Origin: Clostridia bacterium
GTDB lineage: Bacteria; Bacillota; Clostridia; Oscillospirales; SIG627
Direction of reading: 5' to 3'
NCBI GenBank assembly: GCA_017467865.1
Contig: JAFUKG010000020.1
Location: forward strand, 1 to 64,000
DNA length: 64,000 nucleotides
The translations under genes and the position numbers were made by a program. Positions within the stretch are counted from its first letter, which is position 1, and every line of letters starts with the position of its first letter. Below, piece by piece: positions 1-64,000 of this stretch. The notes below the pieces were generated by a model. It was not told the origin of the DNA and did not search any database. It saw only the letters and a program-made list of their open reading frames with translations.

Positions 1-1709
1 ACTGTAAGAAGCTCGTCTACGGGGATGATTTCATCTGACGTGTAAGCATAACTTACGTAGTAGTTCTCAAGTATTGTCTTAACCTGCGTTTTTATCTCGG
101 ATGATGACTTGCCTGTATAAGTAGTGTCATTATTTGTCTCTGCCGTTATTGCGTCTGCAAGAGCCTTGGCGGTAGGAATAAACTCCGCTCCGAAATAAGA
201 GGTTGTCTTTGAACCGTTAAATGCATATGCGTTACAGAATTTATTCGCCACTGCATAGCCTTTTTTATTTACACCGAAATAATAGCCCGACTTCCATTCA
301 ACACCGTTCCTGTCACGGGTTGTGTTTATCACACCGTCGGTCTCTGTACCAAGGTGTGCTCTGTCCTTGTATGAGCCCTCTACGTATATGATGTAAGGAT
401 CTGAAGCCGAATTTGCTTCGCTTGCGTTAACGCTCACACCCCAAAGACCTGCAGTGAGTGCTGTAGCGGGCTTGTATGTTGTACCTTCCGTAGTGTAGGT
501 TGTACCTGTTCCTGCACCAAGAACGTCGTAAGGAGCAAGAGTGTAGGTTGTACCGGAGGTGAGTCCTGAAATTGTGTTAGTGCCCGCATCGTACTTAACA
601 CCTGTGGGTGCTGCTGCCTTGGGCTTAGCTATAACGTAATAATCTGCCATAGCAGTAACACTCTCATCATAACCTACTCTAAGGTTGAAGTCGTATATTC
701 TTCTGCCCTCATTACCTGTGCCTCTTCCTGTGGAGCCCACAGTAATAGCATCTTCACTGATATATCCTACGGGATAATACTTGAATGCCACTATCCAGCC
801 CTCTTCGGGAAGAGTGGAAATAGACTGAACGTCTATTGTCTCTTCGATAATCGTCGAAGCATAGAAAGTAAGCGCTTTGCTTTCTCCCGTCCAAGTATGC
901 TCGGTTACGTTGCCATCTTCATCCATAACAAGGAAAACAACCTTGGAAGTGATAGGACTTATCTTAAAGTTGTCATAGTTACCTCTCTTGGAAACACCTA
1001 TCTTCATAGTAAGAAGCTCGTTTACCGGTATAATCTCATCAGAGGTATATGCATAGTTCAAGCTGTAGCTTTCAAGCATAGCTTTAACCTGTGACTGAAT
1101 TGTTGCAGATGAAGGTCCTGTGTAGGTTTCATCATTTGCCGCCTCTGCATCTAATGCCGCCTGAAGTCCGGTAGGAGTGGGCCATGGGTCATAATAGCCG
1201 TAAGGACTGTTATTTCCCTTCCAATAAGCAGAACTGAATACGTAGTCTGTCTGAAAAGCAGCTCCTACGCTGCCCGAACTTTCTGAGCCATATGATGCAC
1301 CATAGTAATAGCCTACCTTGAATACGTCTGCAGCGTTTGCTCTGTCTCGGGTAGCGTTAATAGTTGTCGTGCCCTCGGCAGTTGTACCAAGGTGCTGTCT
1401 TCCCTCTAAGCTGCCCTGAACGTAAATAAGGTCAGACCATGTTGTAAAGCTGTCGGAGCTTACAACGTAGAGACCTGCAAGGTTTTTATTGCCTGCCTCG
1501 TCGAGAGTTACAGCGTCACCCATTGTGTAGCCGTTGCCTGCCGTATTGATTGTGACGGGCTTTGCTTCATATGTTACGCCCTCTTCAAGTCCTATGATTT
1601 CTCCTATACCGCCTGCAGGAGCCGCGAGGGTATTAAGTGCAAAAAGAACTGTGAAGAATGTTGCCATTACCATAAAGTTAAGGTAACGGTAAAATTTCTT
1701 TTGTGCCAT
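1..1709 (-). CDS. Secreted repeat protein (partial; runs off the left edge)
   Basis: An open frame runs from an ATG at 1709 to the window edge with no stop, so at least 569 residues are visible and the C-terminus lies outside. It begins with a signal peptide: basic MAQKKFYRY, a hydrophobic core, then small residues around NTLAAPAGG. At least one full and one partial copy of a ~320-residue unit follow. The unit is recognisable by the YTSDEIIP segment near residues 220 and 555 and by VAFKYYPVG. The same unit occurs three times in the next gene (2147-5872), so the two are tandem paralogues. No LPXTG, SLH or enzymatic motif is seen; the role is unknown, probably extracellular or surface. A GGAGG-type RBS precedes the ATG. 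Confidence 0.85.
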   Translation of the reverse strand, partial: MAQKKFYRYLNFMVMATFFTVLFALNTLAAPAGGIGEIIGLEEGVTYEAKPVTINTAGNGYTMGDAVTLDEAGNKNLAGLYVVSSDSFTTWSDLIYVQGSLEGRQHLGTTAEGTTTINATRDRANAADVFKVGYYYGASYGSESSGSVGAAFQTDYVFSSAYWKGNNSPYGYYDPWPTPTGLQAALDAEAANDETYTGPSSATIQSQVKAMLESYSLNYAYTSDEIIPVNELLTMKIGVSKRGNYDNFKISPITSKVVFLVMDEDGNVTEHTWTGESKALTFYASTIIEETIDVQSISTLPEEGWIVAFKYYPVGYISEDAITVGSTGRGTGNEGRRIYDFNLRVGYDESVTAMADYYVIAKPKAAAPTGVKYDAGTNTISGLTSGTTYTLAPYDVLGAGTGTTYTTEGTTYKPATALTAGLWGVSVNASEANSASDPYIIYVEGSYKDRAHLGTETDGVINTTRDRNGVEWKSGYYFGVNKKGYAVANKFCNAYAFNGSKTTSYFGAEFIPTAKALADAITAETNNDTTYTGKSSSEIKTQVKTILENYYVSYAYTSDEIIPVDELLT

Positions 1710-1856
1710 AAGAATGCCTCCATTTTAATTTTTCCGTCTCAAAACTCCTCGAAAACATCGTTAAACCTTATGAAAAGTCTTCAACGGTTATTATAATACC
1801 CTACCCTAAATCCAAAAAATGGATATACCACGGGCGAGTATAGAATGTTTAATTTT

Positions 1857-1920
1857 ATATTAATTAAAAAAGAAGTGTTTATCAAGTCATATCTTGTGGG
1901 GTTGTTGAACAATATTGCGG
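1857..1920 (-). promoter_or_regulatory. Promoter of the 1-1709 gene with conserved upstream block
   Basis: On the minus strand a -35 TTGATA (1880-1885) and a -10 TAATAT (1857-1862) are 17 bp apart. Immediately upstream of the -35 (1886-1919) is a block nearly identical to the one at 6050-6083 in front of the paralogous gene. Both read, in the gene sense, CGCAAxATTGTTCAA, then CACAAxATATGACTTGATA. The DNA downstream of the two -10 elements is not conserved, which points to a shared regulatory site rather than a recent whole-region copy. Confidence 0.6.
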
Positions 1921-2116
1921 CCTTTATTTAATAGGAAAGCAAAAGCCTCTATATCAAGTTATATCGCTTCGCAGTTATATTTGTGCTGAGGTGAATTATT
2001 ATAGGGCTTTGCCATAACACCCTTGAAAAAAGCTTTTCCTAAATATCAATTAAGAGAAGATTTGCCAAAGGCAAATCAACAATAATTCTGCATTCTTCAT
2101 TCTGCATTCTTCATTC
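1921..2116. repeat. Intergenic repeat DNA, heptamer/palindrome family
   Basis: This gene-free stretch holds a third weaker copy of the TATCAAGTTATAT string (around 1952), a palindrome GATTTGCC-AAA-GGCAAATC at 2059-2077, and alternating ATTCTGC / ATTCTTC units at 2084-2116. It is one copy of the intergenic repeat family found about a dozen times in this window. No ORF with an RBS is visible. Confidence 0.6.
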
Positions 2117-2145
2117 AAAAAAAGAGCACCCGAAGGTGCTCTTTT
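2117..2145 (-). terminator. Terminator of the 2147-5872 gene
   Basis: An 11-bp stem AAAAGAGCACC / GGTGCTCTTTT with a four-base loop starts right after the stop codon. On the minus strand it is followed by a run of seven T. Confidence 0.85.
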
Positions 2146-2146
2146 A

Positions 2147-5100
2147 TCATTTAGGAAGTAAAACCACGTAAGTTTCACTGAAGTTATTAAAGGTTACCCA
2201 GCCTTCAAAGACTGTTGCGGTTTCCACCTTGCGGAGTCTGTCGATAATTTCAAAATACGACCTGAGCTCAAGGTCTGAACCGCTGTACTCTTCACCAACG
2301 TAAATCATAAGCTGAGCAGATTTGAAGGGAAGGGTTTTGGAGGACTCGAAGTACACTTCGGTAAGATATCTTTCTCCTGCCTTTTCGCGGAACATATCAT
2401 AAAGCGTATCGTGACGGCTTTCTCCGTCGAAGGATACTGCCATGTTGTAATAGTGAGACTTGCCGTCAGCGGGAATTTGTACGTTCTTAGCTGTTACAAC
2501 TATCTTGTAGTCCCCTCCGTCGAAGGTAATAGTAGACTCGGGAGACAGATATTTGATGTTTTCAAGGGTGAGATATGACACCCAATTCTTTACACTTACG
2601 TCCATAGTGTAATCGGCTTCCAGCTCTGTGTAGTCACTGGGGAGATGAATTTTCACTATCTCGCTGTTAAAGGACTCATGCTCTGCATCGTAGTCATAGA
2701 CCGTAACTTCAACAATATCCGACTTGCCGTGACGGGGTGTATCCTTAACCCTCACTCTGTAATCGCCTGACTTAGTTACCCTTATTGCCGTTGAGCCTGC
2801 GGGGACGTCCTCCCACCTCGACCACTCTCCCGTTTCGATGTCATACGTCTGTATTTCGTACTGATACTGGGCGGATAATCCGCCTATTTCTCCATATCCG
2901 CCGGGAATTACGGGGAAGGTGGAAATCTCGGGAGTAGCACCGTCTTCCTTTATTGTATAGAAGTCGGAATACTGAGAGCCCATTGCGAAATAAAGCTCGT
3001 ACACTCTTGCGGAAGACGTGGGATTATTTGAGTAGGTAGTAATTTGCGACGGGTCAATATCCTGCATAGGATAGTACTTGAAGCCTACAATCCAGCCATC
3101 TTCGGGAAGGTCGATGTCATCCTGAACGTTTATGGTGTCGTACACCCAGCTGTTACTGTAATAATTAACCGCTCTTGTTGCACCGATATAGCTATACGGC
3201 GTTATATTTCCATCGGGGTCCATAACGAACACGTCAAGTCTCGGCTTGGAATTGGTGACCATAAATCCGTCAAAGGCACTCATCTTCACCAATCCTATTT
3301 TAAGGGTAAAGAGCTCATCCGCGGGGATTATTTCATCGGATGTGTAAGCATAGCTTACAAAATAGTTTTCAAGAATGGTCTTGACGTTCTTTCTTATATT
3401 TTCGGCTTCCTCGGTGTCATCCGCATTCACCGCATCGAAAAGAGCCTTTGGTGTAGGTGACATATCGGCGCCGAATATACTTATAACGTTGTCTGCTTTA
3501 AAGGCGTAGTTGTTACTCAGCTTGCCCCCGACAATACCTGCACCATAGAAATATCCAAGCTTCCACGTGTCCTCGGGGCTCTGTCTGTCGCGGGTAGCAA
3601 GAGGTGTTGTCACACCTTCCTCATACGTACCAAGCGCCTTTCTGTCATCGCTCTTTCCCTTTACGTAGAAGAGAGCGGGGTCGGAGGTAGCGAACTTGTC
3701 ATCGGCGGCGAAGCTTAAACCCCAAACGCCCGTTCCTATATCCGAGGGAATAGCATAGCTTTCGCCTATGCTTGTAAAGAGAATTTCGCTGTCGTTATTT
3801 CTGCCCATGACGGTATACTGTGCCATAGCATAGCTTGTATCGGGCTTGAGACCTGAAAGAGTCTTGGTCTCATCGTCATAGGTAATGCCCGTGGGCTTAT
3901 CTGCCTTGGGAACGCTTATTTCGTAATAGCCCTCGTAGATTGAGCCAACCTTCAGCATAAACTCATAAAGTCTGTCAGACGTGCTCGTTGCAGAATAATG
4001 CGTAATTGCATCGAGGGACACTTCCCCAACGGGATAATATCTGAATCCTACTACCCAGCCCCTGTCTGGGAGAACCGACTGTGCGTCAACTGTTTCTTCA
4101 ACAAAGTTTGAGTCGTAATAGCCAAGAGCCTTACTTGTACCCGTCCAGGTGTACTCGCTGACCTTACCCGTTTCGTCCATAACGGCGAAAACCACCTTAG
4201 GTGTTACGGGTGTAACCTTAAAGCCATCGAATGCCGAAAGCTTTGCTCTTGCCACCTTCATAGTCAAAAGCTCAGAGGCAGGTATAATCTCATCGGATGT
4301 ATATGCATAGCTTACAAAGAAGTTTTCAAAAGCGGTCTTTACCGCCGTCTTTATCTTTTTTACGGTTTCTGTATCGCCTGATGCTTCGGCATCAGCGAGA
4401 GCCTTCTGTGTGGGAACAAGCTCCGCGCCAAAGATATCAACTGTCTTAGTTGCGTTGAAGCCGTAGTTATTGTAGAACTGATAGGTTGACGTGTATGCTG
4501 CGCCGTAGAAATAGCCAAGCTTCCAATAATCGTCAACTCCCGTTCTGTCGCGGGCAGAGTTGATTACACCGCTTGTATACGTACCAAGGTCTGCTCTATC
4601 CTTGTATGCACCCTCAACGTAGAAAACGATGGGGTCGGACTCGGAGTAGGATGTGCTTGCCGCAACTCTGATACCCCAAAGACCTGCACCGAGAGGTGAA
4701 GAGAGTGTGTATGTACTGCCGGCGGCAGAAACCTTTACCTCACCCGTCTTTGATACGCCGAGGACTGTGTAAGGTACAAGAGAATAATCGGTTCCAGCTA
4801 CAAGACCCGAAAGGGTATTTGTATCAGCGTCATACGTAATGCCCGTGGGGGTTTCTGCCTTGGGCACCTTTATAACGTAATAACCGTCATAAGCCGAGCC
4901 TATCTGCATAGTAAACTCATACACTCTTGCAGAAGTGCTTGTAGTTGAGTAGTAAGTTATATTGTCAAGGGAAACTTCCCCTGCGGGGTAGTATTTAAAG
5001 CCCACTACCCAGCCTTTATCGGGAAGCACACTCTGAGCATCAACGGTATTTTCCACAAGGGTACTGTCGTAATAGTTAAGTGTCTTTCCGCCGTCGGTCC

Positions 5101-5872
5101 ATACGTGCTGTGTTACGTTGCCGTTTTCGTCCATTACGTAGAAGACAACCTTAGCAGTAACCGAGCTTATCTTAAAGCCGTCATACGCTGAAAGCTTTGC
5201 ACGGGCGAATTTCATACTGAGAAGCTCTGAGACGGGAATAACGTCGTCGGGTGTATATGCATAGCTTATGAAGTAGTTTTCAAGAATTGTCTTGACAGCC
5301 GTTTTAATTTTAGTTACCTCGGCGGTATTGTTTGAAGCAATAGCATCCGCAAGAGCCTTCTGAGTGGGAACTATTTCCGCACCGAAGATACTCTTTGTGT
5401 TGCTTTCGTTAAAGGTGTAGTTGTTACAAAATCTCGTTGCGGCAGAATATCCGTAGCGCGTGCCGAGATATACACCTGCCTGAAAAGAGTCTGCCGCATT
5501 TGTTCTCAATGCAGTCTTAAGCTTAGAGGCAGCAGAATCATAAGTGCCAAGGTCAGCACGCTGGGAATAAGCTCCCTCAACGTAAATTATCTCGGACTGA
5601 GTCTGAAATCCGTCGAAGCTTACAACGTAGAGACCTGCAAGATTTTTATTAGTCTCGGGGTTCAAATCAAAGGCGTCGCCAAAGGTGGCGCCATTGCCTG
5701 CACTGTTGACGGTAACGCTCTTCGCCTTATAGGGGAGAGAAGGGTCGAGACCCGTTATAATCCCTTTTCCTCCCGCAACGTTATCAGCAAGGACAGGGAG
5801 TGTCAACAGCAATATGAACACTATTGTCATAACCGCCGCTCCTAAAAGACGGGAAAATCTTCTTTCTGCCAT
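2147..5872 (-). CDS. Large secreted protein with three ~320-residue repeats
   Basis: The product has 1241 residues. The first ~30 form a signal peptide (MAERRFSRLLGAAV, a long hydrophobic stretch, then LPVLADN). Three tandem units follow, with equivalent segments YTPDDVIPVSELL near residue 203, YTSDEIIPASELL near 525 and YTSDEIIPADELF near 845. Each unit carries a VxGFKYYP segment and a YVEGxxxxRxxLGTY segment. Residues ~1010-1241 are a different region without recognised family, ending FSETYVVLLPK; no wall-sorting signal is present. The function is not recognisable; an adhesin or extracellular scaffold is a guess. A GGAGG RBS sits 8 nt before the ATG. It is a tandem paralogue of the gene at 1-1709 and shares its promoter block, so both are probably expressed under the same conditions. 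Confidence 0.85.
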   Translation of the reverse strand: MAERRFSRLLGAAVMTIVFILLLTLPVLADNVAGGKGIITGLDPSLPYKAKSVTVNSAGNGATFGDAFDLNPETNKNLAGLYVVSFDGFQTQSEIIYVEGAYSQRADLGTYDSAASKLKTALRTNAADSFQAGVYLGTRYGYSAATRFCNNYTFNESNTKSIFGAEIVPTQKALADAIASNNTAEVTKIKTAVKTILENYFISYAYTPDDVIPVSELLSMKFARAKLSAYDGFKISSVTAKVVFYVMDENGNVTQHVWTDGGKTLNYYDSTLVENTVDAQSVLPDKGWVVGFKYYPAGEVSLDNITYYSTTSTSARVYEFTMQIGSAYDGYYVIKVPKAETPTGITYDADTNTLSGLVAGTDYSLVPYTVLGVSKTGEVKVSAAGSTYTLSSPLGAGLWGIRVAASTSYSESDPIVFYVEGAYKDRADLGTYTSGVINSARDRTGVDDYWKLGYFYGAAYTSTYQFYNNYGFNATKTVDIFGAELVPTQKALADAEASGDTETVKKIKTAVKTAFENFFVSYAYTSDEIIPASELLTMKVARAKLSAFDGFKVTPVTPKVVFAVMDETGKVSEYTWTGTSKALGYYDSNFVEETVDAQSVLPDRGWVVGFRYYPVGEVSLDAITHYSATSTSDRLYEFMLKVGSIYEGYYEISVPKADKPTGITYDDETKTLSGLKPDTSYAMAQYTVMGRNNDSEILFTSIGESYAIPSDIGTGVWGLSFAADDKFATSDPALFYVKGKSDDRKALGTYEEGVTTPLATRDRQSPEDTWKLGYFYGAGIVGGKLSNNYAFKADNVISIFGADMSPTPKALFDAVNADDTEEAENIRKNVKTILENYFVSYAYTSDEIIPADELFTLKIGLVKMSAFDGFMVTNSKPRLDVFVMDPDGNITPYSYIGATRAVNYYSNSWVYDTINVQDDIDLPEDGWIVGFKYYPMQDIDPSQITTYSNNPTSSARVYELYFAMGSQYSDFYTIKEDGATPEISTFPVIPGGYGEIGGLSAQYQYEIQTYDIETGEWSRWEDVPAGSTAIRVTKSGDYRVRVKDTPRHGKSDIVEVTVYDYDAEHESFNSEIVKIHLPSDYTELEADYTMDVSVKNWVSYLTLENIKYLSPESTITFDGGDYKIVVTAKNVQIPADGKSHYYNMAVSFDGESRHDTLYDMFREKAGERYLTEVYFESSKTLPFKSAQLMIYVGEEYSGSDLELRSYFEIIDRLRKVETATVFEGWVTFNNFSETYVVLLPK

Positions 5873-6020
5873 GTTGTTTCCTCCGTAAAGTGAGATTGAT
5901 CAATATTCTAAAAATCAATTCTTTATTTTTGCAAGTATTCCACCGCATACTCGCCGTCTGCCGCCGCCGAAACTGACAAAAACGGCAACGGCATTAGGTG
6001 AATACAATTCGGCTACTATA

Positions 6021-6085
6021 ATGTTAATTTAAAAGAGGCTTTTTATCAAGTCATATTTTGTGCCGTTATTGAACAATTTTGCGAC
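6021..6085 (-). promoter_or_regulatory. Promoter of the 2147-5872 gene with conserved upstream block
   Basis: The minus-strand -35 TTGATA (6044-6049) and -10 TAACAT (6021-6026) have a 17-bp spacer. The block 6050-6083 upstream of the -35 matches 1886-1919 at nearly every position. The predicted 5' leader is about 140 nt. Confidence 0.6.
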
Positions 6086-6093
6086 AAAAAGCG

Positions 6094-6128
6094 GGGGTGT
6101 AAAAACTCTGTTCGAGTTTTTACACCCC
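6094..6128. repeat. 15-bp inverted repeat, terminator-like
   Basis: Arms GGGGTGTAAAAACTC and GAGTTTTTACACCCC flank a five-base loop. The structure lies between the promoter of the large repeat gene and the end of the ECF gene. It could end transcripts of 6181-6708, since a short T run follows on the minus strand. The remaining ~50 bp up to the ECF stop codon show nothing recognisable. Confidence 0.5.
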
Positions 6129-6180
6129 TTGACGCAAAAGCACTTTGATTTACTTCCTTTTTTTGACGGTCTGGACTTTT

Positions 6181-6708
6181 TTACATCTCCTTTTTTAACA
6201 CTTGTGACAGGGGATATACAAGAAGTCCCGCCACTAAATTCCCCGCTGCGTGTACCGCGTCCCAAGGAAAGCCCGCTGCTATCCACATAAGCATTCCCTT
6301 GAAATCAAGTCCGAAAAGGAGTGCCTGGGCAGGTGCGTAGAGCGTTCCGAAGGAAAGACCGTGGAGAGAGCAGACGATAGGATAGATAATATGTGCTTTT
6401 TTCTTTGGCAGATTTTGAGGTAAAAGCATTGTAATTCCCCACAAAACAGTCCAGATATAAAGATAAGGTATCCACCAGGTGGCAAAACCCGCCCACACGC
6501 CGTTAATGAAAACGTAAACGTATATGGGGATAAGGGCTTTTTTTCTGAACACCACTGTATACACCATTGTAAACATTCCGAGGAGGTGTATGTTAGGGAG
6601 TATTTCAAGTATTATCTTAGAGGTAAACATCAAGGCGCCCAGCATTGCGAAAAGCACGGTTTCCTTGATGGTAAGTACTTTTTTCTTACTTCGTTCTGAC
6701 AAGCTCAT
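6181..6708 (-). CDS. ECF transporter S component, probably for cobalamin or a precursor
   Basis: A 175-residue integral membrane protein with about five hydrophobic segments after a basic N-terminus (MSLSERSKKKVLTIKE). Size, the early TIKETVLFAMLGALMF segment and the GLSFGTLYAPAQAL loop fit the substrate-binding (S) subunits of energy-coupling-factor vitamin transporters, which work with shared EcfA/A'/T proteins encoded elsewhere. The start overlaps the end of the DUF4430 gene by 23 bp, so translation is probably coupled. The transcript begins with a cobalamin riboswitch, so the substrate is inferred to be a corrinoid. The family assignment is fairly sure; the substrate rests on context only. 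Confidence 0.75.
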   Translation of the reverse strand: MSLSERSKKKVLTIKETVLFAMLGALMFTSKIILEILPNIHLLGMFTMVYTVVFRKKALIPIYVYVFINGVWAGFATWWIPYLYIWTVLWGITMLLPQNLPKKKAHIIYPIVCSLHGLSFGTLYAPAQALLFGLDFKGMLMWIAAGFPWDAVHAAGNLVAGLLVYPLSQVLKKEM

Positions 6709-7153
6709 AATGCTCTGAGTCAGCTATTTCGGTGGAGTCGGCACCCGTCATAAGATACTCGCCGTTCTTTAAAAGTGACCAGTAATAGCCGTCTATATCG
6801 TAGTCGGCTAAAATTCCGTTGACCTTCTTTATATAAATTCCATAGGCGCTGTCCTCGCCCTCGATAAGGCTGTGCTCAAGGAGAGCGTCGGCAAGAGTTT
6901 CGGCGTCGGTATTAACAGTAAAGGTTATACTCTTTTCGCCTGCCTTCACCTCAACCTCAATCTTCTTTTTCCCTTCTCCGAAGGTAGTATCCTCAAGGAA
7001 TAAGGCATCCTCCCATAAGGGGTCTGACACGTTTCCTTCAACGCTATCGGAAACGTTATTTTGTGTGTCTGTGTCAGGCTTTTCTATTTCGGTCTTGCAA
7101 GAAGCAAGAGTGAAAAGCAAAACTAAAATTAAAAGTAAACTAAGCTTTTTCAT
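6686..7153 (-). CDS. DUF4430 (transcobalamin-like) lipoprotein
   Basis: The 155-residue product starts at the ATG at 7153, preceded by AAAGGAAA. Residues 1-20 are a lipoprotein signal with lipobox LASC (Cys20). After an acidic linker, the C-terminal ~100 residues (from KKIEVEVKAGEKSITF through GYYWSLLKNGEYLMTGADS) match the DUF4430 / transcobalamin C-terminal-like domain. An upstream extension of the same frame runs through the riboswitch and is not real coding sequence. Under B12 riboswitch control and overlapping an ECF S component, it is most likely a surface corrinoid-capturing protein that feeds the transporter. Confidence 0.8.
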   Translation of the reverse strand: MKKLSLLLILVLLFTLASCKTEIEKPDTDTQNNVSDSVEGNVSDPLWEDALFLEDTTFGEGKKKIEVEVKAGEKSITFTVNTDAETLADALLEHSLIEGEDSAYGIYIKKVNGILADYDIDGYYWSLLKNGEYLMTGADSTEIADSEHYELVRTK

Positions 7154-7171
7154 ATTGTATTTCCTTTCTTT

Positions 7172-7203
7172 TAAAAAAAATAAAACGCCCTCGTCTGAGA
7201 GCG
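7172..7203 (-). terminator. Riboswitch terminator (expression platform)
   Basis: On the minus strand the stem CGCTCT / AGGGCG (7203-7198 with 7191-7186) is followed by TTTTATTTTTTTT just before the RBS of the DUF4430 gene. This is the expected place for ligand-controlled termination. Confidence 0.65.
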
Positions 7204-7385
7204 CAACAAAAGACGGATACCGCGTATCCGAATTTCGACGGCCTCCCCTTCGTCTGCCCAAGGTTTTAGACGTCACAGTCCGATAGGCATTCCGGCTATT
7301 ACGGCAATGGCTGTTGTCACGGATTTGCACCGCAGTTTCCCTATCCCCGGGCATATTGCCCGGGAACGAAATTTCGATGAACTGT
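7204..7385 (-). promoter_or_regulatory. Cobalamin riboswitch aptamer
   Basis: Read on the minus strand, the region shows the order of elements typical of cobalamin aptamers. There is a GATAGGGAAACTGCGGTGCAA core with AATCCGTGACA, then GGACTGTGACG, GACGAAGGGGAGGCC, and a terminal TTCGGATACGCGG that resembles the usual AGTCCGGATACCGGCC end. A terminator lies between it and the DUF4430 start. High B12 would be expected to stop transcription of the uptake genes. Exact boundaries are approximate. Confidence 0.8.
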
Positions 7386-7426
7386 TACACTGTGATGTTA
7401 TCACAAAAATTATAAAAAGTCAATAG

Positions 7427-7822
7427 TTATATATGTGCTCCTACAACGCTTGACACAGCCACAAGATTCCCCATTTCGTCCTTTACCAAAACCTCGTAAA
7501 AGCAGTTCCTTTTGCCGTCCTTTAAAAGTCTTGTTTCGGAAACGATTTTATTTCCCTTAACCGTTCCCATAAAGGAAATATTCGTAGATACCGTAACGGT
7601 TATGGGGCTGTCGGGGCGGTTGGCGGCTACCGCAAAGGTAAAGTCTGCAAGGGTGAAAATTGCCCCTCCCATTACTTGATTTGCGGCGTTTTTGTGCCTT
7701 GAGTCAAGAGTGAGAGAGCACTTCGCCCATTTCTCCCCTATTTCTTCAATAACCGCACCCGTACTAAGGGTTGCATAAACGTCCCCTTTAAAAAATTCTC
7801 TTACCTTTTCAAGCTCTGTCAT
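7427..7822 (-). CDS. PaaI-family hotdog thioesterase
   Basis: A 131-residue single hotdog-fold protein. The helix segment NQVMGGAIFTLADFTFAVAAN corresponds to the conserved HGGxxxxLAD region of PaaI/YdiI acyl-CoA thioesterases, with Gln-Val-Met-Gly-Gly in place of the usual His-Gly-Gly. It continues with VSTNISFMGTVKGNKI and a C-terminal strand ending SSVVGAHI. It probably hydrolyses an aromatic or medium-chain acyl-CoA in the cytoplasm; the substrate cannot be read from sequence. It is a single gene divergent from the YitT gene, and the two start regions share the symmetrical AGTATACT at 7858-7865. Confidence 0.8.
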   Translation of the reverse strand: MTELEKVREFFKGDVYATLSTGAVIEEIGEKWAKCSLTLDSRHKNAANQVMGGAIFTLADFTFAVAANRPDSPITVTVSTNISFMGTVKGNKIVSETRLLKDGKRNCFYEVLVKDEMGNLVAVSSVVGAHI

Positions 7823-7835
7823 AGCTCTTTACTCC

Positions 7836-7864
7836 TTGATTTACTCCTAAGTTTGTAGTATACT
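7836..7864 (+). promoter_or_regulatory. Sigma-A-type promoter for the YitT gene
   Basis: TTGATT (7836-7841) and TATACT (7859-7864) are 17 bp apart and lie ~30 bp before the start at 7896. Confidence 0.65.
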
Positions 7865-7895
7865 GTTAGCATAACAAACTCACGAGGTCTGAATT

Positions 7896-8486
7896 TTGAA
7901 AAAATTAAGCTTTATTAATATTATTCTTTCCGTCCTCGGTGCCTTTATTATGGCATTCGGACTTTACGAAATACACTCCTTTTCGGGTGTAACCGAAGGT
8001 GGAGTGCTTGGCGCCTCTCTCCTTTTAAAGAACACATTTTCCCTCTCCCCTGCCGTAACCAGCTTTATTATGAACGCTGTGTGCTACTTTATAGGCTTTA
8101 AAATACTTGGAAAGAAGTTCCTTGTATATTCGGGAATAGGAGCTCTCTCCTTTTCTCTTGCTTACAGCCTTGTGGAAAACACCGAACCTCTCTTCGACCT
8201 TTCTCCCTACCCTCTTGCAGCAGCAATTATAGGTGCGCTCTTTATCGGTGTAGGGGCAGGCCTTTCAGTGAGAGCAGGGGGCGCTCCGAGCGGTGACGAT
8301 GCCCTTGCTATGGCGCTGTCAAGAAAATTAAAATTGAAGATTGAGACGGTATATCTTGTCAGCGACCTGACGGTTCTCGCGCTCTCTTTGACGTACATCC
8401 CCATAAAGAAAATTCTCTTCTCTCTTCTCTCGGTAATTCTGTCGGGAAAAATCATAGGAATTGTAGAAAGATTTAAGAGAAAATAA
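7896..8486 (+). CDS. YitT-family membrane protein lacking the C-terminal domain
   Basis: A 196-residue protein with about five transmembrane segments. The FGLYEIHSFSGVTEGGVLG and GVGAGLSVRAGGAPSGDDALA segments match the repeated G-rich signatures of the YitT/DUF161 membrane family. Usual members (~280 residues) carry a soluble DUF2179 domain after the membrane part; this one stops at VERFKRK, directly after the last helix. The function of the family is unsettled, with transport suspected. The gene stands alone, has its own promoter, and converges on 8489-10558 with 2 bp between stops. Alternative: a DUF6198-type YitT relative. Confidence 0.75.
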   Translation: MKKLSFINIILSVLGAFIMAFGLYEIHSFSGVTEGGVLGASLLLKNTFSLSPAVTSFIMNAVCYFIGFKILGKKFLVYSGIGALSFSLAYSLVENTEPLFDLSPYPLAAAIIGALFIGVGAGLSVRAGGAPSGDDALAMALSRKLKLKIETVYLVSDLTVLALSLTYIPIKKILFSLLSVILSGKIIGIVERFKRK

Positions 8487-8488
8487 CC

Positions 8489-10558
8489 TTATTTCAAGTC
8501 GTTCTTTATTGCTTCCTTAAATTCGCCAAGGTCAATTTTTATCATTGTTTCCACCTGATTTATCTTCCAGATAAGGTGCTCCTCGTCGGCAAGGTATTCC
8601 ATAGAAGGCTCCCAGCCAAGTCTTGAATTGAGCCTTACAAGAGGTATTGCCGAGCGGGTGTTTTCTATTTCATCTCTTGCTATCCTCTCCATTTCGCAAA
8701 GATGCTCACTTATTTTGTGTACGTCCTCTTCAGCATAGAATTTTGTTTTTTCTGTGCTGAATTTTTTTGTGTTTATAACGGTTCTCACCGAGCATCTTAT
8801 ATACTTGCCAAGGTCGATAAGCTCCTCTAAACTATCGTTCTTATTTTCTATCTTTTCAAGGATTTCTATACCCTCGCTCAAAAGCTCCTCCATCTTCATA
8901 AACGACCTTGTCTCGTGAGGCATTCTTATCTGAGGCATACTGATATCCGTGTGCCCCGTTCTGCCGTAGCCGATATAGTTGGGAACAAGAACGCTGGTTC
9001 TCGACCCGAAATGAGCGTGATGTGCACAAGGGGGAGTCTGAGTTCCCCAGAAGCAGAGAGGATAACCCGGACCTATTCGGAGTCCTCCGTATTGGTCGGC
9101 ACCCGTAGCTATCAGATAAGTGACCGACTCACTCCATTTTTTCATCGCCTCGTTGACAAGCTCAACGTTCTCTCTTCCAAAATCCGATGCAAGAATATCG
9201 AGGAGGATATTTTCATTTTCCTTGGTGGAGACGGTGAAATTAGCCTTTGCAAATCGACTTATAAACGAGGGGTAAAATCCGTAGTGGTGAGATTCCATAA
9301 TACCGCAGAGTCCATACTCTTCACGGCATTTTTTCATATTGTCATATCTCTTCTTCCACTGATAGGGGAAGGGCTCGTAGGGAGCAGTACCGAAGTCCCA
9401 GGTAAGACCTCCCGTATTTACCATGGAATAAAGGCGTATTCCGTTCTCCTTTGCCGCCTTTGCCTCGGACAAAAAGTATTTACCAGGACCCGTCAATGAC
9501 AGTGTATAGTCGGCACTTCTTTCTGTAACGCCATCCCTGACGTAGCTTTCGTGCATTTCAAAGGTAGCAAGAAGAGACACGTCGCGGGGCATATTCTTTA
9601 TGAGGTTAACTCTGTACTCCTCGGGCGCCCAACCCCAATTGTAGCTCCAAAGCACTATGTCGGCGTCCTTATTGTACTGTCTTATGATACCCTTTATATA
9701 CTCAAGCCATTCGGGGTAATCCGAGCAAGGCCAGAATGATGAAGAAACGTTTCTTTCCTTTAACACGGGGTCACGGCTGGGAAATCCCACCGACTCTCCC
9801 ACAAGGACAACGCCCCGAAGGCTCGGGCATCTTTTGAAAAGCTCACCGTAGGTAGAGTTGTAGTACTCCTCAGCACCCTCATCCTGAGGATGAAATTTAC
9901 TCTTTATGTAGCTATATGCGTATACGTCAATGCCATATTTTGCGGCGCGGACGATAAGCTCGTTAAAATCAAGAAATCCGCAGGTGGTAACGTTCACCTC
10001 TTTGGTGAATACAAGAATTGAATCCATTCCGCTGTGGGCAATTGCTCTCAGGTGACAGTCTGGGAACTGGTCGATACCAAAGCCTGAATGTATCATTCTT
10101 GGAGAATACATTGCCTTATTTTCAATTACCTCTTTAGTAATGAAGGGGGCTTTTTTCAAGGTCATCATATCCTCAAGAAGATAAAACGCCTGAGCCACAC
10201 CTCTTTCGTCAAAGGCGTCAATGACAATGCCCTCATCAAAGGACAGCTTATATCCCATATATCCCCGTCCAACGTCAAGCTTGTCGGGCGCAATAGACAC
10301 TGAAATTATGCCCTTACCCGAAACGCTTCCACGGGTGTCAATGAGGACACTTACCCCCATTGAAATGAGAAGATAATCCTGCAAATCCTTTGCCGCAGTA
10401 AGAACCACGTCGGTATTCACCCTTGAAATATCAATAATAAATCCGTTCTTTATTTCAATTTCGTTGTCGGTGGGAACGAGTGAAAAATCACGTATATCCT
10501 TTTTGTGAATATCAAGCATCTTGTGTCTGAATTCATAATTCTTTTCAGGCTTTCTCAT
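8489..10558 (-). CDS. Putative glycoside hydrolase, GH20-like N-terminal fold
   Basis: The product has 689 residues. A TTG 12 nt upstream is in frame, but GGAGG overlaps it and sits seven bases before the ATG at 10558, so the ATG is chosen. Residues ~20-140 (VVLTAAKDLQDYLLISMG, then DERGVAQAFYLLEDMM) resemble the zincin-like N-terminal domain shared by GH20 and GH67 enzymes. The following ~350 residues look like a TIM barrel (VVLVGESVGFPSRDP, DIVLWSYNWGW, GIMESHHYGFYPSF). The C-terminal part is helical. There is no signal peptide, so it acts in the cytoplasm or is misassigned. The substrate is unknown; a beta-hexosaminidase or alpha-glucuronidase relative is a guess. It has its own promoter. 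Confidence 0.6.
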   Translation of the reverse strand: MRKPEKNYEFRHKMLDIHKKDIRDFSLVPTDNEIEIKNGFIIDISRVNTDVVLTAAKDLQDYLLISMGVSVLIDTRGSVSGKGIISVSIAPDKLDVGRGYMGYKLSFDEGIVIDAFDERGVAQAFYLLEDMMTLKKAPFITKEVIENKAMYSPRMIHSGFGIDQFPDCHLRAIAHSGMDSILVFTKEVNVTTCGFLDFNELIVRAAKYGIDVYAYSYIKSKFHPQDEGAEEYYNSTYGELFKRCPSLRGVVLVGESVGFPSRDPVLKERNVSSSFWPCSDYPEWLEYIKGIIRQYNKDADIVLWSYNWGWAPEEYRVNLIKNMPRDVSLLATFEMHESYVRDGVTERSADYTLSLTGPGKYFLSEAKAAKENGIRLYSMVNTGGLTWDFGTAPYEPFPYQWKKRYDNMKKCREEYGLCGIMESHHYGFYPSFISRFAKANFTVSTKENENILLDILASDFGRENVELVNEAMKKWSESVTYLIATGADQYGGLRIGPGYPLCFWGTQTPPCAHHAHFGSRTSVLVPNYIGYGRTGHTDISMPQIRMPHETRSFMKMEELLSEGIEILEKIENKNDSLEELIDLGKYIRCSVRTVINTKKFSTEKTKFYAEEDVHKISEHLCEMERIARDEIENTRSAIPLVRLNSRLGWEPSMEYLADEEHLIWKINQVETMIKIDLGEFKEAIKNDLK

Positions 10559-10587
10559 AATATCCTCCAAAGCTTTCTTTAACTATT

Positions 10588-10616
10588 ATGATATCGTTTT
10601 AACTTTAAAAAGTCAA
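10588..10616 (-). promoter_or_regulatory. Promoter of the GH20-like gene
   Basis: The minus-strand -35 TTGACT (10611-10616) and -10 TATCAT (10588-10593) have a 17-bp spacer, ~30 bp upstream of the ATG. Confidence 0.65.
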
Positions 10617-10661
10617 TATAAAAAGCACAAATAAAAGTTTTAATCAAAGATAAAAAACATC

Positions 10662-10690
10662 TTGACAAAACAGAAAAAACATAGTAGAAT
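10662..10690 (+). promoter_or_regulatory. Consensus promoter upstream of the tRNA-Ser region
   Basis: TTGACA (10662-10667) and TAGAAT (10685-10690) are 17 bp apart. It reads into the broken tRNA fragment and on to the intact tRNA-Ser(UGA), so it is probably the tRNA promoter. Confidence 0.75.
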
Positions 10691-10723
10691 AGTAAAGCTG
10701 TCAAACAGCGTACGTTTATGTTT

Positions 10724-10889
10724 GCAGGAATATCGAAACGGTCATAACGGGTTAGCGAGACAAAAATAATGCGGTGCATTATTTTTGGCGAGTGCTTAAC
10801 TAAAATCGCGAGCTTTTGAGCTAAACTTGTTTTGCGAAATAAACGAACTGATTTTAGGAAGGGCACGTTGTCTTGAAAACCGTTCCATC
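10724..10889 (+). pseudogene. Broken copy of tRNA-Ser interrupted by ~116 bp
   Basis: 10724-10750 repeats the 5' end of the intact tRNA (GCAGGAATATCGAA then GGTCATAACG), and 10869-10884 repeats its anticodon arm (GTCTTGAAAACCGTT). Between them sits foreign sequence that includes an 11-bp-stem palindrome (AAAAATAATGC, GGT, GCATTATTTTT) at 10761-10785 and GCGAG-type motifs. The T arm and 3' acceptor strand are missing. It lies between the promoter and the functional tRNA and would be transcribed with it. Confidence 0.65.
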
Positions 10890-10930
10890 GGTTTCCTAAT
10901 AGTTAAACTTACAATTTAATATTTTTGTTT

Positions 10931-11019
10931 GCAGGAATATCGAAGTGGTCATAACGAGGCGGTCTTGAAAACCGTTTGGGTGAAAGCCCACGGGGGTTCG
11001 AATCCCTCTTCCTGCGCCA
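10931..11019 (+). tRNA. tRNA-Ser(UGA)
   Basis: The acceptor stem GCAGGAA pairs with TTCCTGC. The anticodon loop CTTGAAA gives anticodon TGA. A long variable arm (TTGGGTGAAAGCCCAC) marks a class II tRNA. The T loop is GGTTCGAATCC, and the CCA is encoded at 11017-11019. A terminator follows directly. Confidence 0.93.
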
Positions 11020-11020
11020 T

Positions 11021-11057
11021 AAAAAAGCGTAGATGCCGAGGGTGTCTGCGCTTTTTA
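11021..11057 (+). terminator. Terminator after tRNA-Ser(UGA)
   Basis: AAAAAGCG...AGA pairs with TCT...CGCTTTTT around an 11-base loop, with a T run at the end. Confidence 0.7.
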
Positions 11058-11103
11058 TTACAAAGAATGGAAAAGGATTTGAACCTATATGGGGGATTTT
11101 CGT

Positions 11104-11145
11104 AAAAAGCTGTGAAAACTTATTAGTTCTCACAGCTTTTTTTAT
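11104..11145. terminator. Bidirectional terminator covering the eutH stop
   Basis: AAAAAGCTGTGA (11104-11115) pairs with TCACAGCTTTTT (11130-11141). T runs are present in both directions, and the eutH stop codon lies in the loop. Confidence 0.75.
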
Positions 11146-12208
11146 ACATTTTATTATATATAAATATTGCAACGAATATCGAACTGAAGCCCGACACGAG
11201 CTTTCCTACTATAACGGGGAAAACGTACGAGGGGTTAATAGACATAGTAAAAGCAAGATGACCTGCAAAGGTGAATGCACCCGACACCGAGAAGGCAAGG
11301 TTTGCTATTCTTCCCTTTTTGGACATATCCCCTACCATAAGATAGCTTGTGGCGACGGTTGCCATTGAGGAAACAAAGCCTATTACCGATATTTTATCAA
11401 AGCCCGTTTTCTTACCTATCCAGAGAAGAGGTCTGTTTAAAACTCTTGACACCACATTTATAAGGGGGAAGGCTCCCGTCATAACGGCAGAAGCGTTTAT
11501 AACCACGTCCATTCCCTCGGACAGGGGGGCAAGCCCCTTTATAATGGCTTTTCCCGTGAGAAACTCGAATATTCCGAGAGCAAGACCGAGGATGATTACG
11601 ATACCAAGCACCTTTCCTATCATGGAAAATACCTTGACGCAAAGGTCTGGCACCTTCAGGAGTGCAATCATTACAACCGCTGAAAAGAGGGTAACTGGTA
11701 TCAGGTCAACGAGCAGCGCCACAATTGGAAGCTTCAGCATAATACCCGACACAAGACAGCCGAGAGGTATTGTAGCAAGTCCGCAAAGCATTCCCACGAA
11801 AACGTCGTCGTGATACTCCTTATCTATGGTCTTGAGAGCAAAGGGGATACTGAAGGAAATAGTAGCACCCATCATTGCACCCACCACAAGACCGTTGAAA
11901 TATCCTATCTCCTCGCTTGAAGCAAGGGAAAGGGAAAGAGGTGCAGCACCCATATCGTTTGCGATAAGCATACCCATTATAACCGACGGGTCAAAGGGAG
12001 TGTGTCTTGAAACAAGAGAGGTAACGGGTAAGAGAAGCTCTGCGAAAAGAGGAGCTGCAAGCAGCATTCCCACCATAGAAAAGGTGAGCGTTCCAAGAAT
12101 CATTATTCCCTTTTCAAACTCTTTTCCCATACCCAAATGATTGCCCGTAGCTCTGTCAAGGGCAGCGATAAGGGAAAAGCACGCCATAACAACATAGAGT
12201 ATATTCAT
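11123..12208 (-). CDS. eutH: EutH-type ethanolamine permease
   Basis: A 361-residue membrane protein with about ten hydrophobic segments. The N-terminal pattern MNILYVVMACFSLI, then DRATGNHLGMGKEFEKGIM, followed by ANDMGAAPLSLSLA, is typical of EutH, the inner-membrane permease that brings ethanolamine into the cell. EutH normally belongs to a large eut operon with lyase and microcompartment genes; none are here. Instead it is last in an operon after an RsmF-like methyltransferase and a PHP phosphatase, sharing a 4-bp overlap with the latter. It may be a stand-alone uptake route or a relative with another substrate. Confidence 0.8.
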   Translation of the reverse strand: MNILYVVMACFSLIAALDRATGNHLGMGKEFEKGIMILGTLTFSMVGMLLAAPLFAELLLPVTSLVSRHTPFDPSVIMGMLIANDMGAAPLSLSLASSEEIGYFNGLVVGAMMGATISFSIPFALKTIDKEYHDDVFVGMLCGLATIPLGCLVSGIMLKLPIVALLVDLIPVTLFSAVVMIALLKVPDLCVKVFSMIGKVLGIVIILGLALGIFEFLTGKAIIKGLAPLSEGMDVVINASAVMTGAFPLINVVSRVLNRPLLWIGKKTGFDKISVIGFVSSMATVATSYLMVGDMSKKGRIANLAFSVSGAFTFAGHLAFTMSINPSYVFPVIVGKLVSGFSSIFVAIFIYNKMYKKSCEN

Positions 12209-13014
12209 ATAATTGCCTCTTCCTTAAATCCGTCCTTTGTGAGAATGGCAATATTTTTAAATCCGCAAGAAATAAGTCTTTCCTTCGCCTCGTTATAAGA
12301 GACGTCAAAATAGCTTTTATCGTGGCAGTCGGAGGTTATACACACCTGACAGTCAAGTCTTTTCAGCTCTTCGATTATAAAGGGAGCAAGATAGGGACTT
12401 GAACGGTAGCCTCTCGGCACACAGCCGGTATTTATTTCAAAGACCCTTACCTTTTCGGCAATAGCCTGCAGGGCTTCAATGGCAAGGGCTTTATACTCCT
12501 TGGAGTTTTCGTCGAAGATGCCCGTGGTTTCCGAGTGCTTTGTCACAAGGTCAAAGTGACCCACGATGTCAGTTTTGAAATCACCGATTTTTGTGCTCTC
12601 CTCGTAAGCCTTCTTTACGAACTTAAGTCCGTCGCCACCGAAATATTTATCCACCATATTTTTAACCTCATCGGCACTTCTGTCAAAGGCAACGTACTCG
12701 CCGTCAACGTCCATATAGTGAACAGAGGTAATTATATAGTCGTAAAGGTCGGTGTCCTCGGTTGAATAAAGGTCAAATTCTGCACCGCAGAAAATATCAA
12801 GTCTGTCTCCATATTTTTCTTTCATTTCCTTTGCTTTTTCAAAGTATTCGGGAATGAGATGGGGCTTGACAAAGGGGGAGTCGTAGAACATATTAGCGTG
12901 CCTTGAAAAGCCGATAGAGTCAAAGGATAATTCTATGGCACGCTGACACATCTCTTCGAGTGTATTCTTTCCGTCACAGTATATTGAATGTGTATGAAGA
13001 TTTTGCAGTTTCAA
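12205..13014 (-). CDS. PHP-domain phosphatase, histidinol-phosphatase type
   Basis: A 269-residue protein that begins with the PHP metal motif LHTHSIYCDG, then GFSRHANMF, an acidic FCGAEFDL, ITSVHYMDVDG, DIVGHFDLVTKH, and a closing ITSDCHDKSYF. These His/Asp/Glu positions form the trinuclear metal site of PHP phosphoesterases. Its size and order of motifs match HisJ/HisK histidinol-phosphate phosphatase of histidine synthesis. No other his genes are nearby, so a general phosphoesterase remains possible. It overlaps both operon neighbours by 4 bp. Confidence 0.75.
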   Translation of the reverse strand: MKLQNLHTHSIYCDGKNTLEEMCQRAIELSFDSIGFSRHANMFYDSPFVKPHLIPEYFEKAKEMKEKYGDRLDIFCGAEFDLYSTEDTDLYDYIITSVHYMDVDGEYVAFDRSADEVKNMVDKYFGGDGLKFVKKAYEESTKIGDFKTDIVGHFDLVTKHSETTGIFDENSKEYKALAIEALQAIAEKVRVFEINTGCVPRGYRSSPYLAPFIIEELKRLDCQVCITSDCHDKSYFDVSYNEAKERLISCGFKNIAILTKDGFKEEAII

Positions 13015-14336
13015 TGTAAAAGTCTCAATCCTTTCGGGTAATGATTTTTTATTTGTCCGTTTACCGCCTTGCCTCCCCCGACGGGAACGCCCGACGCAGT
13101 TATTACAACGTATCCGTTGTCACAGTCGGCGAAAATACTCTCTCCTCGAAGATATGCGAGAAGCCTTTTATCGTCGGCAGGTAAATCTATCCTTCTCTTA
13201 AATGCCCCGCCCATTGCTGAGAAAAGGCTGTGGTGAGGCTGAATATATCCTTTTTTTACCTCTCCCACCGTCACTCCCGCAGAGTAGCTTATTTTTTCGG
13301 GCACGGGAATTTCGGGGTCTATATATACAACGTTATCCTTGAATTTGAAGAGAAAATCCTTATTGTAAGAGATGAGCGTATCATCAAGGAACCTTTCGCA
13401 TTCCATCCGCTCTTCCTTTGTGAGAGGTGACAATGCCGATTTCCCGCGATATTCTCCCCTCTCCCCCTCTTCCTTTTTCATAAGGGCGGTGAACTGACCC
13501 TCACCCGGAGCGATATGAGGGTAAAAGCGTCTCATTCTCTCATCCCCTATTCCCGAAACGGTAAAGGGAATTATTCGGGGATTGGGGCTGACGAGTGTAA
13601 ATTCGGGATGCTTTTCAAGGAAGAAATTCACTACGTCCTCATTTTCTTCCTTTGCAAAGGTGCAGGTGGAATAAAGAAGGTATCCGCCCCCTGCCACCGC
13701 TCTCGATGCTTTTTCAATAATATCTCGCTGACGCATGGCACACGTTTGAATGTTCTCGGGGCTCCAATCCTTCAGGGCGTCGGGCTCCTTGCGGAACATT
13801 CCCTCTCCCGAGCAGGGTGCGTCAACTATAACAAGGTCGAAAAAGTCCACAAAGTCACGAGTAAGCGTTTCAACGTCACATGAGGTGACAACGGCGTTTT
13901 TAAGTCCCAGCCTTTCAAAGTTTCCCGACAGTATCCTTGCACGCTGAGGGCTTATTTCGTTAGAAATAATAAACCCCTTCTCCGAGAGAAAGGATGCCGC
14001 CTGAGTAGACTTTCCGCCGGGGGAAGCGCAGGTATCGAGAATTTTAAAGCCGGGGGCAATATCAATGCTTGCCACGGGCACCATAGCGGCAGGCTCCTGA
14101 ACGTAAAAGGCACCTGCATGATGAAGGGGATGCTGACCTATTCTGTCATAATCGAAATAATACCCGTTTTCACAGTAGGGTACTGGTTCAGTATCAAAGG
14201 GTAAGGTATCGGGCTTTTTCGCGGGGTTTATACGAAAAGCCCTTTTACACTCTTTTTCAAGCTCTTTTTCGTACTCCTCAAAGCCTTTTTCACCAAGTAA
14301 ATTTTTCATTCGTTCCACAAATCTTGGGTCAAGCAT
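13011..14336 (-). CDS. RsmF/NSUN-type RNA m5C methyltransferase
   Basis: The product has 441 residues. A Rossmann-fold SAM site is visible (ILDTCASPGGKSTQAASFL), followed by VDAPCSGEGMFRKEPDALK and YSTCTFAKEENEDVV. These hold the two cysteines (in PCSGEG and STCTF) used by cytosine-C5 RNA methyltransferases of the RsmB/RsmF/NOP2 class. The ~150 C-terminal residues match the RNA-binding extension of bacterial RsmF-like proteins. Target is probably 16S rRNA. It is the first gene of a three-gene operon, with an AGGAGGG-type RBS and its own promoter. Confidence 0.85.
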   Translation of the reverse strand: MLDPRFVERMKNLLGEKGFEEYEKELEKECKRAFRINPAKKPDTLPFDTEPVPYCENGYYFDYDRIGQHPLHHAGAFYVQEPAAMVPVASIDIAPGFKILDTCASPGGKSTQAASFLSEKGFIISNEISPQRARILSGNFERLGLKNAVVTSCDVETLTRDFVDFFDLVIVDAPCSGEGMFRKEPDALKDWSPENIQTCAMRQRDIIEKASRAVAGGGYLLYSTCTFAKEENEDVVNFFLEKHPEFTLVSPNPRIIPFTVSGIGDERMRRFYPHIAPGEGQFTALMKKEEGERGEYRGKSALSPLTKEERMECERFLDDTLISYNKDFLFKFKDNVVYIDPEIPVPEKISYSAGVTVGEVKKGYIQPHHSLFSAMGGAFKRRIDLPADDKRLLAYLRGESIFADCDNGYVVITASGVPVGGGKAVNGQIKNHYPKGLRLLH

Positions 14337-14360
14337 TTTATCCCTCCTTTGACGCTAACA

Positions 14361-14389
14361 ATTATATAACAAAGAGAAAATAATATCAA
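14361..14389 (-). promoter_or_regulatory. Promoter of the RsmF-like/PHP/eutH operon
   Basis: The minus-strand -35 TTGATA (14384-14389) and -10 TATAAT (14361-14366) have a 17-bp spacer, 25 bp before the start codon. Confidence 0.75.
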
Positions 14390-14419
14390 GATAAATTTAA
14401 AACTTTCACAAAAATCGTA

Positions 14420-14448
14420 TTGACATTAAGAGTTTTTTGTGATATACT
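14420..14448 (+). promoter_or_regulatory. Promoter of tRNA-Ser(GCU)
   Basis: TTGACA (14420-14425) and TATACT (14443-14448) with a 17-bp spacer, 20 bp before the tRNA. Confidence 0.8.
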
Positions 14449-14468
14449 TCTAAGGCAATGCGAACTTT

Positions 14469-14558
14469 GGAGAAGTACCCAAGGGGTTAAGGGGGCAGTT
14501 TGCTAAACTGTTAGGTCGGGTTTCCGGCGCGCGAGTTCGATCCTCGCCTTCTCCGCCA
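14469..14558 (+). tRNA. tRNA-Ser(GCU)
   Basis: The acceptor stem GGAGAAG pairs with CTTCTCC. The anticodon loop TTGCTAA gives anticodon GCT. A long variable arm marks a class II tRNA. The T loop is GTTCGATCC and the CCA is encoded at 14556-14558. It is transcribed from its own consensus promoter. Confidence 0.93.
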
Positions 14559-14590
14559 AAAAATCTCGTTCTTTGGAACGGGATTTTTTT
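14559..14590 (+). terminator. Terminator after tRNA-Ser(GCU)
   Basis: AAAAATCTCGTTC, TTTG, GAACGGGATTTTTTT forms a stem with a bulge-free core and ends in seven T. Confidence 0.8.
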
Positions 14591-14592
14591 AT

Positions 14593-14769
14593 CCAAGCCA
14601 CAGGCTTGGCATATCATCACCGCTCGAAGGGCGGTGTATATAATCAGCCCTTTGGGCTGCATCTCATCACGCGTCACGCGTGTATTCTACTGTGGCTTGA
14701 TGATATGCAAGGCTCACGCCTTGGTGATATACAATGCTCCGCATTGATGATATACACGGCTTTGCCGTG
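14593..14769. repeat. Array of seven short variable hairpins with conserved linkers
   Basis: Hairpins with different stems follow each other: CCAAGCC/GGCTTGG (14593), CCGCTC/GGGCGG (14620), CAGCCC/GGGCTG (14645), ACGCG/CGCGT (14669), CAAGGC/GCCTTG (14708), AATGC/GCATT (14733) and CACGGC/GCCGTG (14755). Loops are 3-4 bases. The linkers are nearly constant: TATCATCA-type in the left half and its reverse complement TGATGATATAC in the right half. The whole array is therefore also an inverted repeat centred near 14695. No coding potential. Confidence 0.7.
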
Positions 14770-14809
14770 ATTTGGAACGTGTTCGTTAAAAGCGAGGGTT
14801 ACTGAACAA

Positions 14810-14839
14810 AAAAAGACTTGTCTCTCGACAAGTCTTTTT
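14810..14839 (-). terminator. Terminator of the GLUG-repeat gene
   Basis: AAAAAGACTTGTC / GACAAGTCTTTTT with loop TCTC lies just past the stop codon on the minus strand. Confidence 0.85.
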
Positions 14840-14841
14840 CT

Positions 14842-17520
14842 TTACCACTTAAGAAGAGGCTGTGTATGGTCGTCTCTCAGCTTCCAGGTATCAACGAAGT
14901 CGAAGCCTGCAAAGCTTTCGGGTTTTGCCATTTCTTCGGCTGTGAGAGGTGTCGCTCCCGTATAATCAATTCCTGCGGGAGTTGCAGGGCCTATTGAATC
15001 GAGGTAGTAGCAATCCTCAAAGCATTCCTCACCGTCATTAATACCGCCTGCCAAGGCACCGCAGTGCATGCCGCCTGCGATAACGCCCATATTATAGCAG
15101 TGCTTCATGCCCATTTCATAGACGTCCTTACCCATAATTCCGCCTGCATACTGAACTGCAGAAATAGTACCCATATTATAACAGTTTGTTATAGCATCAT
15201 CGGAGTCATCGTTGACACGTCCCGCAATTCCACCCACAAAGTGCTCTCCTACAACCTCTCCTCCGTTCCAACAGCCGTTAATTCTCACGGTGCTTCCTGC
15301 GTGTCCTACGATACCGCCTGCGCAGTAGCTTGCCCCAAGAGCAAAGCCGTATTCCTTCGTTGCGTCATAGTCAGAGGTCCAATCGCAAGTTACTCTTCCG
15401 ATGTTGTAGCAATTCTTTATATCAGTAACAAAGGTCCATGAGCCGTAGTTATAGCCGAGAACTCCTCCGCTGTAAACCGAGCAGGCTCCGTTGGCACTTG
15501 CCTTTATATTACCCGTGTTGTAGCAATTCTCTGTTTTATCGTAGAAGTTTCCGCCCTGAATACCTCCAACCTTTACGTCGATGGAATAGATATTGAAGGT
15601 ATTCTCACAAGTAGCATGAAGAGAAATATCCCCCGTATTATAGCAGTTTATAATGTCGGCATCTTCTCCGCATATACCGCCAACGCTTCCGCCCTGTCTT
15701 GTCTTGATACTTATATCCGCTTCGTTATAGCAGTTAGTCATCTCAGCACCGTCGGCAACGCCAATAAGTCCGCCGAAATATCCCGAACGGCAGGTGATAT
15801 CTATGGAGCCCTTGACAAAGCAGTTGTCAATGTGGCTTCCGTCGCCGTTGTTCCATCCGTTGAGACCGCGTGCAATAGCACCGAAGCTATATTCCGTGTC
15901 ATCCGTGTCCTTAGTAAAGTTTATCTCAAGTCCGAGATTTTTTATAACCGCACCGCCGATAGTTTCAAACAAAGACTTATTGAGTCCCCTCATCGTGTAT
16001 CCGTTTCCATCAAGAATTCCGTAGAAGGCTCCCGCGCTGTCAAAATCGGCGGGAAGTGTAATATCGTTCATGAGAATATAATTTGCAGTATTATACTCGG
16101 TCTCAACGTCATAGATTGAAGTAATAAAGGCGTCACTTGGACAGCTATCGGCAATCTTTCTGAAATCGTCGTATGAATAAACTCCGATATATCCCTCGGG
16201 AACGGTGTCTTTCTGCTCAATTTCCACGATAAAGCCGTCGTGAAGCTCAAAACCGCCCTCAACTACAAACTTCTCGCTCATGAGCCTTTCAAAGATGTCC
16301 TCCACCATATCATAGTACTTCTCACAGCAATCCACCTGAGTATTGTACCACTTCTTGATGCTTTGGTTTTCGTTTACAATATTCTGGTCAAACCACTTTG
16401 TAAACGAAGAAAGTACGCCTGCATCGTTATAGTTAAGGCTATATATGAGATATTCACCTCTGAGGTGAGTTGCAATAAGCATTTTATAGAACTCGCTCTT
16501 GGTGCGTATAGCGTTATATAGGTTTTCGGCGGGCATATCGGGAGAAACCTTTATCTTGGAGTACTCGGCGATGATAGCCTGGGCTATATCCGCCATAGTG
16601 CTCATTTCGTTGTGACGGCGGAAGGTGTTGGTGGTACCGAAAAGCAGATCGCCCCCAATCATTACCGTCTTGAACACTGCTTCACCCGTTGATATAAGTC
16701 TGTCCAAAGCCTTATAAGCCTTTTCGCCATAGTCAACGTAGTCCTTGACAAGCTGATCCTTTTTATATTCCTTGAGATTTTTGAGTAACGAGAATGACAA
16801 GTCCGACATGAAATTCTTTGCAAGAAAGGTACCTGTGGAGTCCACGCTCTCGGCTATGTACTTACATCTTTCCTTGAAGAGAAGCTCGTTTACGTTTCTC
16901 AGCTCCCCTGCCGCTTCGGCAAGCATTTTGTTGTCGGAGTTTTCGTTCACCGCCTTGAGAAAATTCTCGGCGTTAGCATAATTTCGGATAGTGAGCTCAT
17001 AGTACTTTATCTGCTTCACGTTATCAAGAACAAGGTCGATACCGTCGGAGGCAACGCCCACTGCCTTGGATATCCCGTCAAGCTCATCGTCAAGTCCGAT
17101 AACGGTAGCGCCGATATCCACCACGTCGAGAGCGTATTCGCCAAGGTTCTTCATCTTGTCGAACTGACCTTGATTTTCTATCTGCTCTGCGGTGTCGTAC
17201 TCTAAAAGCGCTATCATATTTGTGAGCACTTCGGTATAATACTTTTCGTCGGGCTCTTCACCAATAATCTTGGAGGACACGTCGATAAGCCAGCTGCCCA
17301 CCTTTTTGTCCTTCATATCCTCGGCATAGGTCCAATAAGCAAGTCCGTCGCTTTTGCCGAACACTCCCTCAACCATGCCCGACACGTATTCAAAGTCATA
17401 ATAAAGCTCTTCGATATCCTCACCCGAATAGATAAAGGAAGCACTTTCGGCTGAAACTGCGGGAACAAGCACCGAAAGAGAGATAAAAATAGCAAGTAAA
17501 AGCGCTGTTATTCTCTTCAT
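14842..17520 (-). CDS. Secreted protein with C-terminal GLUG-type beta-repeats
   Basis: An 892-residue protein with a signal peptide (MKRITALLLAIFISLS, cut near AVSAES). Residues ~30-480 are mostly helical with no recognised domain. From ~500 on, many short repeats appear, built around NCYNTG or NCYNMG with GGIxG (for example GGLIGVADGAEMTNCYN, GGVLGYNYGSW, GGIAGRVNDDS). This is the GLUG-motif pattern of cell-surface proteins that fold as a beta-solenoid. The region opens with YSYDDFRKIADS and NYILMNDITLP, a common entry to such solenoids. It is cotranscribed with the lipoprotein upstream (4-bp overlap). Likely adhesive or surface role; no anchor motif is seen. Confidence 0.8.
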   Translation of the reverse strand: MKRITALLLAIFISLSVLVPAVSAESASFIYSGEDIEELYYDFEYVSGMVEGVFGKSDGLAYWTYAEDMKDKKVGSWLIDVSSKIIGEEPDEKYYTEVLTNMIALLEYDTAEQIENQGQFDKMKNLGEYALDVVDIGATVIGLDDELDGISKAVGVASDGIDLVLDNVKQIKYYELTIRNYANAENFLKAVNENSDNKMLAEAAGELRNVNELLFKERCKYIAESVDSTGTFLAKNFMSDLSFSLLKNLKEYKKDQLVKDYVDYGEKAYKALDRLISTGEAVFKTVMIGGDLLFGTTNTFRRHNEMSTMADIAQAIIAEYSKIKVSPDMPAENLYNAIRTKSEFYKMLIATHLRGEYLIYSLNYNDAGVLSSFTKWFDQNIVNENQSIKKWYNTQVDCCEKYYDMVEDIFERLMSEKFVVEGGFELHDGFIVEIEQKDTVPEGYIGVYSYDDFRKIADSCPSDAFITSIYDVETEYNTANYILMNDITLPADFDSAGAFYGILDGNGYTMRGLNKSLFETIGGAVIKNLGLEINFTKDTDDTEYSFGAIARGLNGWNNGDGSHIDNCFVKGSIDITCRSGYFGGLIGVADGAEMTNCYNEADISIKTRQGGSVGGICGEDADIINCYNTGDISLHATCENTFNIYSIDVKVGGIQGGNFYDKTENCYNTGNIKASANGACSVYSGGVLGYNYGSWTFVTDIKNCYNIGRVTCDWTSDYDATKEYGFALGASYCAGGIVGHAGSTVRINGCWNGGEVVGEHFVGGIAGRVNDDSDDAITNCYNMGTISAVQYAGGIMGKDVYEMGMKHCYNMGVIAGGMHCGALAGGINDGEECFEDCYYLDSIGPATPAGIDYTGATPLTAEEMAKPESFAGFDFVDTWKLRDDHTQPLLKW

Positions 17521-17975
17521 TCTGCTCCCTCCAAATCCATAACGGCATTAATAGCCTTGATAAGCTCTTTTTCCACAAAGTCCTTTACGGTGTCCTCGGA
17601 GTTTACTACCTGCTCCCCTGCCACAACACTGACGGGAACAGTTCCCTCATATTTGATAGTAGTAAATTCCTCACGTCTTATGGCTTTTGCAAGAGCCTTA
17701 GTCATATCCTTTTCACCGTAAACAGCCACAAAAAGCTCGGTGTAATCGGGAATGGTTGCGATGATGGCGGCGGTTCCCTCATAATCGTTCCACATATTTA
17801 CACTCTTTACTTCAACCTCTATTCCCTCTGTACCTATGGAGCGGATAGTCTCGTAGTATCTTTCCGCCTTTTCCTCGGGGGTAGACTCCTTTTCTTCCGC
17901 TCCGCTTTCCTTTGCACACGAAAGAGAAAAAACCAAAAGGAGAAGAAGCATAAAGCAAGTTAATATCTTTTTCAT
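17517..17975 (-). CDS. Small lipoprotein of unknown function
   Basis: The 152-residue product has a lipoprotein signal (MKKILTCFMLLLLLVF, lipobox LSCA with Cys20) and an acidic linker (EKESTPEEKAERYY). A ~110-residue domain follows with TEGIEVEVKSVNMWNDYEG and FVEKELIKAINAVMDLEGAE. I do not recognise the domain. It overlaps the GLUG-repeat gene by 4 bp and leads that operon, so the two probably act together at the cell surface. GGAGGT precedes the start. Confidence 0.75.
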   Translation of the reverse strand: MKKILTCFMLLLLLVFSLSCAKESGAEEKESTPEEKAERYYETIRSIGTEGIEVEVKSVNMWNDYEGTAAIIATIPDYTELFVAVYGEKDMTKALAKAIRREEFTTIKYEGTVPVSVVAGEQVVNSEDTVKDFVEKELIKAINAVMDLEGAE

Positions 17976-18002
17976 AAAAAACCTCCTGAAAAAACTACGT
18001 TG

Positions 18003-18032
18003 AGTTTATCACACAAGCAGTATAAAAGTCAA
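18003..18032 (-). promoter_or_regulatory. Promoter of the lipoprotein/GLUG operon
   Basis: The minus-strand -35 TTGACT (18027-18032) and -10 TAAACT (18003-18008) have an 18-bp spacer. Confidence 0.55.
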
Positions 18033-18055
18033 GTGATTTTGTCAGCATAAAAGTG

Positions 18056-18084
18056 TTGAAAAGTTCAAAAATATGTGATAGTAT
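18056..18084 (+). promoter_or_regulatory. Promoter of the FTR/thioredoxin pair
   Basis: TTGAAA (18056-18061) and TAGTAT (18079-18084) with a 17-bp spacer, 20 bp before the start at 18105. Confidence 0.6.
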
Positions 18085-18104
18085 TATTAGTAGAGGTGAT
18101 AAAC

Positions 18105-18305
18105 ATGGCAATAAGACTCAATGAGGACAAGGAAACAGTCAAGAAAATCCGCGAAGGACTGATAGCAAAGGGGGGCTTTTGCCCTTGCAGAGTTGGTAAA
18201 AAGGAAGAATTCAAATGTATGTGCGAGGAATTCAGACGTCAGATTGCCGACCCCGATTTTGAAGGCTATTGCCACTGTATGCTTTTCTATAAAACAAAAG
18301 ACTAA
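18105..18305 (+). CDS. Minimal ferredoxin:thioredoxin reductase catalytic chain
   Basis: The 66-residue product starts at the ATG at 18105 after AGAGGTGAT; in-frame codons further upstream lack an RBS. Six cysteines appear as three Cys-X-Cys pairs: CPC (26/28), CMC (38/40) and CHC (56/58). This is the pattern of the ferredoxin:thioredoxin reductase catalytic subunit, in which four cysteines hold a [4Fe-4S] cluster and the second Cys of the first and last pairs form the redox disulfide. The spacing between pairs differs from plant enzymes. It is followed 16 bp later by a thioredoxin, its natural partner. It probably passes electrons from ferredoxin to that thioredoxin. Confidence 0.8.
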   Translation: MAIRLNEDKETVKKIREGLIAKGGFCPCRVGKKEEFKCMCEEFRRQIADPDFEGYCHCMLFYKTKD

Positions 18306-18321
18306 AAAGGAGATAAAAAAT

Positions 18322-18624
18322 ATGCTTGAAATAACAAAGGATAATTTTGAAAACGAAGTACTAAAGAGCACAAAGCCCGTTCTTCTCGACTTCTGGGCAA
18401 CCTGGTGCGGTCCCTGCCGAATGATTGCCCCCGTTGTTGAGGAGATAGCGAGCGAAAATCCAGACGTTGTTGTAGGCAAGGTCAACGTAGACGAAGAAGA
18501 AGCCCTTGCAGTACAGTTCGGCATCGTGTCAATTCCCACTCTTGTAGCAATAAAGGGCGGCAAAATCGCAGGTCAGCTTGTAGGAGTAAGACCTAAGGAA
18601 GAAATTTTAAAGCTTGTGAAGTAA
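18322..18624 (+). CDS. trxA: Thioredoxin
   Basis: The 100-residue product starts at the ATG at 18322, nine bases after AAGGAG; the frame is open further upstream but overlaps the FTR gene. It has the classical active site FWATWCGPCRMIAP, the cis-proline loop SIPTLVAIKGG and the closing GVRPKEEILKLV. It reduces protein disulfides in the cytoplasm. Being cotranscribed with the FTR chain rather than an NADPH reductase, it is probably reduced from ferredoxin. Confidence 0.92.
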   Translation: MLEITKDNFENEVLKSTKPVLLDFWATWCGPCRMIAPVVEEIASENPDVVVGKVNVDEEEALAVQFGIVSIPTLVAIKGGKIAGQLVGVRPKEEILKLVK

Positions 18625-18627
18625 TCG

Positions 18628-18663
18628 AATGGGAGAACTTTTTTATAAAAAAGTCCTCCCATT
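18628..18663 (+). terminator. Terminator after trxA
   Basis: AATGGGAG and CTCCCATT arms enclose a TTTTTTATAAAAAA core, forming one long stem just past the stop. A similar GGGAG...CTCCC long hairpin occurs at 62353-62391. Confidence 0.55.
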
Positions 18664-18690
18664 TAATCCCTCTCAAAAAATTTTATTGTT

Positions 18691-18719
18691 AAAACAGCTT
18701 TGCTTTTGCGAAGCTGTTT
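18691..18719 (-). terminator. Terminator of the coiled-coil gene
   Basis: AAAACAGCTTTGC / GCGAAGCTGTTTT with loop TTTT lies directly after the stop on the minus strand. Confidence 0.7.
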
Positions 18720-19283
18720 TTATTTAAGCAAAGCTTCTATTTTCTGTGCCTTCTCTTCATTGGTTATCAATCCCATTTCTGCCTGCTGTTCAATTTTTCT
18801 GATAAGTTCAAAATTGTCAACTTTCTTTCTTGCCAAAGTAATTTTTATATCGTAATCATCTTGATTTATGATATCCATTGCCAAAGCTTTGTCAAGCTTG
18901 TTCTTCTCCTCAAGGAATTCTTCTTCCACTTTCTGCTTTTCTCTCAAAACGTTCTTTTCTTTTATTTCTTTTTCAAGTTCAATAATCTTCTGTTCAAGTT
19001 CTTGCTTCTTTGTCATTTTGGGGTCTATAAGCTTTAAAATATCACTAATATCTATACCAGGCATTTCACCCGTCTGTATTACATAATCTACATATTTTCT
19101 GCCAATTTGGATATATGAAGCATTAAGTTCTTCTTCAATTACGTTAACTTGTGATTTTAAAGACACAAGCTCGGCTTGTTCTCCTGCGGCAGTTGTTACA
19201 TTTGAACCAACCGTCGTAGCTGTTTTAAGTACACTGTTACCTACGTTTGTCGCTGCTTTTGCTACCTTATCAAAAATTCCCAT
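18720..19283 (-). CDS. Coiled-coil protein with SHOCT-like C-terminus
   Basis: A 187-residue protein. The first ~40 residues are rich in Ala, Thr and Val (KAATNVGNSVLKTATTVGSN), possibly a membrane-lying amphipathic helix. Residues ~45-140 are a long coiled coil (KKQELEQKIIELEKEIKEK and on). The last ~60 contain two short motifs, LAMDIINQDDYDIK and AEMGLITNEEKAQKIEALL, that resemble SHOCT modules. No enzyme signature. It lies 21 bp downstream of the zinc-ribbon gene, so the two form one operon facing the HTH regulator at 19875. Function unknown. Confidence 0.7.
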   Translation of the reverse strand: MGIFDKVAKAATNVGNSVLKTATTVGSNVTTAAGEQAELVSLKSQVNVIEEELNASYIQIGRKYVDYVIQTGEMPGIDISDILKLIDPKMTKKQELEQKIIELEKEIKEKNVLREKQKVEEEFLEEKNKLDKALAMDIINQDDYDIKITLARKKVDNFELIRKIEQQAEMGLITNEEKAQKIEALLK

Positions 19284-19304
19284 AATATAAATCTCCTTAT
19301 TTTA

Positions 19305-19742
19305 TTAAAATTTGTAACCACAGGATTTACACCTGTATTTTTTCCCAATGTCTCCCGCTCCTAAAATACCAAAAACTCCTACCTTGACCACTTTTCCAAC
19401 GTTTGAAATTTTGTCGAGCATATTGGAATGACAAATAGGGCACCTTGCTTGTATTACACTTTCGTTATACTCTGATACTTTTTTTGCCACTCTATCATCT
19501 TTTTCAAGCTTTTTTGCCTTTATTATATCGTCCCTTTTCAAAAAAGCTTCCTCGCTGTACTCTTCACAGCCTCTTATCAGCTCTTCAAATTCCTGACGTT
19601 TCTCACGAGATTCAAACATAAACTTGCTTTCGGTTAGATATTCGTCAGGCACCTGAAACATTGGTATTTCACATGCATCACAAATGGGCTTCTTGCTCTT
19701 TGTGTTGTGTATCAAACCACATCTTTTACAATATACAAACAT
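19305..19742 (-). CDS. Protein with N- and C-terminal zinc ribbons
   Basis: A 145-residue protein. The N-terminal ribbon is CKRCGLIHNTKSKKPICDAC (four Cys) and the C-terminal ribbon has ARCPICHSNM and YRCKSCGYKF (four Cys), with a small Gly-rich hydrophobic stretch VGVFGILGAGDIG between the knuckles. The middle is charged and helical. This layout occurs in phage- and plasmid-type small proteins of unknown role. It is transcribed from a promoter whose spacer is filled by a perfect palindrome, so it is probably repressed by the divergent HTH protein. Confidence 0.75.
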   Translation of the reverse strand: MFVYCKRCGLIHNTKSKKPICDACEIPMFQVPDEYLTESKFMFESREKRQEFEELIRGCEEYSEEAFLKRDDIIKAKKLEKDDRVAKKVSEYNESVIQARCPICHSNMLDKISNVGKVVKVGVFGILGAGDIGKKYRCKSCGYKF

Positions 19743-19807
19743 TTTCTTCTCCTTTCAAATTTATTTGTGAACCATGAATTTTCACTCAATATTTATCACA
19801 TGCTTCA

Positions 19808-19851
19808 ATTATACTCAATATATTGAGTATTGTCAATAGGTTGAGTATGAT
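19808..19851. promoter_or_regulatory. Divergent promoters with a perfect 20-bp palindromic operator
   Basis: The minus-strand promoter has -35 TTGACA (19831-19836) and -10 TATAAT (19808-19813) with a 17-bp spacer. The palindrome ATACTCAATATATTGAGTAT (19811-19830) covers that spacer and part of the -10. The plus-strand promoter has -35 TTGAGT (19823-19828) inside the palindrome and -10 TATGAT (19846-19851), again 17 bp apart. An extra half-site TTGAGTAT lies at 19841-19848 and another, ACTCAATAT, near 19784. A repressor bound here would block both promoters. Confidence 0.75.
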
Positions 19852-19874
19852 AAAATTTAATTGGTGATGAAAAA

Positions 19875-20081
19875 ATGATAAGCTATAAACCTTTTTACAA
19901 TACTTTATTTAAAAAAGGAATAACCGAATATCATCTGATATTCAAAGAGGGCTTTTCTGCAAACACTTTGTATCGAATAAAAAAAGGAGAAGCCATAAGC
20001 ACAAAAACGCTCGATGCTCTCTGTCATGTGCTTGACTGCCAAGTTGAGGACGTTATAAAATTTGAAAAAGAAGAAATATAA
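19875..20081 (+). CDS. Small HTH (Cro/C1-type) regulator
   Basis: A 68-residue protein that is nearly all one helix-turn-helix domain: ISYKPFYNTLFKKGITEYHL, the recognition part FSANTLYRIKKGEAISTKT, and LDALCHVLDCQVEDVIKF. It matches YozG-like XRE regulators. GGTGATG precedes the ATG. The palindrome in the divergent promoter region is its probable target, giving autoregulation and control of the zinc-ribbon/coiled-coil operon. Confidence 0.85.
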   Translation: MISYKPFYNTLFKKGITEYHLIFKEGFSANTLYRIKKGEAISTKTLDALCHVLDCQVEDVIKFEKEEI

Positions 20082-20140
20082 AAAAGATTTTGCTTTGCAA
20101 AATCAACCGTAATTATTCAATCTTCAATATTCACTAAAAT
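20082..20140. repeat. Heptamer/palindrome repeat remnant
   Basis: AAGATTTTGCTTTGCAAAATC-type palindrome followed by CAACCGTAATTATTCAATC and TTCAATATTCACT. This matches the layout of the copy at 47035-47112. Confidence 0.5.
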
Positions 20141-20143
20141 AAA

Positions 20144-20180
20144 AAAAGATTTCGGACGTTAACGTCCGAAATCTTCTTTT
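20144..20180. terminator. Terminator of cysK
   Basis: AAGATTTCGGACG / CGTCCGAAATCTT stem with loop TTAA, A-rich on the left and T-rich on the right. It would serve the minus-strand cysK and possibly the HTH gene. Confidence 0.75.
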
Positions 20181-21108
20181 ATTCTTCAAACAAGGGTGTT
20201 GAGAAGTAGCGCTCTGCCGTATCGGGAAGAACGGTTACCACCGTCTTACCGCGTCCAAGCTTTTTCGCCAGCTTTATTGCCGCCGCCACGTTTGTACCGC
20301 TGGAAATTCCGCACATGATACCCTCTTCAGATGCAAGTCTCTTCGCGGTGGAAATTGCTTCCTCGTCGTTAATAATACATATGTCGCTGAAAATATCCTG
20401 ATTGAGTATTTCGGGAATAACTCCGTCGCCTATACCCATCTGAAGATGTGTTCCGATAGAACCGCCCGACAGAATTGCGGCGTGCTCGGGCTCAACCGCC
20501 CATATTTCAATATCGGGGTTATATTTTTTTAGAGTTTCGCCTATGCCCGTAATAGTTCCTCCTGTACCTATTCCCGAGCAAAAGCCGTGGATAGGTCCGT
20601 CAACAGCACTGATTATCTCTATTGCGGTGACCTCTCGCTGAATACCGGGGTTTGCAGGGTTTTCAAACTGTTGGGGAACAAATACGTTCTTGTCCTCTTC
20701 CTTCATCCGAAGGGCGGTCTTCACGCACTCCTCGATGCATTCACCTATATTTCCTGCATCGTGAACTAAAATCACCTCGGCGCCGTAATGACGTACAAGC
20801 TTGCGTCTTTCCTCGCTTACAGAGTCGGGCATAATAATCTTTGTTTTATACCCTCTGACAGCTCCAACAAGGGCGAGTCCGATGCCTTGATTTCCGCTTG
20901 TAGGCTCCACGATTATGGTATTTTTATTTATAATTCCACGCTTTTCGGCGTCAACTATCATATTGTACGCAGTTCGTGTTTTTATTGAACCGCCTACGTT
21001 AAGCCCCTCAAATTTAACAAGAATTTCGGCGCCGTTTTCAGGTGCCATCTTCGAGAGCCTTATCATGGGAGTGTTTCCCAAGGCTTCGAGTATATTGTTA
21101 AAAATCAT
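20179..21108 (-). CDS. Cysteine synthase-family PLP enzyme (CysK-like)
   Basis: A 309-residue fold-type II PLP enzyme. The PLP lysine is in GGSIKTRTAYNM, the cofactor phosphate loop is GIGTGGTITGIGE, and the C-terminal serine loop is MCGISSGTNVAAA. It most resembles O-acetylserine sulfhydrylase. Two signature positions differ from common CysK: GGSIKTR instead of GGSVKDR, and the substrate loop reads TSGNQ rather than TSGNT. It may therefore use a different acceptor or nucleophile. It shares 4 bp with an MFS transporter gene upstream; the transporter may move its substrate or product. Confidence 0.75.
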   Translation of the reverse strand: MIFNNILEALGNTPMIRLSKMAPENGAEILVKFEGLNVGGSIKTRTAYNMIVDAEKRGIINKNTIIVEPTSGNQGIGLALVGAVRGYKTKIIMPDSVSEERRKLVRHYGAEVILVHDAGNIGECIEECVKTALRMKEEDKNVFVPQQFENPANPGIQREVTAIEIISAVDGPIHGFCSGIGTGGTITGIGETLKKYNPDIEIWAVEPEHAAILSGGSIGTHLQMGIGDGVIPEILNQDIFSDICIINDEEAISTAKRLASEEGIMCGISSGTNVAAAIKLAKKLGRGKTVVTVLPDTAERYFSTPLFEE

Positions 21109-22337
21109 ATTGCCTCCGATTTTCTTCTGTCTTTAAGTAAAAGATATATTGCAGTCAGAACGCCCACAACCATAAGTCCTGCCCACACTAAGATGAGGTT
21201 GCCCCAACCGATAGTGTTCACCGAGTTTGCAAAGAGTGTGGAGGATATACCTGCCGCCATATAGCTGACAAAGTCTAAAAATCCCGTAGCGCCCGAAACA
21301 ACGCCCGTATCCTTGAGAGAGTTACAGTAAACGCTCCAAAGGATAGTGGTGGCACAGTTGGAGAAGAAGATACCCATTATCATAAGCACTACGTTTACCA
21401 CAGGAATATGGAAGAAGTACATACATACAAAAGCTATGGCAGACACCGAGAACATAAGGAGCAGAGGCTTTGACATAGTTCTCTTCATACGCTCGTATAT
21501 AAAGATGGAAACGAAGCTGCTTGCACAAATAACAAGGGTAGATGCCGAGTAAACGCTTGTAGATACCTTTTCGGAAAAGCCGAGGTACTGATTGAAATAA
21601 GTAGGCATCCAGAAAATAACGGTAGTTCTTATTACACCCGTAATGATAGAAACAATAGTGAAAGCAATGATATCTCTCTTAACGAGCTCTTTTATTGCTC
21701 CCTCTTTCTTCTCGCCCTTTTTCTTGTCAAATCTGCCGTAAACGACGATTTTCTTCTTTTCCAGTATCAAAAATGAAACAAATGTTACGGCACCCATAAC
21801 CCAAAGGGATATACTGCTGACGGTAAATACGCTCTGCCATACCATAAAGGATGCAAGGATGCCTGCAACGGGAGAGCCGAAGAAGGATGCGAAGGTATAA
21901 CCCAGCGAACAGCGCACTGCATGGATGGGCTCGGTATTTTCGGCTACCACCTTTGTCATGGGAGCGTATATCATTGAAAGGCAAAAGCCCATAAGTCCGT
22001 AAACCAGAGTAATCGAAACGTCACCTTTTATGTAAGGAAAAACAAAATTAAAGACACCTGCAAGTATAAGTCCGAAGGACATCATGTTTCTTGCGTTTAT
22101 CTTCTGACCGAGAATTCCGTTGATAAGCTGACCGAATGCATAGAAATAAAAGAATGCCGATGAAAGAGTGCCTATAAACTGCTCTGTATAAAGTCCGCTA
22201 TTTAACATTTGAGGTGTTACTGCACCAAGAACGTTTCTTGCAATATATACCGCCAAATATGACACTGAGCAAAGAACACCCAACAATAAAGCGTTTCTTA
22301 CTTTTTCATTTTTAAACAAGATTTTACCTTCTTTCAA
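21105..22337 (-). CDS. MFS transporter, organophosphate/glycerol-3-phosphate type
   Basis: A 410-residue protein with 12 predicted membrane helices. The segments YLAVYIARNVLGAVTPQML, GTLSSAFFYFYAFGQLINGI and LGQKINARNMMSFGLILAG match the OPA family (GlpT/UhpT-like) of the major facilitator superfamily, which exchanges phosphate esters or related anions. It overlaps the CysK-like gene by 4 bp, so the pair forms an operon with a consensus promoter upstream. Substrate not readable. Confidence 0.8.
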   Translation of the reverse strand: MKEGKILFKNEKVRNALLLGVLCSVSYLAVYIARNVLGAVTPQMLNSGLYTEQFIGTLSSAFFYFYAFGQLINGILGQKINARNMMSFGLILAGVFNFVFPYIKGDVSITLVYGLMGFCLSMIYAPMTKVVAENTEPIHAVRCSLGYTFASFFGSPVAGILASFMVWQSVFTVSSISLWVMGAVTFVSFLILEKKKIVVYGRFDKKKGEKKEGAIKELVKRDIIAFTIVSIITGVIRTTVIFWMPTYFNQYLGFSEKVSTSVYSASTLVICASSFVSIFIYERMKRTMSKPLLLMFSVSAIAFVCMYFFHIPVVNVVLMIMGIFFSNCATTILWSVYCNSLKDTGVVSGATGFLDFVSYMAAGISSTLFANSVNTIGWGNLILVWAGLMVVGVLTAIYLLLKDRRKSEAI

Positions 22338-22355
22338 AATTATACTAACTTATTC

Positions 22356-22384
22356 ATAATACAACCCACAAAGGTTTTTGTCAA
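22356..22384 (-). promoter_or_regulatory. Promoter of the MFS/cysK-like operon
   Basis: The minus-strand -35 TTGACA (22379-22384) and -10 TATTAT (22356-22361) have a 17-bp spacer and lie in the 50-bp gap after the phosphatase gene. Confidence 0.75.
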
Positions 22385-22387
22385 CAA

Positions 22388-23674
22388 TTAAGATGAAACT
22401 TCTACTATTTTTTCATAAATATAGGTGTTGTCATAGGCTCCCGCAAAGGTGTCCGCCTTAACACCTTTAGCCCAGAGTCCCACGGGTGATGCAGTATGGT
22501 AAAAGGTAGTAAAATCAATTCCTGCGCGGTGGGAAAGAAGTCTCAGCACCTGAACGGTGAGAGGCGTCTTATCGGAAAAATCTACCCAATCACGTTTAGT
22601 ATATGCCCCTGTACCCGCCTTTGTTAACTCATAGGCATAGGAAAGAAGCTCTTTTTCATATGCCGTCAGGTCACTAAGCCCGAAGAGATAAGCTATATCC
22701 GAGAGCACCGCCTCAAGGTCGGGCTTCTTTTCAAGGTAAACCGACACGTATTCGCTTTCAAAACGGCTGTAAGATATTTTTTGATTCAAGAGAACCTCGG
22801 GATACATTTCATATTCGGTAGGGTTATACCCCAGAGTCAATCCGCCCGTTTCGTGGTCGGCAGTAACTATAATAAGTGTTTCATCGGGGTGCTCACCGTA
22901 AAATTCGAGAGCAATTTTCACCGCCTCGTCAAAGGCTTCTATTTCACGGATTGCAGTATATGCGTCGTTCATATGGCAGGCGGAGTCAATTCTGCCCCCC
23001 TCGCACATTATGAAAAAGCCCTCTTCGGAGTATAGCTTTTTAACAGTCTCTTCAAGGTAATCGGCAAGGGATTTTTCATGGGGCTTTCTATCAATCTCAA
23101 AGGGCAGAAACCCCTCGCCGTTTGTTAAAATGCGCTCTCCTGCCATATCATAAAGGTTTCCCTTGTCCCCATCGGGCTCAAGGAAGCCTGCCCCCGCGAA
23201 AAAGTCTACTTTTGACTCACAGAAATCAAGTCCTATTTCGTAATAATTGTATCTCGACTCATTATGAGCGTAAAAGGCGGCGGGTGTTGCGTGATTTACA
23301 GCTTGTGAGGAAACGAGCCCCACCTTCATATTCTTTTTCTTGAAAAAGTCTGTGAGCGTTTTTACCTTTTTACCATTGCCGTCAACACCTACGTAGTGAG
23401 ATTTCGTTTTTTCTCCCGACGCCATGGCGGTAGCGGAAGAAGCGGAGTCGGTAATCTCGGAGGAAAGGTTATGAGTAGTCACCGAGCCGAAGGTATCGAA
23501 ATCGTTAAAGGAGAGGTCAATGCCTGCATACTCGGTAAGAGCAACTGCATTCATCCCCATACCGTCGCCCACAAACATAAATATATATTTCGGTGTCCCC
23601 TCTCCCACATCGTTACATGAAGAAAGAGGCAAAATAAATATAAAACATAAAATAAGCGCTATTATTTTTTTCAT
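22388..23674 (-). CDS. Alkaline phosphatase lipoprotein
   Basis: The product has 428 residues, starting at the ATG at 23674 that follows TTGCAGGAGAATTTT; a TTG five codons upstream overlaps the RBS and is rejected. Lipobox PLSSC (Cys20). The PhoA-type core is visible: FVGDGMGMNAV, nucleophile Ser in TDSASSATAMASG, metal-binding HATPAAFYAH, EGGRIDSACH and TADHETGG, then a C-terminal His region (HTASPVGLWAKG). It releases phosphate from organic esters at the outer face of the membrane. It is monocistronic, upstream of the MFS/cysK-like operon. Confidence 0.88.
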   Translation of the reverse strand: MKKIIALILCFIFILPLSSCNDVGEGTPKYIFMFVGDGMGMNAVALTEYAGIDLSFNDFDTFGSVTTHNLSSEITDSASSATAMASGEKTKSHYVGVDGNGKKVKTLTDFFKKKNMKVGLVSSQAVNHATPAAFYAHNESRYNYYEIGLDFCESKVDFFAGAGFLEPDGDKGNLYDMAGERILTNGEGFLPFEIDRKPHEKSLADYLEETVKKLYSEEGFFIMCEGGRIDSACHMNDAYTAIREIEAFDEAVKIALEFYGEHPDETLIIVTADHETGGLTLGYNPTEYEMYPEVLLNQKISYSRFESEYVSVYLEKKPDLEAVLSDIAYLFGLSDLTAYEKELLSYAYELTKAGTGAYTKRDWVDFSDKTPLTVQVLRLLSHRAGIDFTTFYHTASPVGLWAKGVKADTFAGAYDNTYIYEKIVEVSS

Positions 23675-23781
23675 AAAATTCTCCTGCAAATTCCGTCAGT
23701 AATTTATATCGCTGAGTTTGCCTTGCAAACTCATTCTATCACAACCCATCCGCATTTTCAACACAATTTTTTCGACTTCTA

Positions 23782-23810
23782 TTGACAAAGCTACCCTTCC
23801 GTTATATAAT
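23782..23810 (+). promoter_or_regulatory. Promoter of the nucleobase permease gene
   Basis: TTGACA (23782-23787) and TATAAT (23805-23810) with a 17-bp spacer. It sits ~130 bp upstream of the start, which leaves a long regulated leader. Confidence 0.8.
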
Positions 23811-23820
23811 TGAATGATGT

Positions 23821-23898
23821 CTGGTAAGTCTTGAGCACAACCGCTATGCAAGATTTGGTTCAGAAAAATTAAGTCTTGCTTATGCAAGGCTGTTTTTT
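23821..23898 (+). promoter_or_regulatory. Attenuator leader with mutually exclusive stems
   Basis: Four segments alternate: AAGTCTTG (23826-23833), CAAGATTT (23849-23856), AAGTCTTG (23871-23878) and GCAAGGCT (23884-23891) followed by GTTTTTTT. Segments 1:2 and 3:4 pair, with 3:4 a classic terminator. Segments 2:3 also pair perfectly apart from a G-U and would remove the terminator. The first stem has a 15-base loop (AGCACAACCGCTATG). No PyrR-type AGAGAGG loop or purine aptamer is seen. Confidence 0.65.
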
Positions 23899-23937
23899 TA
23901 GGCTCTACCAAAAAAATTAAGAAGGAGATTTTCTTAT

Positions 23938-25314
23938 ATGAAACTCATCTACAACGTTAAAGACAAACCCTCGTTCGGTCAGATTATTGTCTTTGCCATT
24001 CAGCAGCTTCTTGCTATTATGGCGGCAACAATCGCAGTTCCCGCAATCGTAGGTAACGGTATGACCGCATCGGCAGCACTCTTCGGTGCAGGTGCAGGTA
24101 CTATTATCTATCAGCTTTTCACTAAGTTCAGAAGCCCTGTTTTCCTTGGCTCATCCTTTGCATTTATCGGCTCAATGGTAACAGCCTTTGCAGGAGCTAT
24201 GTCGGCAGCACTCGGATTCCTTGGAATTATCGTCGGTGCTATCCTTGCAGGTCTTGTATACGTGGTTATCGCTATCATTATCAAGCTTGTAGGAGTTAAG
24301 TGGATAAACAAGCTTATGCCTCCCGTTGTTATCGGTCCTACCGTTGCACTCATCGGTCTTTCCCTTGCAGGCGCGGCTATCAAGGACGTATTCTCCTACG
24401 GTCCTCAGGACGGCAACGGCTCATTCATCATGACCTCTAACATCTGGGTTTCATTTGTATGTGCCCTTGTTACATTTGCAGTTGTTACTCTTTGCTCGGT
24501 TTACGGCAAGAAGATGGCACGTCTCATCCCCTTCATCATTGGTATCCTTGCAGGCTATGCAGTAGCTCTTGTGTTCACTCTCATTGGTAATGCAACGGGA
24601 AATGCATCTCTTTGCATCATCGACTTTGCTCCCTTCAAGGCACTTGTTGAGGGCGGCGTTACACTTTCTACCTTCCTTGCAGTTCCCGAATTTACATTCA
24701 TTGAAGCACTCAAGGGCATCAAGGAGATTGACGGCTCATACTTCGCAACAGTTGCAGTTGCTTACGTCCCCGTTGCTTTCGTTGTATTCGCAGAGCACAT
24801 TGCAGACCACAAGAACCTTTCATCTATCATTGAGTCTGACCTTCTCGAGGATCCCGGTCTTGACAGAACTCTTCTCGGTGACGGTGTAGGCTCTATGGTT
24901 GGTGCATTCTTCGGCGGTTGTCCCAACACTACCTACGGTGAGTCAGTAGGCTGTGTTGCTATCACAAAGAACGCTTCCGTTGTAACAATAACTGCTACCG
25001 CTATCATGTCAATGCTTATCGCATTCATCTCACCCTTCGTTGCATTCCTTGATTCTATTCCCGGCTGTGTAATGGGCGGTGTATGTATCACTCTTTACGG
25101 CTTTATCGCAGTATCGGGTCTTAAGATGATTCAGAAGGTTGACCTTGAAAACAATGCAAACCTCTTCACAGTAGCAGCTATCCTTATCCCCGGTATCGGC
25201 GGTATGGCTATGGCTATCGGTAAGGTAACAATCACTTCTATCGCTTGTTCCCTTATCCTTGGTATCCTTACAAACGTAATGCTTTCCAAGAAGAAGGCTG
25301 ACACAGAGGAATAA
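23938..25314 (+). CDS. NCS2 nucleobase permease (uracil/xanthine type)
   Basis: A 458-residue membrane protein with about 14 hydrophobic segments. It shows the NCS2 signatures VVFAEHIADHKNLSSI (catalytic-site Glu region) and FFGGCPNTTYGESVGCVAITKNASV (NTTYGE motif). Together with PVVIGPTVALIGLSLA, this fits proton-coupled uracil permeases (UraA/PyrP). It is expressed from a consensus promoter through an attenuator leader, so expression is likely tuned by nucleobase or nucleotide supply. AAGGAGA precedes the ATG. Confidence 0.88.
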   Translation: MKLIYNVKDKPSFGQIIVFAIQQLLAIMAATIAVPAIVGNGMTASAALFGAGAGTIIYQLFTKFRSPVFLGSSFAFIGSMVTAFAGAMSAALGFLGIIVGAILAGLVYVVIAIIIKLVGVKWINKLMPPVVIGPTVALIGLSLAGAAIKDVFSYGPQDGNGSFIMTSNIWVSFVCALVTFAVVTLCSVYGKKMARLIPFIIGILAGYAVALVFTLIGNATGNASLCIIDFAPFKALVEGGVTLSTFLAVPEFTFIEALKGIKEIDGSYFATVAVAYVPVAFVVFAEHIADHKNLSSIIESDLLEDPGLDRTLLGDGVGSMVGAFFGGCPNTTYGESVGCVAITKNASVVTITATAIMSMLIAFISPFVAFLDSIPGCVMGGVCITLYGFIAVSGLKMIQKVDLENNANLFTVAAILIPGIGGMAMAIGKVTITSIACSLILGILTNVMLSKKKADTEE

Positions 25315-25335
25315 TTCTTCCTGTCCATAAAGATT

Positions 25336-25366
25336 AAGGCTTCGGTTAAAACCGAAGCCTTTTTTG
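25336..25366. terminator. Bidirectional terminator between permease and DnaC-like genes
   Basis: AAGGCTTCGGTT / AACCGAAGCCTT with loop AA and T runs in the plus direction. It serves the two converging genes. Confidence 0.8.
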
Positions 25367-25370
25367 TTTC

Positions 25371-26327
25371 TTATCTATTCTTTTGTCCTCTTAAATCCTT
25401 GCCCTCGAAGAAATACAAATCGTATTCTCCAAGCAGTCTTGACGCAATTCTGTTGTCGTAATTTGCACTAATGCCCTTGCCGTCAAGGTTTGTGGAAACG
25501 ATGACGGGCTTACCCGAAATGAGTCTTGTGTTTATAAGGGTGTAGAAATAGGAAACCGAGTTTTTAGTGCGCACCTCGGCACCAAGGTCGTCAATAATAA
25601 GTAAGTCACAGTCAAAATATCTGTCGCTGACGGGCTTTTCGTCATCCCTTAAAAAGCGCTCTCTTTCAAAGGTGGAAATAATATTCTGTGCGCTGTCGTA
25701 ATAAACCGAAAATCCCTTTTCTATAACTACCTTTGCAACTGCGGCGGACAAGTGGGTCTTTCCAAGACCTGTTGAGCCCATAATAATCAGAGACTTGGTT
25801 GTACTCTCCGAGAACTCCTCGGCGTATTGCTTTAAGCCCTTAAAGTTCTTAGCGGCTAAGTTTCTCTTTTCTCCGAATTCGTAAAGGGATAAGTCAAAGT
25901 TTTCAAAGGTGTGGCTTTCAAGATATTTTCCGATACCCGAATTTTTATAGCTTCTCTGTCTGACGGTCTTTTTCAGGCAGTCACACATCTTTATACCCAC
26001 ATAGCCTGTGTCCGAGCATTTCTCGCATTCGTATTTCACGTCGGTATAATGCTCGTCAAGTCCGAGGGCGAGAAGTCTGTCCTTCTTTTCGGCACGAAGA
26101 AGAGCGAGCTTGTTCTGAAGCCTCTTGTATTCCGCTTCTCTCTTTTCGTCGCCAAGCAGAGCGGCACCGAAAATTTCCATGCCTATTCCCGACAGCTCTC
26201 GGTCTATTTCTTCTATTCTTTTGTCCTTTGCCCAAACGAGCCTTGAGCGCTCATCGGCGTCATTTCTTGCTTTCTCCGCCTTGTTTTTATATAATTCAAA
26301 AACGCTGAGCTCTGTTTTATCACTCAT
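25371..26327 (-). CDS. DnaC/DnaI-type helicase loader ATPase
   Basis: A 318-residue AAA+ protein. A zinc-binding stretch CEKCSDTGYVGIKMCDCLKK (residues ~108-127) precedes the ATPase. Walker A is GSTGLGKTHLSAAVAK, Walker B is LLIIDDLGAE, sensor region VIVSTNLD, and the arginine-finger end is NRIASRLLG. This matches DnaI/DnaC, which load the replicative helicase at origins and restarted forks. It follows the DnaD-like gene with a 15-bp gap; the pair is common in Clostridia. Confidence 0.88.
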   Translation of the reverse strand: MSDKTELSVFELYKNKAEKARNDADERSRLVWAKDKRIEEIDRELSGIGMEIFGAALLGDEKREAEYKRLQNKLALLRAEKKDRLLALGLDEHYTDVKYECEKCSDTGYVGIKMCDCLKKTVRQRSYKNSGIGKYLESHTFENFDLSLYEFGEKRNLAAKNFKGLKQYAEEFSESTTKSLIIMGSTGLGKTHLSAAVAKVVIEKGFSVYYDSAQNIISTFERERFLRDDEKPVSDRYFDCDLLIIDDLGAEVRTKNSVSYFYTLINTRLISGKPVIVSTNLDGKGISANYDNRIASRLLGEYDLYFFEGKDLRGQKNR

Positions 26328-26342
26328 TTTTAAAACTTCCTT

Positions 26343-27281
26343 TTATCGGTTTTTTGCCTTTTCCAAGGCAGCCTTGAAAAATTCATCGGGGTCAAAGCCG
26401 TCGCTGATGACAGAGGGTTTCTTATCTCCCGTCTCTACCTCGCCCACCGACTCAAAGCCCGAGGACTTCCAGTTTTCAAGAATTTTGTTCATATAACTCA
26501 TATTCGGCTGGCTTTTTGTGCCCTCAACAGTTCTTTCAAAGGCGTGCGTTATCATATCCCACGAAAAGCCCATAGCCTGCCAGGAAGATACAAACACCTT
26601 TTCCTTTTGGGTCAAGGCTCTCTTTCCAAGTCCGAAAAGGTCTCTTATCTTTCCTTCAAAGCCAAGATATTTCTTTCTATTCATTATGTACTCTTCGGCT
26701 TTTTCGTAAGTATTTATATCCTTATCGGCAAAATCCATCAAAAGCTTTTCAACGTATCTGAGCGACCCCTTACCCTCGGAGGCACAATGCTCGATTGTAA
26801 GCATTATCACGTCATAGGGCATACAAAGATATTCATGGAAGGAGTAAAGCGTTGCTATATCAGACTGGTTTAAGGACTTGCCAAGTCTCCTTGAGGCATA
26901 CTCGTAAAGCTCCTTGAATTCTCCCTTTTCACTAACGTCTGCAAGCTCCTGCGCCTTATATGAGGGACGGGCGGGAACGTGAGCGCTTAGGTCTGCCTTT
27001 TCACTCTTTCTTGAAGAGGGCTTTTCGATAAGTCCTGCACCTCTGAGGAATGCAAGCCCCTCGGAAAAATCCGACTCGGTCAGCCCAAAATCACGAACCT
27101 TTTCAAAGAGCTCTTCCTCGGAGATATAGTCCTCTCCAAGCTCAAGAGAAGAAAGAACTATAAATATTTTCAGCTCTCCCTCTCCCGCTTCCGAAAGCCT
27201 TGCCAAAAGCTTTTTGGGCAAAACGAAGGTATCTGACATAAGCTTGTTTTTTATTCTGAAACTGCTTTTGGAAATGCTCAC
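26343..27281 (-). CDS. DnaD-domain primosomal protein
   Basis: A 312-residue protein starting at a GTG (27281) preceded by AAGGAG; an internal ATG at 27239 has no RBS. An N-terminal winged-helix part (SFRIKNKLMSDTFVLPKKLL) is followed by two DnaB/DnaD repeat modules: LYEYASRRLGKSLNQSDIATL with YDVIMLTIEHC, and FGLGKRALTQKEKVFVSSW with WDMITHAFERT. It remodels DNA and recruits the helicase loader in initiation. First gene of the DnaD/DnaC operon. Confidence 0.88.
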   Translation of the reverse strand: MSISKSSFRIKNKLMSDTFVLPKKLLARLSEAGEGELKIFIVLSSLELGEDYISEEELFEKVRDFGLTESDFSEGLAFLRGAGLIEKPSSRKSEKADLSAHVPARPSYKAQELADVSEKGEFKELYEYASRRLGKSLNQSDIATLYSFHEYLCMPYDVIMLTIEHCASEGKGSLRYVEKLLMDFADKDINTYEKAEEYIMNRKKYLGFEGKIRDLFGLGKRALTQKEKVFVSSWQAMGFSWDMITHAFERTVEGTKSQPNMSYMNKILENWKSSGFESVGEVETGDKKPSVISDGFDPDEFFKAALEKAKNR

Positions 27282-27310
27282 GTTAACGCTCCTTAAAATT
27301 TAGTATATCT

Positions 27311-27339
27311 ATGATAACCCATTTTTCGCTCTAAGTCAA
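27311..27339 (-). promoter_or_regulatory. Promoter of the DnaD/DnaC-like operon
   Basis: The minus-strand -35 TTGACT (27334-27339) and -10 TATCAT (27311-27316) have a 17-bp spacer. Confidence 0.7.
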
Positions 27340-27400
27340 GATTGAGTTTTTTTGAATAAGAGAAAAAACTGCGAGTAAACTATTTTATGAGGTGATAGTT

Positions 27401-28390
27401 TTGAAAGCAGTAATTCTTGCAGGCGGTGAGGGTCAAAGACTCAGACCCCTTACAAAAACCCGCCCCAAGCCCCTTATGCGCATTGGTGACCGTGCCATAA
27501 TTGATATAATGATAGAAAGACTTGCCCTTCACGGAATAAAAGAGACGGCAATAACTCTTGGCTACAAGGGCGAGGACATAAAGGCAGAACTTGGAGACAG
27601 CAGACACGGCGTAAAAATAAGCTACTTTGAAGAAAAGGTGCCTCTCGGCACGGCAGGGTCAGTGAAAAACTGCCGTGGCTTCGTCGAGGGAAATACCCTC
27701 ATTCTCAGCGGAGACGCTCTGACAGACGTGGACTTTACGTCGCTTCTTAGCTTTCATAAGGAGAAAAACGCCCGTGTTACCCTCACTCTTACCCCTCGGC
27801 GCAATCCTTCCCTTTACGGAGTGGTAAAGCTTAGAGAAGACGGTAAGGTTTCAAGCTTTCTCGAAAAGCCCCCGCTCCCCAAAAACGCCGAAGCACTTGT
27901 GAACTGCGGAATATATATCATAAAAAAAGATGTGGTGGAAAAAATTCCCGAAAACACCTTTTACGATTTTGCCCGAGACCTTTTTCCCAATGAAGAAGAG
28001 CTCTACGGCTTTATAACAAAGGACTTCTGGTGTGATATAGGCTCCTTTTCGGAATACCGCCGTTCAAACCTTATGACTCTCTCGGATACCTTTTTCGTTC
28101 ACCCCGTCATAGAGGAAAAACGAAAAAACGCCACCGTTACCCGAAGCGTCATCGGACAGCACTCAAGAATAATGAAGGGTGCAAGCGTCAGAGAATCGGT
28201 GGTAGGCAGACACACAAGAATAGGAGAACGCTGTGTCCTTGACGGGTGTATCCTGGGCGACGGCGTGACAGTAGGAGAAGGCGTCACCATCGGACGTGAC
28301 ACGGTGGTGGGCGACTTTGCCGTCCTCGGCGACGGCGCCATTCTCACACAAGGACAGAGAATAGAGCCGTATAGCGTCTTTATGGGATAG
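27401..28390 (+). CDS. Sugar-nucleotidyltransferase with beta-helix domain
   Basis: The 329-residue product is taken to start at a TTG at 27401, seven bases after GAGGTG; an in-frame GTG at 27392 lies inside that RBS. The N-terminal domain is MKAVILAGGEGQRLRPLT with TRPKPLMRIGDR (nucleotide-sugar pyrophosphorylase signature), GTAGSVKNC and LSGDALTDVDF. The C-terminal ~90 residues show hexapeptide repeats (VIGQHSRIMKGASVRESVVG, then GDGVTVGEGVTIGRDTVVG) of a left-handed beta-helix. It probably makes an NDP-hexose such as GDP-mannose for cell-surface glycans. Single gene, ended by a strong terminator. Confidence 0.85.
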   Translation: MKAVILAGGEGQRLRPLTKTRPKPLMRIGDRAIIDIMIERLALHGIKETAITLGYKGEDIKAELGDSRHGVKISYFEEKVPLGTAGSVKNCRGFVEGNTLILSGDALTDVDFTSLLSFHKEKNARVTLTLTPRRNPSLYGVVKLREDGKVSSFLEKPPLPKNAEALVNCGIYIIKKDVVEKIPENTFYDFARDLFPNEEELYGFITKDFWCDIGSFSEYRRSNLMTLSDTFFVHPVIEEKRKNATVTRSVIGQHSRIMKGASVRESVVGRHTRIGERCVLDGCILGDGVTVGEGVTIGRDTVVGDFAVLGDGAILTQGQRIEPYSVFMG

Positions 28391-28394
28391 CCTA

Positions 28395-28436
28395 AAAAAT
28401 GCAGAATGCAAAATGCAAAGTTAAGAATTAAGGTAA
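28395..28436. repeat. Heptamer repeat, short copy
   Basis: GCAGAATGCAAAATGCAAAG then TTAAGAATTAAGGTAAA; a short, left-end-only member of the intergenic repeat family. Confidence 0.55.
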
Positions 28437-28466
28437 AAAAGGTGCAGGAAATTCCTGCACCTTTTC
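28437..28466 (+). terminator. Terminator after the nucleotidyltransferase
   Basis: AAAAGGTGCAGG / CCTGCACCTTTT with loop AAATT. Confidence 0.8.
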
Positions 28467-28504
28467 TTCAAATTTTGACAAAGGTATTAAAAAAATGAGT
28501 CAAG

Positions 28505-28515
28505 TGATATATAAT
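28505..28515 (+). promoter_or_regulatory. Putative extended -10 promoter of the small toxin RNA
   Basis: TATAAT (28510-28515) lies just before the proposed RNA start, with an overlapping TG-A-TATATA extended -10 reading (28505-28513). The -35 at the right distance is weak (TTAAAA); a TTGACA occurs at 28475 but too far upstream for a normal spacer. Confidence 0.4.
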
Positions 28516-28591
28516 ATCCGCAAGGTAAGACTTGAAACAGTGTAATAGCTGGGCGGTTATGCCATCATCTCTTTAAAAGGAGGTGATAGCT

Positions 28592-28663
28592 ATGGATGAA
28601 AATTACATAATAACTTTTATGATAATTTTATTGCTTTCGTTAGCATTGACCATAAAAAAATAA
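28592..28663 (+). CDS. 23-residue hydrophobic peptide, candidate type I toxin
   Basis: ATG GAT GAA to TAA encodes MDENYIITFMIILLLSLALTI followed by KK: a short acidic N-end, one membrane-spanning stretch and a lysine end, as in holin-like and TxpA/BsrG-type type I toxins. The RBS AAAGGAGGTGAT (28576-28587) is complementary to the 16S rRNA tail over 12 bases, much stronger than that of neighbours. The stop codon lies within a perfect 12-bp bidirectional terminator. A consensus antisense promoter faces it from downstream. No homologue is named here; the call rests on peptide character and locus architecture. Confidence 0.6.
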   Translation: MDENYIITFMIILLLSLALTIKK

Positions 28664-28696
28664 CGCCAGCCGACCAAAGCAATAGCGTTATTTTTT
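28655..28696. terminator. Bidirectional terminator shared by toxin mRNA and antisense RNA
   Basis: AAAAAATAACGC (28655-28666) pairs perfectly with GCGTTATTTTTT (28685-28696) around an 18-base loop, with T runs on both strands. Confidence 0.8.
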
Positions 28697-28742
28697 AATA
28701 ACAAACGTTTTGGCATAACCGTTGAAGGTCTTGCCTTTTTCT
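28655..28742 (-). ncRNA. Candidate antisense antitoxin RNA
   Basis: A consensus promoter (28749-28777, minus) would start an RNA near 28742. The RNA would run leftward through GGCAAGACCTT and ACGGTTATGCC and end at the shared terminator, giving ~85-90 nt. It overlaps the 3' end of the toxin mRNA. Its first 40 nt resemble the first 40 nt of the toxin mRNA (AAGGTAAGACTT and GCGGTTATGCC), because the two ends of the locus are inverted repeats. Confidence 0.5.
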
Positions 28743-28748
28743 GTCTTT

Positions 28749-28777
28749 ATTGTAAACCATAAAAAGAGTTTTGTCAA
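28749..28777 (-). promoter_or_regulatory. Consensus promoter of the antisense RNA
   Basis: The minus-strand -35 TTGACA (28772-28777) and -10 TACAAT (28749-28754) have a 17-bp spacer. No protein-coding frame follows it, which favours a non-coding RNA. Confidence 0.75.
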
Positions 28778-29064
28778 CCGATTGGAATAAATTTAATGTT
28801 GCATTGTTTTAAAAGGGTTTCCGTTATGAATTTAGTTCCAAAGGATACACCCTCTATAAAAGCATCTTTTTCCAATTCGCTTTGCAGGGCATAAATGCTG
28901 TCGGTAAATTCATTAAAAAAAAGCTTTTGATTTTCATTTAACATTTCTAAAAGCATATCAAATTTTGATACAATTATACTTTGCATTCCCTGATGCTTTT
29001 TGGAAAGGATAGCTGATTTTTCTATTTGATAGTCAAACCATAATTCTTCAAGCAGCGTTTTCAT
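28774..29064 (-). CDS. DUF6809-like small protein
   Basis: The 96-residue product starts at the ATG at 29064 (MKTLLEELWFDYQ) preceded by AAAAGGAG; an upstream in-frame codon has no RBS. Mostly helical, with KLFFNEFTDSIYALQSEL and EKDAFIEGVSFGTKFITET. The pattern of a short start, a central helical linker and an F-xx-G-F/V-xx-G-xK/R end resembles DUF6809 proteins, which often sit beside XRE regulators in Clostridia. Function unknown. It is divergent from an XRE gene and its stop overlaps the -35 of the antisense promoter. Confidence 0.6.
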   Translation of the reverse strand: MKTLLEELWFDYQIEKSAILSKKHQGMQSIIVSKFDMLLEMLNENQKLFFNEFTDSIYALQSELEKDAFIEGVSFGTKFITETLLKQCNIKFIPIG

Positions 29065-29191
29065 AAAATTAACTCCTTTTCTTTTTAATATTATTATAGT
29101 CCACATATGAACTAAAGTTAAGCGTTTTTAGTCTATTTGTGATATTATCTTTATAATAATAGTTTTAGAATTATAAGAAGAGGCTTATTTT

Positions 29192-29407
29192 ATGAATAGA
29201 TATCAAAGATTAAAAGACTTGAGAGAAGATGCAGAAAAAAGCCAAAAAGAAATAGCTGATATAATTGGAACAAGTCAATCCTATTATGCGCAATATGAAA
29301 AAGGCAAAAGAGCAATACCTTTTGACAGAGTTATAATATTGGCAAAATATTACAACGTATCTCTCGATTATATAGCAGGACTTACAAATAATAAAAATGT
29401 ATTATGA
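29192..29407 (+). CDS. XRE-family HTH regulator
   Basis: A 71-residue protein, essentially one Cro/C1 helix-turn-helix: RLKDLREDAEKSQKEIADII, recognition GTSQSYYAQYEKGKRAIPFD, then VIILAKYYNVSLDYIAGLT. An AAGAGG-type RBS. It is divergent from the DUF6809-like gene, which it may regulate. The intergenic region carries TATAAT boxes on both strands (29153 and, on minus, ~29094). Confidence 0.85.
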   Translation: MNRYQRLKDLREDAEKSQKEIADIIGTSQSYYAQYEKGKRAIPFDRVIILAKYYNVSLDYIAGLTNNKNVL

Positions 29408-29408
29408 A

Positions 29409-29445
29409 AAGGAAGAGTTTGAACAAAAAGTTCAAACTCTTCCTT
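29409..29445 (+). terminator. Terminator after the XRE gene
   Basis: AAGGAAGAGTTTGAAC / GTTCAAACTCTTCCTT, 16-bp stem with loop AAAAA. Confidence 0.75.
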
Positions 29446-29479
29446 AATTCTGCATTCACCACTCTGCATTCTGCATTAA
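29446..29479. repeat. Heptamer repeat, short copy
   Basis: ATTCTGCATTC, CACTCTGCATTC, TGCATT units wedged between the XRE and phoH terminators; right-end-only member of the intergenic family. Confidence 0.6.
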
Positions 29480-29517
29480 AAAAAGCATTCAAAGTCTCAG
29501 GACTTTGAATGCTTTTT
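29480..29517. terminator. Terminator overlapping the phoH 3' end
   Basis: AAAAAGCATTCAAAGTC / GACTTTGAATGCTTTTT, 17-bp stem with loop TCAG. The phoH stop lies in the loop. Confidence 0.8.
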
Positions 29518-30468
29518 GTCAAATCTGTCATATGCTTCTATAATCTTGGTGACGAGGCTATGACGCACCACGTCCTTGGAGGTAAGGTAGGTCACCGAGA
29601 TACCGCTTATATCCGACACGATGTTAAGTGCTTGTTTCAGTCCCGAGCTCTTGCCGTCGGGCAAGTCTATCTGGGTTATATCGCCCGTTATAACCGCCTT
29701 TGAATTAAAGCCGAGACGGGTAAGAAACATCTTCATCTGCTCGGGTGTGGTATTCTGGGACTCGTCGAGAATGATAAAGGAGTCATCAAGTGTTCTTCCT
29801 CTCATATAGGCAAGGGGTGCTATTTCGATAGTGCCCTTTTCCATATGTCTCTGGAAGCCCTCCATGCCAAGCATTTCGTAGAGAGCGTCGTAGAGTGGGC
29901 GCAGATAAGGGTCGATTTTCGTCTGCAGGTCGCCGGGCAAAAATCCAAGCTTCTCGCCTGCTTCAACGGCGGGGCGGGTAAGGATAATGCGGTTGACTTC
30001 CCTTTTTCTCAAAGCCGTTACCGCCATTGCAACTGCAAGATAAGTCTTTCCCGTGCCTGCAGGTCCTACGCCAAAGGATATAGTGTTATCCGTTATTGCC
30101 TTCACGTAGTTTTTCTGTCCTACGGTTTTAGCCTTAATTGGCTTGCCCTTGGGGGTGATGCAGATGCATTCACTAAGATTGGGCTCAATTTCCGAAAGTC
30201 TGCCCTCAAGGCACATAGTAATAGCATAGGATACCGTCTGCTCGCTTAAATTCTCACACATTGCCGCCGACTTTGCAAGGTGCTTTATAAGTGCCTCGGC
30301 TTTTTTTACGTTGTCGGAGTCAGCCCCCGATATCTTCATTTCAAGGTCGCGGTTGACGATTACAACCGAGAGCTCCTTTTCAATGAGATTTACGTGCATA
30401 TCCGAGGGACCGAATATCCTTGATATTACGTCGGTATCGTCAAGAAAGACGGAAATTTCGTTTGCCAT
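29497..30468 (-). CDS. phoH: PhoH-family ATPase
   Basis: A 323-residue protein. A short N-terminal KH-like part (VFLDDTDVISRIFGPSDMHV) precedes the P-loop GVGPAGTGKTYLAVAMAV, then ILTRPAVEAGEKLGFLPGDL, Walker B FIILDESQNTTPEQMKMFL and VITGDITQIDLP. It is a typical PhoH NTPase, thought to act in RNA metabolism with YbeY. It is last in the yqfC-yqfD-phoH cluster seen in spore formers; ybeY, its usual neighbour, is at 35275 here. Confidence 0.92.
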   Translation of the reverse strand: MANEISVFLDDTDVISRIFGPSDMHVNLIEKELSVVIVNRDLEMKISGADSDNVKKAEALIKHLAKSAAMCENLSEQTVSYAITMCLEGRLSEIEPNLSECICITPKGKPIKAKTVGQKNYVKAITDNTISFGVGPAGTGKTYLAVAMAVTALRKREVNRIILTRPAVEAGEKLGFLPGDLQTKIDPYLRPLYDALYEMLGMEGFQRHMEKGTIEIAPLAYMRGRTLDDSFIILDESQNTTPEQMKMFLTRLGFNSKAVITGDITQIDLPDGKSSGLKQALNIVSDISGISVTYLTSKDVVRHSLVTKIIEAYDRFDKKHSKS

Positions 30469-30480
30469 ATTTTTTCACCT

Positions 30481-31629
30481 TTAATTTATATTGATTTTTT
30501 GTTTTACCGCTATGTTCTCTATTGCCACAACCTCTGCCGTCAACGTCATTTTCTCTTCATCCTCTGAAAAGACAAGCTTTTCACCAAGCACCGTTCCCGA
30601 GTCAAGCTCGGTGGAAAGATATCTCTTATAGCTGTCAAGAAGCTCTGCCCTCACCTCCAAGGGTGAAAGCGTGCTTTTTTCATTCTTATAATACGACGCT
30701 TTGTGCTCTTCGATACTGAAGGGCAGAAGAAATCCGAAAAGACTCGCCTCTTTTTCACTTGTGCTTATATCGTAGCTTCCGCTGTCGTCTCCTACACTCT
30801 TTCCAATACTGTGACCGAGTATTCTTATTTTTTTCGTTTTTTCTTCTTTAATTAGTCTTTTTTCAAAATATTCAAAGGGAAGAGAAAGCTCTATTATTCT
30901 GGAGGTTCTTGCGTACACCTTGCCCTCTGCCTGCCTGAGTCTGAAGCCCTCGGCGGTGCTGTCCACAATTCCGCTGACAAGAAGCTCGCCCTTTGCCACT
31001 GTGTCCCCTACCTTGAACATAGCTTGACCGTCGAGAATGACCGATGACACCACCACGCCGTCCATATCTGCCACAAGATTATATGGAACGTTTCTTTCGG
31101 TGGGAATCACGGTTGTTCTTCTTTCGTGAACTACTACGTCGGCAACCATGCCGTGGACGTTCACCGAGAAGAAAGATAGCTCGTGGCATCTTTGAAGCAC
31201 TTCGTTTTGCAGCTCGTTTATATCCACTTCGCTCTTTTTTACGCCCTCAAAAAATCCGCACTCCATCATCACTGTTTTTATGCGGGCATCGCTTAGCTCT
31301 TCGTTCCCTTCTATTCTAACACTCCATACATAAAAAGTCGAGAGGTAAATTAAAAAAAACGATAAAATGCCCCCGAAAACCAATCCGATGCGTTTTTTAA
31401 GGAAGAAAAGCCTTGACAAAATCCCCTCTGCCCTATGCGTCAGAGGCAAGCCTCTCTCGTCAGCAAACCGTGTAATCTTCTTTTTGGCAAAAAAAGGAGC
31501 GCTGAAGGAAATTCCCTTTTCTTCTTTTCGGGGAGAAGAAAAGTCAATACCCGAGGTTATGAGAGCGGTGAGGGTCCTCTCTTTTTTCTCGGTTTCAAGG
31601 GTATATCTTCTTGAAAGGAAAAAGCTCAT
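30481..31629 (-). CDS. yqfD: Sporulation protein YqfD
   Basis: A 382-residue protein with an N-terminal soluble part, one membrane segment (GLVFGGILSFFLIYLSTFYV, residues ~86-105) and a large external part. VWSVRIEGNEELSDARIKTV and GMVADVVVHERRTTVIPTE are typical of YqfD, a mother-cell sporulation protein of stage IV. It overlaps yqfC by 4 bp and precedes phoH by 12 bp, the conserved order. Confidence 0.88.
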   Translation of the reverse strand: MSFFLSRRYTLETEKKERTLTALITSGIDFSSPRKEEKGISFSAPFFAKKKITRFADERGLPLTHRAEGILSRLFFLKKRIGLVFGGILSFFLIYLSTFYVWSVRIEGNEELSDARIKTVMMECGFFEGVKKSEVDINELQNEVLQRCHELSFFSVNVHGMVADVVVHERRTTVIPTERNVPYNLVADMDGVVVSSVILDGQAMFKVGDTVAKGELLVSGIVDSTAEGFRLRQAEGKVYARTSRIIELSLPFEYFEKRLIKEEKTKKIRILGHSIGKSVGDDSGSYDISTSEKEASLFGFLLPFSIEEHKASYYKNEKSTLSPLEVRAELLDSYKRYLSTELDSGTVLGEKLVFSEDEEKMTLTAEVVAIENIAVKQKININ

Positions 31630-31859
31630 CTGCCCCTCTCCTTTAAAAAGAAAATTCCTTCTATTCTCCCCTTTACAAGGAGTGAGTCCATTGATTTATA
31701 TTCTATTTCGAGTCTTTTGCCCTCAATTCTCACTCTTCTCCCCGATATCATTTCAATGCACTCACTGTCCCATCTGACTATCCTTTTTACCCCTTCAACG
31801 AGAGCCCCCTCGGGGCCTATAAAAATATAAGGGTGTAAAAATAAGCTAATCGTTTCCAT
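31626..31859 (-). CDS. yqfC: YabP/YqfC-family sporulation protein
   Basis: A 77-residue protein matching YqfC: an opening METISLFLHPYIFIGPEG, the ECIEMISGRRVRIEGKRLEI core and a closing VKGRIEGIFFL. YqfC works with YqfD in spore coat or cortex development. CTGAGGTG precedes the ATG. It is divergent from the YlbJ-like gene with only 63 bp between starts, so their promoters overlap. Confidence 0.88.
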   Translation of the reverse strand: METISLFLHPYIFIGPEGALVEGVKRIVRWDSECIEMISGRRVRIEGKRLEIEYKSMDSLLVKGRIEGIFFLKERGR

Positions 31860-31922
31860 CTTTTCACCTCAGAAAATCATATGTGTGAATATTAAAAAAT
31901 ATAATATCTCGGAGGTGATGCT

Positions 31923-32771
31923 TTGGAAAAAATAACGTCTGTTTTTTATATTTTTACCGCTGTTTTGTTTCTTTTCTTTCCCAAGGCAAGAGGTGAAAGC
32001 GCCACCGTTGCCCTTCTTGCCCTGAAAAACGTAGTGCTTGCCACTCTCTTTCCCATGATGGTGCTCACCCGCGCCATATCGGGCAGTGCTCTTATGGATA
32101 AGCTTGGAAATATTATAGGGAAAAGCAGGCTTTGGAAAAGGCTTTCTCTCTCACCCGCTCTTATTCCCGTAGTGCTCTGCGGTATAATATCGGGCTTCCC
32201 CGCCTCGGCAAGACAGATAGAACGCATGGTAAATGAAAAGACCATAACCCCCGAGGAGGGAGAAAAGGCACTCTGCCTGTCCTCCGCGCCCTCTCCTGCC
32301 TTTGTAATAGCTGTGGTAGGGAGAACACCTCTTCACGGAAGCCTTCTTTTTCTCTTCTCTCTTGCCATTTCTTACCTTGTGACCTGTCATAAAAAAAGCA
32401 AAGCGAGTCCCGCTCCGCCCTGCTTCTCATCGGTATCACTCTCATCTGCTCTCACCTCCTCGGTTACCTCGGCGGTGGCGGTTGGTGGAAGCATTGTATT
32501 CTTCACGCTCATCACCTCTCTTTTTAATTTTCTGCCCTATCCTTTGCCCCTTATTATATCTGCCCTGAGCGAGCTTGGAAGCGGAGCGGTGACACTTCTA
32601 TCCCATCGTATACTTCTTTCCTTTCTTACGGGGTGGGGCGGGATTTCGGCACTCTGTCAGATAAAGAGCGAGGCGCCGAGAGTGAAAACGGGGCTTTACG
32701 TGAGAGTGCGTTTATTCTCTGGTACAGTCCTCGCTCTTCTTGAAGGGCTGGGCTTTTCTCACTTATTTTGA
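31923..32771 (+). CDS. YlbJ-like sporulation membrane protein
   Basis: A 282-residue protein starting at a TTG (31923) after a strong GGAGGTGAT. About eight hydrophobic segments. FPMMVLTRAISGSALMDKLG and GIISGFPASARQIERMVNE, then LCLSSAPSPAFVIAVVG and LSELGSGAV, match YlbJ/nucleoside-recognition (Gate) proteins used in spore formation. It is shorter than B. subtilis YlbJ (~400 residues). Divergence from yqfC suggests joint mother-cell control; a TCATAT...AATATAAT pair (from 31876) could be a sigma-E-type promoter, not certain. Confidence 0.75.
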   Translation: MEKITSVFYIFTAVLFLFFPKARGESATVALLALKNVVLATLFPMMVLTRAISGSALMDKLGNIIGKSRLWKRLSLSPALIPVVLCGIISGFPASARQIERMVNEKTITPEEGEKALCLSSAPSPAFVIAVVGRTPLHGSLLFLFSLAISYLVTCHKKSKASPAPPCFSSVSLSSALTSSVTSAVAVGGSIVFFTLITSLFNFLPYPLPLIISALSELGSGAVTLLSHRILLSFLTGWGGISALCQIKSEAPRVKTGLYVRVRLFSGTVLALLEGLGFSHLF

Positions 32772-32800
32772 AATATACTGCTTTTTTATCAAAAAAACTC

Positions 32801-32829
32801 TTGAAAAAAGAGACTCTCGGCTATATAAT
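32801..32829 (+). promoter_or_regulatory. Promoter upstream of the small Cys protein and nfnAB
   Basis: TTGAAA (32801-32806) and TATAAT (32824-32829) with a 17-bp spacer. Confidence 0.7.
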
Positions 32830-32850
32830 TGATAAAAAGGAGTTGTTAGA

Positions 32851-33051
32851 GTGAAAAAGAAGAATATCCCCGAAAAATCCTGTGCTTTTTGCGAAAACGG
32901 GCAAAGGCTTATTGACGACGAGTCTGCACTTTGCAGACACAAGGGAGCGGTAGCTCTCGACTCTTGTTGCCGTAAATTCGTTTTTGACCCCTTAAAAGCC
33001 GAGAGAAGCTCAAAGAAACTCATATTAAATACTAAGATTGAGACGTTATAG
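32851..33051 (+). CDS. Small cysteine-rich protein, probably zinc-binding
   Basis: A 66-residue protein from a GTG (32851) after AAAAAGGAG. Five cysteines: CAFCENG, LCRHKG and SCCRKF. It then ends in VFDPLKAERSSKKL. The Cys-x2-Cys...Cys...Cys-Cys-Arg-Lys-Phe pattern recurs in Clostridia but has no assigned function as far as I know. It is first in the operon with nfnA (2-bp gap) and nfnB, which suggests a link to redox metabolism or merely cotranscription. Confidence 0.7.
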   Translation: MKKKNIPEKSCAFCENGQRLIDDESALCRHKGAVALDSCCRKFVFDPLKAERSSKKLILNTKIETL

Positions 33052-33053
33052 TT

Positions 33054-33893
33054 ATGTTTGAAATAATTGAAAAGAAATTTTTAAATCCCACCGTTGTTAA
33101 AATGACGGTGAATGCCCCCCTTGTAGCTAAAAAGATAAAGCCGGGGCAATTTATTATACTTGTAGCTCATGAAAAGGGAGAACGGGTACCCTTTACCGTT
33201 GCCGATTTCGACAGAGAAAAGGGACACGTTACCGTTATCTATCAAATCGTGGGCGCTACAACTATGCTCCTTTCCGAAATGAATGAGGGAGACTGTCTTT
33301 CCGACTTTGCAGGGCCTCTCGGAAACCCAACAAAGCTTGAAGGCGTAAAGAGAGCTGTGGTTATCGGAGGAGGTCTTGGCTGTGCCATCGCTTATCCGCA
33401 AGCAAAAGCCCTCTCGAATAACGGCTGTGAGGTTGATATAATCGCAGGCTTCAAAAACCGTGACCTTGTAATCTTGGAAGAAGAAATGAAGGCGGTGTCG
33501 AATAACCTTTATATCACCACCGACGACGGCTCCTACGGTGAAAAAGGACTTGTAACAGATAAGCTCCGTCTTTTGGCAAGCAAAAAGAAATACGACCTTG
33601 TAATTGCCATCGGACCCGTTATTATGATGAAGTTCTGCGAAATGGCGGCAAGAGAATTCGACCTGCCCATTATCGTCAGCCTCAACCCCATGATGATTGA
33701 CGGCACGGGAATGTGCGGAGGCTGTCGTGTCAGAGTGGGAGGCGAAGTGAAGTTCGCCTGCGTTGACGGCCCCGACTTTGACGGACACCTCGTAGACTTC
33801 GACTCTCTTATGAAGAGAAACAGAAGCTACGCCGAAGAAGAACAGAAGGGTGTGGCAAAGCACAAATGCAGAATTGGAAGGACTGAACCGTAA
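33054..33893 (+). CDS. nfnA: NfnA: small subunit of NADH-dependent ferredoxin:NADP+ oxidoreductase
   Basis: A 279-residue protein. The FAD domain has KIKPGQFIILVAHEKGERVPF and the NAD domain GGGLGCAIAYPQAKAL. A [2Fe-2S] motif lies near the C-terminus (DGTGMCGGCRVRVGGEVKFAC). This is the arrangement of NfnA/SudB and of the electron-transfer subunit of dihydroorotate dehydrogenase. Next to nfnB (1-bp overlap), the Nfn assignment is strong. NfnAB couples NADH and reduced ferredoxin to NADP+ reduction by electron bifurcation, a hallmark of anaerobes. The RBS is weak, so translation probably depends on the gene before it. Confidence 0.9.
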   Translation: MFEIIEKKFLNPTVVKMTVNAPLVAKKIKPGQFIILVAHEKGERVPFTVADFDREKGHVTVIYQIVGATTMLLSEMNEGDCLSDFAGPLGNPTKLEGVKRAVVIGGGLGCAIAYPQAKALSNNGCEVDIIAGFKNRDLVILEEEMKAVSNNLYITTDDGSYGEKGLVTDKLRLLASKKKYDLVIAIGPVIMMKFCEMAAREFDLPIIVSLNPMMIDGTGMCGGCRVRVGGEVKFACVDGPDFDGHLVDFDSLMKRNRSYAEEEQKGVAKHKCRIGRTEP

Positions 33894-35275
33894 TGGCTAA
33901 TATGCAACAAAATAAAACACCTATGCCTCTGCTCTCCATTGAGAAAAGGTGTACCACCTTTGAGGAGGTGGCACTGGGCTACTCGGCAGAGGATGCGGTA
34001 AACGAAGCAAAAAGATGCCTCAACTGTAAGAATTCTCCTTGCAAAACAGGCTGTCCTGTTGGAATTGACATTCCTGAATTTATATCTCAGGTTGCTGAAG
34101 GAAATTTTGAAGAGGCTTACAATGTAATTCTTAAATCCAACTGTCTGTCGGCTATAAGCGGACGAGTATGTCCTCAGGAAAGACAATGTGAAAAGCACTG
34201 CGTCAGAGGAATAAAGGGCGAAAGTGTGGGTATAGGCAGACTTGAGCGCTTTGTCTCCGACTATATGAGAGCAAAAAAGAAGGTATTCCCCAGGAACGAT
34301 AAGACGGGAAAAAGAGTTGCGGTGGTAGGAAGCGGACCTGCAGGACTTACCTGCGCGGGAGAGCTTCTGGCTGAAGGCTATAACGTCACTCTTTTTGAAG
34401 CCTTTCACAAGGCAGGAGGCGTTCTCATATATGGAATTCCCGAATTCAGACTGCCTAAGAAAATAGTTGAAGAGACGGTGAACTCTCTGAAGGAGAGAGG
34501 CCTTAATCTTGTAACCAATGTGGTAATCGGCAAGACGCTGACTATTGACGACCTTTTTGAAGAGGGCTATGAGGCTGTCTTTATCGGGTCGGGAGCAGGA
34601 CTTCCCATGTTTATGAACATACCCGGTGAGGACCTTATAGGCGTTTTGTCGGCAAACGAATATCTGACAAGAAACAATCTTATGAAGGCTTACCTTGACG
34701 ACTACGATACCCCTGCTGTTAAAGGCAAGAAAATTGCGGTTGTAGGTGCAGGAAACGTAGCAATGGATGCGGCGCGCTCGGCGGTAAGGCTTGGCGCTGA
34801 GGAGGTCAGCATTATCTATCGCAGAGGGGAGGATGAAATTCCCGCCCGTGCAGAAGAGGTTGAGCACGCTAAGGAGGAGGGAGTTATATTCCGACTTCTC
34901 ACCTCTCCCGAGGAGATAATCGGCGACGAAAGCTCCCGCGTCAAGGCGATAAAGTGTTATAGAACAGAGCTTGGAGAGCCCGATGCTTCGGGCAGAAGAA
35001 GTCCCGTGAAAATTGAGGGCTCACAGTTTGAAATAGAGGTTGACACCGTAATTATGGCGCTGGGCACATCTCCCAATCCTCTTATTAAGAACACCACTCC
35101 CGGTCTTGACTCGGACAAGCGGGGAAGAATAGTAACAAGCGACGGCATCACTACCACAAGAGAAGGCGTTTTTGCAGGAGGCGATGCTGTAACGGGTGCG
35201 GCAACCGTAATTCTTGCAATGGGCGCAGGAAAAGAGGGCGCAAGAAAAATAAAAGAATATCTGGAGAAAAAGTGA
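33893..35275 (+). CDS. nfnB: NfnB: glutamate-synthase-like large subunit
   Basis: A 460-residue protein. The N-terminal part has two cysteine clusters for [4Fe-4S] centres (CLNCKNSPCKTGCPVGIDIP and CPQERQCEKHCVRG). The first FAD site is VAVVGSGPAGLTCAGELLAE and the NADP site is IAVVGAGNVAMDAARSA. It ends with GVFAGGDAVTGAATVILAMG. This is the GltA/GltD-like subunit of Nfn; no glutamine amidotransferase large subunit is nearby, which argues against true glutamate synthase. It overlaps nfnA by 1 bp and ybeY by 1 bp. Confidence 0.9.
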   Translation: MANMQQNKTPMPLLSIEKRCTTFEEVALGYSAEDAVNEAKRCLNCKNSPCKTGCPVGIDIPEFISQVAEGNFEEAYNVILKSNCLSAISGRVCPQERQCEKHCVRGIKGESVGIGRLERFVSDYMRAKKKVFPRNDKTGKRVAVVGSGPAGLTCAGELLAEGYNVTLFEAFHKAGGVLIYGIPEFRLPKKIVEETVNSLKERGLNLVTNVVIGKTLTIDDLFEEGYEAVFIGSGAGLPMFMNIPGEDLIGVLSANEYLTRNNLMKAYLDDYDTPAVKGKKIAVVGAGNVAMDAARSAVRLGAEEVSIIYRRGEDEIPARAEEVEHAKEEGVIFRLLTSPEEIIGDESSRVKAIKCYRTELGEPDASGRRSPVKIEGSQFEIEVDTVIMALGTSPNPLIKNTTPGLDSDKRGRIVTSDGITTTREGVFAGGDAVTGAATVILAMGAGKEGARKIKEYLEKK

Positions 35276-35739
35276 TGAAAAACGTAATATACACAAGAGA
35301 TAAAACCGCACTTCGCACCTTTACCCCTTCCCTTCGTGCACTTGTAAAAAGAGCGGTAAACGAGACCTTGAAGTTTGAAAACGTCACAAGAATATCCGAG
35401 GTGTCTGTTACCTTCGTTGACAAGGATGAAATTCAGACTCTTAACCGCGACTACCGTAATAACGACAAGGTTACCGACGTTCTCTCCTTCCCTACCCTTG
35501 ACGATGAGTCGGAGATTGTACCCTTTGACAACGAGGCGATAGCACTGGGTGACGTTATTATCTGCGCCGACAAATGCCTTGAGCAGGCGGAGGAGTTCGG
35601 ACACTCCATTCAGCGTGAGGTAGCGTATCTGACAATCCACTCAGTCCTTCATCTTCTCGGCTACGACCATATGGAAGAAAGCGAAGAAAAGGAAATGACC
35701 GAAAAACAAGATGAAATTATAAAGAGAGTCACACTGTGA
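35275..35739 (+). CDS. ybeY: Endoribonuclease YbeY
   Basis: A 154-residue protein; the ATG at 35275 overlaps the nfnB stop (TGATG). The zinc motif HSVLHLLGYDHMEESEE has the three His of the YbeY HxxxHxxxxxH site. NDKVTDVLSFP is the other family hallmark. It matures 16S rRNA and takes part in ribosome quality control. It is usually next to phoH and era; here nfnAB precedes it and era lies 4.5 kb on. Confidence 0.92.
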   Translation: MKNVIYTRDKTALRTFTPSLRALVKRAVNETLKFENVTRISEVSVTFVDKDEIQTLNRDYRNNDKVTDVLSFPTLDDESEIVPFDNEAIALGDVIICADKCLEQAEEFGHSIQREVAYLTIHSVLHLLGYDHMEESEEKEMTEKQDEIIKRVTL

Positions 35740-35747
35740 CTCTCTTT
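35721..35747 (+). terminator. Terminator overlapping the ybeY stop
   Basis: AAAGAGAGTCACA / TGACTCTCTTT stem that includes the stop codon. Confidence 0.65.
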
Positions 35748-35759
35748 GATTATTTAGTT

Positions 35760-35842
35760 GAAAGTTGAAAATTAATGAAGATTTTGCCTTCGGCAAAATC
35801 AACCGTAATTTCTAATTTCTCATTCCTAATTCCTAATTTTTC
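35760..35842. repeat. Heptamer/palindrome repeat, variant copy
   Basis: GAAGATTTTGCC, TTCG, GGCAAAATCAACCG palindrome (35778-35803), then ATTTCTAATTTC, TCATTCC, TAATTCCTAATT units. Confidence 0.55.
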
Positions 35843-35872
35843 AAAATCCTTTCATCATTTTTTAAAAACCTA

Positions 35873-35900
35873 TTGAAAAACCGACAAAATTTGATATAAT
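35873..35900 (+). promoter_or_regulatory. Promoter of prs
   Basis: TTGAAA (35873-35878), 16-bp spacer, extended -10 TGATATAAT with TATAAT at 35895-35900. Confidence 0.7.
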
Positions 35901-35940
35901 ATATTTGAAAATAAAATATAATATGAAACGGAGAGTACAT

Positions 35941-36900
35941 ATGATTTCACACGGCAGAAACATTCAGTTGTTTTGTGCAAACGCAAGCAAGAGCCTTGCT
36001 ATGAGAATTGCGGCTCAGCTTGGACTTCCTCTTTCACAAAACGAAGTAAGGACCTTCTCAGACGGAGAAATTAGTGTTTCCCTTTTTGACAGTGTAAGAG
36101 GACGTGACGTTTTCGTTGTTCAGTCTACCAACTACCCTGTTAACGACAACCTCATGGAGCTTCTTATTATGATTGACGCTCTCAAACGTGCAAGTGCAGG
36201 CAGAATTACTGCAGTTATGCCCTACTTCGGCTATGCACGTCAGGACAGAAAAGCAAAGGCGAGAGACCCCATCAGTGCAAAGCTTGTGGCTAACCTTCTT
36301 ACCGTTGCTGGTGCTGACAGAGTTCTTACTATGGATCTTCACGCTCCTCAGATTCAGGGATTTTTCGATATTCCCGTTGATAACCTTAAGGGTGAGCCCC
36401 TTCTTGCTAACTACTTCATCAAGGAATTCGGCGATATGTCAAAGGATACCGTTGTAGTATCTCCCGACCTTGGCTCCGTATCACGTTCACGTGCGTTCGC
36501 ACAGAGATGTAACGCTCCTCTTGCAATTATCGACAAGAGAAGAGCAAGAGCTAACGTATCCGAGGTTTGCAACATTATCGGTGACGTTAAGGGCAAGAGA
36601 TGTATTCTCGTTGACGATATGATAGATACAGCAGGTACTATCTGCAACGCAGGTAAGGCGCTTATCGAGATAGGCGGTGCAACAGAAGTTTACTGCGGCG
36701 CTACTCACGCCGTTCTTTCAGGAGAGGCTATCAACCGCTTCAAGGAAAGCCCCTTCAAGAAGGTTATTCTTCTTGATACTATTGAAGTTCCCGAAGAAAA
36801 GATGCTTGATAAGTTCGTAATTCTTCCCACAGACGACATCTTTGCCAAGGCTATCAAGTGCATCTACGACGACCAGCCTATCAGCCTTATATTCAACTGA
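35941..36900 (+). CDS. prs: Ribose-phosphate pyrophosphokinase
   Basis: The 319-residue product starts at the ATG at 35941 (MISHGRNIQLF) after CGGAGAG; in-frame ATGs upstream lack an RBS. Signature segments: FSDGEISVSLFDSVRGRDVF, the ATP loop GYARQDRKAKARDPISAKL, the metal-binding TMDLHAPQIQGFF, and the PRPP loop ILVDDMIDTAGTICNA. It makes PRPP from ribose-5-phosphate and ATP for nucleotide, His, Trp and NAD synthesis. Confidence 0.95.
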   Translation: MISHGRNIQLFCANASKSLAMRIAAQLGLPLSQNEVRTFSDGEISVSLFDSVRGRDVFVVQSTNYPVNDNLMELLIMIDALKRASAGRITAVMPYFGYARQDRKAKARDPISAKLVANLLTVAGADRVLTMDLHAPQIQGFFDIPVDNLKGEPLLANYFIKEFGDMSKDTVVVSPDLGSVSRSRAFAQRCNAPLAIIDKRRARANVSEVCNIIGDVKGKRCILVDDMIDTAGTICNAGKALIEIGGATEVYCGATHAVLSGEAINRFKESPFKKVILLDTIEVPEEKMLDKFVILPTDDIFAKAIKCIYDDQPISLIFN

Positions 36901-36901
36901 T

Positions 36902-38155
36902 ATGAGCGCTCTGACAGCTAAAATAATAACTGTCGGTACCGAGCTTCTGCTGGGCGACGTAGTTGACACAAATTCAGCTTACCTTTCGGCAGGTCTGGCG
37001 GAAATCGGGATAAATTTGTTTCATCGAGAGACGGTCGGAGATAATCATGACCGTCTCCTTGCCATATTGGGGGAAGCGATAGAAAGCGCCGACATCGTCA
37101 TAACCTCGGGAGGACTTGGCGCCACAAGCGACGATATAACAAAAGAGTGCGTTGCCGAGGCTTTGGGACTGCCCCTTGTTCTTGACGGGCACTCCCTTGA
37201 GAAAATCAAGAGCTACTACCTTCGCCGCGGAACAGAAATGACCGACAACAATATAAAGCAGGCATATATCCCTCTTGGTGCTGTGGTTTTCGACAACGAC
37301 TACGGCACCGCACCCGTCCTTGCAGTAAAAACTAAAAAGGGTGCTGTTATTATGCTCCCAGGCCCTCCCCGTGAGCTTTGTCCTATGTTCGACGAAAAGA
37401 TAAAGCCTTGGATTGCCGAAAACTTTTCCGACTCCGTTATCCTCTCCCGAACACTCAGACTCTACGGCATAGGCGAGGCGGCGGCAGAGGAAAAGATACG
37501 CCACCTTATGGACAGCTGCACTAACCCCACCGTTGCCCCATACGCCAAGACGGGAGAGGTAGTTTTAAGACTCACAGCCAGAGGCAAAGACAAGGCTGAA
37601 TGCAATACTCTCATCGACGGCCTTGAAGAGAAAATAAGGGAAATTCTCGGCAAGTATATTTACGGCACCGATATATCGGGACTTGAAGAGGCACTTCTCG
37701 GACTCTTAAAGGAAAAAGGACTTAAGGTTGCCTTTGCTGAAAGCTGTACCGGCGGTCTTGCCGCAAAAAGGCTCACCGACCTGCGGGGTGCTTCATCGGT
37801 GCTTGGCATGAGTGTTGTTACCTACTCAAACGAAGCAAAGATGAAGCTTCTCGGCGTAAAGAAAGAAACCCTGGACACCCATGGGGCGATATCCCCTAAG
37901 TGTGCTCTTGAAATGGCAGAGGGACTCTTTGAGCTGTCGGGTGCCGATATATGTATATCAGTCACCGGTGTGGCAGGACCCGACCCTGACGAGGGTAAGG
38001 AGATAGGAACTGTCTTTATAGGTGTAAAATCCAAAAAGGCAAGCCGTGCCATTCCCTTAAATCTCAGCCGAGGCTCCAAGGAGCGAAGCTACATCCGAGA
38101 GCTTGCGGTAAACGCCATCTTCTGCGAGGCTCTCAGGGAACAAAGACAATTTTAA
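36902..38155 (+). CDS. cinA: CinA-like protein with nicotinamide-nucleotide amidase domain
   Basis: The 417-residue product starts at the ATG at 36902, two bases after the prs stop; an upstream in-frame start inside prs is rejected. The N-terminal molybdopterin-binding-like domain has KIITVGTELLLGDVVDTNS, ITSGGLGATSDDITKE and LPGPPRELCPMF. The C-terminal CinA/PncC deamidase domain has KVAFAESCTGGLAAKRLTD, VTYSNEAKMKLLGV and VTGVAGPDPDEGKEIGTV. It recycles NMN and clears ADP-ribose-type compounds. Cotranscribed with prs, whose product feeds NAD synthesis. Confidence 0.92.
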   Translation: MSALTAKIITVGTELLLGDVVDTNSAYLSAGLAEIGINLFHRETVGDNHDRLLAILGEAIESADIVITSGGLGATSDDITKECVAEALGLPLVLDGHSLEKIKSYYLRRGTEMTDNNIKQAYIPLGAVVFDNDYGTAPVLAVKTKKGAVIMLPGPPRELCPMFDEKIKPWIAENFSDSVILSRTLRLYGIGEAAAEEKIRHLMDSCTNPTVAPYAKTGEVVLRLTARGKDKAECNTLIDGLEEKIREILGKYIYGTDISGLEEALLGLLKEKGLKVAFAESCTGGLAAKRLTDLRGASSVLGMSVVTYSNEAKMKLLGVKKETLDTHGAISPKCALEMAEGLFELSGADICISVTGVAGPDPDEGKEIGTVFIGVKSKKASRAIPLNLSRGSKERSYIRELAVNAIFCEALREQRQF

Positions 38156-38165
38156 AAGTATATTT

Positions 38166-38209
38166 CCCCCCTTATCCTAATATGATTTAATAAATCATAT
38201 TAGGAGGGG
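38166..38209 (+). promoter_or_regulatory. Hairpin that buries the Shine-Dalgarno of the next gene
   Basis: A perfect 13-bp stem CCTAATATGATTT / AAATCATATTAGG (38176-38188 with 38192-38204) has a three-base loop. The C run at 38166-38171 can pair with GGGG at 38206-38209. Together they pair the whole SD sequence GGAGGGG (38203-38209). There is no T run, so it is not a normal terminator. An RNA switch or thermosensor that controls translation of 38216-38821 is possible. Confidence 0.55.
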
Positions 38210-38215
38210 AGTAAT

Positions 38216-38821
38216 ATTAAAAACTATGACAACAATATATACAAAAAGAAGTTTTCAAGCTATAAAATAGCCCTCTTCTTTTTCTTTCTTGCCTTTTTAA
38301 TATCTCTTATTACAGGGTTTGTGCTGGGTCAGCGAGGCGTTTTCGACGTTTTACGGCTGAGGCTTTTCCCCCTTATTACCAAGGAGCTTGGTATTCACTT
38401 CAATTCATGGCTTCCCGTTTTCCTGCATCTTCTCTTCTTTCTGTCGGTCTTTGTATCGGGACCCACCATATACGCTCCCTTTTCATCACTTGTAACCCTT
38501 ATTCTTTTCGGCGTTGTGTTCGGCACAGCATCGGCAAGCCCCGACTTCAAAACCGCCGTTATCTCTCTTTTCTTCAACGCTGTGTCGGGGTATATCCTCT
38601 CGATTTACTCATCCTTTGCCACTCTGACCTCAATGAAGATTTTCACAGACACAAAAAGCTCTGACGAGCATATTTTCGAGGGCACACTTTTTCGTGCCGA
38701 AAATTTCAGAGGCATCTTCAACTTCCGATACGTGGGAAGCTACATATTGTTTTTTATATTTTTTTCTGCCTCTTCAACTCTTGTATTTATAGTTAAGAAT
38801 TACCTGTTGTCACTTCTTTAA
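38216..38821 (+). CDS. Membrane protein of unknown function, probable ATT start
   Basis: A GTG at 38321 is the first conventional start, but the frame is open back to a TAG at 38201 and the upstream stretch encodes a clear membrane helix (IALFFFFLAFLISLITGFVLG). An SD GGAGGGG sits seven bases before an ATT at 38216, so a 201-residue protein from a rare ATT codon is proposed. Further hydrophobic segments: LPVFLHLLFFLSVFVSG, FSSLVTLILFGVVFG, AVISLFFNAVSGYILSIY and ILFFIFFSASSTLVFIV. The topology is vaguely like SpoIIM, but no firm family match. It precedes the DUF624 gene by 11 bp. Confidence 0.55.
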   Translation: MKNYDNNIYKKKFSSYKIALFFFFLAFLISLITGFVLGQRGVFDVLRLRLFPLITKELGIHFNSWLPVFLHLLFFLSVFVSGPTIYAPFSSLVTLILFGVVFGTASASPDFKTAVISLFFNAVSGYILSIYSSFATLTSMKIFTDTKSSDEHIFEGTLFRAENFRGIFNFRYVGSYILFFIFFSASSTLVFIVKNYLLSLL

Positions 38822-38832
38822 AAGGAGAAAAA

Positions 38833-39804
38833 ATGAAAAAAGGATTTAAAATCGTTGATTATTCAAAGCCCGGAAAGGGCGTAAAAAAAGGTAGCGGTGC
38901 AAACTTTACCTTTATGGGATTTTTCAAGCTTTTGAAAAGAAAATTCTTCGACCTTTCAAAGGCAAATTTACTTTGGGTGGTTATGAATTTCCCTCTCTTC
39001 TTTGCTTTTGTTGCTTTGTCGGGAAATTTTGACATATATTTTTCAAGTCCCGCCGACCCTCTCTACCCCATTCTTCACGGCGTGGGACACTTTACTCAAA
39101 ACCCCGGCTTTATGGCGCTTTGGGGCGTGTCGGGTGCAAACACCGAAATGTCTTATGCAGGACCCGTGGCGTTGGTGCTATACGCTCTCACCGCCCTCGT
39201 TTTCCTCACCTTCGGCTTTGCTAACGCGGGGCTTGCGTACGTCATGAGAAACCACGCAAGAGAAGAGTACGTAGATATGCCCGCCGACTTCTTTATAACT
39301 ATTAAAAAGAACTTCTGGCAGGCACTTCTCCTTGGCATTCTCGACCTTATCATCTCCTTTGTAATCGTTTTTGCCCTTGTGTTTTACAGAACTCAGGCAA
39401 GCGTAAACTTTGCCTTCAGTATGGCGTTCTATTTCAGCATATTTCTTGCGGCTGTGTGGATAATGATGCGCTTTTATATGTATCAGCTTCTCGTCACCTT
39501 CAAGCTTTCTACCTTCAAGATAATCAAGAACTCCTTTATTTTCTCCCTTGTAGGACTGAAGAGAAATATCGTAGGACTAATAGGCATTGCTCTTGTTATA
39601 GCCTTGAACGTGCTCATCTACGCTTATTGGCTCCCTCTCGGAGGACTTCTCCCCTTCTTTATTACGGTAGCTCTTGTTTCATTCATCGGCACCTATGCCG
39701 CTTACCCCAATATCAAGAAAATAATGATTGACCCCTACTATAAATCAAGCGACCACGTAGACGACACCCCCAAAGAAGATTCTCTCTTCAAGGACGTAGG
39801 ATAA
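38833..39804 (+). CDS. DUF624 (YesL-type) membrane protein
   Basis: A 323-residue protein with a basic N-terminus, then FFKLLKRKFFDLSKANLLWVVMNFP, which is characteristic of DUF624 proteins, and about six membrane helices. RNHAREEYVDMPADFFITIKKN and IIKNSFIFSLVGLKRNI are also family-like. DUF624 genes often accompany carbohydrate ABC transporters; none is adjacent here. It is cotranscribed with the ATT-start membrane protein. Function unknown. AAGGAG precedes the start. Confidence 0.8.
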   Translation: MKKGFKIVDYSKPGKGVKKGSGANFTFMGFFKLLKRKFFDLSKANLLWVVMNFPLFFAFVALSGNFDIYFSSPADPLYPILHGVGHFTQNPGFMALWGVSGANTEMSYAGPVALVLYALTALVFLTFGFANAGLAYVMRNHAREEYVDMPADFFITIKKNFWQALLLGILDLIISFVIVFALVFYRTQASVNFAFSMAFYFSIFLAAVWIMMRFYMYQLLVTFKLSTFKIIKNSFIFSLVGLKRNIVGLIGIALVIALNVLIYAYWLPLGGLLPFFITVALVSFIGTYAAYPNIKKIMIDPYYKSSDHVDDTPKEDSLFKDVG

Positions 39805-39850
39805 GTGCAGTATGCATTCAGCATACTGCAAATGCAGAATGATGAATGAT
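39805..39850. repeat. Heptamer repeat with GCAGTATGC palindrome
   Basis: GCAGTATGCATTCAGCATAC, then GCAAATGCAGAATGATGAA. This is the left end of an intergenic repeat cluster; related heptamers reappear at 39958-39990 with a TTTTGC ATTCT GCAAAA palindrome. Confidence 0.55.
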
Positions 39851-39852
39851 GA

Positions 39853-39957
39853 TGTGCGGAGCTTTTTCTCGTGCGGAGCAAATTAGCGAAGCCTGAGAAA
39901 ATGCAAGCCATACAGGGAACGAAGGGTGAACAGTGTGTGAACCCGTAGTGAGTCGTA
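39853..39957. repeat. ~105-bp structured repeat, copy 1
   Basis: Variable stem TTTTCTC (39864-39870) / GAGAAAA (39895-39901) around a conserved inner loop (GAGCAAATTAGCGAAGCCT). It is followed by the conserved tail GCCATACAGGGAACGAAG and CCGTAGTGAGTCGTA. Confidence 0.65.
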
Positions 39958-40010
39958 ATTAAGGTAAATTTTGCATTCTGCAAAATTACTCAATGAATAT
40001 TAATTTTGAA

Positions 40011-40215
40011 GTATTTTTTCGCAAGACGAGTGCACACGACAAAGTCGAGGAAGGCTTACTTCTGTAAGTCGACGATGGCTTTGGAGTATGTGCGGGGAAT
40101 TTTCTCGTGCGAAGCGAATTAGCGTAGCCTGAGAAAATTCAAGCCATACAGTGAACGAAGGTGGAGCAATGTGCGACACCGTAGTGAGTCGTAGCGACGT
40201 ATTGCGAAAAAAGAC
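40011..40215. repeat. ~200-bp inverted-repeat (MITE-like) element
   Basis: GTATTTTTTCGCAAGACG (40011-40028) and, inverted, CGTATTGCGAAAAAAGAC (40198-40215) match at 16 of 18 positions. The interior contains structured repeat copy 2 and other GTCGA/CGAC motifs. No transposase and no clear target duplication. Confidence 0.5.
40090..40192. repeat. ~105-bp structured repeat, copy 2
   Basis: Variable 10-bp stem GAATTTTCTC (40097-40106) / GAGAAAATTC (40131-40140), inner loop GAAGCGAATTAGCGTAGCCT, tail GCCATACAGTGAACGAAGG, then GTGCGACACCGTAGTGAG. Confidence 0.7.
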
Positions 40216-40236
40216 AAAAAATTGAGAGGAAAAATT

Positions 40237-41139
40237 ATGGATAAATTAACTCCCCGTACAGCGTTTATAGCAATAATCGGATGCCCCAACGTTGGAAAGT
40301 CCACTCTTCTAAATCACATACTCGGCGAAAAGATTGCCGCAGTATCCAAGAAGCCACAGACTACCCGAACGAGAATAACAGGCATTCTCACCAAAGAGAA
40401 TACACAGTACGTTTTTCTTGACACCCCCGGTATGCACAAGCCCAAAACAAAGCTTGGCGACAATATGGTGAAAGCTATTTCCACGGCGGTGGGCGACGTT
40501 GATGCAGTGCTCTTTCTGACAGAGGCAAAGAATGAAATAACAGGTGTTGAGCGCACTATGCTTGAAAAGCTGACAAAGCAGGGATATCCCCTCTTACTTA
40601 TAGTAAACAAGTCGGACACAGCCAAGAAGGGAGACATTCTCACCACCATTGACCTCTTTACAAAGGAATTTAAATTTGAAGCGGTAGTGCCCATCAGTGC
40701 TATGACGGGAGACAACGTTGATAAAATATTCCTTGAGCTTGAGCCCTTTATCTCAGAGGGTGACTGGATGTTCCCCTCGGATATGATAACCGACCAGCCC
40801 GAGCGTGTTATTGCCGCTGAGGTTATAAGAGAAAAGATGCTCCGTCTCCTTGACGACGAGGTGCCTCACGGTACTGCGGTGGTCATTGAGGACTTTAAGG
40901 ATATAAGAGGGCATCTTATCGACATCCGTGCCGAAATATACTGTGAAAAGCCCGGTCATAAGGGAATAATTATCGGTAAGAACGGCGCCATGATGAAGAA
41001 GATAGGAAGCTACGCCCGTGAGGACCTTGAAGCCTTTTTCGGCACTAAGGTAAACCTTAATCTTTGGGTAAAGGTTAAGGAAAATTGGCGTGATTCTGTT
41101 GTAAGCATTACTAATTTCGGACTTAACTCCGATGTATAA
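40237..41139 (+). CDS. era: GTPase Era
   Basis: The 300-residue product starts at the ATG at 40237 after AGAGGAAA. G1 is GCPNVGKSTLLNHILG, G2 around KPQTTRTRITGI, G3 DTPGMH and G4 NKSD. The C-terminal KH domain ends with the family hallmark LWVKVKENWRDS. It binds 16S rRNA 3' end and assists small-subunit assembly. It overlaps recO by 8 bp. Confidence 0.95.
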   Translation: MDKLTPRTAFIAIIGCPNVGKSTLLNHILGEKIAAVSKKPQTTRTRITGILTKENTQYVFLDTPGMHKPKTKLGDNMVKAISTAVGDVDAVLFLTEAKNEITGVERTMLEKLTKQGYPLLLIVNKSDTAKKGDILTTIDLFTKEFKFEAVVPISAMTGDNVDKIFLELEPFISEGDWMFPSDMITDQPERVIAAEVIREKMLRLLDDEVPHGTAVVIEDFKDIRGHLIDIRAEIYCEKPGHKGIIIGKNGAMMKKIGSYAREDLEAFFGTKVNLNLWVKVKENWRDSVVSITNFGLNSDV

Positions 41140-41881
41140 AACAATCGAAGGTCTGGTACTCAGGCGCACTCGCTTTTCGGACAGCCACGCATACGTGAGG
41201 ATACTGACAAACGAGGGAATTATAACCTTTCTCGCTCACGGAATTATGAGTCCGAAAAACAAAAATTCAATTTCCTGCCAGCCCTATACCTATTCGGAAT
41301 TCGTGCTGAAGGTATCGGGAGAAAGCTGTTCTCTATCCTCTGCCACAACACTGAGGCATATGATAAAACAGGGTGTGGACTTTGAAAGGCTCTCGCTGTC
41401 AAATTACGTGGTGTCAATGGCTAATGATACTGCCTTTGACGTCACCGATGCCCCCGAAATACTTGCCCTTACCTGCACCGCGCTGAAGGTGATTGACTCC
41501 ACCGACACCCCCTCGGATATAATAAAGGCAGTGTTTGAATTAAGACTTATGGCAGGGCTTGGCTTTTTGCCCGACCTTGACGGCTGTCTTAAATGCGGTA
41601 AGAGTAACGGGGAGGGCTTTTTCCTCTTTGAAGAGGGCGGCTTTGTCTGTCAGGACTGTCACATTGACGAGACGAGAAGAGCGGTGAGAGTTGACGGAGA
41701 ACTGATGGGTGCTTTGAGGCTTTTGTTTGAGATGCCCTTAAAAAACGCCTTCGGTATCCGCTTTTCAGACCCCGTGAAGAAGAACGCCTTTATAACTCTT
41801 GCAGAGCGTTTTTCTCTTGAGCACCTTGACTGTGCCGGGGATGCTTTAAATTTCTATAAGGAAAATATTAAAAATTTTTAA
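41132..41881 (+). CDS. recO: DNA repair protein RecO
   Basis: A 249-residue protein. An N-terminal OB domain opens with TIEGLVLRRTRFSDSHAYVR. A zinc site CLKCGKS ... CQDC lies near residue 150, and the C-terminus is helical. RecO loads RecA on gapped DNA with RecR. It starts inside the era 3' end and is one base short of mutS2, giving a compact era-recO-mutS2 operon. Confidence 0.9.
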   Translation: MYKTIEGLVLRRTRFSDSHAYVRILTNEGIITFLAHGIMSPKNKNSISCQPYTYSEFVLKVSGESCSLSSATTLRHMIKQGVDFERLSLSNYVVSMANDTAFDVTDAPEILALTCTALKVIDSTDTPSDIIKAVFELRLMAGLGFLPDLDGCLKCGKSNGEGFFLFEEGGFVCQDCHIDETRRAVRVDGELMGALRLLFEMPLKNAFGIRFSDPVKKNAFITLAERFSLEHLDCAGDALNFYKENIKNF

Positions 41882-41882
41882 G

Positions 41883-44273
41883 ATGACTAATAACAAACAA
41901 AAAGAGGCGTTTTTACACGCCTCAACTACTCTCGAATACAATAAAATACTTGAAATGTGGGCTTCCCTCGCTCACGTAGAGGGAGCAAAGGAGAAAATTC
42001 TCTCCACCCTCCCCGAAACCGATATCACCCGAATAAAGAGATTGCTCCAAGAAACGAAGGAAGCGAAAAAGCTCTCTTCCCTTAAGGGATATCCCTCTTT
42101 TTACGGCGTGAAGAACATTGCCGACTCCTGCGACAGAGCAAAAAAGGGCGCAATGCTGACTATCCCCGAGCTTATAAACGTAGGTCAGCTTCTCTCAGCG
42201 GTAAAGACCCTTCGCGCCTTTGCACCTGCCGATGGAGATGAGAGTGTACTGCGTGAGCGTTTTTCTATGCTCCAGAGTGAGCGTACCCTTGACGAAGCGA
42301 TAAAGAACACCTTTATTTCGGATGAAGCCCTCTCAGACAATGCCTCCGACAAGCTTTACGAAATAAGGAGGAAGATAAGGTCGGCAGGCTCAAAGGTGAG
42401 AGACGCACTTCAAAAGTATATCACATCTCCCTCTTACACCAAATATCTTCAGGAAAACATCATCACCATGCGTAACTCCCGTTACGTGCTCTCGGTGAAA
42501 GCAGAGTGCAAGAACAACATAAAGGGGCTTGTCCACGACACCTCGGCGTCGGGCTCTACCGTCTTTATCGAGCCTAACTCGGTGGTAGAACTTAATAACG
42601 AAATAAGAGTCCTTGAGGGCGACGAGAAAAGAGAGATAGAGAGAATACTTTACACTCTTTCTTCCCTTGTAGCGGAAAAGAGCGAGGTGCTCATTCTCAA
42701 CTACGATATTCTCGTATCGCTGTCGGTCATCTTTTCAAGAGCAGAGCTTTCTGACCGTATGGACGGTGTTTCGCCTGCCATAACCGAAAAGGGAGAGATA
42801 AATCTTGTTAAGGCAAGACACCCTCTCATAGATAAAGAAAAGGTTGTGCCCATTGACATAAGAGTGGGAGGAAGCTTCGACACCCTTGTTATCACGGGTC
42901 CCAACACGGGCGGTAAAACCGTTTCTCTTAAAACCGTCGGACTCTTTACCATGATGGCACAGACGGGTCTTGAAATTCCCGCCGACGATACCTCATCGGT
43001 AAGAGTGTTTGAAAACGTTCTCTCGGATATAGGTGACGAGCAGTCCATTGAGCAGTCTCTTTCCACCTTCTCCTCCCATATGGTAAATATAGTAAAGATG
43101 CTTGAAAATGTATCGGACAAAAGCCTTGTGCTCTTCGACGAGCTTGGAGCAGGCACCGACCCCGTTGAGGGTGCGGCTCTTGCCGAGGCAATTTTAGAGC
43201 ACGTGAAGGACAAGGGCGCTGTGACGGTTGCCACCACCCACTATGCCGAGCTTAAGGCTTACGCCATTGACCGAGACAGAGTAAGAAACGGCGCCTGCGA
43301 ATTTGACGTCAATACCCTTCGTCCCACCTACCGTCTTATTATAGGTGCCCCCGGACGCTCCAACGCCTTTCTCATATCCGAAAAGCTTGGCCTTGACAAG
43401 AGAATAATAGAAGGCGCCAAGAGTAAGGTTGCAAGCGAGAATAAGGAGTTTGAAAACGTGGTGGAAAAGCTTGACGAGGCGAGAATTGAAGCCGAAAAGT
43501 CAAGACGTGACGCCGATAGAATAAAAAAAGAGCTTAAGGAAAAGCTTGAAAGTGCCACGTTAGAGCGCGAAAAGCTTCTTGAATCAGCAAGAGTTGAGCT
43601 TGATAGAGCTCGAACCGAAGCGACAAGAATACTGCAGTCTGCCCGAAGCTCTGCCGACTACGTTTTTCAGGAGCTTGACCGACTTAAAAAGGAAAAGGAC
43701 AAGCTTGCGTTCCGCGAAGAATACGAAAAGTCTCGTGCGGAGCTCAGAGCCCGTCTTAAAGCAGGCGAAAAGTCAGCCGATATAACGATAGAAATAGAAG
43801 AGGATGAAGCCGAGCTTCCCCGTGAGCTTGTGGTGGGAGATATCGTTCTCATTACAACTATCGGTAAAGAGGGCAAGGTTGAGAGAATTCAAGGTGACAG
43901 CATCACCGTGAAAACCGAAAAGTTCTCCATGAAGGTTCAAAAGAAGTCTCTCAGACTTCTGACCGAATTAAAGAAGCTTGAAAATAAGGGTAAGGCAAAG
44001 AAGAGCGCCACCTACTCTCCCCGCCCCGACGTAAAGGCGGAAATCGACCTGAGAGGTATGACGGGAGACGACGCTTGGTTTATGGTAGATAAGTATCTCG
44101 ACGATGCCAAGCGCGGCGGACTTTCCTCTGTCACCCTCATTCACGGTAAGGGCACAGGTGCCCTTCGTGCCGCTCTTTGGCGATACCTCAAAAGCGATAA
44201 GCGTGTATCAAATTTCCACGTAGGCGCCTACGGCGAAGGTGACTTCGGAGTAACTGTCGTAGAAATAAAATAA
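41883..44273 (+). CDS. mutS2: MutS2 ATPase/endonuclease
   Basis: A 796-residue protein. Walker A is ITGPNTGGKTVSLKTVG, the ABC signature region QSLSTFSSHM, Walker B LVLFDELGAGTDPVEGAAL and the His switch VATTHYAELKAYA. A long coiled coil follows (residues ~515-620). The C-terminal SMR nuclease domain begins with EIDLRGMTGDDAW and contains LIHGKGTGALR. It acts in anti-recombination and on collided ribosomes. A terminator follows at once. Confidence 0.95.
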   Translation: MTNNKQKEAFLHASTTLEYNKILEMWASLAHVEGAKEKILSTLPETDITRIKRLLQETKEAKKLSSLKGYPSFYGVKNIADSCDRAKKGAMLTIPELINVGQLLSAVKTLRAFAPADGDESVLRERFSMLQSERTLDEAIKNTFISDEALSDNASDKLYEIRRKIRSAGSKVRDALQKYITSPSYTKYLQENIITMRNSRYVLSVKAECKNNIKGLVHDTSASGSTVFIEPNSVVELNNEIRVLEGDEKREIERILYTLSSLVAEKSEVLILNYDILVSLSVIFSRAELSDRMDGVSPAITEKGEINLVKARHPLIDKEKVVPIDIRVGGSFDTLVITGPNTGGKTVSLKTVGLFTMMAQTGLEIPADDTSSVRVFENVLSDIGDEQSIEQSLSTFSSHMVNIVKMLENVSDKSLVLFDELGAGTDPVEGAALAEAILEHVKDKGAVTVATTHYAELKAYAIDRDRVRNGACEFDVNTLRPTYRLIIGAPGRSNAFLISEKLGLDKRIIEGAKSKVASENKEFENVVEKLDEARIEAEKSRRDADRIKKELKEKLESATLEREKLLESARVELDRARTEATRILQSARSSADYVFQELDRLKKEKDKLAFREEYEKSRAELRARLKAGEKSADITIEIEEDEAELPRELVVGDIVLITTIGKEGKVERIQGDSITVKTEKFSMKVQKKSLRLLTELKKLENKGKAKKSATYSPRPDVKAEIDLRGMTGDDAWFMVDKYLDDAKRGGLSSVTLIHGKGTGALRAALWRYLKSDKRVSNFHVGAYGEGDFGVTVVEIK

Positions 44274-44274
44274 T

Positions 44275-44299
44275 GAAGGGAGCCCCAAGGCTCCCTTCA
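44275..44299 (+). terminator. Terminator after mutS2
   Basis: GAAGGGAGCC / GGCTCCCTTC with loop CCAA, starting at the stop codon. Confidence 0.65.
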
Positions 44300-44316
44300 A
44301 ATGCAGAATGCAGATG
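44300..44316. repeat. Heptamer repeat, left part
   Basis: ATGCAGAATGCAGATG, immediately before structured repeat copy 3; the heptamer family resumes after it at 44419. Confidence 0.5.
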
Positions 44317-44418
44317 AGCGGGTTACTTTTGCGGTGGAGCGAATTAGCGTAACCTGCAAAAGTAAAAGCCATACAGTGAACGAAGGTGGAGCAGTGTGCG
44401 ACACCGAAGTGAGTCGTA
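44317..44418. repeat. ~105-bp structured repeat, copy 3
   Basis: Variable 10-bp stem TTACTTTTGC (44323-44332) / GCAAAAGTAA (44356-44365), different in sequence from copies 1 and 2 but equally paired. Inner loop GGAGCGAATTAGCGTAACCT, tail GCCATACAGTGAACGAAGG, then GTGCGACACCGAAGTGAG. Confidence 0.7.
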
Positions 44419-44526
44419 ATGCAGAATTAAGGTAAATTTGCTTTCAGCAAATTATAATTAATTGTAAATTTCGGCTTCGCCGAAATTGTCCTTACTTATT
44501 CACTTTTCACTATTACCTATTACCTA
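44419..44526. repeat. Heptamer/palindrome repeat
   Basis: ATGCAGAATTAAGG, then palindromes AATTTGC TTTCA GCAAATT and AATTTCGG CTTCG CCGAAATT, then TCACTTTTCACTATTACC. Confidence 0.55.
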
Positions 44527-44531
44527 AAAAA

Positions 44532-44556
44532 GGTCACATCAAAATGATGTGACCCT
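44532..44556 (-). terminator. Terminator of the SLH phosphoesterase gene
   Basis: GGTCACATC / GATGTGACC with loop AAAAT; A/T runs on both sides. Confidence 0.75.
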
Positions 44557-44560
44557 TTTG

Positions 44561-46936
44561 TTATTTGTGTTTTCCAAAAGCAAGACACTTGAGACCTATA
44601 CTTGAATTTGTAGAGTTCTTCTTGAACTTAATGATAAAGTCTCCTGCCTCTTTTACTTCAATGTCGGCGCATATTACGTCCTGATAATCGCTTATGCCGT
44701 CGGTGGAAATGGCAATCTTTTTATCATCAACGATTTCAACTTGCTTTGTGATAACCTCACGGCTCTCGTCATTTTCAACTACCTCGCCGTACTCAACCTC
44801 GTAAACCGACATTCTCAGCTCTGCATCGGAACCGCTTGCCACAAGATAAATTCTGTAAGTGCCAGGCTTATCTGCATAAACCGAATATGACATTGTACCG
44901 CCTCTGCTTGCGGCAACCTGAATATAGTCGTCATAGGCTGTGTACTTGAAGCTTGTCTCTGCTTCGTAAACACTATACTCTCTTGTGCTTGCGTCATCCA
45001 GCTCTACTTCTTCAAACTCGGGCTTTAAAGTTTCAAAGTCGAAAACAAGCTTTGACGTGCCCTCGATATACCACATATTAACGGGAGTGATAGTAACTCG
45101 GTAGCCCGTGCCGGGAGTAAGGCCGGTAAAGGTATAACCTTTTCTTTCCTTCTGACTCTTCAGGAAGTAGTCGCTTATAACCTTATGTGTTATAGTCTCA
45201 CCTGTGGACTTATTGTAAAGCTCAATCTTGTAGTATCCTACAAAGTTGTCCTCACCCTCGGCACCGGGGGTTGCAACGGGGTAGATTATAGTGGCTCTCT
45301 TTTCCTTGAGCATACTTGTTGTAACCTCAGAGCCCTCAGCAAAGTAAGGCATAACGCTCTTTGCCTTTCTCTCGTCGTAGGTGTACTTATAAACGTTTTC
45401 GGTGTCAACGAAGGTCTTTTTGCTCTCGGCTACCATTGCGGGAATATCAAGCACCCAATCGCCTGCCTCAAGGTAGGTGGGATTGGTACTGCTGACGTAG
45501 AAACGCTTTAAGGTAACAACGTTGGTCTCGCTGTTTACTTTTATCATATATCCCTGGTTAGCCATTGTAGTATGTCTTTCGGTAGCATAGGGGTTGGAAA
45601 TGGGGTTACCGCTCATTATAGAGCTTGTATAAATGAAGGTTGCGCCGCCGGGAACCTGATAGATAGAACGGGGGTCTGCGGTTGGATAATGGTTGTGTCC
45701 GCTTATAACTACAAGTCTGGGCTCGGACGTTACAAACTTTTCAAATTCCTCGGAATATCTCTTAGCAGTTGAAGTACCGTAAAGAGTGTTGTCAACGGGG
45801 TGGTGAAGAAGAAGGAAAACGGGCTTATCGGTACCGTCCTTCAAGGCTTCCTTTACGTTATCGAATACAAACTGCTCCTGCGCGGCAGAAAGCTCGCCCA
45901 TGTATGTATCGGGACCTGCGGCAATGAAGTGATAGCCCTCAAGCACTGTGTGATACTCGGGATTCTGACCTACTTCCTCGATAAACACCTTCTTTGAAAG
46001 GTCACAAACATCCTTTGCTTTTGCGTTTAAGGGGAACTCGTGGTTACCCATAGCAAAAACAAGCTTACCCTCGTTTTTAATCTTTGTATAATCCTTGTTG
46101 GAGTTTATCATAGAATAGTAGTCTGCCGAGGGAATGTCATCATTATTTGCATAGTAAACGATGTCACCTATAAGCAAAAGTCCGTCAAGGTCAGCGCCGT
46201 CACGTGAAAGCTTCATAACGCTGTTCATAGCGGAAGTAAATGCTACTTTTGCATTGTGAGTGTCAGAGAAAACACCGAAGGTAGCAATTGTCTCGTCGTC
46301 TCCCGTAGTAAATTCTACTCTCTTGTCGGCGTTCATCATTCGGGAAACAATGGCAGCGACCTCGCATCTCTTGATGTTGGAATCGGGAGTGCAGTTATGC
46401 TCTGCGTCAACGCCTGCAAGAATACCTGCTCTGTAAAGCTTATATACCGCCTCGGCGTATTCCTTATCGGAAGATACGTCGGGGATACTGTCCATGGGTA
46501 CGCTGTTAATCTTTTTCAGTGCCTCATCGGGAAGAGCCTTGGCGAATATCTCCATATAACCTGCTCTTGTTACAAGGTCACTGTAGTTATATTCCTTTGT
46601 TATAATTTCTTTTTCAACACAGTAGTCAACAAAGGTCTGATACCAAGGAGTGCCGTTCTGAAGAGTTACCTCTCCTGTGGTATAGAGCTCGTGCATACAA
46701 GCCGCAAGCTTCACCGCCTCGGCATAGGTCATATTATCGTTAGGCAAGAAGGTGTCAGTACTGTTCTTTCCGTTGATAAGACCCAGCTCGTTTGCGCTCT
46801 TTACGTCGGCGTAAAACCAATCGGTCTCTGTTACGTCACGGAAAACCTTCCATTCGCCCTCTCTTCTGTCTGCAGATACAAATAAAATCTGAAAACAAAA
46901 AAGAAGAACTAAAAGACAAACTAAAATCTTTTTCAT
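44561..46936 (-). CDS. SLH-anchored secreted metallophosphoesterase
   Basis: The 791-residue product starts at the ATG at 46936 (GGAGGATAT before it); an earlier in-frame start is rejected. Signal peptide, then three SLH modules (FRDVTETDWFYADVKSANEL; GTPWYQTFVDYCVEKEII; AEAVYKLYRAGILAGVD) for attachment to the cell wall. From ~250 a calcineurin-like domain: GVFSDTHN, LLLIGDIVYY, AMGNHEFP, LLLHHPVDN and ISGHNHYP supply the two-metal site. A fibronectin-like and a C-terminal CBM-like domain follow (TREYSVYEAETSF; GTYRIYLVASGSD). It probably hydrolyses phosphoesters or nucleotides at the cell surface. Confidence 0.88.
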   Translation of the reverse strand: MKKILVCLLVLLFCFQILFVSADRREGEWKVFRDVTETDWFYADVKSANELGLINGKNSTDTFLPNDNMTYAEAVKLAACMHELYTTGEVTLQNGTPWYQTFVDYCVEKEIITKEYNYSDLVTRAGYMEIFAKALPDEALKKINSVPMDSIPDVSSDKEYAEAVYKLYRAGILAGVDAEHNCTPDSNIKRCEVAAIVSRMMNADKRVEFTTGDDETIATFGVFSDTHNAKVAFTSAMNSVMKLSRDGADLDGLLLIGDIVYYANNDDIPSADYYSMINSNKDYTKIKNEGKLVFAMGNHEFPLNAKAKDVCDLSKKVFIEEVGQNPEYHTVLEGYHFIAAGPDTYMGELSAAQEQFVFDNVKEALKDGTDKPVFLLLHHPVDNTLYGTSTAKRYSEEFEKFVTSEPRLVVISGHNHYPTADPRSIYQVPGGATFIYTSSIMSGNPISNPYATERHTTMANQGYMIKVNSETNVVTLKRFYVSSTNPTYLEAGDWVLDIPAMVAESKKTFVDTENVYKYTYDERKAKSVMPYFAEGSEVTTSMLKEKRATIIYPVATPGAEGEDNFVGYYKIELYNKSTGETITHKVISDYFLKSQKERKGYTFTGLTPGTGYRVTITPVNMWYIEGTSKLVFDFETLKPEFEEVELDDASTREYSVYEAETSFKYTAYDDYIQVAASRGGTMSYSVYADKPGTYRIYLVASGSDAELRMSVYEVEYGEVVENDESREVITKQVEIVDDKKIAISTDGISDYQDVICADIEVKEAGDFIIKFKKNSTNSSIGLKCLAFGKHK

Positions 46937-46966
46937 TTTTATATCCTCCAAAAAATCATTACCCCA

Positions 46967-46995
46967 ATTATACACTATAAAATTTGCGTTGTAAA
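46967..46995 (-). promoter_or_regulatory. Promoter of the SLH phosphoesterase gene
   Basis: The minus-strand -35 TTTACA (46990-46995) and -10 TATAAT (46967-46972) have a 17-bp spacer. Confidence 0.65.
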
Positions 46996-47034
46996 GAAGT
47001 ATGCTAAAAATCTTCGCATTAAATTTTTGCATTA

Positions 47035-47112
47035 AATCAATGAAGATTTTGCATAAAGCAAAATCAACGTTAATTATTCAATATTCATTTTTCATCATTC
47101 AATATTCATTTG
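47035..47112. repeat. Heptamer/palindrome repeat
   Basis: GAAGATTTTGC, ATAAA, GCAAAATCAACG palindrome followed by TTATTCAATATTCATT, TTTCATCATTCAATATTC. Confidence 0.55.
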
Positions 47113-47116
47113 CCGA

Positions 47117-47145
47117 TTGACAAAAGCCTTCTTTTAATATATAAT
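47117..47145 (+). promoter_or_regulatory. Promoter of galU
   Basis: TTGACA (47117-47122) and TATAAT (47140-47145) with a 17-bp spacer. Confidence 0.8.
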
Positions 47146-47188
47146 AATCCGAGATGGTTAAAATTTAACAAAATCATGGAGGGCTTTT

Positions 47189-48058
47189 ATGAAAGTAAGA
47201 AAAGCTGTCATTCCTGCAGCGGGGCTTGGAACGAGAATGCTCCCCGCAGCAAAAGCAGTACCTAAAGAAATGATGCCCATTGTTGACAAACCCGTCATGC
47301 AGTATCAGATAGAAGAAGCGGTAAATTCGGGCATAACCGATATACTTATTATAACAAACAGAGGTAAGGAGTCAATCGAGGACTACTTCGACTACTCTCC
47401 CGAATACGAACGCCACCTTGAAATGAAGGGTAAGACCGAGGAGCTTGAAAAGCTGCGCGCCATTGCAAATATGGCGAAGATTACCTTTTTAAGACAAAAA
47501 GAGGCAAAGGGACTTGGACACGCAGTCCTTCAGGCGAGAGAATTCGTAGGCAACGAGCCCTTCGCAGTCCTTTACGGTGACGACCTTATTGAAGCTGACT
47601 CCCCTACCACAAAGAGCCTTATCGAGCTTTACGAGCGCTTCGGCAAGGGTGTGGCAGGTGTCAAAGCGGTATCAAGACAGCAGATAACAAAGTACTGCTC
47701 ACTCAAGCTTGAAGAAATAGAAAAGGACGTTTTCTCCTGTACAGATATGATAGAAAAGCCCTCTCCCGACAAGATTATGTCACTTTACTCAATTTTGGGA
47801 AGAGTGGTGCTTCCCCCCGAGATATTCCCCATAATAGAAAACTTAAAGCCGGGTGCAGGCGGTGAAATTCAACTCACCGACGCTATGTGCGCCCTCGCCC
47901 GCGACAAGGGAATGATAGCCTACGCTTACCCCGGAACTCATCACGATATGGGCTCGAAGCTGGGACTTATCAAGGCTAATATTGCCTTTGGCATAAAGCA
48001 TGAAGAAATCGGCGAGGACTTGAAAAATTGGCTGAAAGAATTTACAAGAGGGCTGTAA
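47189..48058 (+). CDS. galU: UTP-glucose-1-phosphate uridylyltransferase
   Basis: A 289-residue protein with the GalU signature AVIPAAGLGTRMLPAAKAVP, KEMMPIVDKPVMQYQIEEAV, YGDDLIEAD, and GEIQLTDAMCAL near the C-terminus. It makes UDP-glucose for cell-envelope polymers. It has a consensus promoter and heads a run with dCMP deaminase, rimI and tsaD. AAAATCATGGAGGG supplies the RBS. Confidence 0.94.
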   Translation: MKVRKAVIPAAGLGTRMLPAAKAVPKEMMPIVDKPVMQYQIEEAVNSGITDILIITNRGKESIEDYFDYSPEYERHLEMKGKTEELEKLRAIANMAKITFLRQKEAKGLGHAVLQAREFVGNEPFAVLYGDDLIEADSPTTKSLIELYERFGKGVAGVKAVSRQQITKYCSLKLEEIEKDVFSCTDMIEKPSPDKIMSLYSILGRVVLPPEIFPIIENLKPGAGGEIQLTDAMCALARDKGMIAYAYPGTHHDMGSKLGLIKANIAFGIKHEEIGEDLKNWLKEFTRGL

Positions 48059-48079
48059 GGCTCTCGGAAAGAGGATATT

Positions 48080-48574
48080 ATGGCAACAATGCGTCCCGAT
48101 AAGGAAAACTACTATCTTGACATTGCGCAGACGGTAGCAAAGAGAGGAACCTGCATCAGACGGGTTTTCGGAGCTATTATAGTAAAGAATGACAGTATTA
48201 TTTCCACAGGCTACGCAGGTGCGCCCCGAGGCAGAAAAAACTGCTGTGACCTGCAGTTCTGCATGAGAGAAAAGCTTAACATCCCAAGAGGTGAGCGCTA
48301 CGAGCTTTGCCGTTCGGTTCACGCTGAGCAAAATGCCATTATCGCCGCAAGCCGTGAGGAGATGCTTGGCTCTACCCTTTATCTCGCTTGCATCGACTAT
48401 AAGACGGGAGAGCTTACCGAGGGAACAAGCCCTTGTCAGCTCTGCCGAAGAATGATTATAAACGCAGGGATAGATAAGGTTGTAGTGCGTGACACCGCCA
48501 CAGAATACCGCGTTATCAACGTCAGCGACTGGATAGAAAACGACGACTCTCTGTCGGGTCAGTTCGGATATTAA
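48080..48574 (+). CDS. dCMP deaminase-family protein
   Basis: A 164-residue protein. Zinc-site motifs HAEQNAIIAA (His and catalytic Glu) and SPCQLCRRMIINAGI (two Cys) define the cytidine/deoxycytidylate deaminase family. The insertion around YAGAPRGRKNCCDLQFCM with extra cysteines is typical of dCMP deaminase/ComEB. It converts dCMP to dUMP for dTMP synthesis. Its RBS is in the 21-bp gap after galU. Confidence 0.88.
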   Translation: MATMRPDKENYYLDIAQTVAKRGTCIRRVFGAIIVKNDSIISTGYAGAPRGRKNCCDLQFCMREKLNIPRGERYELCRSVHAEQNAIIAASREEMLGSTLYLACIDYKTGELTEGTSPCQLCRRMIINAGIDKVVVRDTATEYRVINVSDWIENDDSLSGQFGY

Positions 48575-49021
48575 ATGATAAAGGATTTTAATGCCGTACA
48601 TATCTCCCCTGCCGCCGAAATAGAAAGACTGTGCTTTTCCGACCCTTGGAGCGAGGGTGCCTTCGCCGACTCACTGAAGAGCGAATACGCTCATTTCAAG
48701 GTATGGGAGGAGGATAAGGTCTTAGGTTATATCGGCTTTTATGCAGTTGCAGGGGAAGGCAGTATTACAAACGTTGCAGTACACCCCGACGCACGGGGTA
48801 AGGGCATCGGGCTGGCTCTCGTAAAGGAAGTCATTGCACTTGGTGAAAAGCTTGCACTTGACTATATCACCCTTGAGGTCAGAGGATCCAACACGCCTGC
48901 ACGCACCCTTTATGAAAAATGCGGTTTTCGTGATATGGGAACAAGGCGTAACTTCTACACAAAGCCCCGTGAGGATGCCGTTATAATGAACTACTTTTTT
49001 GATAAGGACAGAGAAAATTGA
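48575..49021 (+). CDS. rimI: Ribosomal-protein-alanine N-acetyltransferase RimI-like
   Basis: A 148-residue GNAT protein. The acetyl-CoA loop is VAVHPDARGKGIGLALVKEV, the C-terminal part is VRGSNTPARTLYEKCGFRDM, and EIERLCFSDPWSEGAF at the N-terminus is typical of RimI. It starts directly after the dCMP deaminase stop and overlaps tsaD by 4 bp, the usual rimI-tsaD order. tsaB and tsaE, often in the same cluster, are absent. Confidence 0.88.
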   Translation: MIKDFNAVHISPAAEIERLCFSDPWSEGAFADSLKSEYAHFKVWEEDKVLGYIGFYAVAGEGSITNVAVHPDARGKGIGLALVKEVIALGEKLALDYITLEVRGSNTPARTLYEKCGFRDMGTRRNFYTKPREDAVIMNYFFDKDREN

Positions 49022-50028
49022 AAATACTTGCACTTGAGTCCTCCTGCGACGAAACGTCGGCAGCCATAGTTGAGGACGGCAGGAGGATACTTTCCTGCAA
49101 AATATTATCACAGATAGAAATGCACAAGCGCTTCGGCGGTGTAGTGCCCGAGATAGCCTCCCGTGCTCACACCGAAGCTGTAAGCACTCTTACCCGCGGT
49201 GCTCTTGAAGAAGCAAAGCTTAACGTAGAGGACGTGGACGCTATTGCGGTAACCTACCGCCCCGGACTTGTGGGAGCACTACTTGTAGGAGTAAACTTCG
49301 CAAAGGCTCTCGCCTATGCATCGGGTAAGCCTCTTATTGCAGTAAACCACATAAGAGGACACGTCGCGTCAAACTATCTTTGCCACCCCGACCTGAAGCC
49401 CCCTTTTCTTGCGCTTGTCATATCGGGAGGACATACCTCTCTTATGATGGTAAATTCCTACACGGGTTACGAGACCGTGGGAATAACAAGAGACGACGCG
49501 GCGGGAGAAGCCTTTGATAAAATCGCCCGAGTTATGGGTATAGGATATCCGGGCGGTGCCGAAATGGATGCTCTTGCCAAGGCGGGGAACAAGAAGGCAA
49601 TCCCCTTTCCCAGAGCCGTTGTCAAGGATGCACCCTATGACTTCTCTTATTCGGGTCTGAAAACGGCGGCGGTGAATTACCTTCACACCGCTTCACAAAA
49701 AGGAGAAGAGATAAACCGTGCCGACGTTGCCGCAAGCTTTACGGCGGCGGTATGCGACACCATCGAAAACCGACTCTCCCACGCTATCTCCGACTTCAAT
49801 CCCCCTGCCCTTGTGCTTGCAGGCGGAGTCAGCGCAAACTCTCACATAAGAGAAACGGTGAAAAAGCTTGCCGACAGCAAAAACATCCCTCTGTATCTGC
49901 CCCAGCTTTCCCTTTGCGGTGACAACGGAGCTATGATTGCCTCCCAAGGCTACTACGAAATTCTGTCGGGAAATACCTCGGATATTACCCTCAATGCAAA
50001 CCCCGTTAACGATAAATTCGTAAACTGA
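49018..50028 (+). CDS. tsaD: tRNA N6-threonylcarbamoyladenosine transferase TsaD
   Basis: A 336-residue protein from a TTG inside the rimI stop (TTGA). Signatures: LALESSCDETSAAIV, AVNHIRGHVASN (iron-binding His pair), VISGGHTSLM and VLAGGVSANSHIRE. It transfers the threonylcarbamoyl group to A37 of ANN-decoding tRNAs. It needs TsaB/TsaE, which must be encoded elsewhere. Confidence 0.94.
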   Translation: MKILALESSCDETSAAIVEDGRRILSCKILSQIEMHKRFGGVVPEIASRAHTEAVSTLTRGALEEAKLNVEDVDAIAVTYRPGLVGALLVGVNFAKALAYASGKPLIAVNHIRGHVASNYLCHPDLKPPFLALVISGGHTSLMMVNSYTGYETVGITRDDAAGEAFDKIARVMGIGYPGGAEMDALAKAGNKKAIPFPRAVVKDAPYDFSYSGLKTAAVNYLHTASQKGEEINRADVAASFTAAVCDTIENRLSHAISDFNPPALVLAGGVSANSHIRETVKKLADSKNIPLYLPQLSLCGDNGAMIASQGYYEILSGNTSDITLNANPVNDKFVN

Positions 50029-50052
50029 AAATGCAAGAAAATGCAAAAAGAG

Positions 50053-50159
50053 TTTTCCACAGATTGTGGAAAACTCACCACTGAAAACATTCAAAATAAG
50101 GGGTTTTGAGGTTTTAAAGGGCATTTTTCTGTGGAAAACCCTGTTGAAAATGTGCAAAA
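50053..50159. promoter_or_regulatory. Cluster of DnaA-box-like sites upstream of rex
   Basis: Matches to TTWTNCACA: TTTTCCACA (50053-50061, plus), TGTGGAAAA (50065-50073, minus), TGTGGAAAA (50130-50138, minus) and TGTGCAAAA (50151-50159, minus). TGTTGAAAA (50142-50150) has one mismatch. The first two also form a short palindrome. All lie in the 215-bp gene-free space between tsaD and rex. Confidence 0.5.
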
Positions 50160-50243
50160 CTCACTCATTTTTATACAATTTATTACAAATGCATTTCACG
50201 AAATTTCATAATTTTACCTTTTTATAAGGTAAGGAGTCAAAAA

Positions 50244-50876
50244 ATGAAGAACGAAAAGAAAATATCCACCCCCGTGCTCAGAAGGCTTCCCAAGTATTAC
50301 AGACATCTTGAAGAACTGTCGAGAAACGGAATTGAAAAAATATCTTCAAAGGACTTATCCAAGCTTATAAACGTCACTGCCTCTCAGATAAGGCAGGACT
50401 TGAACTGCTTCGGAGGCTTCGGTCAGCAGGGCTACGGCTACCACGTACAAACGCTACGTGACAACCTTGCCGAAATACTCGGCGTTACAAAGAGATACAC
50501 CGCCATTATAGTTGGTGTGGGACATCTGGGTCAGGCTCTTGCCAACCACACTACCCTACCCCGTTCGGGCGTTGACCTTATAGCTCTTTTCGACGTAAGC
50601 CCCGACGTTGTAGGAACCGAGGTTGCAGGACTTACTGTGAAAAATATTTCGGAGGTCAACCGCTTCTGCCTTGAAAATCACGTTGACGTAGCGGTGCTCA
50701 CTCTTCCCAAAAGCGAGGCGCTCCCCGTTGCAACAGTTCTTGCAAACGCAGGTGTCAAAGGCTTTTGGAACTTCACCAACACTGAGCTTTCCTTCTCCGG
50801 AATGAACGTCAGCGTTGAAAACGTCTATATGGGTGACAGCCTTATGAAGCTGTGCTACGACGTTCAAGATTCATAA
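50244..50876 (+). CDS. rex: Redox-sensing repressor Rex
   Basis: A 210-residue protein. The winged-helix N-terminus has VLRRLPKYYRHLEELSRNG, IEKISSKDLSKLINVTASQI and RQDLNCFGGFGQQGYGY. The NAD-binding Rossmann domain is TAIIVGVGHLGQALANH, and a C-terminal swap helix ends the protein. Rex senses the NADH/NAD+ ratio and represses fermentation genes in anaerobes. AAGGTAAGGAG precedes the start. Confidence 0.94.
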   Translation: MKNEKKISTPVLRRLPKYYRHLEELSRNGIEKISSKDLSKLINVTASQIRQDLNCFGGFGQQGYGYHVQTLRDNLAEILGVTKRYTAIIVGVGHLGQALANHTTLPRSGVDLIALFDVSPDVVGTEVAGLTVKNISEVNRFCLENHVDVAVLTLPKSEALPVATVLANAGVKGFWNFTNTELSFSGMNVSVENVYMGDSLMKLCYDVQDS

Positions 50877-50895
50877 GAGCCTAAGGCTCTTATGA
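50869..50895 (+). terminator. Palindrome overlapping the rex stop
   Basis: ATTCATAAGAGCC / GGCTCTTATGAAT (12-13 bp) with the stop codon in the left arm. No T run, so termination is uncertain. Confidence 0.45.
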
Positions 50896-51017
50896 ATGCA
50901 AAATGATGAATGATGAATTGTTGATAATTTCGGCTTTGCCGAAATTTACAATTGATTGTAATTTGCCTGAAGGTAAATTTACCTTAATTCTGCATTCTGC
51001 ACTCTGCATTCATCATT
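50892..51017. repeat. Complete heptamer-family element with inverted ends
   Basis: The left end GAATGCAAAATGATGAATG and the right end CTGCATTCATCATTC are inverted relatives. Inside are palindromes AATTTCGG CTTTG CCGAAATT (50926) and AATTTGCC TGAA GGTAAATT (50962). This is the clearest full-length copy of the family. Confidence 0.65.
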
Positions 51018-51044
51018 CCACTAAAAGCTCCCGCTTTTAGTGGT
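51018..51044 (-). terminator. Terminator overlapping the DUF6062 gene end
   Basis: CCACTAAAAGC / GCTTTTAGTGG with loop TCCC. Confidence 0.6.
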
Positions 51045-51708
51045 AAATACTCTTTATCGCCCGCTCTACTGCGTCCTTGGAATTTCCCCAGGGCTCGGAG
51101 TCATAGCGGTAGTCGAACTTCTTGCAGAACCACGAAACGTCTTCCTTAAGGGTTTTAAGATACTCGTTTTCAATATTGGATGCGGCAGTATAAAAGTCAC
51201 TTCTCTTTTTCTTGGATACAAAGAGAGATGCGGCCTTCAGCATTCTGGCGTAATGATGAATGCAGAAGTAGGGTGTCTTTTCAAACTTACGGCGGAATTC
51301 CTCGTCGGTCTCCCAAAGAATGACAGCGCACTCTATCATTTTTCCAAAGTTATTTTCTATTCTGTCACACACGTAACAGCTATCAGCGTGAGAGGAAAGA
51401 TAGTCGTTTGCAGATGTGAGCTTATCACGGAAAAGTCCGCCACCGCTTACTCCCTTTATCACCTCGTCAAGGTGGCTTTCAAGCATAAGGGCGAGGCTAA
51501 GACGGTTTTTCATAGTGAACATCTTCTCGTAGTGCTCACGGCAAAAACCCTTCTTGTTAGTTTCAATTCTTATGTCGGGCTCCATCATGGAAGCACCGAG
51601 AATTATATCAAGCTCGTTGTCCTCAAGAGTTTTATACATTCTGCAAAAGGGACAGCCATCGGACACGTTAAAGGCATCGTTGACAGGAATAGTATATATT
51701 TTTTCCAT
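51037..51708 (-). CDS. DUF6062-like cysteine-rich protein
   Basis: The 223-residue product starts at the ATG at 51708 (MEKIYTIPVNDAF); an in-frame start further up lacks an RBS. Paired cysteines: CPFCRMY near residue 20, GFCREHYEKM, CYVCDRIE and YFCIHHYARM. These two CxxC...CxxH-type modules look like metal-binding sites and match the DUF6062 pattern of Clostridia. The role is unknown. Single gene with its own promoter, divergent from the DNA glycosylase. Confidence 0.75.
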   Translation of the reverse strand: MEKIYTIPVNDAFNVSDGCPFCRMYKTLEDNELDIILGASMMEPDIRIETNKKGFCREHYEKMFTMKNRLSLALMLESHLDEVIKGVSGGGLFRDKLTSANDYLSSHADSCYVCDRIENNFGKMIECAVILWETDEEFRRKFEKTPYFCIHHYARMLKAASLFVSKKKRSDFYTAASNIENEYLKTLKEDVSWFCKKFDYRYDSEPWGNSKDAVERAIKSIYH

Positions 51709-51740
51709 AATTTTTTCCTTCCGTTCAAAATCTTTATTTG

Positions 51741-51769
51741 ATTTTATCATATTTTTGGAGTTTAATCAA
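51741..51769 (-). promoter_or_regulatory. Promoter of the DUF6062 gene
   Basis: The minus-strand -35 TTGATT (51764-51769) and -10 TAAAAT (51741-51746) have a 17-bp spacer. Confidence 0.6.
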
Positions 51770-51780
51770 TAGTAAAGCTT

Positions 51781-52623
51781 ATGATAACCTTAAAAACCGA
51801 AATAAAGCAAAAAATAAAAATCCACGAAAACGACCTCTTCTCCCCCGTCAAAACCTTTGACTGCGGGCAGGCTTTCCGCTTTGAAGAAAAAGAGGACTTT
51901 ATAGAGGGTGTTATAAATAAAACACTTCTCCGCATACCCAAGGCTGACACCAAAGGATATATAGAATACTTTTCGGACAAAAACTGTGACGCCTTTTTCG
52001 ACCCCCTTCACTCCTACACCGAAATGACAGAAGGCTTTCTCGCACCCTTTTCGGGAAAAGAGAGAGAAAAGCTTGAAGAGGCGCTTGAAAGAGGATTCGG
52101 CATCAGAATACTGAAACAAGACTTCAAGGAAGCACTTTTCTCCTTTATCATTTCGCAAAACAACAATATCCCAAGAATAAAGAAAAACGTGGCATCCATA
52201 TCCGAAAAATTCGGTGAGCCCTTTGAATACGAGGGCAACACCTACTATGCATTCCCCTCTCCCGAAGCGCTCCTATGGGCGGGCGAGACTGGGCTGAACG
52301 AATGTAAGCTCGGTTTCAGGACAAAATACATACTTGACGCGGCAAAGAAGCTCCATAGCGGAGAAATTGACGAAGATGAGCTGAACTCTCTTGACGTTGA
52401 CTCAGCCCGTGAAAAGCTGAAAACAGTTAAGGGTATCGGTGACAAGGTTGCCGCCTGCACACTTCTCTACGGTATGGGAAGGCTTGAGTGCGTACCCGTT
52501 GACGTATGGATGAAAAAAATCTTTGACAAGTATTTTGACTCTGTGCCCCACCTTGGTGAATTCGGCGGAGTAGCGCAACAGTATTTATTTTATAATGAAA
52601 GATACATTGTCAGCAAAATGTAG
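51781..52623 (+). CDS. 8-oxoguanine DNA glycosylase/AP lyase
   Basis: A 280-residue protein. The N-terminal OGG-type domain has FDCGQAFRFEEKEDFIEGVI. The HhH-GPD core has ALFSFIISQNNNIPRIKKNV, then LKTVKGIGDKVAACTLLYG with the catalytic Lys, and RLECVPVDVWMKKIF with the catalytic Asp. It removes oxidised guanine and nicks the strand. OGG1-type enzymes are common in Clostridia in place of Fpg. The RBS is weak. Confidence 0.9.
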   Translation: MITLKTEIKQKIKIHENDLFSPVKTFDCGQAFRFEEKEDFIEGVINKTLLRIPKADTKGYIEYFSDKNCDAFFDPLHSYTEMTEGFLAPFSGKEREKLEEALERGFGIRILKQDFKEALFSFIISQNNNIPRIKKNVASISEKFGEPFEYEGNTYYAFPSPEALLWAGETGLNECKLGFRTKYILDAAKKLHSGEIDEDELNSLDVDSAREKLKTVKGIGDKVAACTLLYGMGRLECVPVDVWMKKIFDKYFDSVPHLGEFGGVAQQYLFYNERYIVSKM

Positions 52624-52803
52624 AGTGTAGAATGTAGAGTGCTGAATTGTGGCTGATTTTGGCTTAAGCCAAAATCTTCGATTTAATTCTATTTTTACCT
52701 TGTTATAAAGCTTATTTTCGCTTTTAGCGAATACAATCAATTTAATTTCACTTTAGTGAAATTTACCTTAATTCTGCATTATGCATTCTGCATTCTGCAT
52801 TTG
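52624..52803. repeat. Long heptamer-family element
   Basis: GTGTAGAATGTAGAGTGCTG at the left and TTCTGCATTATGCATTCTGC at the right. Three palindromes lie between: GATTTTGGC TTAA GCCAAAATC (52656), TTCGCT TTT AGCGAA (52717) and AATTTCACT TTA GTGAAATT (52744). Confidence 0.6.
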
Positions 52804-52818
52804 ACAAAGGAGAAATTT

Positions 52819-53541
52819 ATGAAAGACAAAATAACCATTGCCTACCGCTGTCCCGATTGCGGAGTAGCTATGATTGGCGAAATAAATATATTCGCTCTTA
52901 TGTCGGGAGAGACAAATCTCAGGTGCAGCTGCGGTGAGTCGGTAATGACGGTAAACTATCTGAAGTCAAGAGACACCGTCAGCCTTAACGTGCCCTGCGT
53001 TGCCTGTCCAACCTCTCACCCCTATCAGATATCGGCGTCTACCTTCCGTAATAGTGAGCTCTTTGTTCTTCAATGCTCGGCGACGGGGCTTGACGTCTGC
53101 TTCATAGGTGACAAGGCGAGAGTTATAAAGGCGGTGGACGACAACACCATAGAGCTTCAGAAGCTTATGGAGTTTGCCGACAACGACAGCTTTGAAGAAG
53201 AGGACTTTGACCTCTTCCATAACTTTGAAGAGCATGAGCATCACCACGACTGCGACTGTGAGGAGTGCCACTCTAACAGCGATAACCCTCACAACAGTGA
53301 AAACGATGAATACGAGTACGCCGATGCGGTTGTTACAAGTCAGATGCTCTTTATAATAAAGGAGCTTCACGACACTGGTAAAATAAAGTGTAATTGTGCA
53401 GAGAGCGACTTTATGATAGACGTGGGCTTTGATACCATTGAGGTTTCCTGCGATAAATGTCAGGCGAGACGTCTGCTTCGTTCACGCACCGACGCCGACA
53501 TTATAGCCCTTGCAGAGCTTGACGAGCTCATACTTGAATAA
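52819..53541 (+). CDS. Zinc-ribbon protein with His/Asp-rich linker
   Basis: The 240-residue product starts at the ATG at 52819 after AAAGGAG; an earlier in-frame start lies in the repeat and is rejected. N-terminal knuckles YRCPDCGVAM and LRCSCGES form a zinc ribbon. A middle domain has VPCVACPTSHPYQISASTF, then an acidic/His stretch EEHEHHHDCDCEECHSNSD, and a last domain has KIKCNCAESDFMID and VSCDKCQARRLL. It probably binds several metal ions. It lies 11 bp upstream of signal peptidase in the same operon. Function unknown. Confidence 0.75.
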   Translation: MKDKITIAYRCPDCGVAMIGEINIFALMSGETNLRCSCGESVMTVNYLKSRDTVSLNVPCVACPTSHPYQISASTFRNSELFVLQCSATGLDVCFIGDKARVIKAVDDNTIELQKLMEFADNDSFEEEDFDLFHNFEEHEHHHDCDCEECHSNSDNPHNSENDEYEYADAVVTSQMLFIIKELHDTGKIKCNCAESDFMIDVGFDTIEVSCDKCQARRLLRSRTDADIIALAELDELILE

Positions 53542-53552
53542 CGAGGTTAGTT

Positions 53553-54104
53553 ATGAAAAAGTCGATTTTAAAAGAAATATATGAATGGATAGAGACCTTT
53601 CTTGTTGCACTCCTTGCGGTAATACTTGTTTTCACCTTTGTGATGAAGTTCGTTACCGTGTCGGGAGACAGTATGAGGGAAACCTTCCACAACGGTGACA
53701 GACTTCTCATTTCAAGCCTTAACTACACTCCCGAAAGAGGAGACGTTGTAGTAGTAGACGTGACCCACAATCTTGATGAGCTGGGCTACGTTTCAAAGGG
53801 TGCTCCTTATATAAAGAGAGTCATTGCTACCGAAGGTGAAACTGTAAACATAGACGCCGTGAATTGGCGTGTTTACGTTGACGGGGTAGCCCTTGACGAG
53901 CCCTACGTGTTCCATCTTAACGCCGAAAATATGCGCCGTGGCGATATAGAGTACCCCTACACCGTGCCAGAGGGTCACGTCTTCGTTATGGGAGACAACA
54001 GGAACGGCTCCTCTGACAGCCGTATGATAGGCGCAATAGACGAAAGATATATTTTGGGTAAGGTCTTTTTCAGACTTCTTCCCAACACCGGAGTGATAAA
54101 ATAA
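53553..54104 (+). CDS. Signal peptidase I
   Basis: A 183-residue protein. A single N-terminal membrane helix (FLVALLAVILVFTFVMKFV) is followed by the catalytic Ser in TVSGDSMRETF, the Lys in YIKRVIATEGETV, and VMGDNRNGSSDSRMIG. It removes signal peptides outside the membrane, serving the many exported proteins seen here. It overlaps the rbgA-type gene by 1 bp. Confidence 0.93.
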   Translation: MKKSILKEIYEWIETFLVALLAVILVFTFVMKFVTVSGDSMRETFHNGDRLLISSLNYTPERGDVVVVDVTHNLDELGYVSKGAPYIKRVIATEGETVNIDAVNWRVYVDGVALDEPYVFHLNAENMRRGDIEYPYTVPEGHVFVMGDNRNGSSDSRMIGAIDERYILGKVFFRLLPNTGVIK

Positions 54105-54958
54105 TGCCGACAGATATAATACAATGGTTTCCGGGGCATATGGCGAAAACCAAGAGGCTGATACGTGAGTCGCTGAACGAGGTTGACGTTGTAATCGAGC
54201 TTCTTGATGCCAGAATCCCGAAGAGCAGTAAAAACCCCGACCTTGAAGAGCTGGTGTCATCAAAGCCCGTTATAACTCTTCTCAACAAAGCATCCCTTGC
54301 CGACCCGAATGCCTCTGCCCTTTACAAGAAAAGATATGAAGAAAAAGGGAAAAAGCTCATTATTACCGACTGCGTTTCGGGAAAAGGTCTTGACGAGCTT
54401 GAAGAGGAAGTAAAGAACGTACTAAAGGACAAAATTGAGCGCTATAAGGAAAAGGGCATGACAGGCAGAACCGTGAAAGCCATGGTGCTTGGCATCCCCA
54501 ACGTTGGAAAATCCTCTCTTATAAACAAATTGACCGGCGCCAAAAAGGCAAACGTAGAAAACCGTCCGGGAGTAACTCTCACAAAGCAATGGGTGAAAAC
54601 CGGTATCGGACTTGACCTCCTTGATATGCCGGGAGTTCTCTGGCCAAAATTCGACGACAGAATTGTGGGAGAAAACCTTGCTATTACGGGAGCCATAAAG
54701 GACACCGTTCTACAAAAGGACGAGGTTGCAATGGTGCTTTGCTTGAAGCTTAAAAAACGCTATCCCGACCTTCTCTGCTCTCGCTATGACCTTGAAAAAA
54801 GCGAGATTGAAGACCTTGACGGTTACGATATATTCGAGCTTATAGGAAGGAAAAGAGGGCTTCTCATAAAGGGCGGAGAGGTAAACTTTGACAGATGCGC
54901 CACAATGCTCCTTGACGAATTCAGACGGGGCGTTATAGGGAAAATTACTCTTGAATGA
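54104..54958 (+). CDS. rbgA: Ribosome biogenesis GTPase RbgA/YlqF
   Basis: A 284-residue circularly permuted GTPase: the G4 motif LLNKASLAD comes before G1 LGIPNVGKSSLINKL, then G3 LDMPGVLWP. The opening IQWFPGHMAKTKRLIRESL is the family hallmark. It drives late 50S assembly. It is tightly coupled to signal peptidase upstream, with rnhB downstream as in many Firmicutes. Confidence 0.93.
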   Translation: MPTDIIQWFPGHMAKTKRLIRESLNEVDVVIELLDARIPKSSKNPDLEELVSSKPVITLLNKASLADPNASALYKKRYEEKGKKLIITDCVSGKGLDELEEEVKNVLKDKIERYKEKGMTGRTVKAMVLGIPNVGKSSLINKLTGAKKANVENRPGVTLTKQWVKTGIGLDLLDMPGVLWPKFDDRIVGENLAITGAIKDTVLQKDEVAMVLCLKLKKRYPDLLCSRYDLEKSEIEDLDGYDIFELIGRKRGLLIKGGEVNFDRCATMLLDEFRRGVIGKITLE

Positions 54959-54977
54959 GACGTTTCGTCTCATTCAA
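54950..54977 (+). terminator. Palindrome overlapping the rbgA stop
   Basis: CTTGAATGAGACG / CGTCTCATTCAAG with loop TTT (near-perfect). No T run, like the one at the rex stop. Confidence 0.45.
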
Positions 54978-54979
54978 GA

Positions 54980-55112
54980 AATTCTGAATGCAAAATTAAG
55001 AATGATGAATTAAGGAAAATTTTGCTTACAGCAAAATTATAATTAAAGTAAATTTGCCTAAAAGGCAAATTGTCAATAATTCTGCATTATGCATTCTGCA
55101 TTCTGCATTAAA
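54980..55112. repeat. Heptamer-family element
   Basis: TGAATGCAAAATTAAGAATG at left and TTATGCATTCTGCATTCTGC at right, with palindromes AATTTTGC TTACA GCAAAATT (55017) and AATTTGCC TAAAA GGCAAATT (55050). Confidence 0.6.
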
Positions 55113-55122
55113 AAGGTGAACT

Positions 55123-55716
55123 ATGGATTTCAAATTATTTGACGAGCTTTCCTCGGGCTTTGACGTTGTTGCAGGTATTGACGAGGCGGGGCGGGGACCT
55201 TTGGCAGGGCCCGTTGTTGCCGCTGCGGTAATCCTCCCGAGGGGGCTTATAATTGAAGGGCTCAATGACTCCAAAAAACTCAGTGAGAAAAAGCGTGAAG
55301 CGCTTTTCGAGGTAATCAACGAAAAGGCTGCGGCTTATTCTATCGCCCAGGCTTCACACGAGGAAATAGACGAATACAATATACTCGGTGCTACAATGCT
55401 TGCCATGAGGAGGGCGGCAGATGGGCTCCGGATAAAGCCAGACCTGCTTCTCATTGACGGAAATCGGGCAACGGGCTTTGACACCCCTGTGAAAACCGTC
55501 ATAAAGGGTGATGCTCTCATCCCTTCCATTTCGGCGGCGTCCATTCTCGCCAAGGTGACACGAGACAGAATATGCCTTGAAATGGATGCTCTTTACCCCG
55601 AATACGGATTTAAGATACATAAGGGCTATCCCACCAAATTCCACCGTGAAAAGGTAGTGGAGTTGGGACCCTGCCCCGAGCACCGAAGAAGCTTTTTAAA
55701 GAAGATTTTAAAATAA
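55123..55716 (+). CDS. rnhB: Ribonuclease HII
   Basis: A 197-residue protein. Catalytic acids are in [20 protein letters not shown] and [25 protein letters not shown] and a closing HRRSFLKK complete the type 2 RNase H pattern. It removes RNA from RNA-DNA hybrids and misincorporated ribonucleotides. It overlaps yraN by 1 bp. Confidence 0.94.
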
Positions 55717-56132
55717 TGTTCTTTTTCAAAAAACTGACCCCAAAGCAAAAAACGGGCAGGCGTGGCGAGAAGCTTGCCGCAGAGTTTTTGGAAAATAAGG
55801 GCTACCGCATTTTAGAACGGAATTTCAGAAGCGGAAGAAACGAAATAGATATTATCGCAAGCTTTTCGGGAGACCTTATATTCGTTGAGGTCAAGTCTAC
55901 CGCAAGCGACAAGGCGGAGGAAATAAAATTCCCCTCCGAAGCGGTTGACGCAAAAAAGAAAGGTCATATAATAGACTGCGCCATAGACTATATACAGTTA
56001 AAAAAACGTAAATTTTACGGCTACCGATTTGACGTTATAGAGGTGTATCTCAATCGTGATGAGCCTGAAATAAATCATATAGAAAATGCATTTTACATAA
56101 ACGAAAGGACTAAAAGACAATGGAACAGATAA
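55716..56132 (+). CDS. YraN/UPF0102 nuclease-like protein
   Basis: A 138-residue protein. GRRGEKLAAEFLENKGYRIL, RNFRSGRNEIDIIA and LIFVEVKST show the Glu...Asp...Glu-x-Lys layout of Holliday-junction-resolvase-like folds. The C-terminal DVIEVYL is also typical. The biochemical role of the family is not settled. It follows rnhB, the conserved order, and overlaps thrC by 13 bp. Confidence 0.9.
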   Translation: MFFFKKLTPKQKTGRRGEKLAAEFLENKGYRILERNFRSGRNEIDIIASFSGDLIFVEVKSTASDKAEEIKFPSEAVDAKKKGHIIDCAIDYIQLKKRKFYGYRFDVIEVYLNRDEPEINHIENAFYINERTKRQWNR

Positions 56133-57601
56133 TGTACAAAAGCACAAGAGGTTCAGAAAAGCTTTTGACCTCTGCCGAAGCTATAAAGAAGGGTATTGCC
56201 GAGGACGGCGGACTTTATATGCCTACCTCTATCCCCAAGGTTACTCTTGATTTTATTTCATCTATGGTAGACGATGAATACTGTGAGAGAGCATATAAAA
56301 TACTCTCCCTTTATCTCACCGATTACAACAAGGACACTCTTCACGAAATCTGCCGTAAGGCGTACTCGGACTGCCGTTTCAAGGGCGGTGCGGCACCCGT
56401 CGTAAAGCTTGACGAAAAAATAAGCGTTCTTGAGCTCTGGCACGGACCTACCTGCGCATTCAAGGATATGGCGCTTCAGATAATGCCCATGCTCCTTTCC
56501 GAGGCTCTTAAAATGACGGGTGAGGACAAGACGGCATTTATTCTCGTTGCAACCTCGGGTGATACGGGTAAGGCTGCCCTTGAGGGCTACCGCGATGTTG
56601 ACGGCGTTAAGATTATGGTTTTCTATCCCGAAAACGGTGTCAGCGCGATGCAGAAGCTTCAGATGGCATCCCAGGAGGGTGAAAACGTAAGCGTCGTTGC
56701 CATAAAGGGAAACTTCGACGATGCACAGACGGGCGTTAAAGAAATTTTCGCATCAAAGGAAATTGCCGAAAAGCTTCTTGAGAAGAATACCTTCTTATCA
56801 AGTGCAAACTCTATTAACTGGGGCAGACTTGTTCCTCAGGTAGCATACTACTTCTCGGCTTACTGCGATATGGTAAAGTCGGGTGAAATTAAGCTTGGCG
56901 ACAAGATAAACGTTGTAGTACCCACAGGTAACTTCGGAAATATCTTTGCAGGACACCTTGCAAGAGTTATGGGGCTTCCCGTAAACAAGTTCATCTGCGC
57001 ATCCAACAAAAACTCGGTGCTCACAGACTTTATCGAAAAGGGTGTTTACGACAAAAACCGCGACTTCTATCTCACCATGAGCCCCTCTATGGACATTCTC
57101 GTTTCTTCAAACGTTGAAAGAATGCTCTCCCTCATTGCCGACACCGACACAGTAAAGAGCTATATGTCAGCCCTTAAGACTGAGGGCATATACACCCTCT
57201 CGGACAGCGAGAAGGACGCATTAAAGTCGGGCTTCTCGGCAGGCTTTACAACCGAAGAGGAAACGGCTGACACCATAAACCGCGTTTACCACAATAAGGG
57301 CTATCTTCTTGATACACACACGGCGGTTGCCATGAAGTGCGCCGAGGATTTCAACGAAAAAACAGGTGCCGCCGAAAAGATGCTGGTAGTATCAACTGCA
57401 AGCCCCTATAAATTCGCAACCTCCGTTCTTGAAGCAATCGGCGGTGAAAAGGGTGTCTTGGGCATTGAAGCCCCCGAAAAGCTTGAAGCCTTCTCGAAGA
57501 AAGAAATTCCGCTTCCCCTTGTAAAATTACACGAGAAGCGGATAAGATTTACAAAATCTATTGAAAAAACCGAAATGGCAAAAGAGGTACTTGAGTTTTA
57601 G
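56120..57601 (+). CDS. thrC: Threonine synthase
   Basis: A 493-residue PLP enzyme. The PLP Lys is in GPTCAFKDMALQIMP; the substrate/phosphate loops are VATSGDTGKAALEGYRDV, GNFGNIFAGHLARVMG and SANSINWGRLVPQ. The length matches the long (group 2) ThrC. It makes threonine from O-phosphohomoserine. ATGs at 56120 and 56132 are both possible; AAAGGAC favours the first. It starts inside yraN and converges with the DUF1540 gene (4-bp overlap). Confidence 0.93.
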   Translation: MEQIMYKSTRGSEKLLTSAEAIKKGIAEDGGLYMPTSIPKVTLDFISSMVDDEYCERAYKILSLYLTDYNKDTLHEICRKAYSDCRFKGGAAPVVKLDEKISVLELWHGPTCAFKDMALQIMPMLLSEALKMTGEDKTAFILVATSGDTGKAALEGYRDVDGVKIMVFYPENGVSAMQKLQMASQEGENVSVVAIKGNFDDAQTGVKEIFASKEIAEKLLEKNTFLSSANSINWGRLVPQVAYYFSAYCDMVKSGEIKLGDKINVVVPTGNFGNIFAGHLARVMGLPVNKFICASNKNSVLTDFIEKGVYDKNRDFYLTMSPSMDILVSSNVERMLSLIADTDTVKSYMSALKTEGIYTLSDSEKDALKSGFSAGFTTEEETADTINRVYHNKGYLLDTHTAVAMKCAEDFNEKTGAAEKMLVVSTASPYKFATSVLEAIGGEKGVLGIEAPEKLEAFSKKEIPLPLVKLHEKRIRFTKSIEKTEMAKEVLEF

Positions 57602-57780
57602 TCACGTGCTTTAAACGTTGCGCAAATTGTATCGGCACTTGTCTTTGCGTGGTTAGGTCCTACACTTATTTCCTTAACGGTGCAATATCTCTCACCGTCG
57701 TGGTAGGTGCAGTTCTTAACCATACAGGATATACCCTCGTTGTGCTTCTTTATAGCACATCCGTCTTTGTTACAGCTCAT
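57598..57780 (-). CDS. DUF1540 cysteine-rich protein
   Basis: The 60-residue product starts at the ATG at 57780 after AAAGGAGAG. Cysteines appear as CNKDGC, SCMVKNC, YC and ICATF, the DUF1540 spacing (two CxxxxC-type loops with later single Cys). Such proteins are common in spore-forming Clostridia, probably bind a metal, and have no assigned role. Its stop overlaps thrC's stop in the convergent arrangement. Confidence 0.8.
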   Translation of the reverse strand: MSCNKDGCAIKKHNEGISCMVKNCTYHDGERYCTVKEISVGPNHAKTSADTICATFKARD

Positions 57781-57825
57781 AATCATCTCTCCTTTCTTTG
57801 AGATACAAGAGTATTGTAACCAAAA

Positions 57826-57942
57826 CAAAATTAATTATTATAATTTGCCTTTAGGCAAATTTACCACAATTCTTAATTATACATTTCTTAATTATACATT
57901 CTGCATTCTCCTTTCAGGAAATGCAGAATACATTTCCTGAAA
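57826..57942. repeat. Heptamer/palindrome repeat
   Basis: AATTTGCC TTTA GGCAAATT palindrome (57843), TTAATTATACATT twice, TCTGCATTC. Then a perfect stem at 57907-57942: TCTCCTTTCAGGAAATG with CATTTCCTGAAAGGAG; this last stem includes the RBS of the next gene. Confidence 0.55.
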
Positions 57943-57953
57943 GGAGCACGAAT

Positions 57954-58655
57954 ATGGCTGTATTTACTTTAGCAGACCTGCATTTGTCCTTTGCTGTGGA
58001 CAAGCCTATGGATATATTCGGCTCTCTTTGGGAGGGGCACACAGAGAAGCTGTCGGAATATTGGAACTACATGGTAAAAGAAGAGGACACCGTAATAGTA
58101 CCCGGCGATATTTCATGGGCGATGAACGTATCAGAGGCGGAAGAGGATTTCAGATACATCAACGCTCTGAACGGCAAAAAGATAATAATGAAGGGCAACC
58201 ACGATTATTGGTGGCAGAGCTTAAAAAAGCTGAATGAATTTATCACAGAAAAAGGCTTCGACACCATAAAATTCTTGCACAACGGAGCATACGCCGCCGA
58301 AAACCTTATCATTGCAGGCTCACGCGGCTGGGCTTGCGAGTCATCTCCCTCGGCAGAGGACAGAAAGATTATTGCAAGAGAGGCGATACGCTTCGACCTG
58401 TCTCTCAGCGAGGCGAAAAAGCTTCGGGGGGACAGTGACAGAGAAATCGTAGCATTTTCCCACTATCCCGTGCTCTCTCCCGGCGAGGAGACCTCTCCCA
58501 TATTAGAGGTTTTAGTAAAGCACGGCATTAAACGACTGTACTACGGACACCTTCACGGGGTGAAAGAGGAGCGCCTTATAAAAAAAGCGGGGGGAATTGA
58601 CTTAACACTTGTGTCTGCAGACTTCAGAATGTTCACTCCCGTGAGAATAAATTGA
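57954..58655 (+). CDS. Calcineurin-like metallophosphoesterase
   Basis: The 233-residue cytoplasmic protein starts at the ATG at 57954 (GAAAGGAG before it). Metal-site motifs: FTLADLHLSF, VIVPGDISWAM, MKGNHDYWW, AFSHYPVLSP and RLYYGHLHG. It resembles YkuE/phosphohydrolase-type enzymes of Firmicutes with the conserved WEGHTEKLSEYW stretch. Substrate unknown. The RBS lies inside a perfect inverted repeat, which could limit translation. Confidence 0.85.
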   Translation: MAVFTLADLHLSFAVDKPMDIFGSLWEGHTEKLSEYWNYMVKEEDTVIVPGDISWAMNVSEAEEDFRYINALNGKKIIMKGNHDYWWQSLKKLNEFITEKGFDTIKFLHNGAYAAENLIIAGSRGWACESSPSAEDRKIIAREAIRFDLSLSEAKKLRGDSDREIVAFSHYPVLSPGEETSPILEVLVKHGIKRLYYGHLHGVKEERLIKKAGGIDLTLVSADFRMFTPVRIN

Positions 58656-58675
58656 AAAATTTTTGCACTATATAC

Positions 58676-58703
58676 TTGACAAATTTTGTATTTAGTATAA
58701 AAT
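58676..58703 (+). promoter_or_regulatory. Promoter of tig
   Basis: TTGACA (58676-58681), 16-bp spacer, TAAAAT (58698-58703). A TATAAT at 58715 may mark a second start. Confidence 0.55.
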
Positions 58704-58727
58704 ATAGTATGAATTATAATGTATAGA

Positions 58728-58775
58728 TATATGTAATACGAGATGAATCCTTGTCTTGACTTTAAGTTACATATA
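58728..58775 (+). promoter_or_regulatory. Leader stem just before the tig RBS
   Basis: TATATGTAA (58728-58736) pairs with TTACATATA (58767-58775), 9 bp around a 30-base loop, ending two bases before the SD AGGAGG. Confidence 0.4.
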
Positions 58776-58789
58776 GCAGGAGGAAAAAA

Positions 58790-60271
58790 ATGAGCGTAAA
58801 AAACGTTACAACTGCTGAAAAGAATCAGGTAAAGCTTGAGCTTGTTATAGCAAAGGCTGATTTCGACAACGCAGTAAACAAGGCATACCGTAAGAACGTA
58901 GGTAAGATTACAGTTCCCGGTTTCAGAAAGGGTAAGGCTCCCCGCAGCATTATCGAAAAAATGTACGGCAAGGGAGTATTCTATGAGGATGCTCTTAACG
59001 ATATTCTCCCCGACGAGCTTTCAAAGGCTGTTGAGGAAAAGAAGCTTGACGTAGTAAGCCGTCCCGAAATCGAAGTTGGCGAAATTACAGATGAGGGTGT
59101 TGAAGTAACAGCTATCTACTTCGTTAAGCCCGAGGTTACTCTCAAGAGCTATAAGGGTCTTGAGGTTACAAAGACTCTTCGCGCCGTAACAGAGGATGAC
59201 GTAAACCACGAGATTGACCACGCAAGAGAAAGAGCATCAAGAATGGTTGAAGTAGACCGTGCCGCTGAAAAGGGCGACTTTGCTACTATCGACTATCTTG
59301 GCACCGTTGACGGCGTTGCATTCGACGGCGGTAAGGACGAGGGACACAAGCTTGAGCTTGGTTCAGGCGCATTCATTCCCGGCTTTGAGGACCAGATCGT
59401 AGGTCACAAGGTAGGAGATGCATTCGACGTTAACGTTACCTTCCCCGAAGAGTATCATGCAGAAGACCTTAAGGGCAAGGCTGCAGTATTTGCAGTTAAG
59501 CTTCACAAGCTTGAGGTTAAGGAGCTTCCCGCTCTTGACGACGAATTTGCAAAGGACGTTTCAGAATTTGATACTCTTGATGAATATAAGGCTGACGTTA
59601 AGGCAAATATAGAGAAGAGATACGCTGACATGGCTGACAGCGACGTTGAAAATCAGATAAAGATGGCGCTTGTTGAGGCTGTTGAGGCTGATATCCCCGA
59701 GTGCATGTTTGAAAACGAAGTTGAAGCTATGATTCAGGACTATTCTTACAGGATGCAGTCTCAGGGCATTTCTATGGAAATGTACATGAAGTATACAGGC
59801 ATGACTATGGAAAACTTCAAGGAGCAGTTCAAGCCTCAGGCTGAAAGTCAGGTTAAGCTTCAGCTCGCTCTTGAAAAGATTGTTGAGCTTGAAAGCATCA
59901 CCGCTACCGAGGAGGACGTAGAGGCTGAATACGCAAAGCTTGCAGAAGCTTACAAGATGGAAGTTGAAAAGATCAAGGAAGCTATCCAGGCAGAAATGCT
60001 TAAGAAGGACATTGCAGTTAATAAGGCAGTAGCTCTTGTTAAGGAAAATGCAAAGATAACAGAAAAGGCAGAGGGTGAGGAAAAGCCCAAGAAGGCTCCC
60101 GTCAAGAAAACCGCTGCTAAGAAAGCAGAAGAGAAGGCTGAAGGCGAAGAGGCTCCCAAGAAGGCTCCCGCTAAAAAGACAACCGCTACCAAGTCTACAA
60201 CTGCAACTAAGACAACAACCGCAAAGAAAACCACTGCAACAAAGGCTAAGAAAGAAGACAAAGCCGAATAA
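58790..60271 (+). CDS. tig: Trigger factor with a lysine-rich C-terminal tail
   Basis: A 493-residue protein. The ribosome-binding signature GFRKGKAPRSIIEKMYG (residues ~44-60), the FKBP-type PPIase domain (FATIDYLGTVDGVAFDGGK, LGSGAFIPGFEDQIVG) and the helical chaperone arms are intact to ~residue 425. A ~65-residue tail of Lys, Ala, Pro and Thr (APVKKTAAKKAEEKAEG, TTATKSTTATKTTTAKKTTA) is added beyond the usual end. It folds nascent chains at the ribosome exit. Heads a tig-clpP-clpX block. Confidence 0.93.
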   Translation: MSVKNVTTAEKNQVKLELVIAKADFDNAVNKAYRKNVGKITVPGFRKGKAPRSIIEKMYGKGVFYEDALNDILPDELSKAVEEKKLDVVSRPEIEVGEITDEGVEVTAIYFVKPEVTLKSYKGLEVTKTLRAVTEDDVNHEIDHARERASRMVEVDRAAEKGDFATIDYLGTVDGVAFDGGKDEGHKLELGSGAFIPGFEDQIVGHKVGDAFDVNVTFPEEYHAEDLKGKAAVFAVKLHKLEVKELPALDDEFAKDVSEFDTLDEYKADVKANIEKRYADMADSDVENQIKMALVEAVEADIPECMFENEVEAMIQDYSYRMQSQGISMEMYMKYTGMTMENFKEQFKPQAESQVKLQLALEKIVELESITATEEDVEAEYAKLAEAYKMEVEKIKEAIQAEMLKKDIAVNKAVALVKENAKITEKAEGEEKPKKAPVKKTAAKKAEEKAEGEEAPKKAPAKKTTATKSTTATKTTTAKKTTATKAKKEDKAE

Positions 60272-60298
60272 ACCCGTACTTCCAAAGGAGGAAAACCA

Positions 60299-60883
60299 AT
60301 GCCATTTGTACCAATGGTCGTAGAACAAACAGGACGTGGAGAACGCTCTTACGACATCTATTCAAGACTTTTAAACGACAGAATAGTATTTCTCGCCGAT
60401 GAAGTCAATGACGCTACCGCTACCCTTGTAGTTGCTCAGCTTCTTTTCCTTGAAGCTCAGGACCCCGACAAGGATATAAGCCTTTATATCAACTCACCCG
60501 GCGGTTCAATAAGTGCGGGTATGGCGATATACGACACTATGAACTTTATCAAGTGCGACGTTTCTACTATTTGTATAGGTATGGCGGCAAGTATGGGCGC
60601 TTTCCTTCTTGCGGCAGGTACCCCAGGCAAGCGCTTCGCTCTTCCCTACAGTGAAATTATGATTCACCAGCCCCTTGGCGGAATGCAGGGGCAAGCCAGC
60701 GACATAAAGATTCACGCAGACCACATTCTCCGTGTACGCAATAATATGAACAGAATTCTTGCTGAAAAGACAGGTAAGGACATCTCGGTCATTGAACGCG
60801 ACACCGAGCGTGACAACTTTATGACAAGTGCCGAGGCTCTTGAGTATGGACTCATTGACAAGGTTCTCGACAAGCGAATATAG
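60299..60883 (+). CDS. clpP: ATP-dependent Clp protease proteolytic subunit
   Basis: A 194-residue protein. Catalytic Ser in [14 protein letters not shown], His in [11 protein letters not shown] and the Asp in the following helix ([12 protein letters not shown]). [19 protein letters not shown] is the conserved handle region. It forms the 14-mer protease chamber served by ClpX. AAAGGAGG precedes the ATG. Confidence 0.96.
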
Positions 60884-60886
60884 AAA

Positions 60887-60919
60887 TATGGGCTGTAAAA
60901 AATAATTTTTACAGCCCAT
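60887..60919 (+). terminator. Terminator between clpP and clpX
   Basis: ATGGGCTGTAAAAA / TTTTTACAGCCCAT with loop ATAA. It probably ends part of the clpP transcripts; clpX follows 20 bp later with no obvious separate promoter. Confidence 0.6.
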
Positions 60920-60939
60920 TTATCCATAGCGAGGAAACT

Positions 60940-62163
60940 ATGACAGACAATAATAATAATTTTTGTTCCTTTTGCAAGAAAAGCGAAAAGGAAACGGGAC
61001 TTCTTATTGCAGGACCCGACGGTGTAAAGATTTGCCGTAACTGTGTTGACCTTTGCGATATGATTTTTGAAGAAAACGACGAGGCAAAAAAGGACGGTCA
61101 AGGGCTGAGCCTTGACACTCTCCCCCGCCCCGAAGAGATAAAGCGTACCCTTGACGAGTACGTTATCGGTCAGGATGATGCCAAGGTCACTCTTTCGGTA
61201 GCGGTATACAACCACTACAAGAGAATACTTCAAAAAAATAGTGACGACGGTGTTGAAATTCAGAAGAGCAACGTTCTTCTCCTTGGCTCCACAGGTGTTG
61301 GTAAGACCTACCTTGCCCAAACCCTTGCCAAGACACTTCGTGTTCCCTTTGCCATTGCCGACGCTACAACTCTTACCGAGGCAGGATACGTGGGTGAGGA
61401 CGTTGAAAACATACTGCTCCGTCTTATTCAGGCGGCAGACTTCGACATTGAAAGAGCCGAAAAGGGTATTATTTACATTGACGAAATTGACAAAATATCT
61501 CGTCGCAGTGAAAACCGCTCCATTACCCGAGACGTATCGGGTGAGGGCGTTCAGCAGGCTCTTCTGAAAATTCTTGAGGGTACAATTTCAAACGTGCCCC
61601 CTCAGGGCGGAAGAAAGCATCCCAATCAGGAGTTTATACAAATAGACACCTCAAACATTCTCTTCATCTGCGGGGGTGCATTTGACGGCATAAACGAGAT
61701 TATAGAACAGCGTTCGGGTAAGCAAATTATCGGATACAGCGGAAGTGTTCAGACCAAAGCTGACAAGAAGAAGGAAAACGTCTTAAAGAAGCTTGAGGCT
61801 CACGACCTTGTAAAGTACGGACTTATTCCCGAAATCGTAGGAAGAATTCCCATGATAGTCACGCTGGACGCTCTTGACGAAAGCGCTTTCGTGCGCATTC
61901 TCACCGAGCCGAGGAACTCACTTGTAAAGCAATATCAGAAGCTTTTTGAGATGGACGGCATAAAGCTTACCTTCAAGAAGGACGCCATCGAGGCTATTGC
62001 CAAGAAGGCGTGCGAAAACAACACGGGAGCTAGAGGACTGAGAGCTATTATGGAAGGAATTATGCTTGAATATATGTATTCTCTGCCCTCCAACAAAGAC
62101 GCAAAGGAGCTCATCATTACCAAATCCGCAGTCGAAAAAACAAGAAAAGCTATTATAAAATAA
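60940..62163 (+). CDS. clpX: ATP-dependent Clp protease ATP-binding subunit ClpX
   Basis: A 407-residue AAA+ unfoldase. The N-terminal zinc domain has [11 protein letters not shown] and [11 protein letters not shown]. Walker A is [19 protein letters not shown], Walker [17 protein letters not shown], then [15 protein letters not shown], the IGY-type loop around [10 protein letters not shown], and sensor 2 [11 protein letters not shown]. It recognises tagged proteins and feeds ClpP. Its RBS GCGAGGA is modest. Confidence 0.96.
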
Positions 62164-62190
62164 GAAAAGCCCAATTGGGCTTTTCTTGTT
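62162..62190 (+). terminator. Terminator after clpX
   Basis: AAGAAAAGCCC AATT GGGCTTTTCTT plus GTTTT, beginning at the stop codon. Confidence 0.85.
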
Positions 62191-62194
62191 TTAT

Positions 62195-62463
62195 AATGCT
62201 GAATGATGAATGATGAATGCAGAATTATGGTTGATTTGCCTTTGGCAAATCTTCATTTAATCAATATTTAAGGGGAGCACTTTTTTGTAAAAGTGTTCCC
62301 CCTATAACCCCTATGAAAATAATAATTAAATTTTTATTATAGTTTTCGTGGGTGTTTGAGGGAGCGTTTTTATAAAAAGCACTCCCTCAAGATATAATAA
62401 ATTAATTTTCCTTTGGAAAATTTTCCTTAATTCTGCATTCTGCATTCATCATTTTGCATTATA
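62195..62463. repeat. Composite repeat region between clpX and the solute-binding protein gene
   Basis: Left end AATGCTGAATGATGAATGATG with palindrome GATTTGCC TTT GGCAAATC (62233); right end TCTGCATTCTGCATTCATC. Inside are two long hairpins, GGGGAGCACTTTT...AAAAGTGTTCCCC (62271-62300) and CTTGAGGGAGTGC-type arms at 62353-62391. No coding frame with an RBS. Confidence 0.6.
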
Positions 62464-62513
62464 AATTAGGATAAAATTAAGAGCCTTTCGGCTCTTAATT
62501 TTATCCTAATTTA
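62464..62513. terminator. 23-bp-stem terminator overlapping the solute-binding protein gene end
   Basis: Arms 62464-62486 and 62491-62513 are perfectly complementary (core ATTAAGAGCC / GGCTCTTAAT) with loop TTTC. The stop codon of the minus-strand gene is inside the right arm. Confidence 0.75.
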
Positions 62514-63988
62514 TCAAACACCTTGGTAATCTTTTTAAAATGATTCTTAGCCATGGTGTAACGCTCGGCGTAGTAGGACTCAAAGTTGGAGGAGCCGGTG
62601 CCAATGATATCGGAAAGCATAAAGCCGAAGCCCTTCCAGTTATCGTAGATATAGCCGAAGTCGTAGGTACGTCCTTCAAGAACTACGTCGAGAACCTCCT
62701 TGGACTCGCTGTCACGGAGATATCTTGTTTTAAGAGCGATTTCATAAAGGGTGGGAATAACCTGCTTGTAGGACTCGGCTGAGAGTGCCTCTATACAGGT
62801 TCCTACAAACTCGGTATCCGTACAGGTCTTGGGAACGGCGAGACAGTTGTGCTCACCGGGAGCCATTGTGTGATAGTCCTGCTGATTTTCGTTCCACTTG
62901 GGAAGGGGAAGAATTCCATATTCGTCCTCAAAGTTTCTGAACTGCTCGCTTGTGGGAGAGCCTATTGTCGCAACAGTAAATATGGCTCTTCTCTCAAAGA
63001 AGATACTGTTTTTCTGTTTTTCGCTGTTGTTTGCATAGTAACAGCCCTTAGTGTTATAGCAAAGATCGTAAAGAGTGGTAACGATATTATTTATCTTGTC
63101 GGTCTTAATAGCTACCACGGGAACACCGTCCTCATTTTTATCGGCTACGGGGTTGTCAAACGCCCACAGCCAGCATCCAATATAGGTGCCCCACCAATGG
63201 TCCTGCTCAAAGCCGTAGAAATCTCCAAGGCTCTTATCGCCCGAGCCGTCGGTGTCGGTGTATACGTCCTTGATAAGATTATAGAAATAATCGTAGGTCC
63301 AGTCACCGTTCTTTACAACCTCATAGAGATTGCCCATATCATAGGCAGACGCCAAATTCTTATTGAACGCCATACAGAAGGTGCCTGAAATTGCGCTGTA
63401 ATTAAAGTCGGAAATAGCAAGAATACACTTGCCGTCATAGGTAAGCTCATCGGCGTTGGAGGATGCCCACCAAGGCTTTGTGAAGTCAACGTTGGGAATA
63501 TCGTACCAGTTGAGGAATACGTTCTTGAGTACGAGACCGCCTGCTGCCATAGTCTGGGATGAATAAAGGTCAAATTCATCGGCACCTGCAAGAATGTTCT
63601 TGGATGCCCATTCGTTTACCTCGCCGTAGCTTCCCGTATATACTACTTCCATTTCAAAATTGAAGCGGTCTTCAACCGTCTTGTTACGGTTAAATTTTGC
63701 ATCGGCGATAAGGTTACCCTTGTTTCTGTCCTCTTCTTCTACAAAGAAATCGTCCTTATTGTGCGATACGAGTCTGAGCTTTCTGCCACCGAAGTCATAT
63801 TCGCCAAGTCCGTCGGCAACCTCGGCACGCTCGGCGAAGATGTCGCCTTCCTGCATTCCCACAGAGGGTAAATCCTGCTTTCCGCCAACCTCTTCTACGG
63901 GCTCTTCTTCATTGCAGGATGTTAAAGTAAACACCGCCGCCGTCATGAGCATTAAAGCCGAAAGAAAAAGTGATAAAATCCTTTTCAT
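62501..63988 (-). CDS. Extracellular solute-binding lipoprotein (ABC transporter type)
   Basis: A 495-residue protein with a lipoprotein signal (MKRILSLFLSALMLMTAAVF, lipobox LTSC, Cys25) and an acidic linker. The body has features of family 1 solute-binding proteins of carbohydrate ABC importers: NKGNLIADAKFNRNKTVEDR near the N-terminus, a central DPxxD-like KSLGDFYGFEQDHWW, IFFERRAIFTVATIGSP, and EYGILPLPKWNENQQDYHT. It captures a sugar or oligosaccharide outside the cell. No permease or ATPase genes are in view; they may lie beyond the right edge. GAGGAC precedes the ATG. Confidence 0.82.
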   Translation of the reverse strand: MKRILSLFLSALMLMTAAVFTLTSCNEEEPVEEVGGKQDLPSVGMQEGDIFAERAEVADGLGEYDFGGRKLRLVSHNKDDFFVEEEDRNKGNLIADAKFNRNKTVEDRFNFEMEVVYTGSYGEVNEWASKNILAGADEFDLYSSQTMAAGGLVLKNVFLNWYDIPNVDFTKPWWASSNADELTYDGKCILAISDFNYSAISGTFCMAFNKNLASAYDMGNLYEVVKNGDWTYDYFYNLIKDVYTDTDGSGDKSLGDFYGFEQDHWWGTYIGCWLWAFDNPVADKNEDGVPVVAIKTDKINNIVTTLYDLCYNTKGCYYANNSEKQKNSIFFERRAIFTVATIGSPTSEQFRNFEDEYGILPLPKWNENQQDYHTMAPGEHNCLAVPKTCTDTEFVGTCIEALSAESYKQVIPTLYEIALKTRYLRDSESKEVLDVVLEGRTYDFGYIYDNWKGFGFMLSDIIGTGSSNFESYYAERYTMAKNHFKKITKVFDKLG

Positions 63989-64000
63989 ATAAAGTCCTCC

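Follow-up and report, generated by a model that had tools for sequence, protein, structure and literature searches.

A family of short intergenic repeats in a gut Clostridia genome probably consists of small non-autonomous mobile elements, each made of two adjacent hairpins and moved as a folded single strand by a putative trans-acting enzyme. The element looks previously undescribed. It was noticed in a stretch of 64,000 nucleotides (hereafter the window, to which all coordinates refer). Mobility is the favoured reading because the same ends occur in several unrelated host repeats, no target sequence is duplicated or lost, and compensatory changes preserve the fold.

Copies and their distribution

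An earlier note on the window described three copies of a repeat of ~105 bp. These are present, all on the + strand, at 39852-39957, 40088-40193 and 44313-44418, and the motif AGCGAATTAGCGTAGCCT (at most three mismatches) gives three matches in the window where 0.05 would be expected by chance. The sequences given there need small corrections, as copy 1 reads AGCAAATTAGCGAAGCCT and GCCATACAGGGAACGAAGG, and copy 3 reads AGCGAATTAGCGTAACCT. Copy 1 (105 nt; covariance model match of 126 bits) spans 39853-39957, its ends being set by the phase of the flanking heptamers and by an empty-site match, and is made up of a first hairpin (HP1, 39853-39910) and a second (HP2, 39911-39957). Copy 2 (105 nt, 124.6 bits) spans 40089-40193, with HP1 at 40089-40146 and HP2 at 40147-40193, and copy 3 (104 nt, 129 bits) spans 44315-44418, with HP1 at 44315-44371 and HP2 at 44372-44418. 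Length varies between 101 and 105 nt across the family.

All copies of the repeat were then collected from the genome of origin (G000; 1.59 Mb in 45 contigs). A blastn search gave 30 matches spanning most of the repeat; contig C29 is an assembly palindrome whose two terminal 20-kb stretches mirror each other exactly, and the true blastn count is therefore 28. With a covariance model the total is ~30 unique copies, one half copy included, among them a copy at C40:22529 that blastn had missed and the model recovered at 113 bits. The copies in this genome are intergenic. Two half-copies are known in the family, one adjoining a MATE-type gene (C32:4228) and one in G004 that consists of HP1 only (C18:41656). 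An autonomous version was considered and rejected, since only half-copies were found and no copy has an ORF between its hairpins.

Copies are found in four of the six species of the genus sampled, namely G000 and its sister species G001, G003 and G004, which together hold ~25 further copies. None was detected in G002 or G005 of the same genus, in the other 16 genomes of the family, or, with models R1 and R2, in the rest of the 245 genomes of the order and the rest of the 391 genomes of the class. Plasmid, phage and viral contig collections likewise gave no match to the element. The named relatives are gut MAGs, one of them from sheep rectum, filed under Oscillospiraceae or Clostridia (RGIG6353, SIG621, SIG652). 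This patchy presence counts in favour of a mobile element. Two flanking situations recur between species, one with a polysaccharide deacetylase gene and one with SBP paralogs, so some copies may have been inherited or may have moved with their host repeat. A 495-aa protein flanking copies in three species was considered as a transposase and rejected, as its sequence reads like a solute-binding lipoprotein.

Exact ends and clean insertion

Many copies lie inside arrays of 7-base units (AATGCAG, AATGATG, AATTAGG or AGTTAAG), and excising exactly the segment T(G/A)..GCGG…TCG(T/C/G)A puts the flanking repeats back in 7-base phase. Over 26 copies, the 7-nt periodicity holds across the junction at 4.65 of 7 positions when the exact ends are used, and moving the cut by 1-3 nt lowers this to 0.9-2.5. 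In the window, copy 1 is preceded by an (AATGATG)n array at 39837-39852 (+) and copy 3 by an (AATGCAG)n array at 44300-44314 (+), both found by TRF and both running on in phase past the element. The right part of the copy 1 host repeat (39957-39984, +) is a AATTAAGG module with a small hairpin, and that of copy 3 (44419-44497, +) is ATGCAGAATTAAGG with small hairpins. Copy 2 sits in a different host repeat, a larger hairpin whose left part lies at 40011-40088 (+) and right part at 40194-40215 (+), bounded by 18-nt inverted arms (40011-40028 and 40198-40215). The hairpin repeats neighbouring the element likewise have conserved loops and variable stems.

Empty sites provide a second measure of the ends. 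When the flanks were joined and compared with DNA of the genus, 44 of the 49 full copies matched an uninterrupted host repeat with a gapless junction (39 of them with the best match in the same genome), although several of the weaker matches are short or reflect the same heptamer array only. For this reason the argument is carried by the strong cases: L147 matches L151 at 95% over 80 nt, L148 matches L149 at 91% over 80, and L137 matches L138 at 92.5% over 80 with a single gap distant from the junction. In the window, joining the flanks of copy 3 gives a 96% match over 55 nt to an uninterrupted host repeat, and joining those of copy 2 gives 74% over 70 nt with a gapless junction. At least four types of host repeat are involved: the heptamer composites, the repeat around 40011-40215, a repeat with a GTAC hairpin and, with weaker empty-site matches, a TTTCC...GACAAA repeat. 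The element runs forward relative to the heptamers in G000 and G004 and in reverse in G001, and its left flanks vary (GCAGA, AATGCA, GCATT, GTACGGC, GCCTT, CCTC, GAGTA and others). Insertion is thus clean, with constant ends and with neither duplication nor loss of target sequence. A point against the favoured reading is that nearly all the copies that G000 has in a heptamer context could trace back to a small number of insertions, the composite repeat having dispersed afterwards.

The inserted segment is tiled by the two hairpins with nothing left over, HP1 occupying columns 4-85 and HP2 columns 86-136 of alignment A2. The first base of the element pairs with the last base of HP1 and its last base with the first of HP2 (86-136), such that both termini meet at a single junction in the predicted fold. 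The ends come from the flanks and the fold from covariation; the two are independent and agree to the base. This coincidence is the strongest hint that the moving machinery handles the fold.

A fold kept by compensatory change

The predicted structure has 30 base pairs in two abutting hairpins. In HP1 a basal stem carrying a single bulged base is followed by a long stem of variable sequence, a bulge of one base and a 3-bp stem, above which a loop NNA opposite GNA leads to a 2-bp stem and a loop of 4-6 nt. HP2 starts with TAC/GTA and a 2-bp stem; then come GNA loops, a variable stem of 4 bp, GA opposite GA and a short apical stem. The earlier note had described a loop and a tail shared between copies, with a flanking stem that differs yet stays paired. 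Both the loop and the tail are themselves structured: the loop contains the 3-bp stem, a G·A internal loop and the 2-bp stem, and the tail is itself the second covarying hairpin. An alternative fold pairing GCGGG with CCCGC, which is the energy minimum in some copies, was rejected because its 3' arm varies while GCGGG is constant.

The covariation proposed in that note holds, and is very strong when tested with a covariance model. Among 26 copies from G000, 98.2% of cells are paired, 19 pairs show two-sided change, and doubly changed cells number 107, compared with 32 in shuffled and 2-5 in slid-register controls. A set of 54 matches, in an alignment fitted to the covariance model and thereby biased toward the structure, gives 97.1% of cells paired, two-sided change in 22 of the 30 pairs, and 247 doubly changed cells where shuffling yields 71 and slid registers yield 3-21. 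Because such an alignment favours the structure, a tree-based null was run too, using FastTree and parsimony-matched substitutions with all column pairs scored. The ten top-scoring column pairs are all predicted base pairs, and three are individually significant (E < 0.05). The outermost pairs are also supported: 4-85 changes from U-A to C-G (7) or G-C (1), and 87-135 changes from A-U to G-C (11). Two results count against the favoured reading, namely that only three pairs reach significance individually and that 15 copies, most of them from G001 and G004, have lost pairing at 87-135.

The unpaired features behave differently from the stems. The bulge is kept in 48 of 48 copies with varying identity (T 31, A 14, G 3), 45 of 48 copies have GA opposite GA, and the bulge and the tandem G·A loops are retained in every subfamily. 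The stems are thus free in sequence provided that they pair, and it is the unpaired features that are fixed. Since the stems are compensated while the bulge and mismatched loops are never repaired, the sequences support selection on a folded single strand, as the earlier note had argued for RNA or single-stranded DNA. The same contrast bears on an explanation that needs no selection, in which a mutational process such as template switching or hairpin correction keeps palindromes paired and copies spread with their host repeats by recombination. Most stem changes do affect both sides at once, wobble intermediates being rare, and the neighbouring hairpin repeats have the same pattern of conserved loops and variable stems. 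Correction would nevertheless erase the bulge and mismatched loops, which persist even as their identity changes, and it leaves clean insertion and identical ends in different hosts unexplained; we regard this weakened explanation as improbable.

A structured RNA that serves the host, as a family of sRNAs or as an element acting in cis on mRNAs, and that became multicopy would account for the strong covariation, the conserved bulge and G·A motifs, and a fold specific to one strand. It fits the genomic setting poorly. Relative to neighbouring genes, as called by a simple ORF rule under which single cases may be wrong, copies in G000 lie between ++ pairs in 8 cases, -- pairs in 5, convergent pairs in 9 and divergent pairs in 5, and this random orientation argues against a cis-acting mRNA element or an sRNA gene. 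No shared promoter was seen by eye upstream of the copies. Clean insertion into unrelated repeats, and absence from two species of the genus and from all other genera sampled, also speak against a host role, which has in our view only a slim chance of being correct. The claim that the repeat belongs to no known RNA family stands, as no Rfam covariance model matches the element, and no description of this repeat was found in the literature.

What could move the element?

If the element encodes no protein, what moves it? Under the favoured reading of a double-hairpin element mobilised in trans, the + strand would fold into two abutting hairpins that bring both ends to one junction. A putative trans-acting enzyme would recognise this folded strand during a single-stranded stage, through the conserved bulge and G·A loops and with the stem sequence left free, and would insert it within or next to a hairpin belonging to another intergenic repeat. 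Against this reading, no mobilising enzyme has been found and no ORF lies between the hairpins. An association with a REP-type transposase or a reverse transcriptase had been suggested; a search of the element's own genome found neither, and RAYT, TnpB and reverse transcriptase, all absent there, were rejected as movers. The Y1 (HUH) transposase PF01797 is absent from G000, G003 and G004 and has one match in G001, while TnpB/OrfB (PF07282) and reverse transcriptase (RVT_1, PF00078) are absent from all six genomes of the genus; control genomes were positive in each case. As the genomes are incomplete (81-95% complete), these absences are strong only in combination. A search for Y2 transposases gave no match, its control being silent as well. 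Tyrosine recombinases, the enzymes that act on a folded strand at integron attC or Xer-type sites, occur in all six genomes, whether or not they bear the element, and no attC boxes were noticed by eye.

The intermediate could alternatively be RNA, with a folded transcript of the same mobile element being copied and then inserted, as proposed for the double-hairpin elements of Allomyces. Insertion without target duplication is consistent with this route, and is the argument used for Allomyces, according to a sponge mitochondrial study (PMC2800124). The + strand folds much better as RNA than the - strand (-33.4 against -22.4 kcal/mol), and also better with DNA parameters; tandem G·A and GNA loops are typical RNA motifs, and G·T mismatches on the + strand exceed A·C (52 against 11, or 23 against 11 without column 13). 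However, element-bearing genomes have no reverse transcriptase match, wobble intermediates are few, and the orientation of the copies is unrelated to GC skew or to the strand of nearby genes, leaving no bias that would secure transcription. We consider the RNA route rather unlikely. Single-stranded DNA is the preferred intermediate on two grounds: stem changes are almost all double substitutions, G·U intermediates being rare, and no reverse transcriptase was found.

A more far-reaching proposal is also doubtful. The elements might represent a bacterial double-hairpin class that moves as a folded single strand with its ends at one junction (possibly a ~104-nt circle or dumbbell). The enzyme inserting them, free of duplication, would differ from the known HUH transposases and reverse transcriptases, and the targets would be hairpins belonging to other mobile repeats.

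Comparison with known elements

REP/REPIN sequences, which are moved by RAYTs, and MITEs derived from IS200/IS605 are hairpin-based, cause no target duplication and are thought to move as folded single-stranded DNA. The present element resembles them in its hairpins and in the lack of target duplication. It differs in that Y1 is missing from three of its four host genomes and TnpB from the genus, no constant flanking tetranucleotide (a GTAG-type tag or target) is present at the left cut site, and its hairpin begins at the very first base. Unlike in a classical MITE of a DDE transposase, the ends (TGTGCGG and GTCGTA) are not complementary and no target is duplicated, and the missing reverse transcriptase sets the element apart from retrons or other elements linked to that enzyme. 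ERIC and similar repeats are intergenic sequences of ~100-155 bp with a conserved fold and mobile character. The structured intergenic bcr1 repeats fall in the same length range, and they too keep their fold and have the character of mobile sequences (PMC2267715 and its references). Judged by their descriptions, both differ from the present element, to which two-hairpin tiling and nesting are specific.

The BOX repeats of pneumococci are small, intergenic, extensively structured by prediction and over-represented between convergent genes (PMC3049150). They have in common with the element their small size, their structure and a tendency to lie between convergent genes. By its description, however, BOX is built of modules (A-B-C), with boxB present in varying numbers, whereas the element has a fixed length and two abutting hairpins and matches no Rfam family.

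Among described elements, the mitochondrial double-hairpin element is the nearest in kind. It is known from Allomyces, where, as a sponge mitochondrial study reports, no flanking duplication was seen and RNA intermediates were suggested (PMC2800124), and from fission yeasts (Schizosaccharomyces; PMC10085805). Such elements are short, made of two adjacent hairpins, intergenic, dispersed and unevenly distributed between close species (PMC2800124, PMC10085805), as is the element here, in which two adjacent hairpins make up the whole and insertion leaves no flanking duplication. Unlike them, it resides in a bacterial chromosome, measures ~104 nt, carries a bulge and G·A loops, and is nested in other hairpin repeats. 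The likeness is one of architecture and insertion mode, and common descent is not claimed. On this analogy, the double-hairpin type would extend from fungal mitochondria to a bacterial chromosome, and the copies form a clear natural data set in which the ends, target and single-strand fold of a mobile element are all readable from sequence. The mobility of protein-less hairpin elements has long been a puzzle, and in this genus the mover can be sought in a defined setting.

Intergenic setting and neighbouring genes

Composite intergenic repeats occur at 50902-51011, 52613-52801, 54985-55109 and 62195-62219 of the window, and at many other sites. They run from arrays of heptamers (AATGCAG and variants) through AATTAAGG and small hairpins of variable stem (AAATTTnnn..nnnAAATT) to inverted heptamers; the element is present in some of them and absent from others. 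The window also contains an AdoCbl-II riboswitch on the minus strand (7277-7353), scoring above the gathering score. In three species, copies of the element adjoin genes for a lipoprotein of ~495 aa (L121:13754-14145, L133:9662, and L146:9675), which, from a reading of its sequence, appears to be of the solute-binding type. In G000, the element's own genome, and in the sister species G004, these copies stand between two paralogs of the gene.

Unusual copies of the element

Three copies lie in tandem at G001:C25:39674-40013, in another sister species, with a period of 116 bp and around two heptamers between copies. Two others (L123:12316-12402 and L144:9934-10018) lack the top of hairpin 2, leaving GC-GAA-GC, a sequence known as a DNA mini-hairpin of unusual stability. 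A single copy (L125:17941-18051) has GAGGAACTCTCCG in place of the conserved apical loop GAGCGAATTAGCG; the substituted sequence can form a perfect stem of 4-5 bp.

Assembly of contig C29

The last 20 kb of G000 contig C29 (256226 bp; stretches L108 and L109), when reverse-complemented, match its first 20 kb exactly, and repeat positions along it are mirror images of one another. This symmetry is a palindromic assembly artefact, owing to which the genome size of G000 is probably too large by ~128 kb.

A second repeat family

A second family, TCGSACTG-nCGTACnnnnGTACGnC-GACGSCTTCG, is found at L151:1416-1495, L148:8036, L149:3366, L147:9826 and elsewhere, some positions being on the minus strand of the locus. 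Its outer stems vary yet pair (CGTTTAC/GTAAACG, TTGC/GCAA, and ACAAACC/GGTTTGT), and it thus has in common with the element the signature of a fixed loop and a variable stem.
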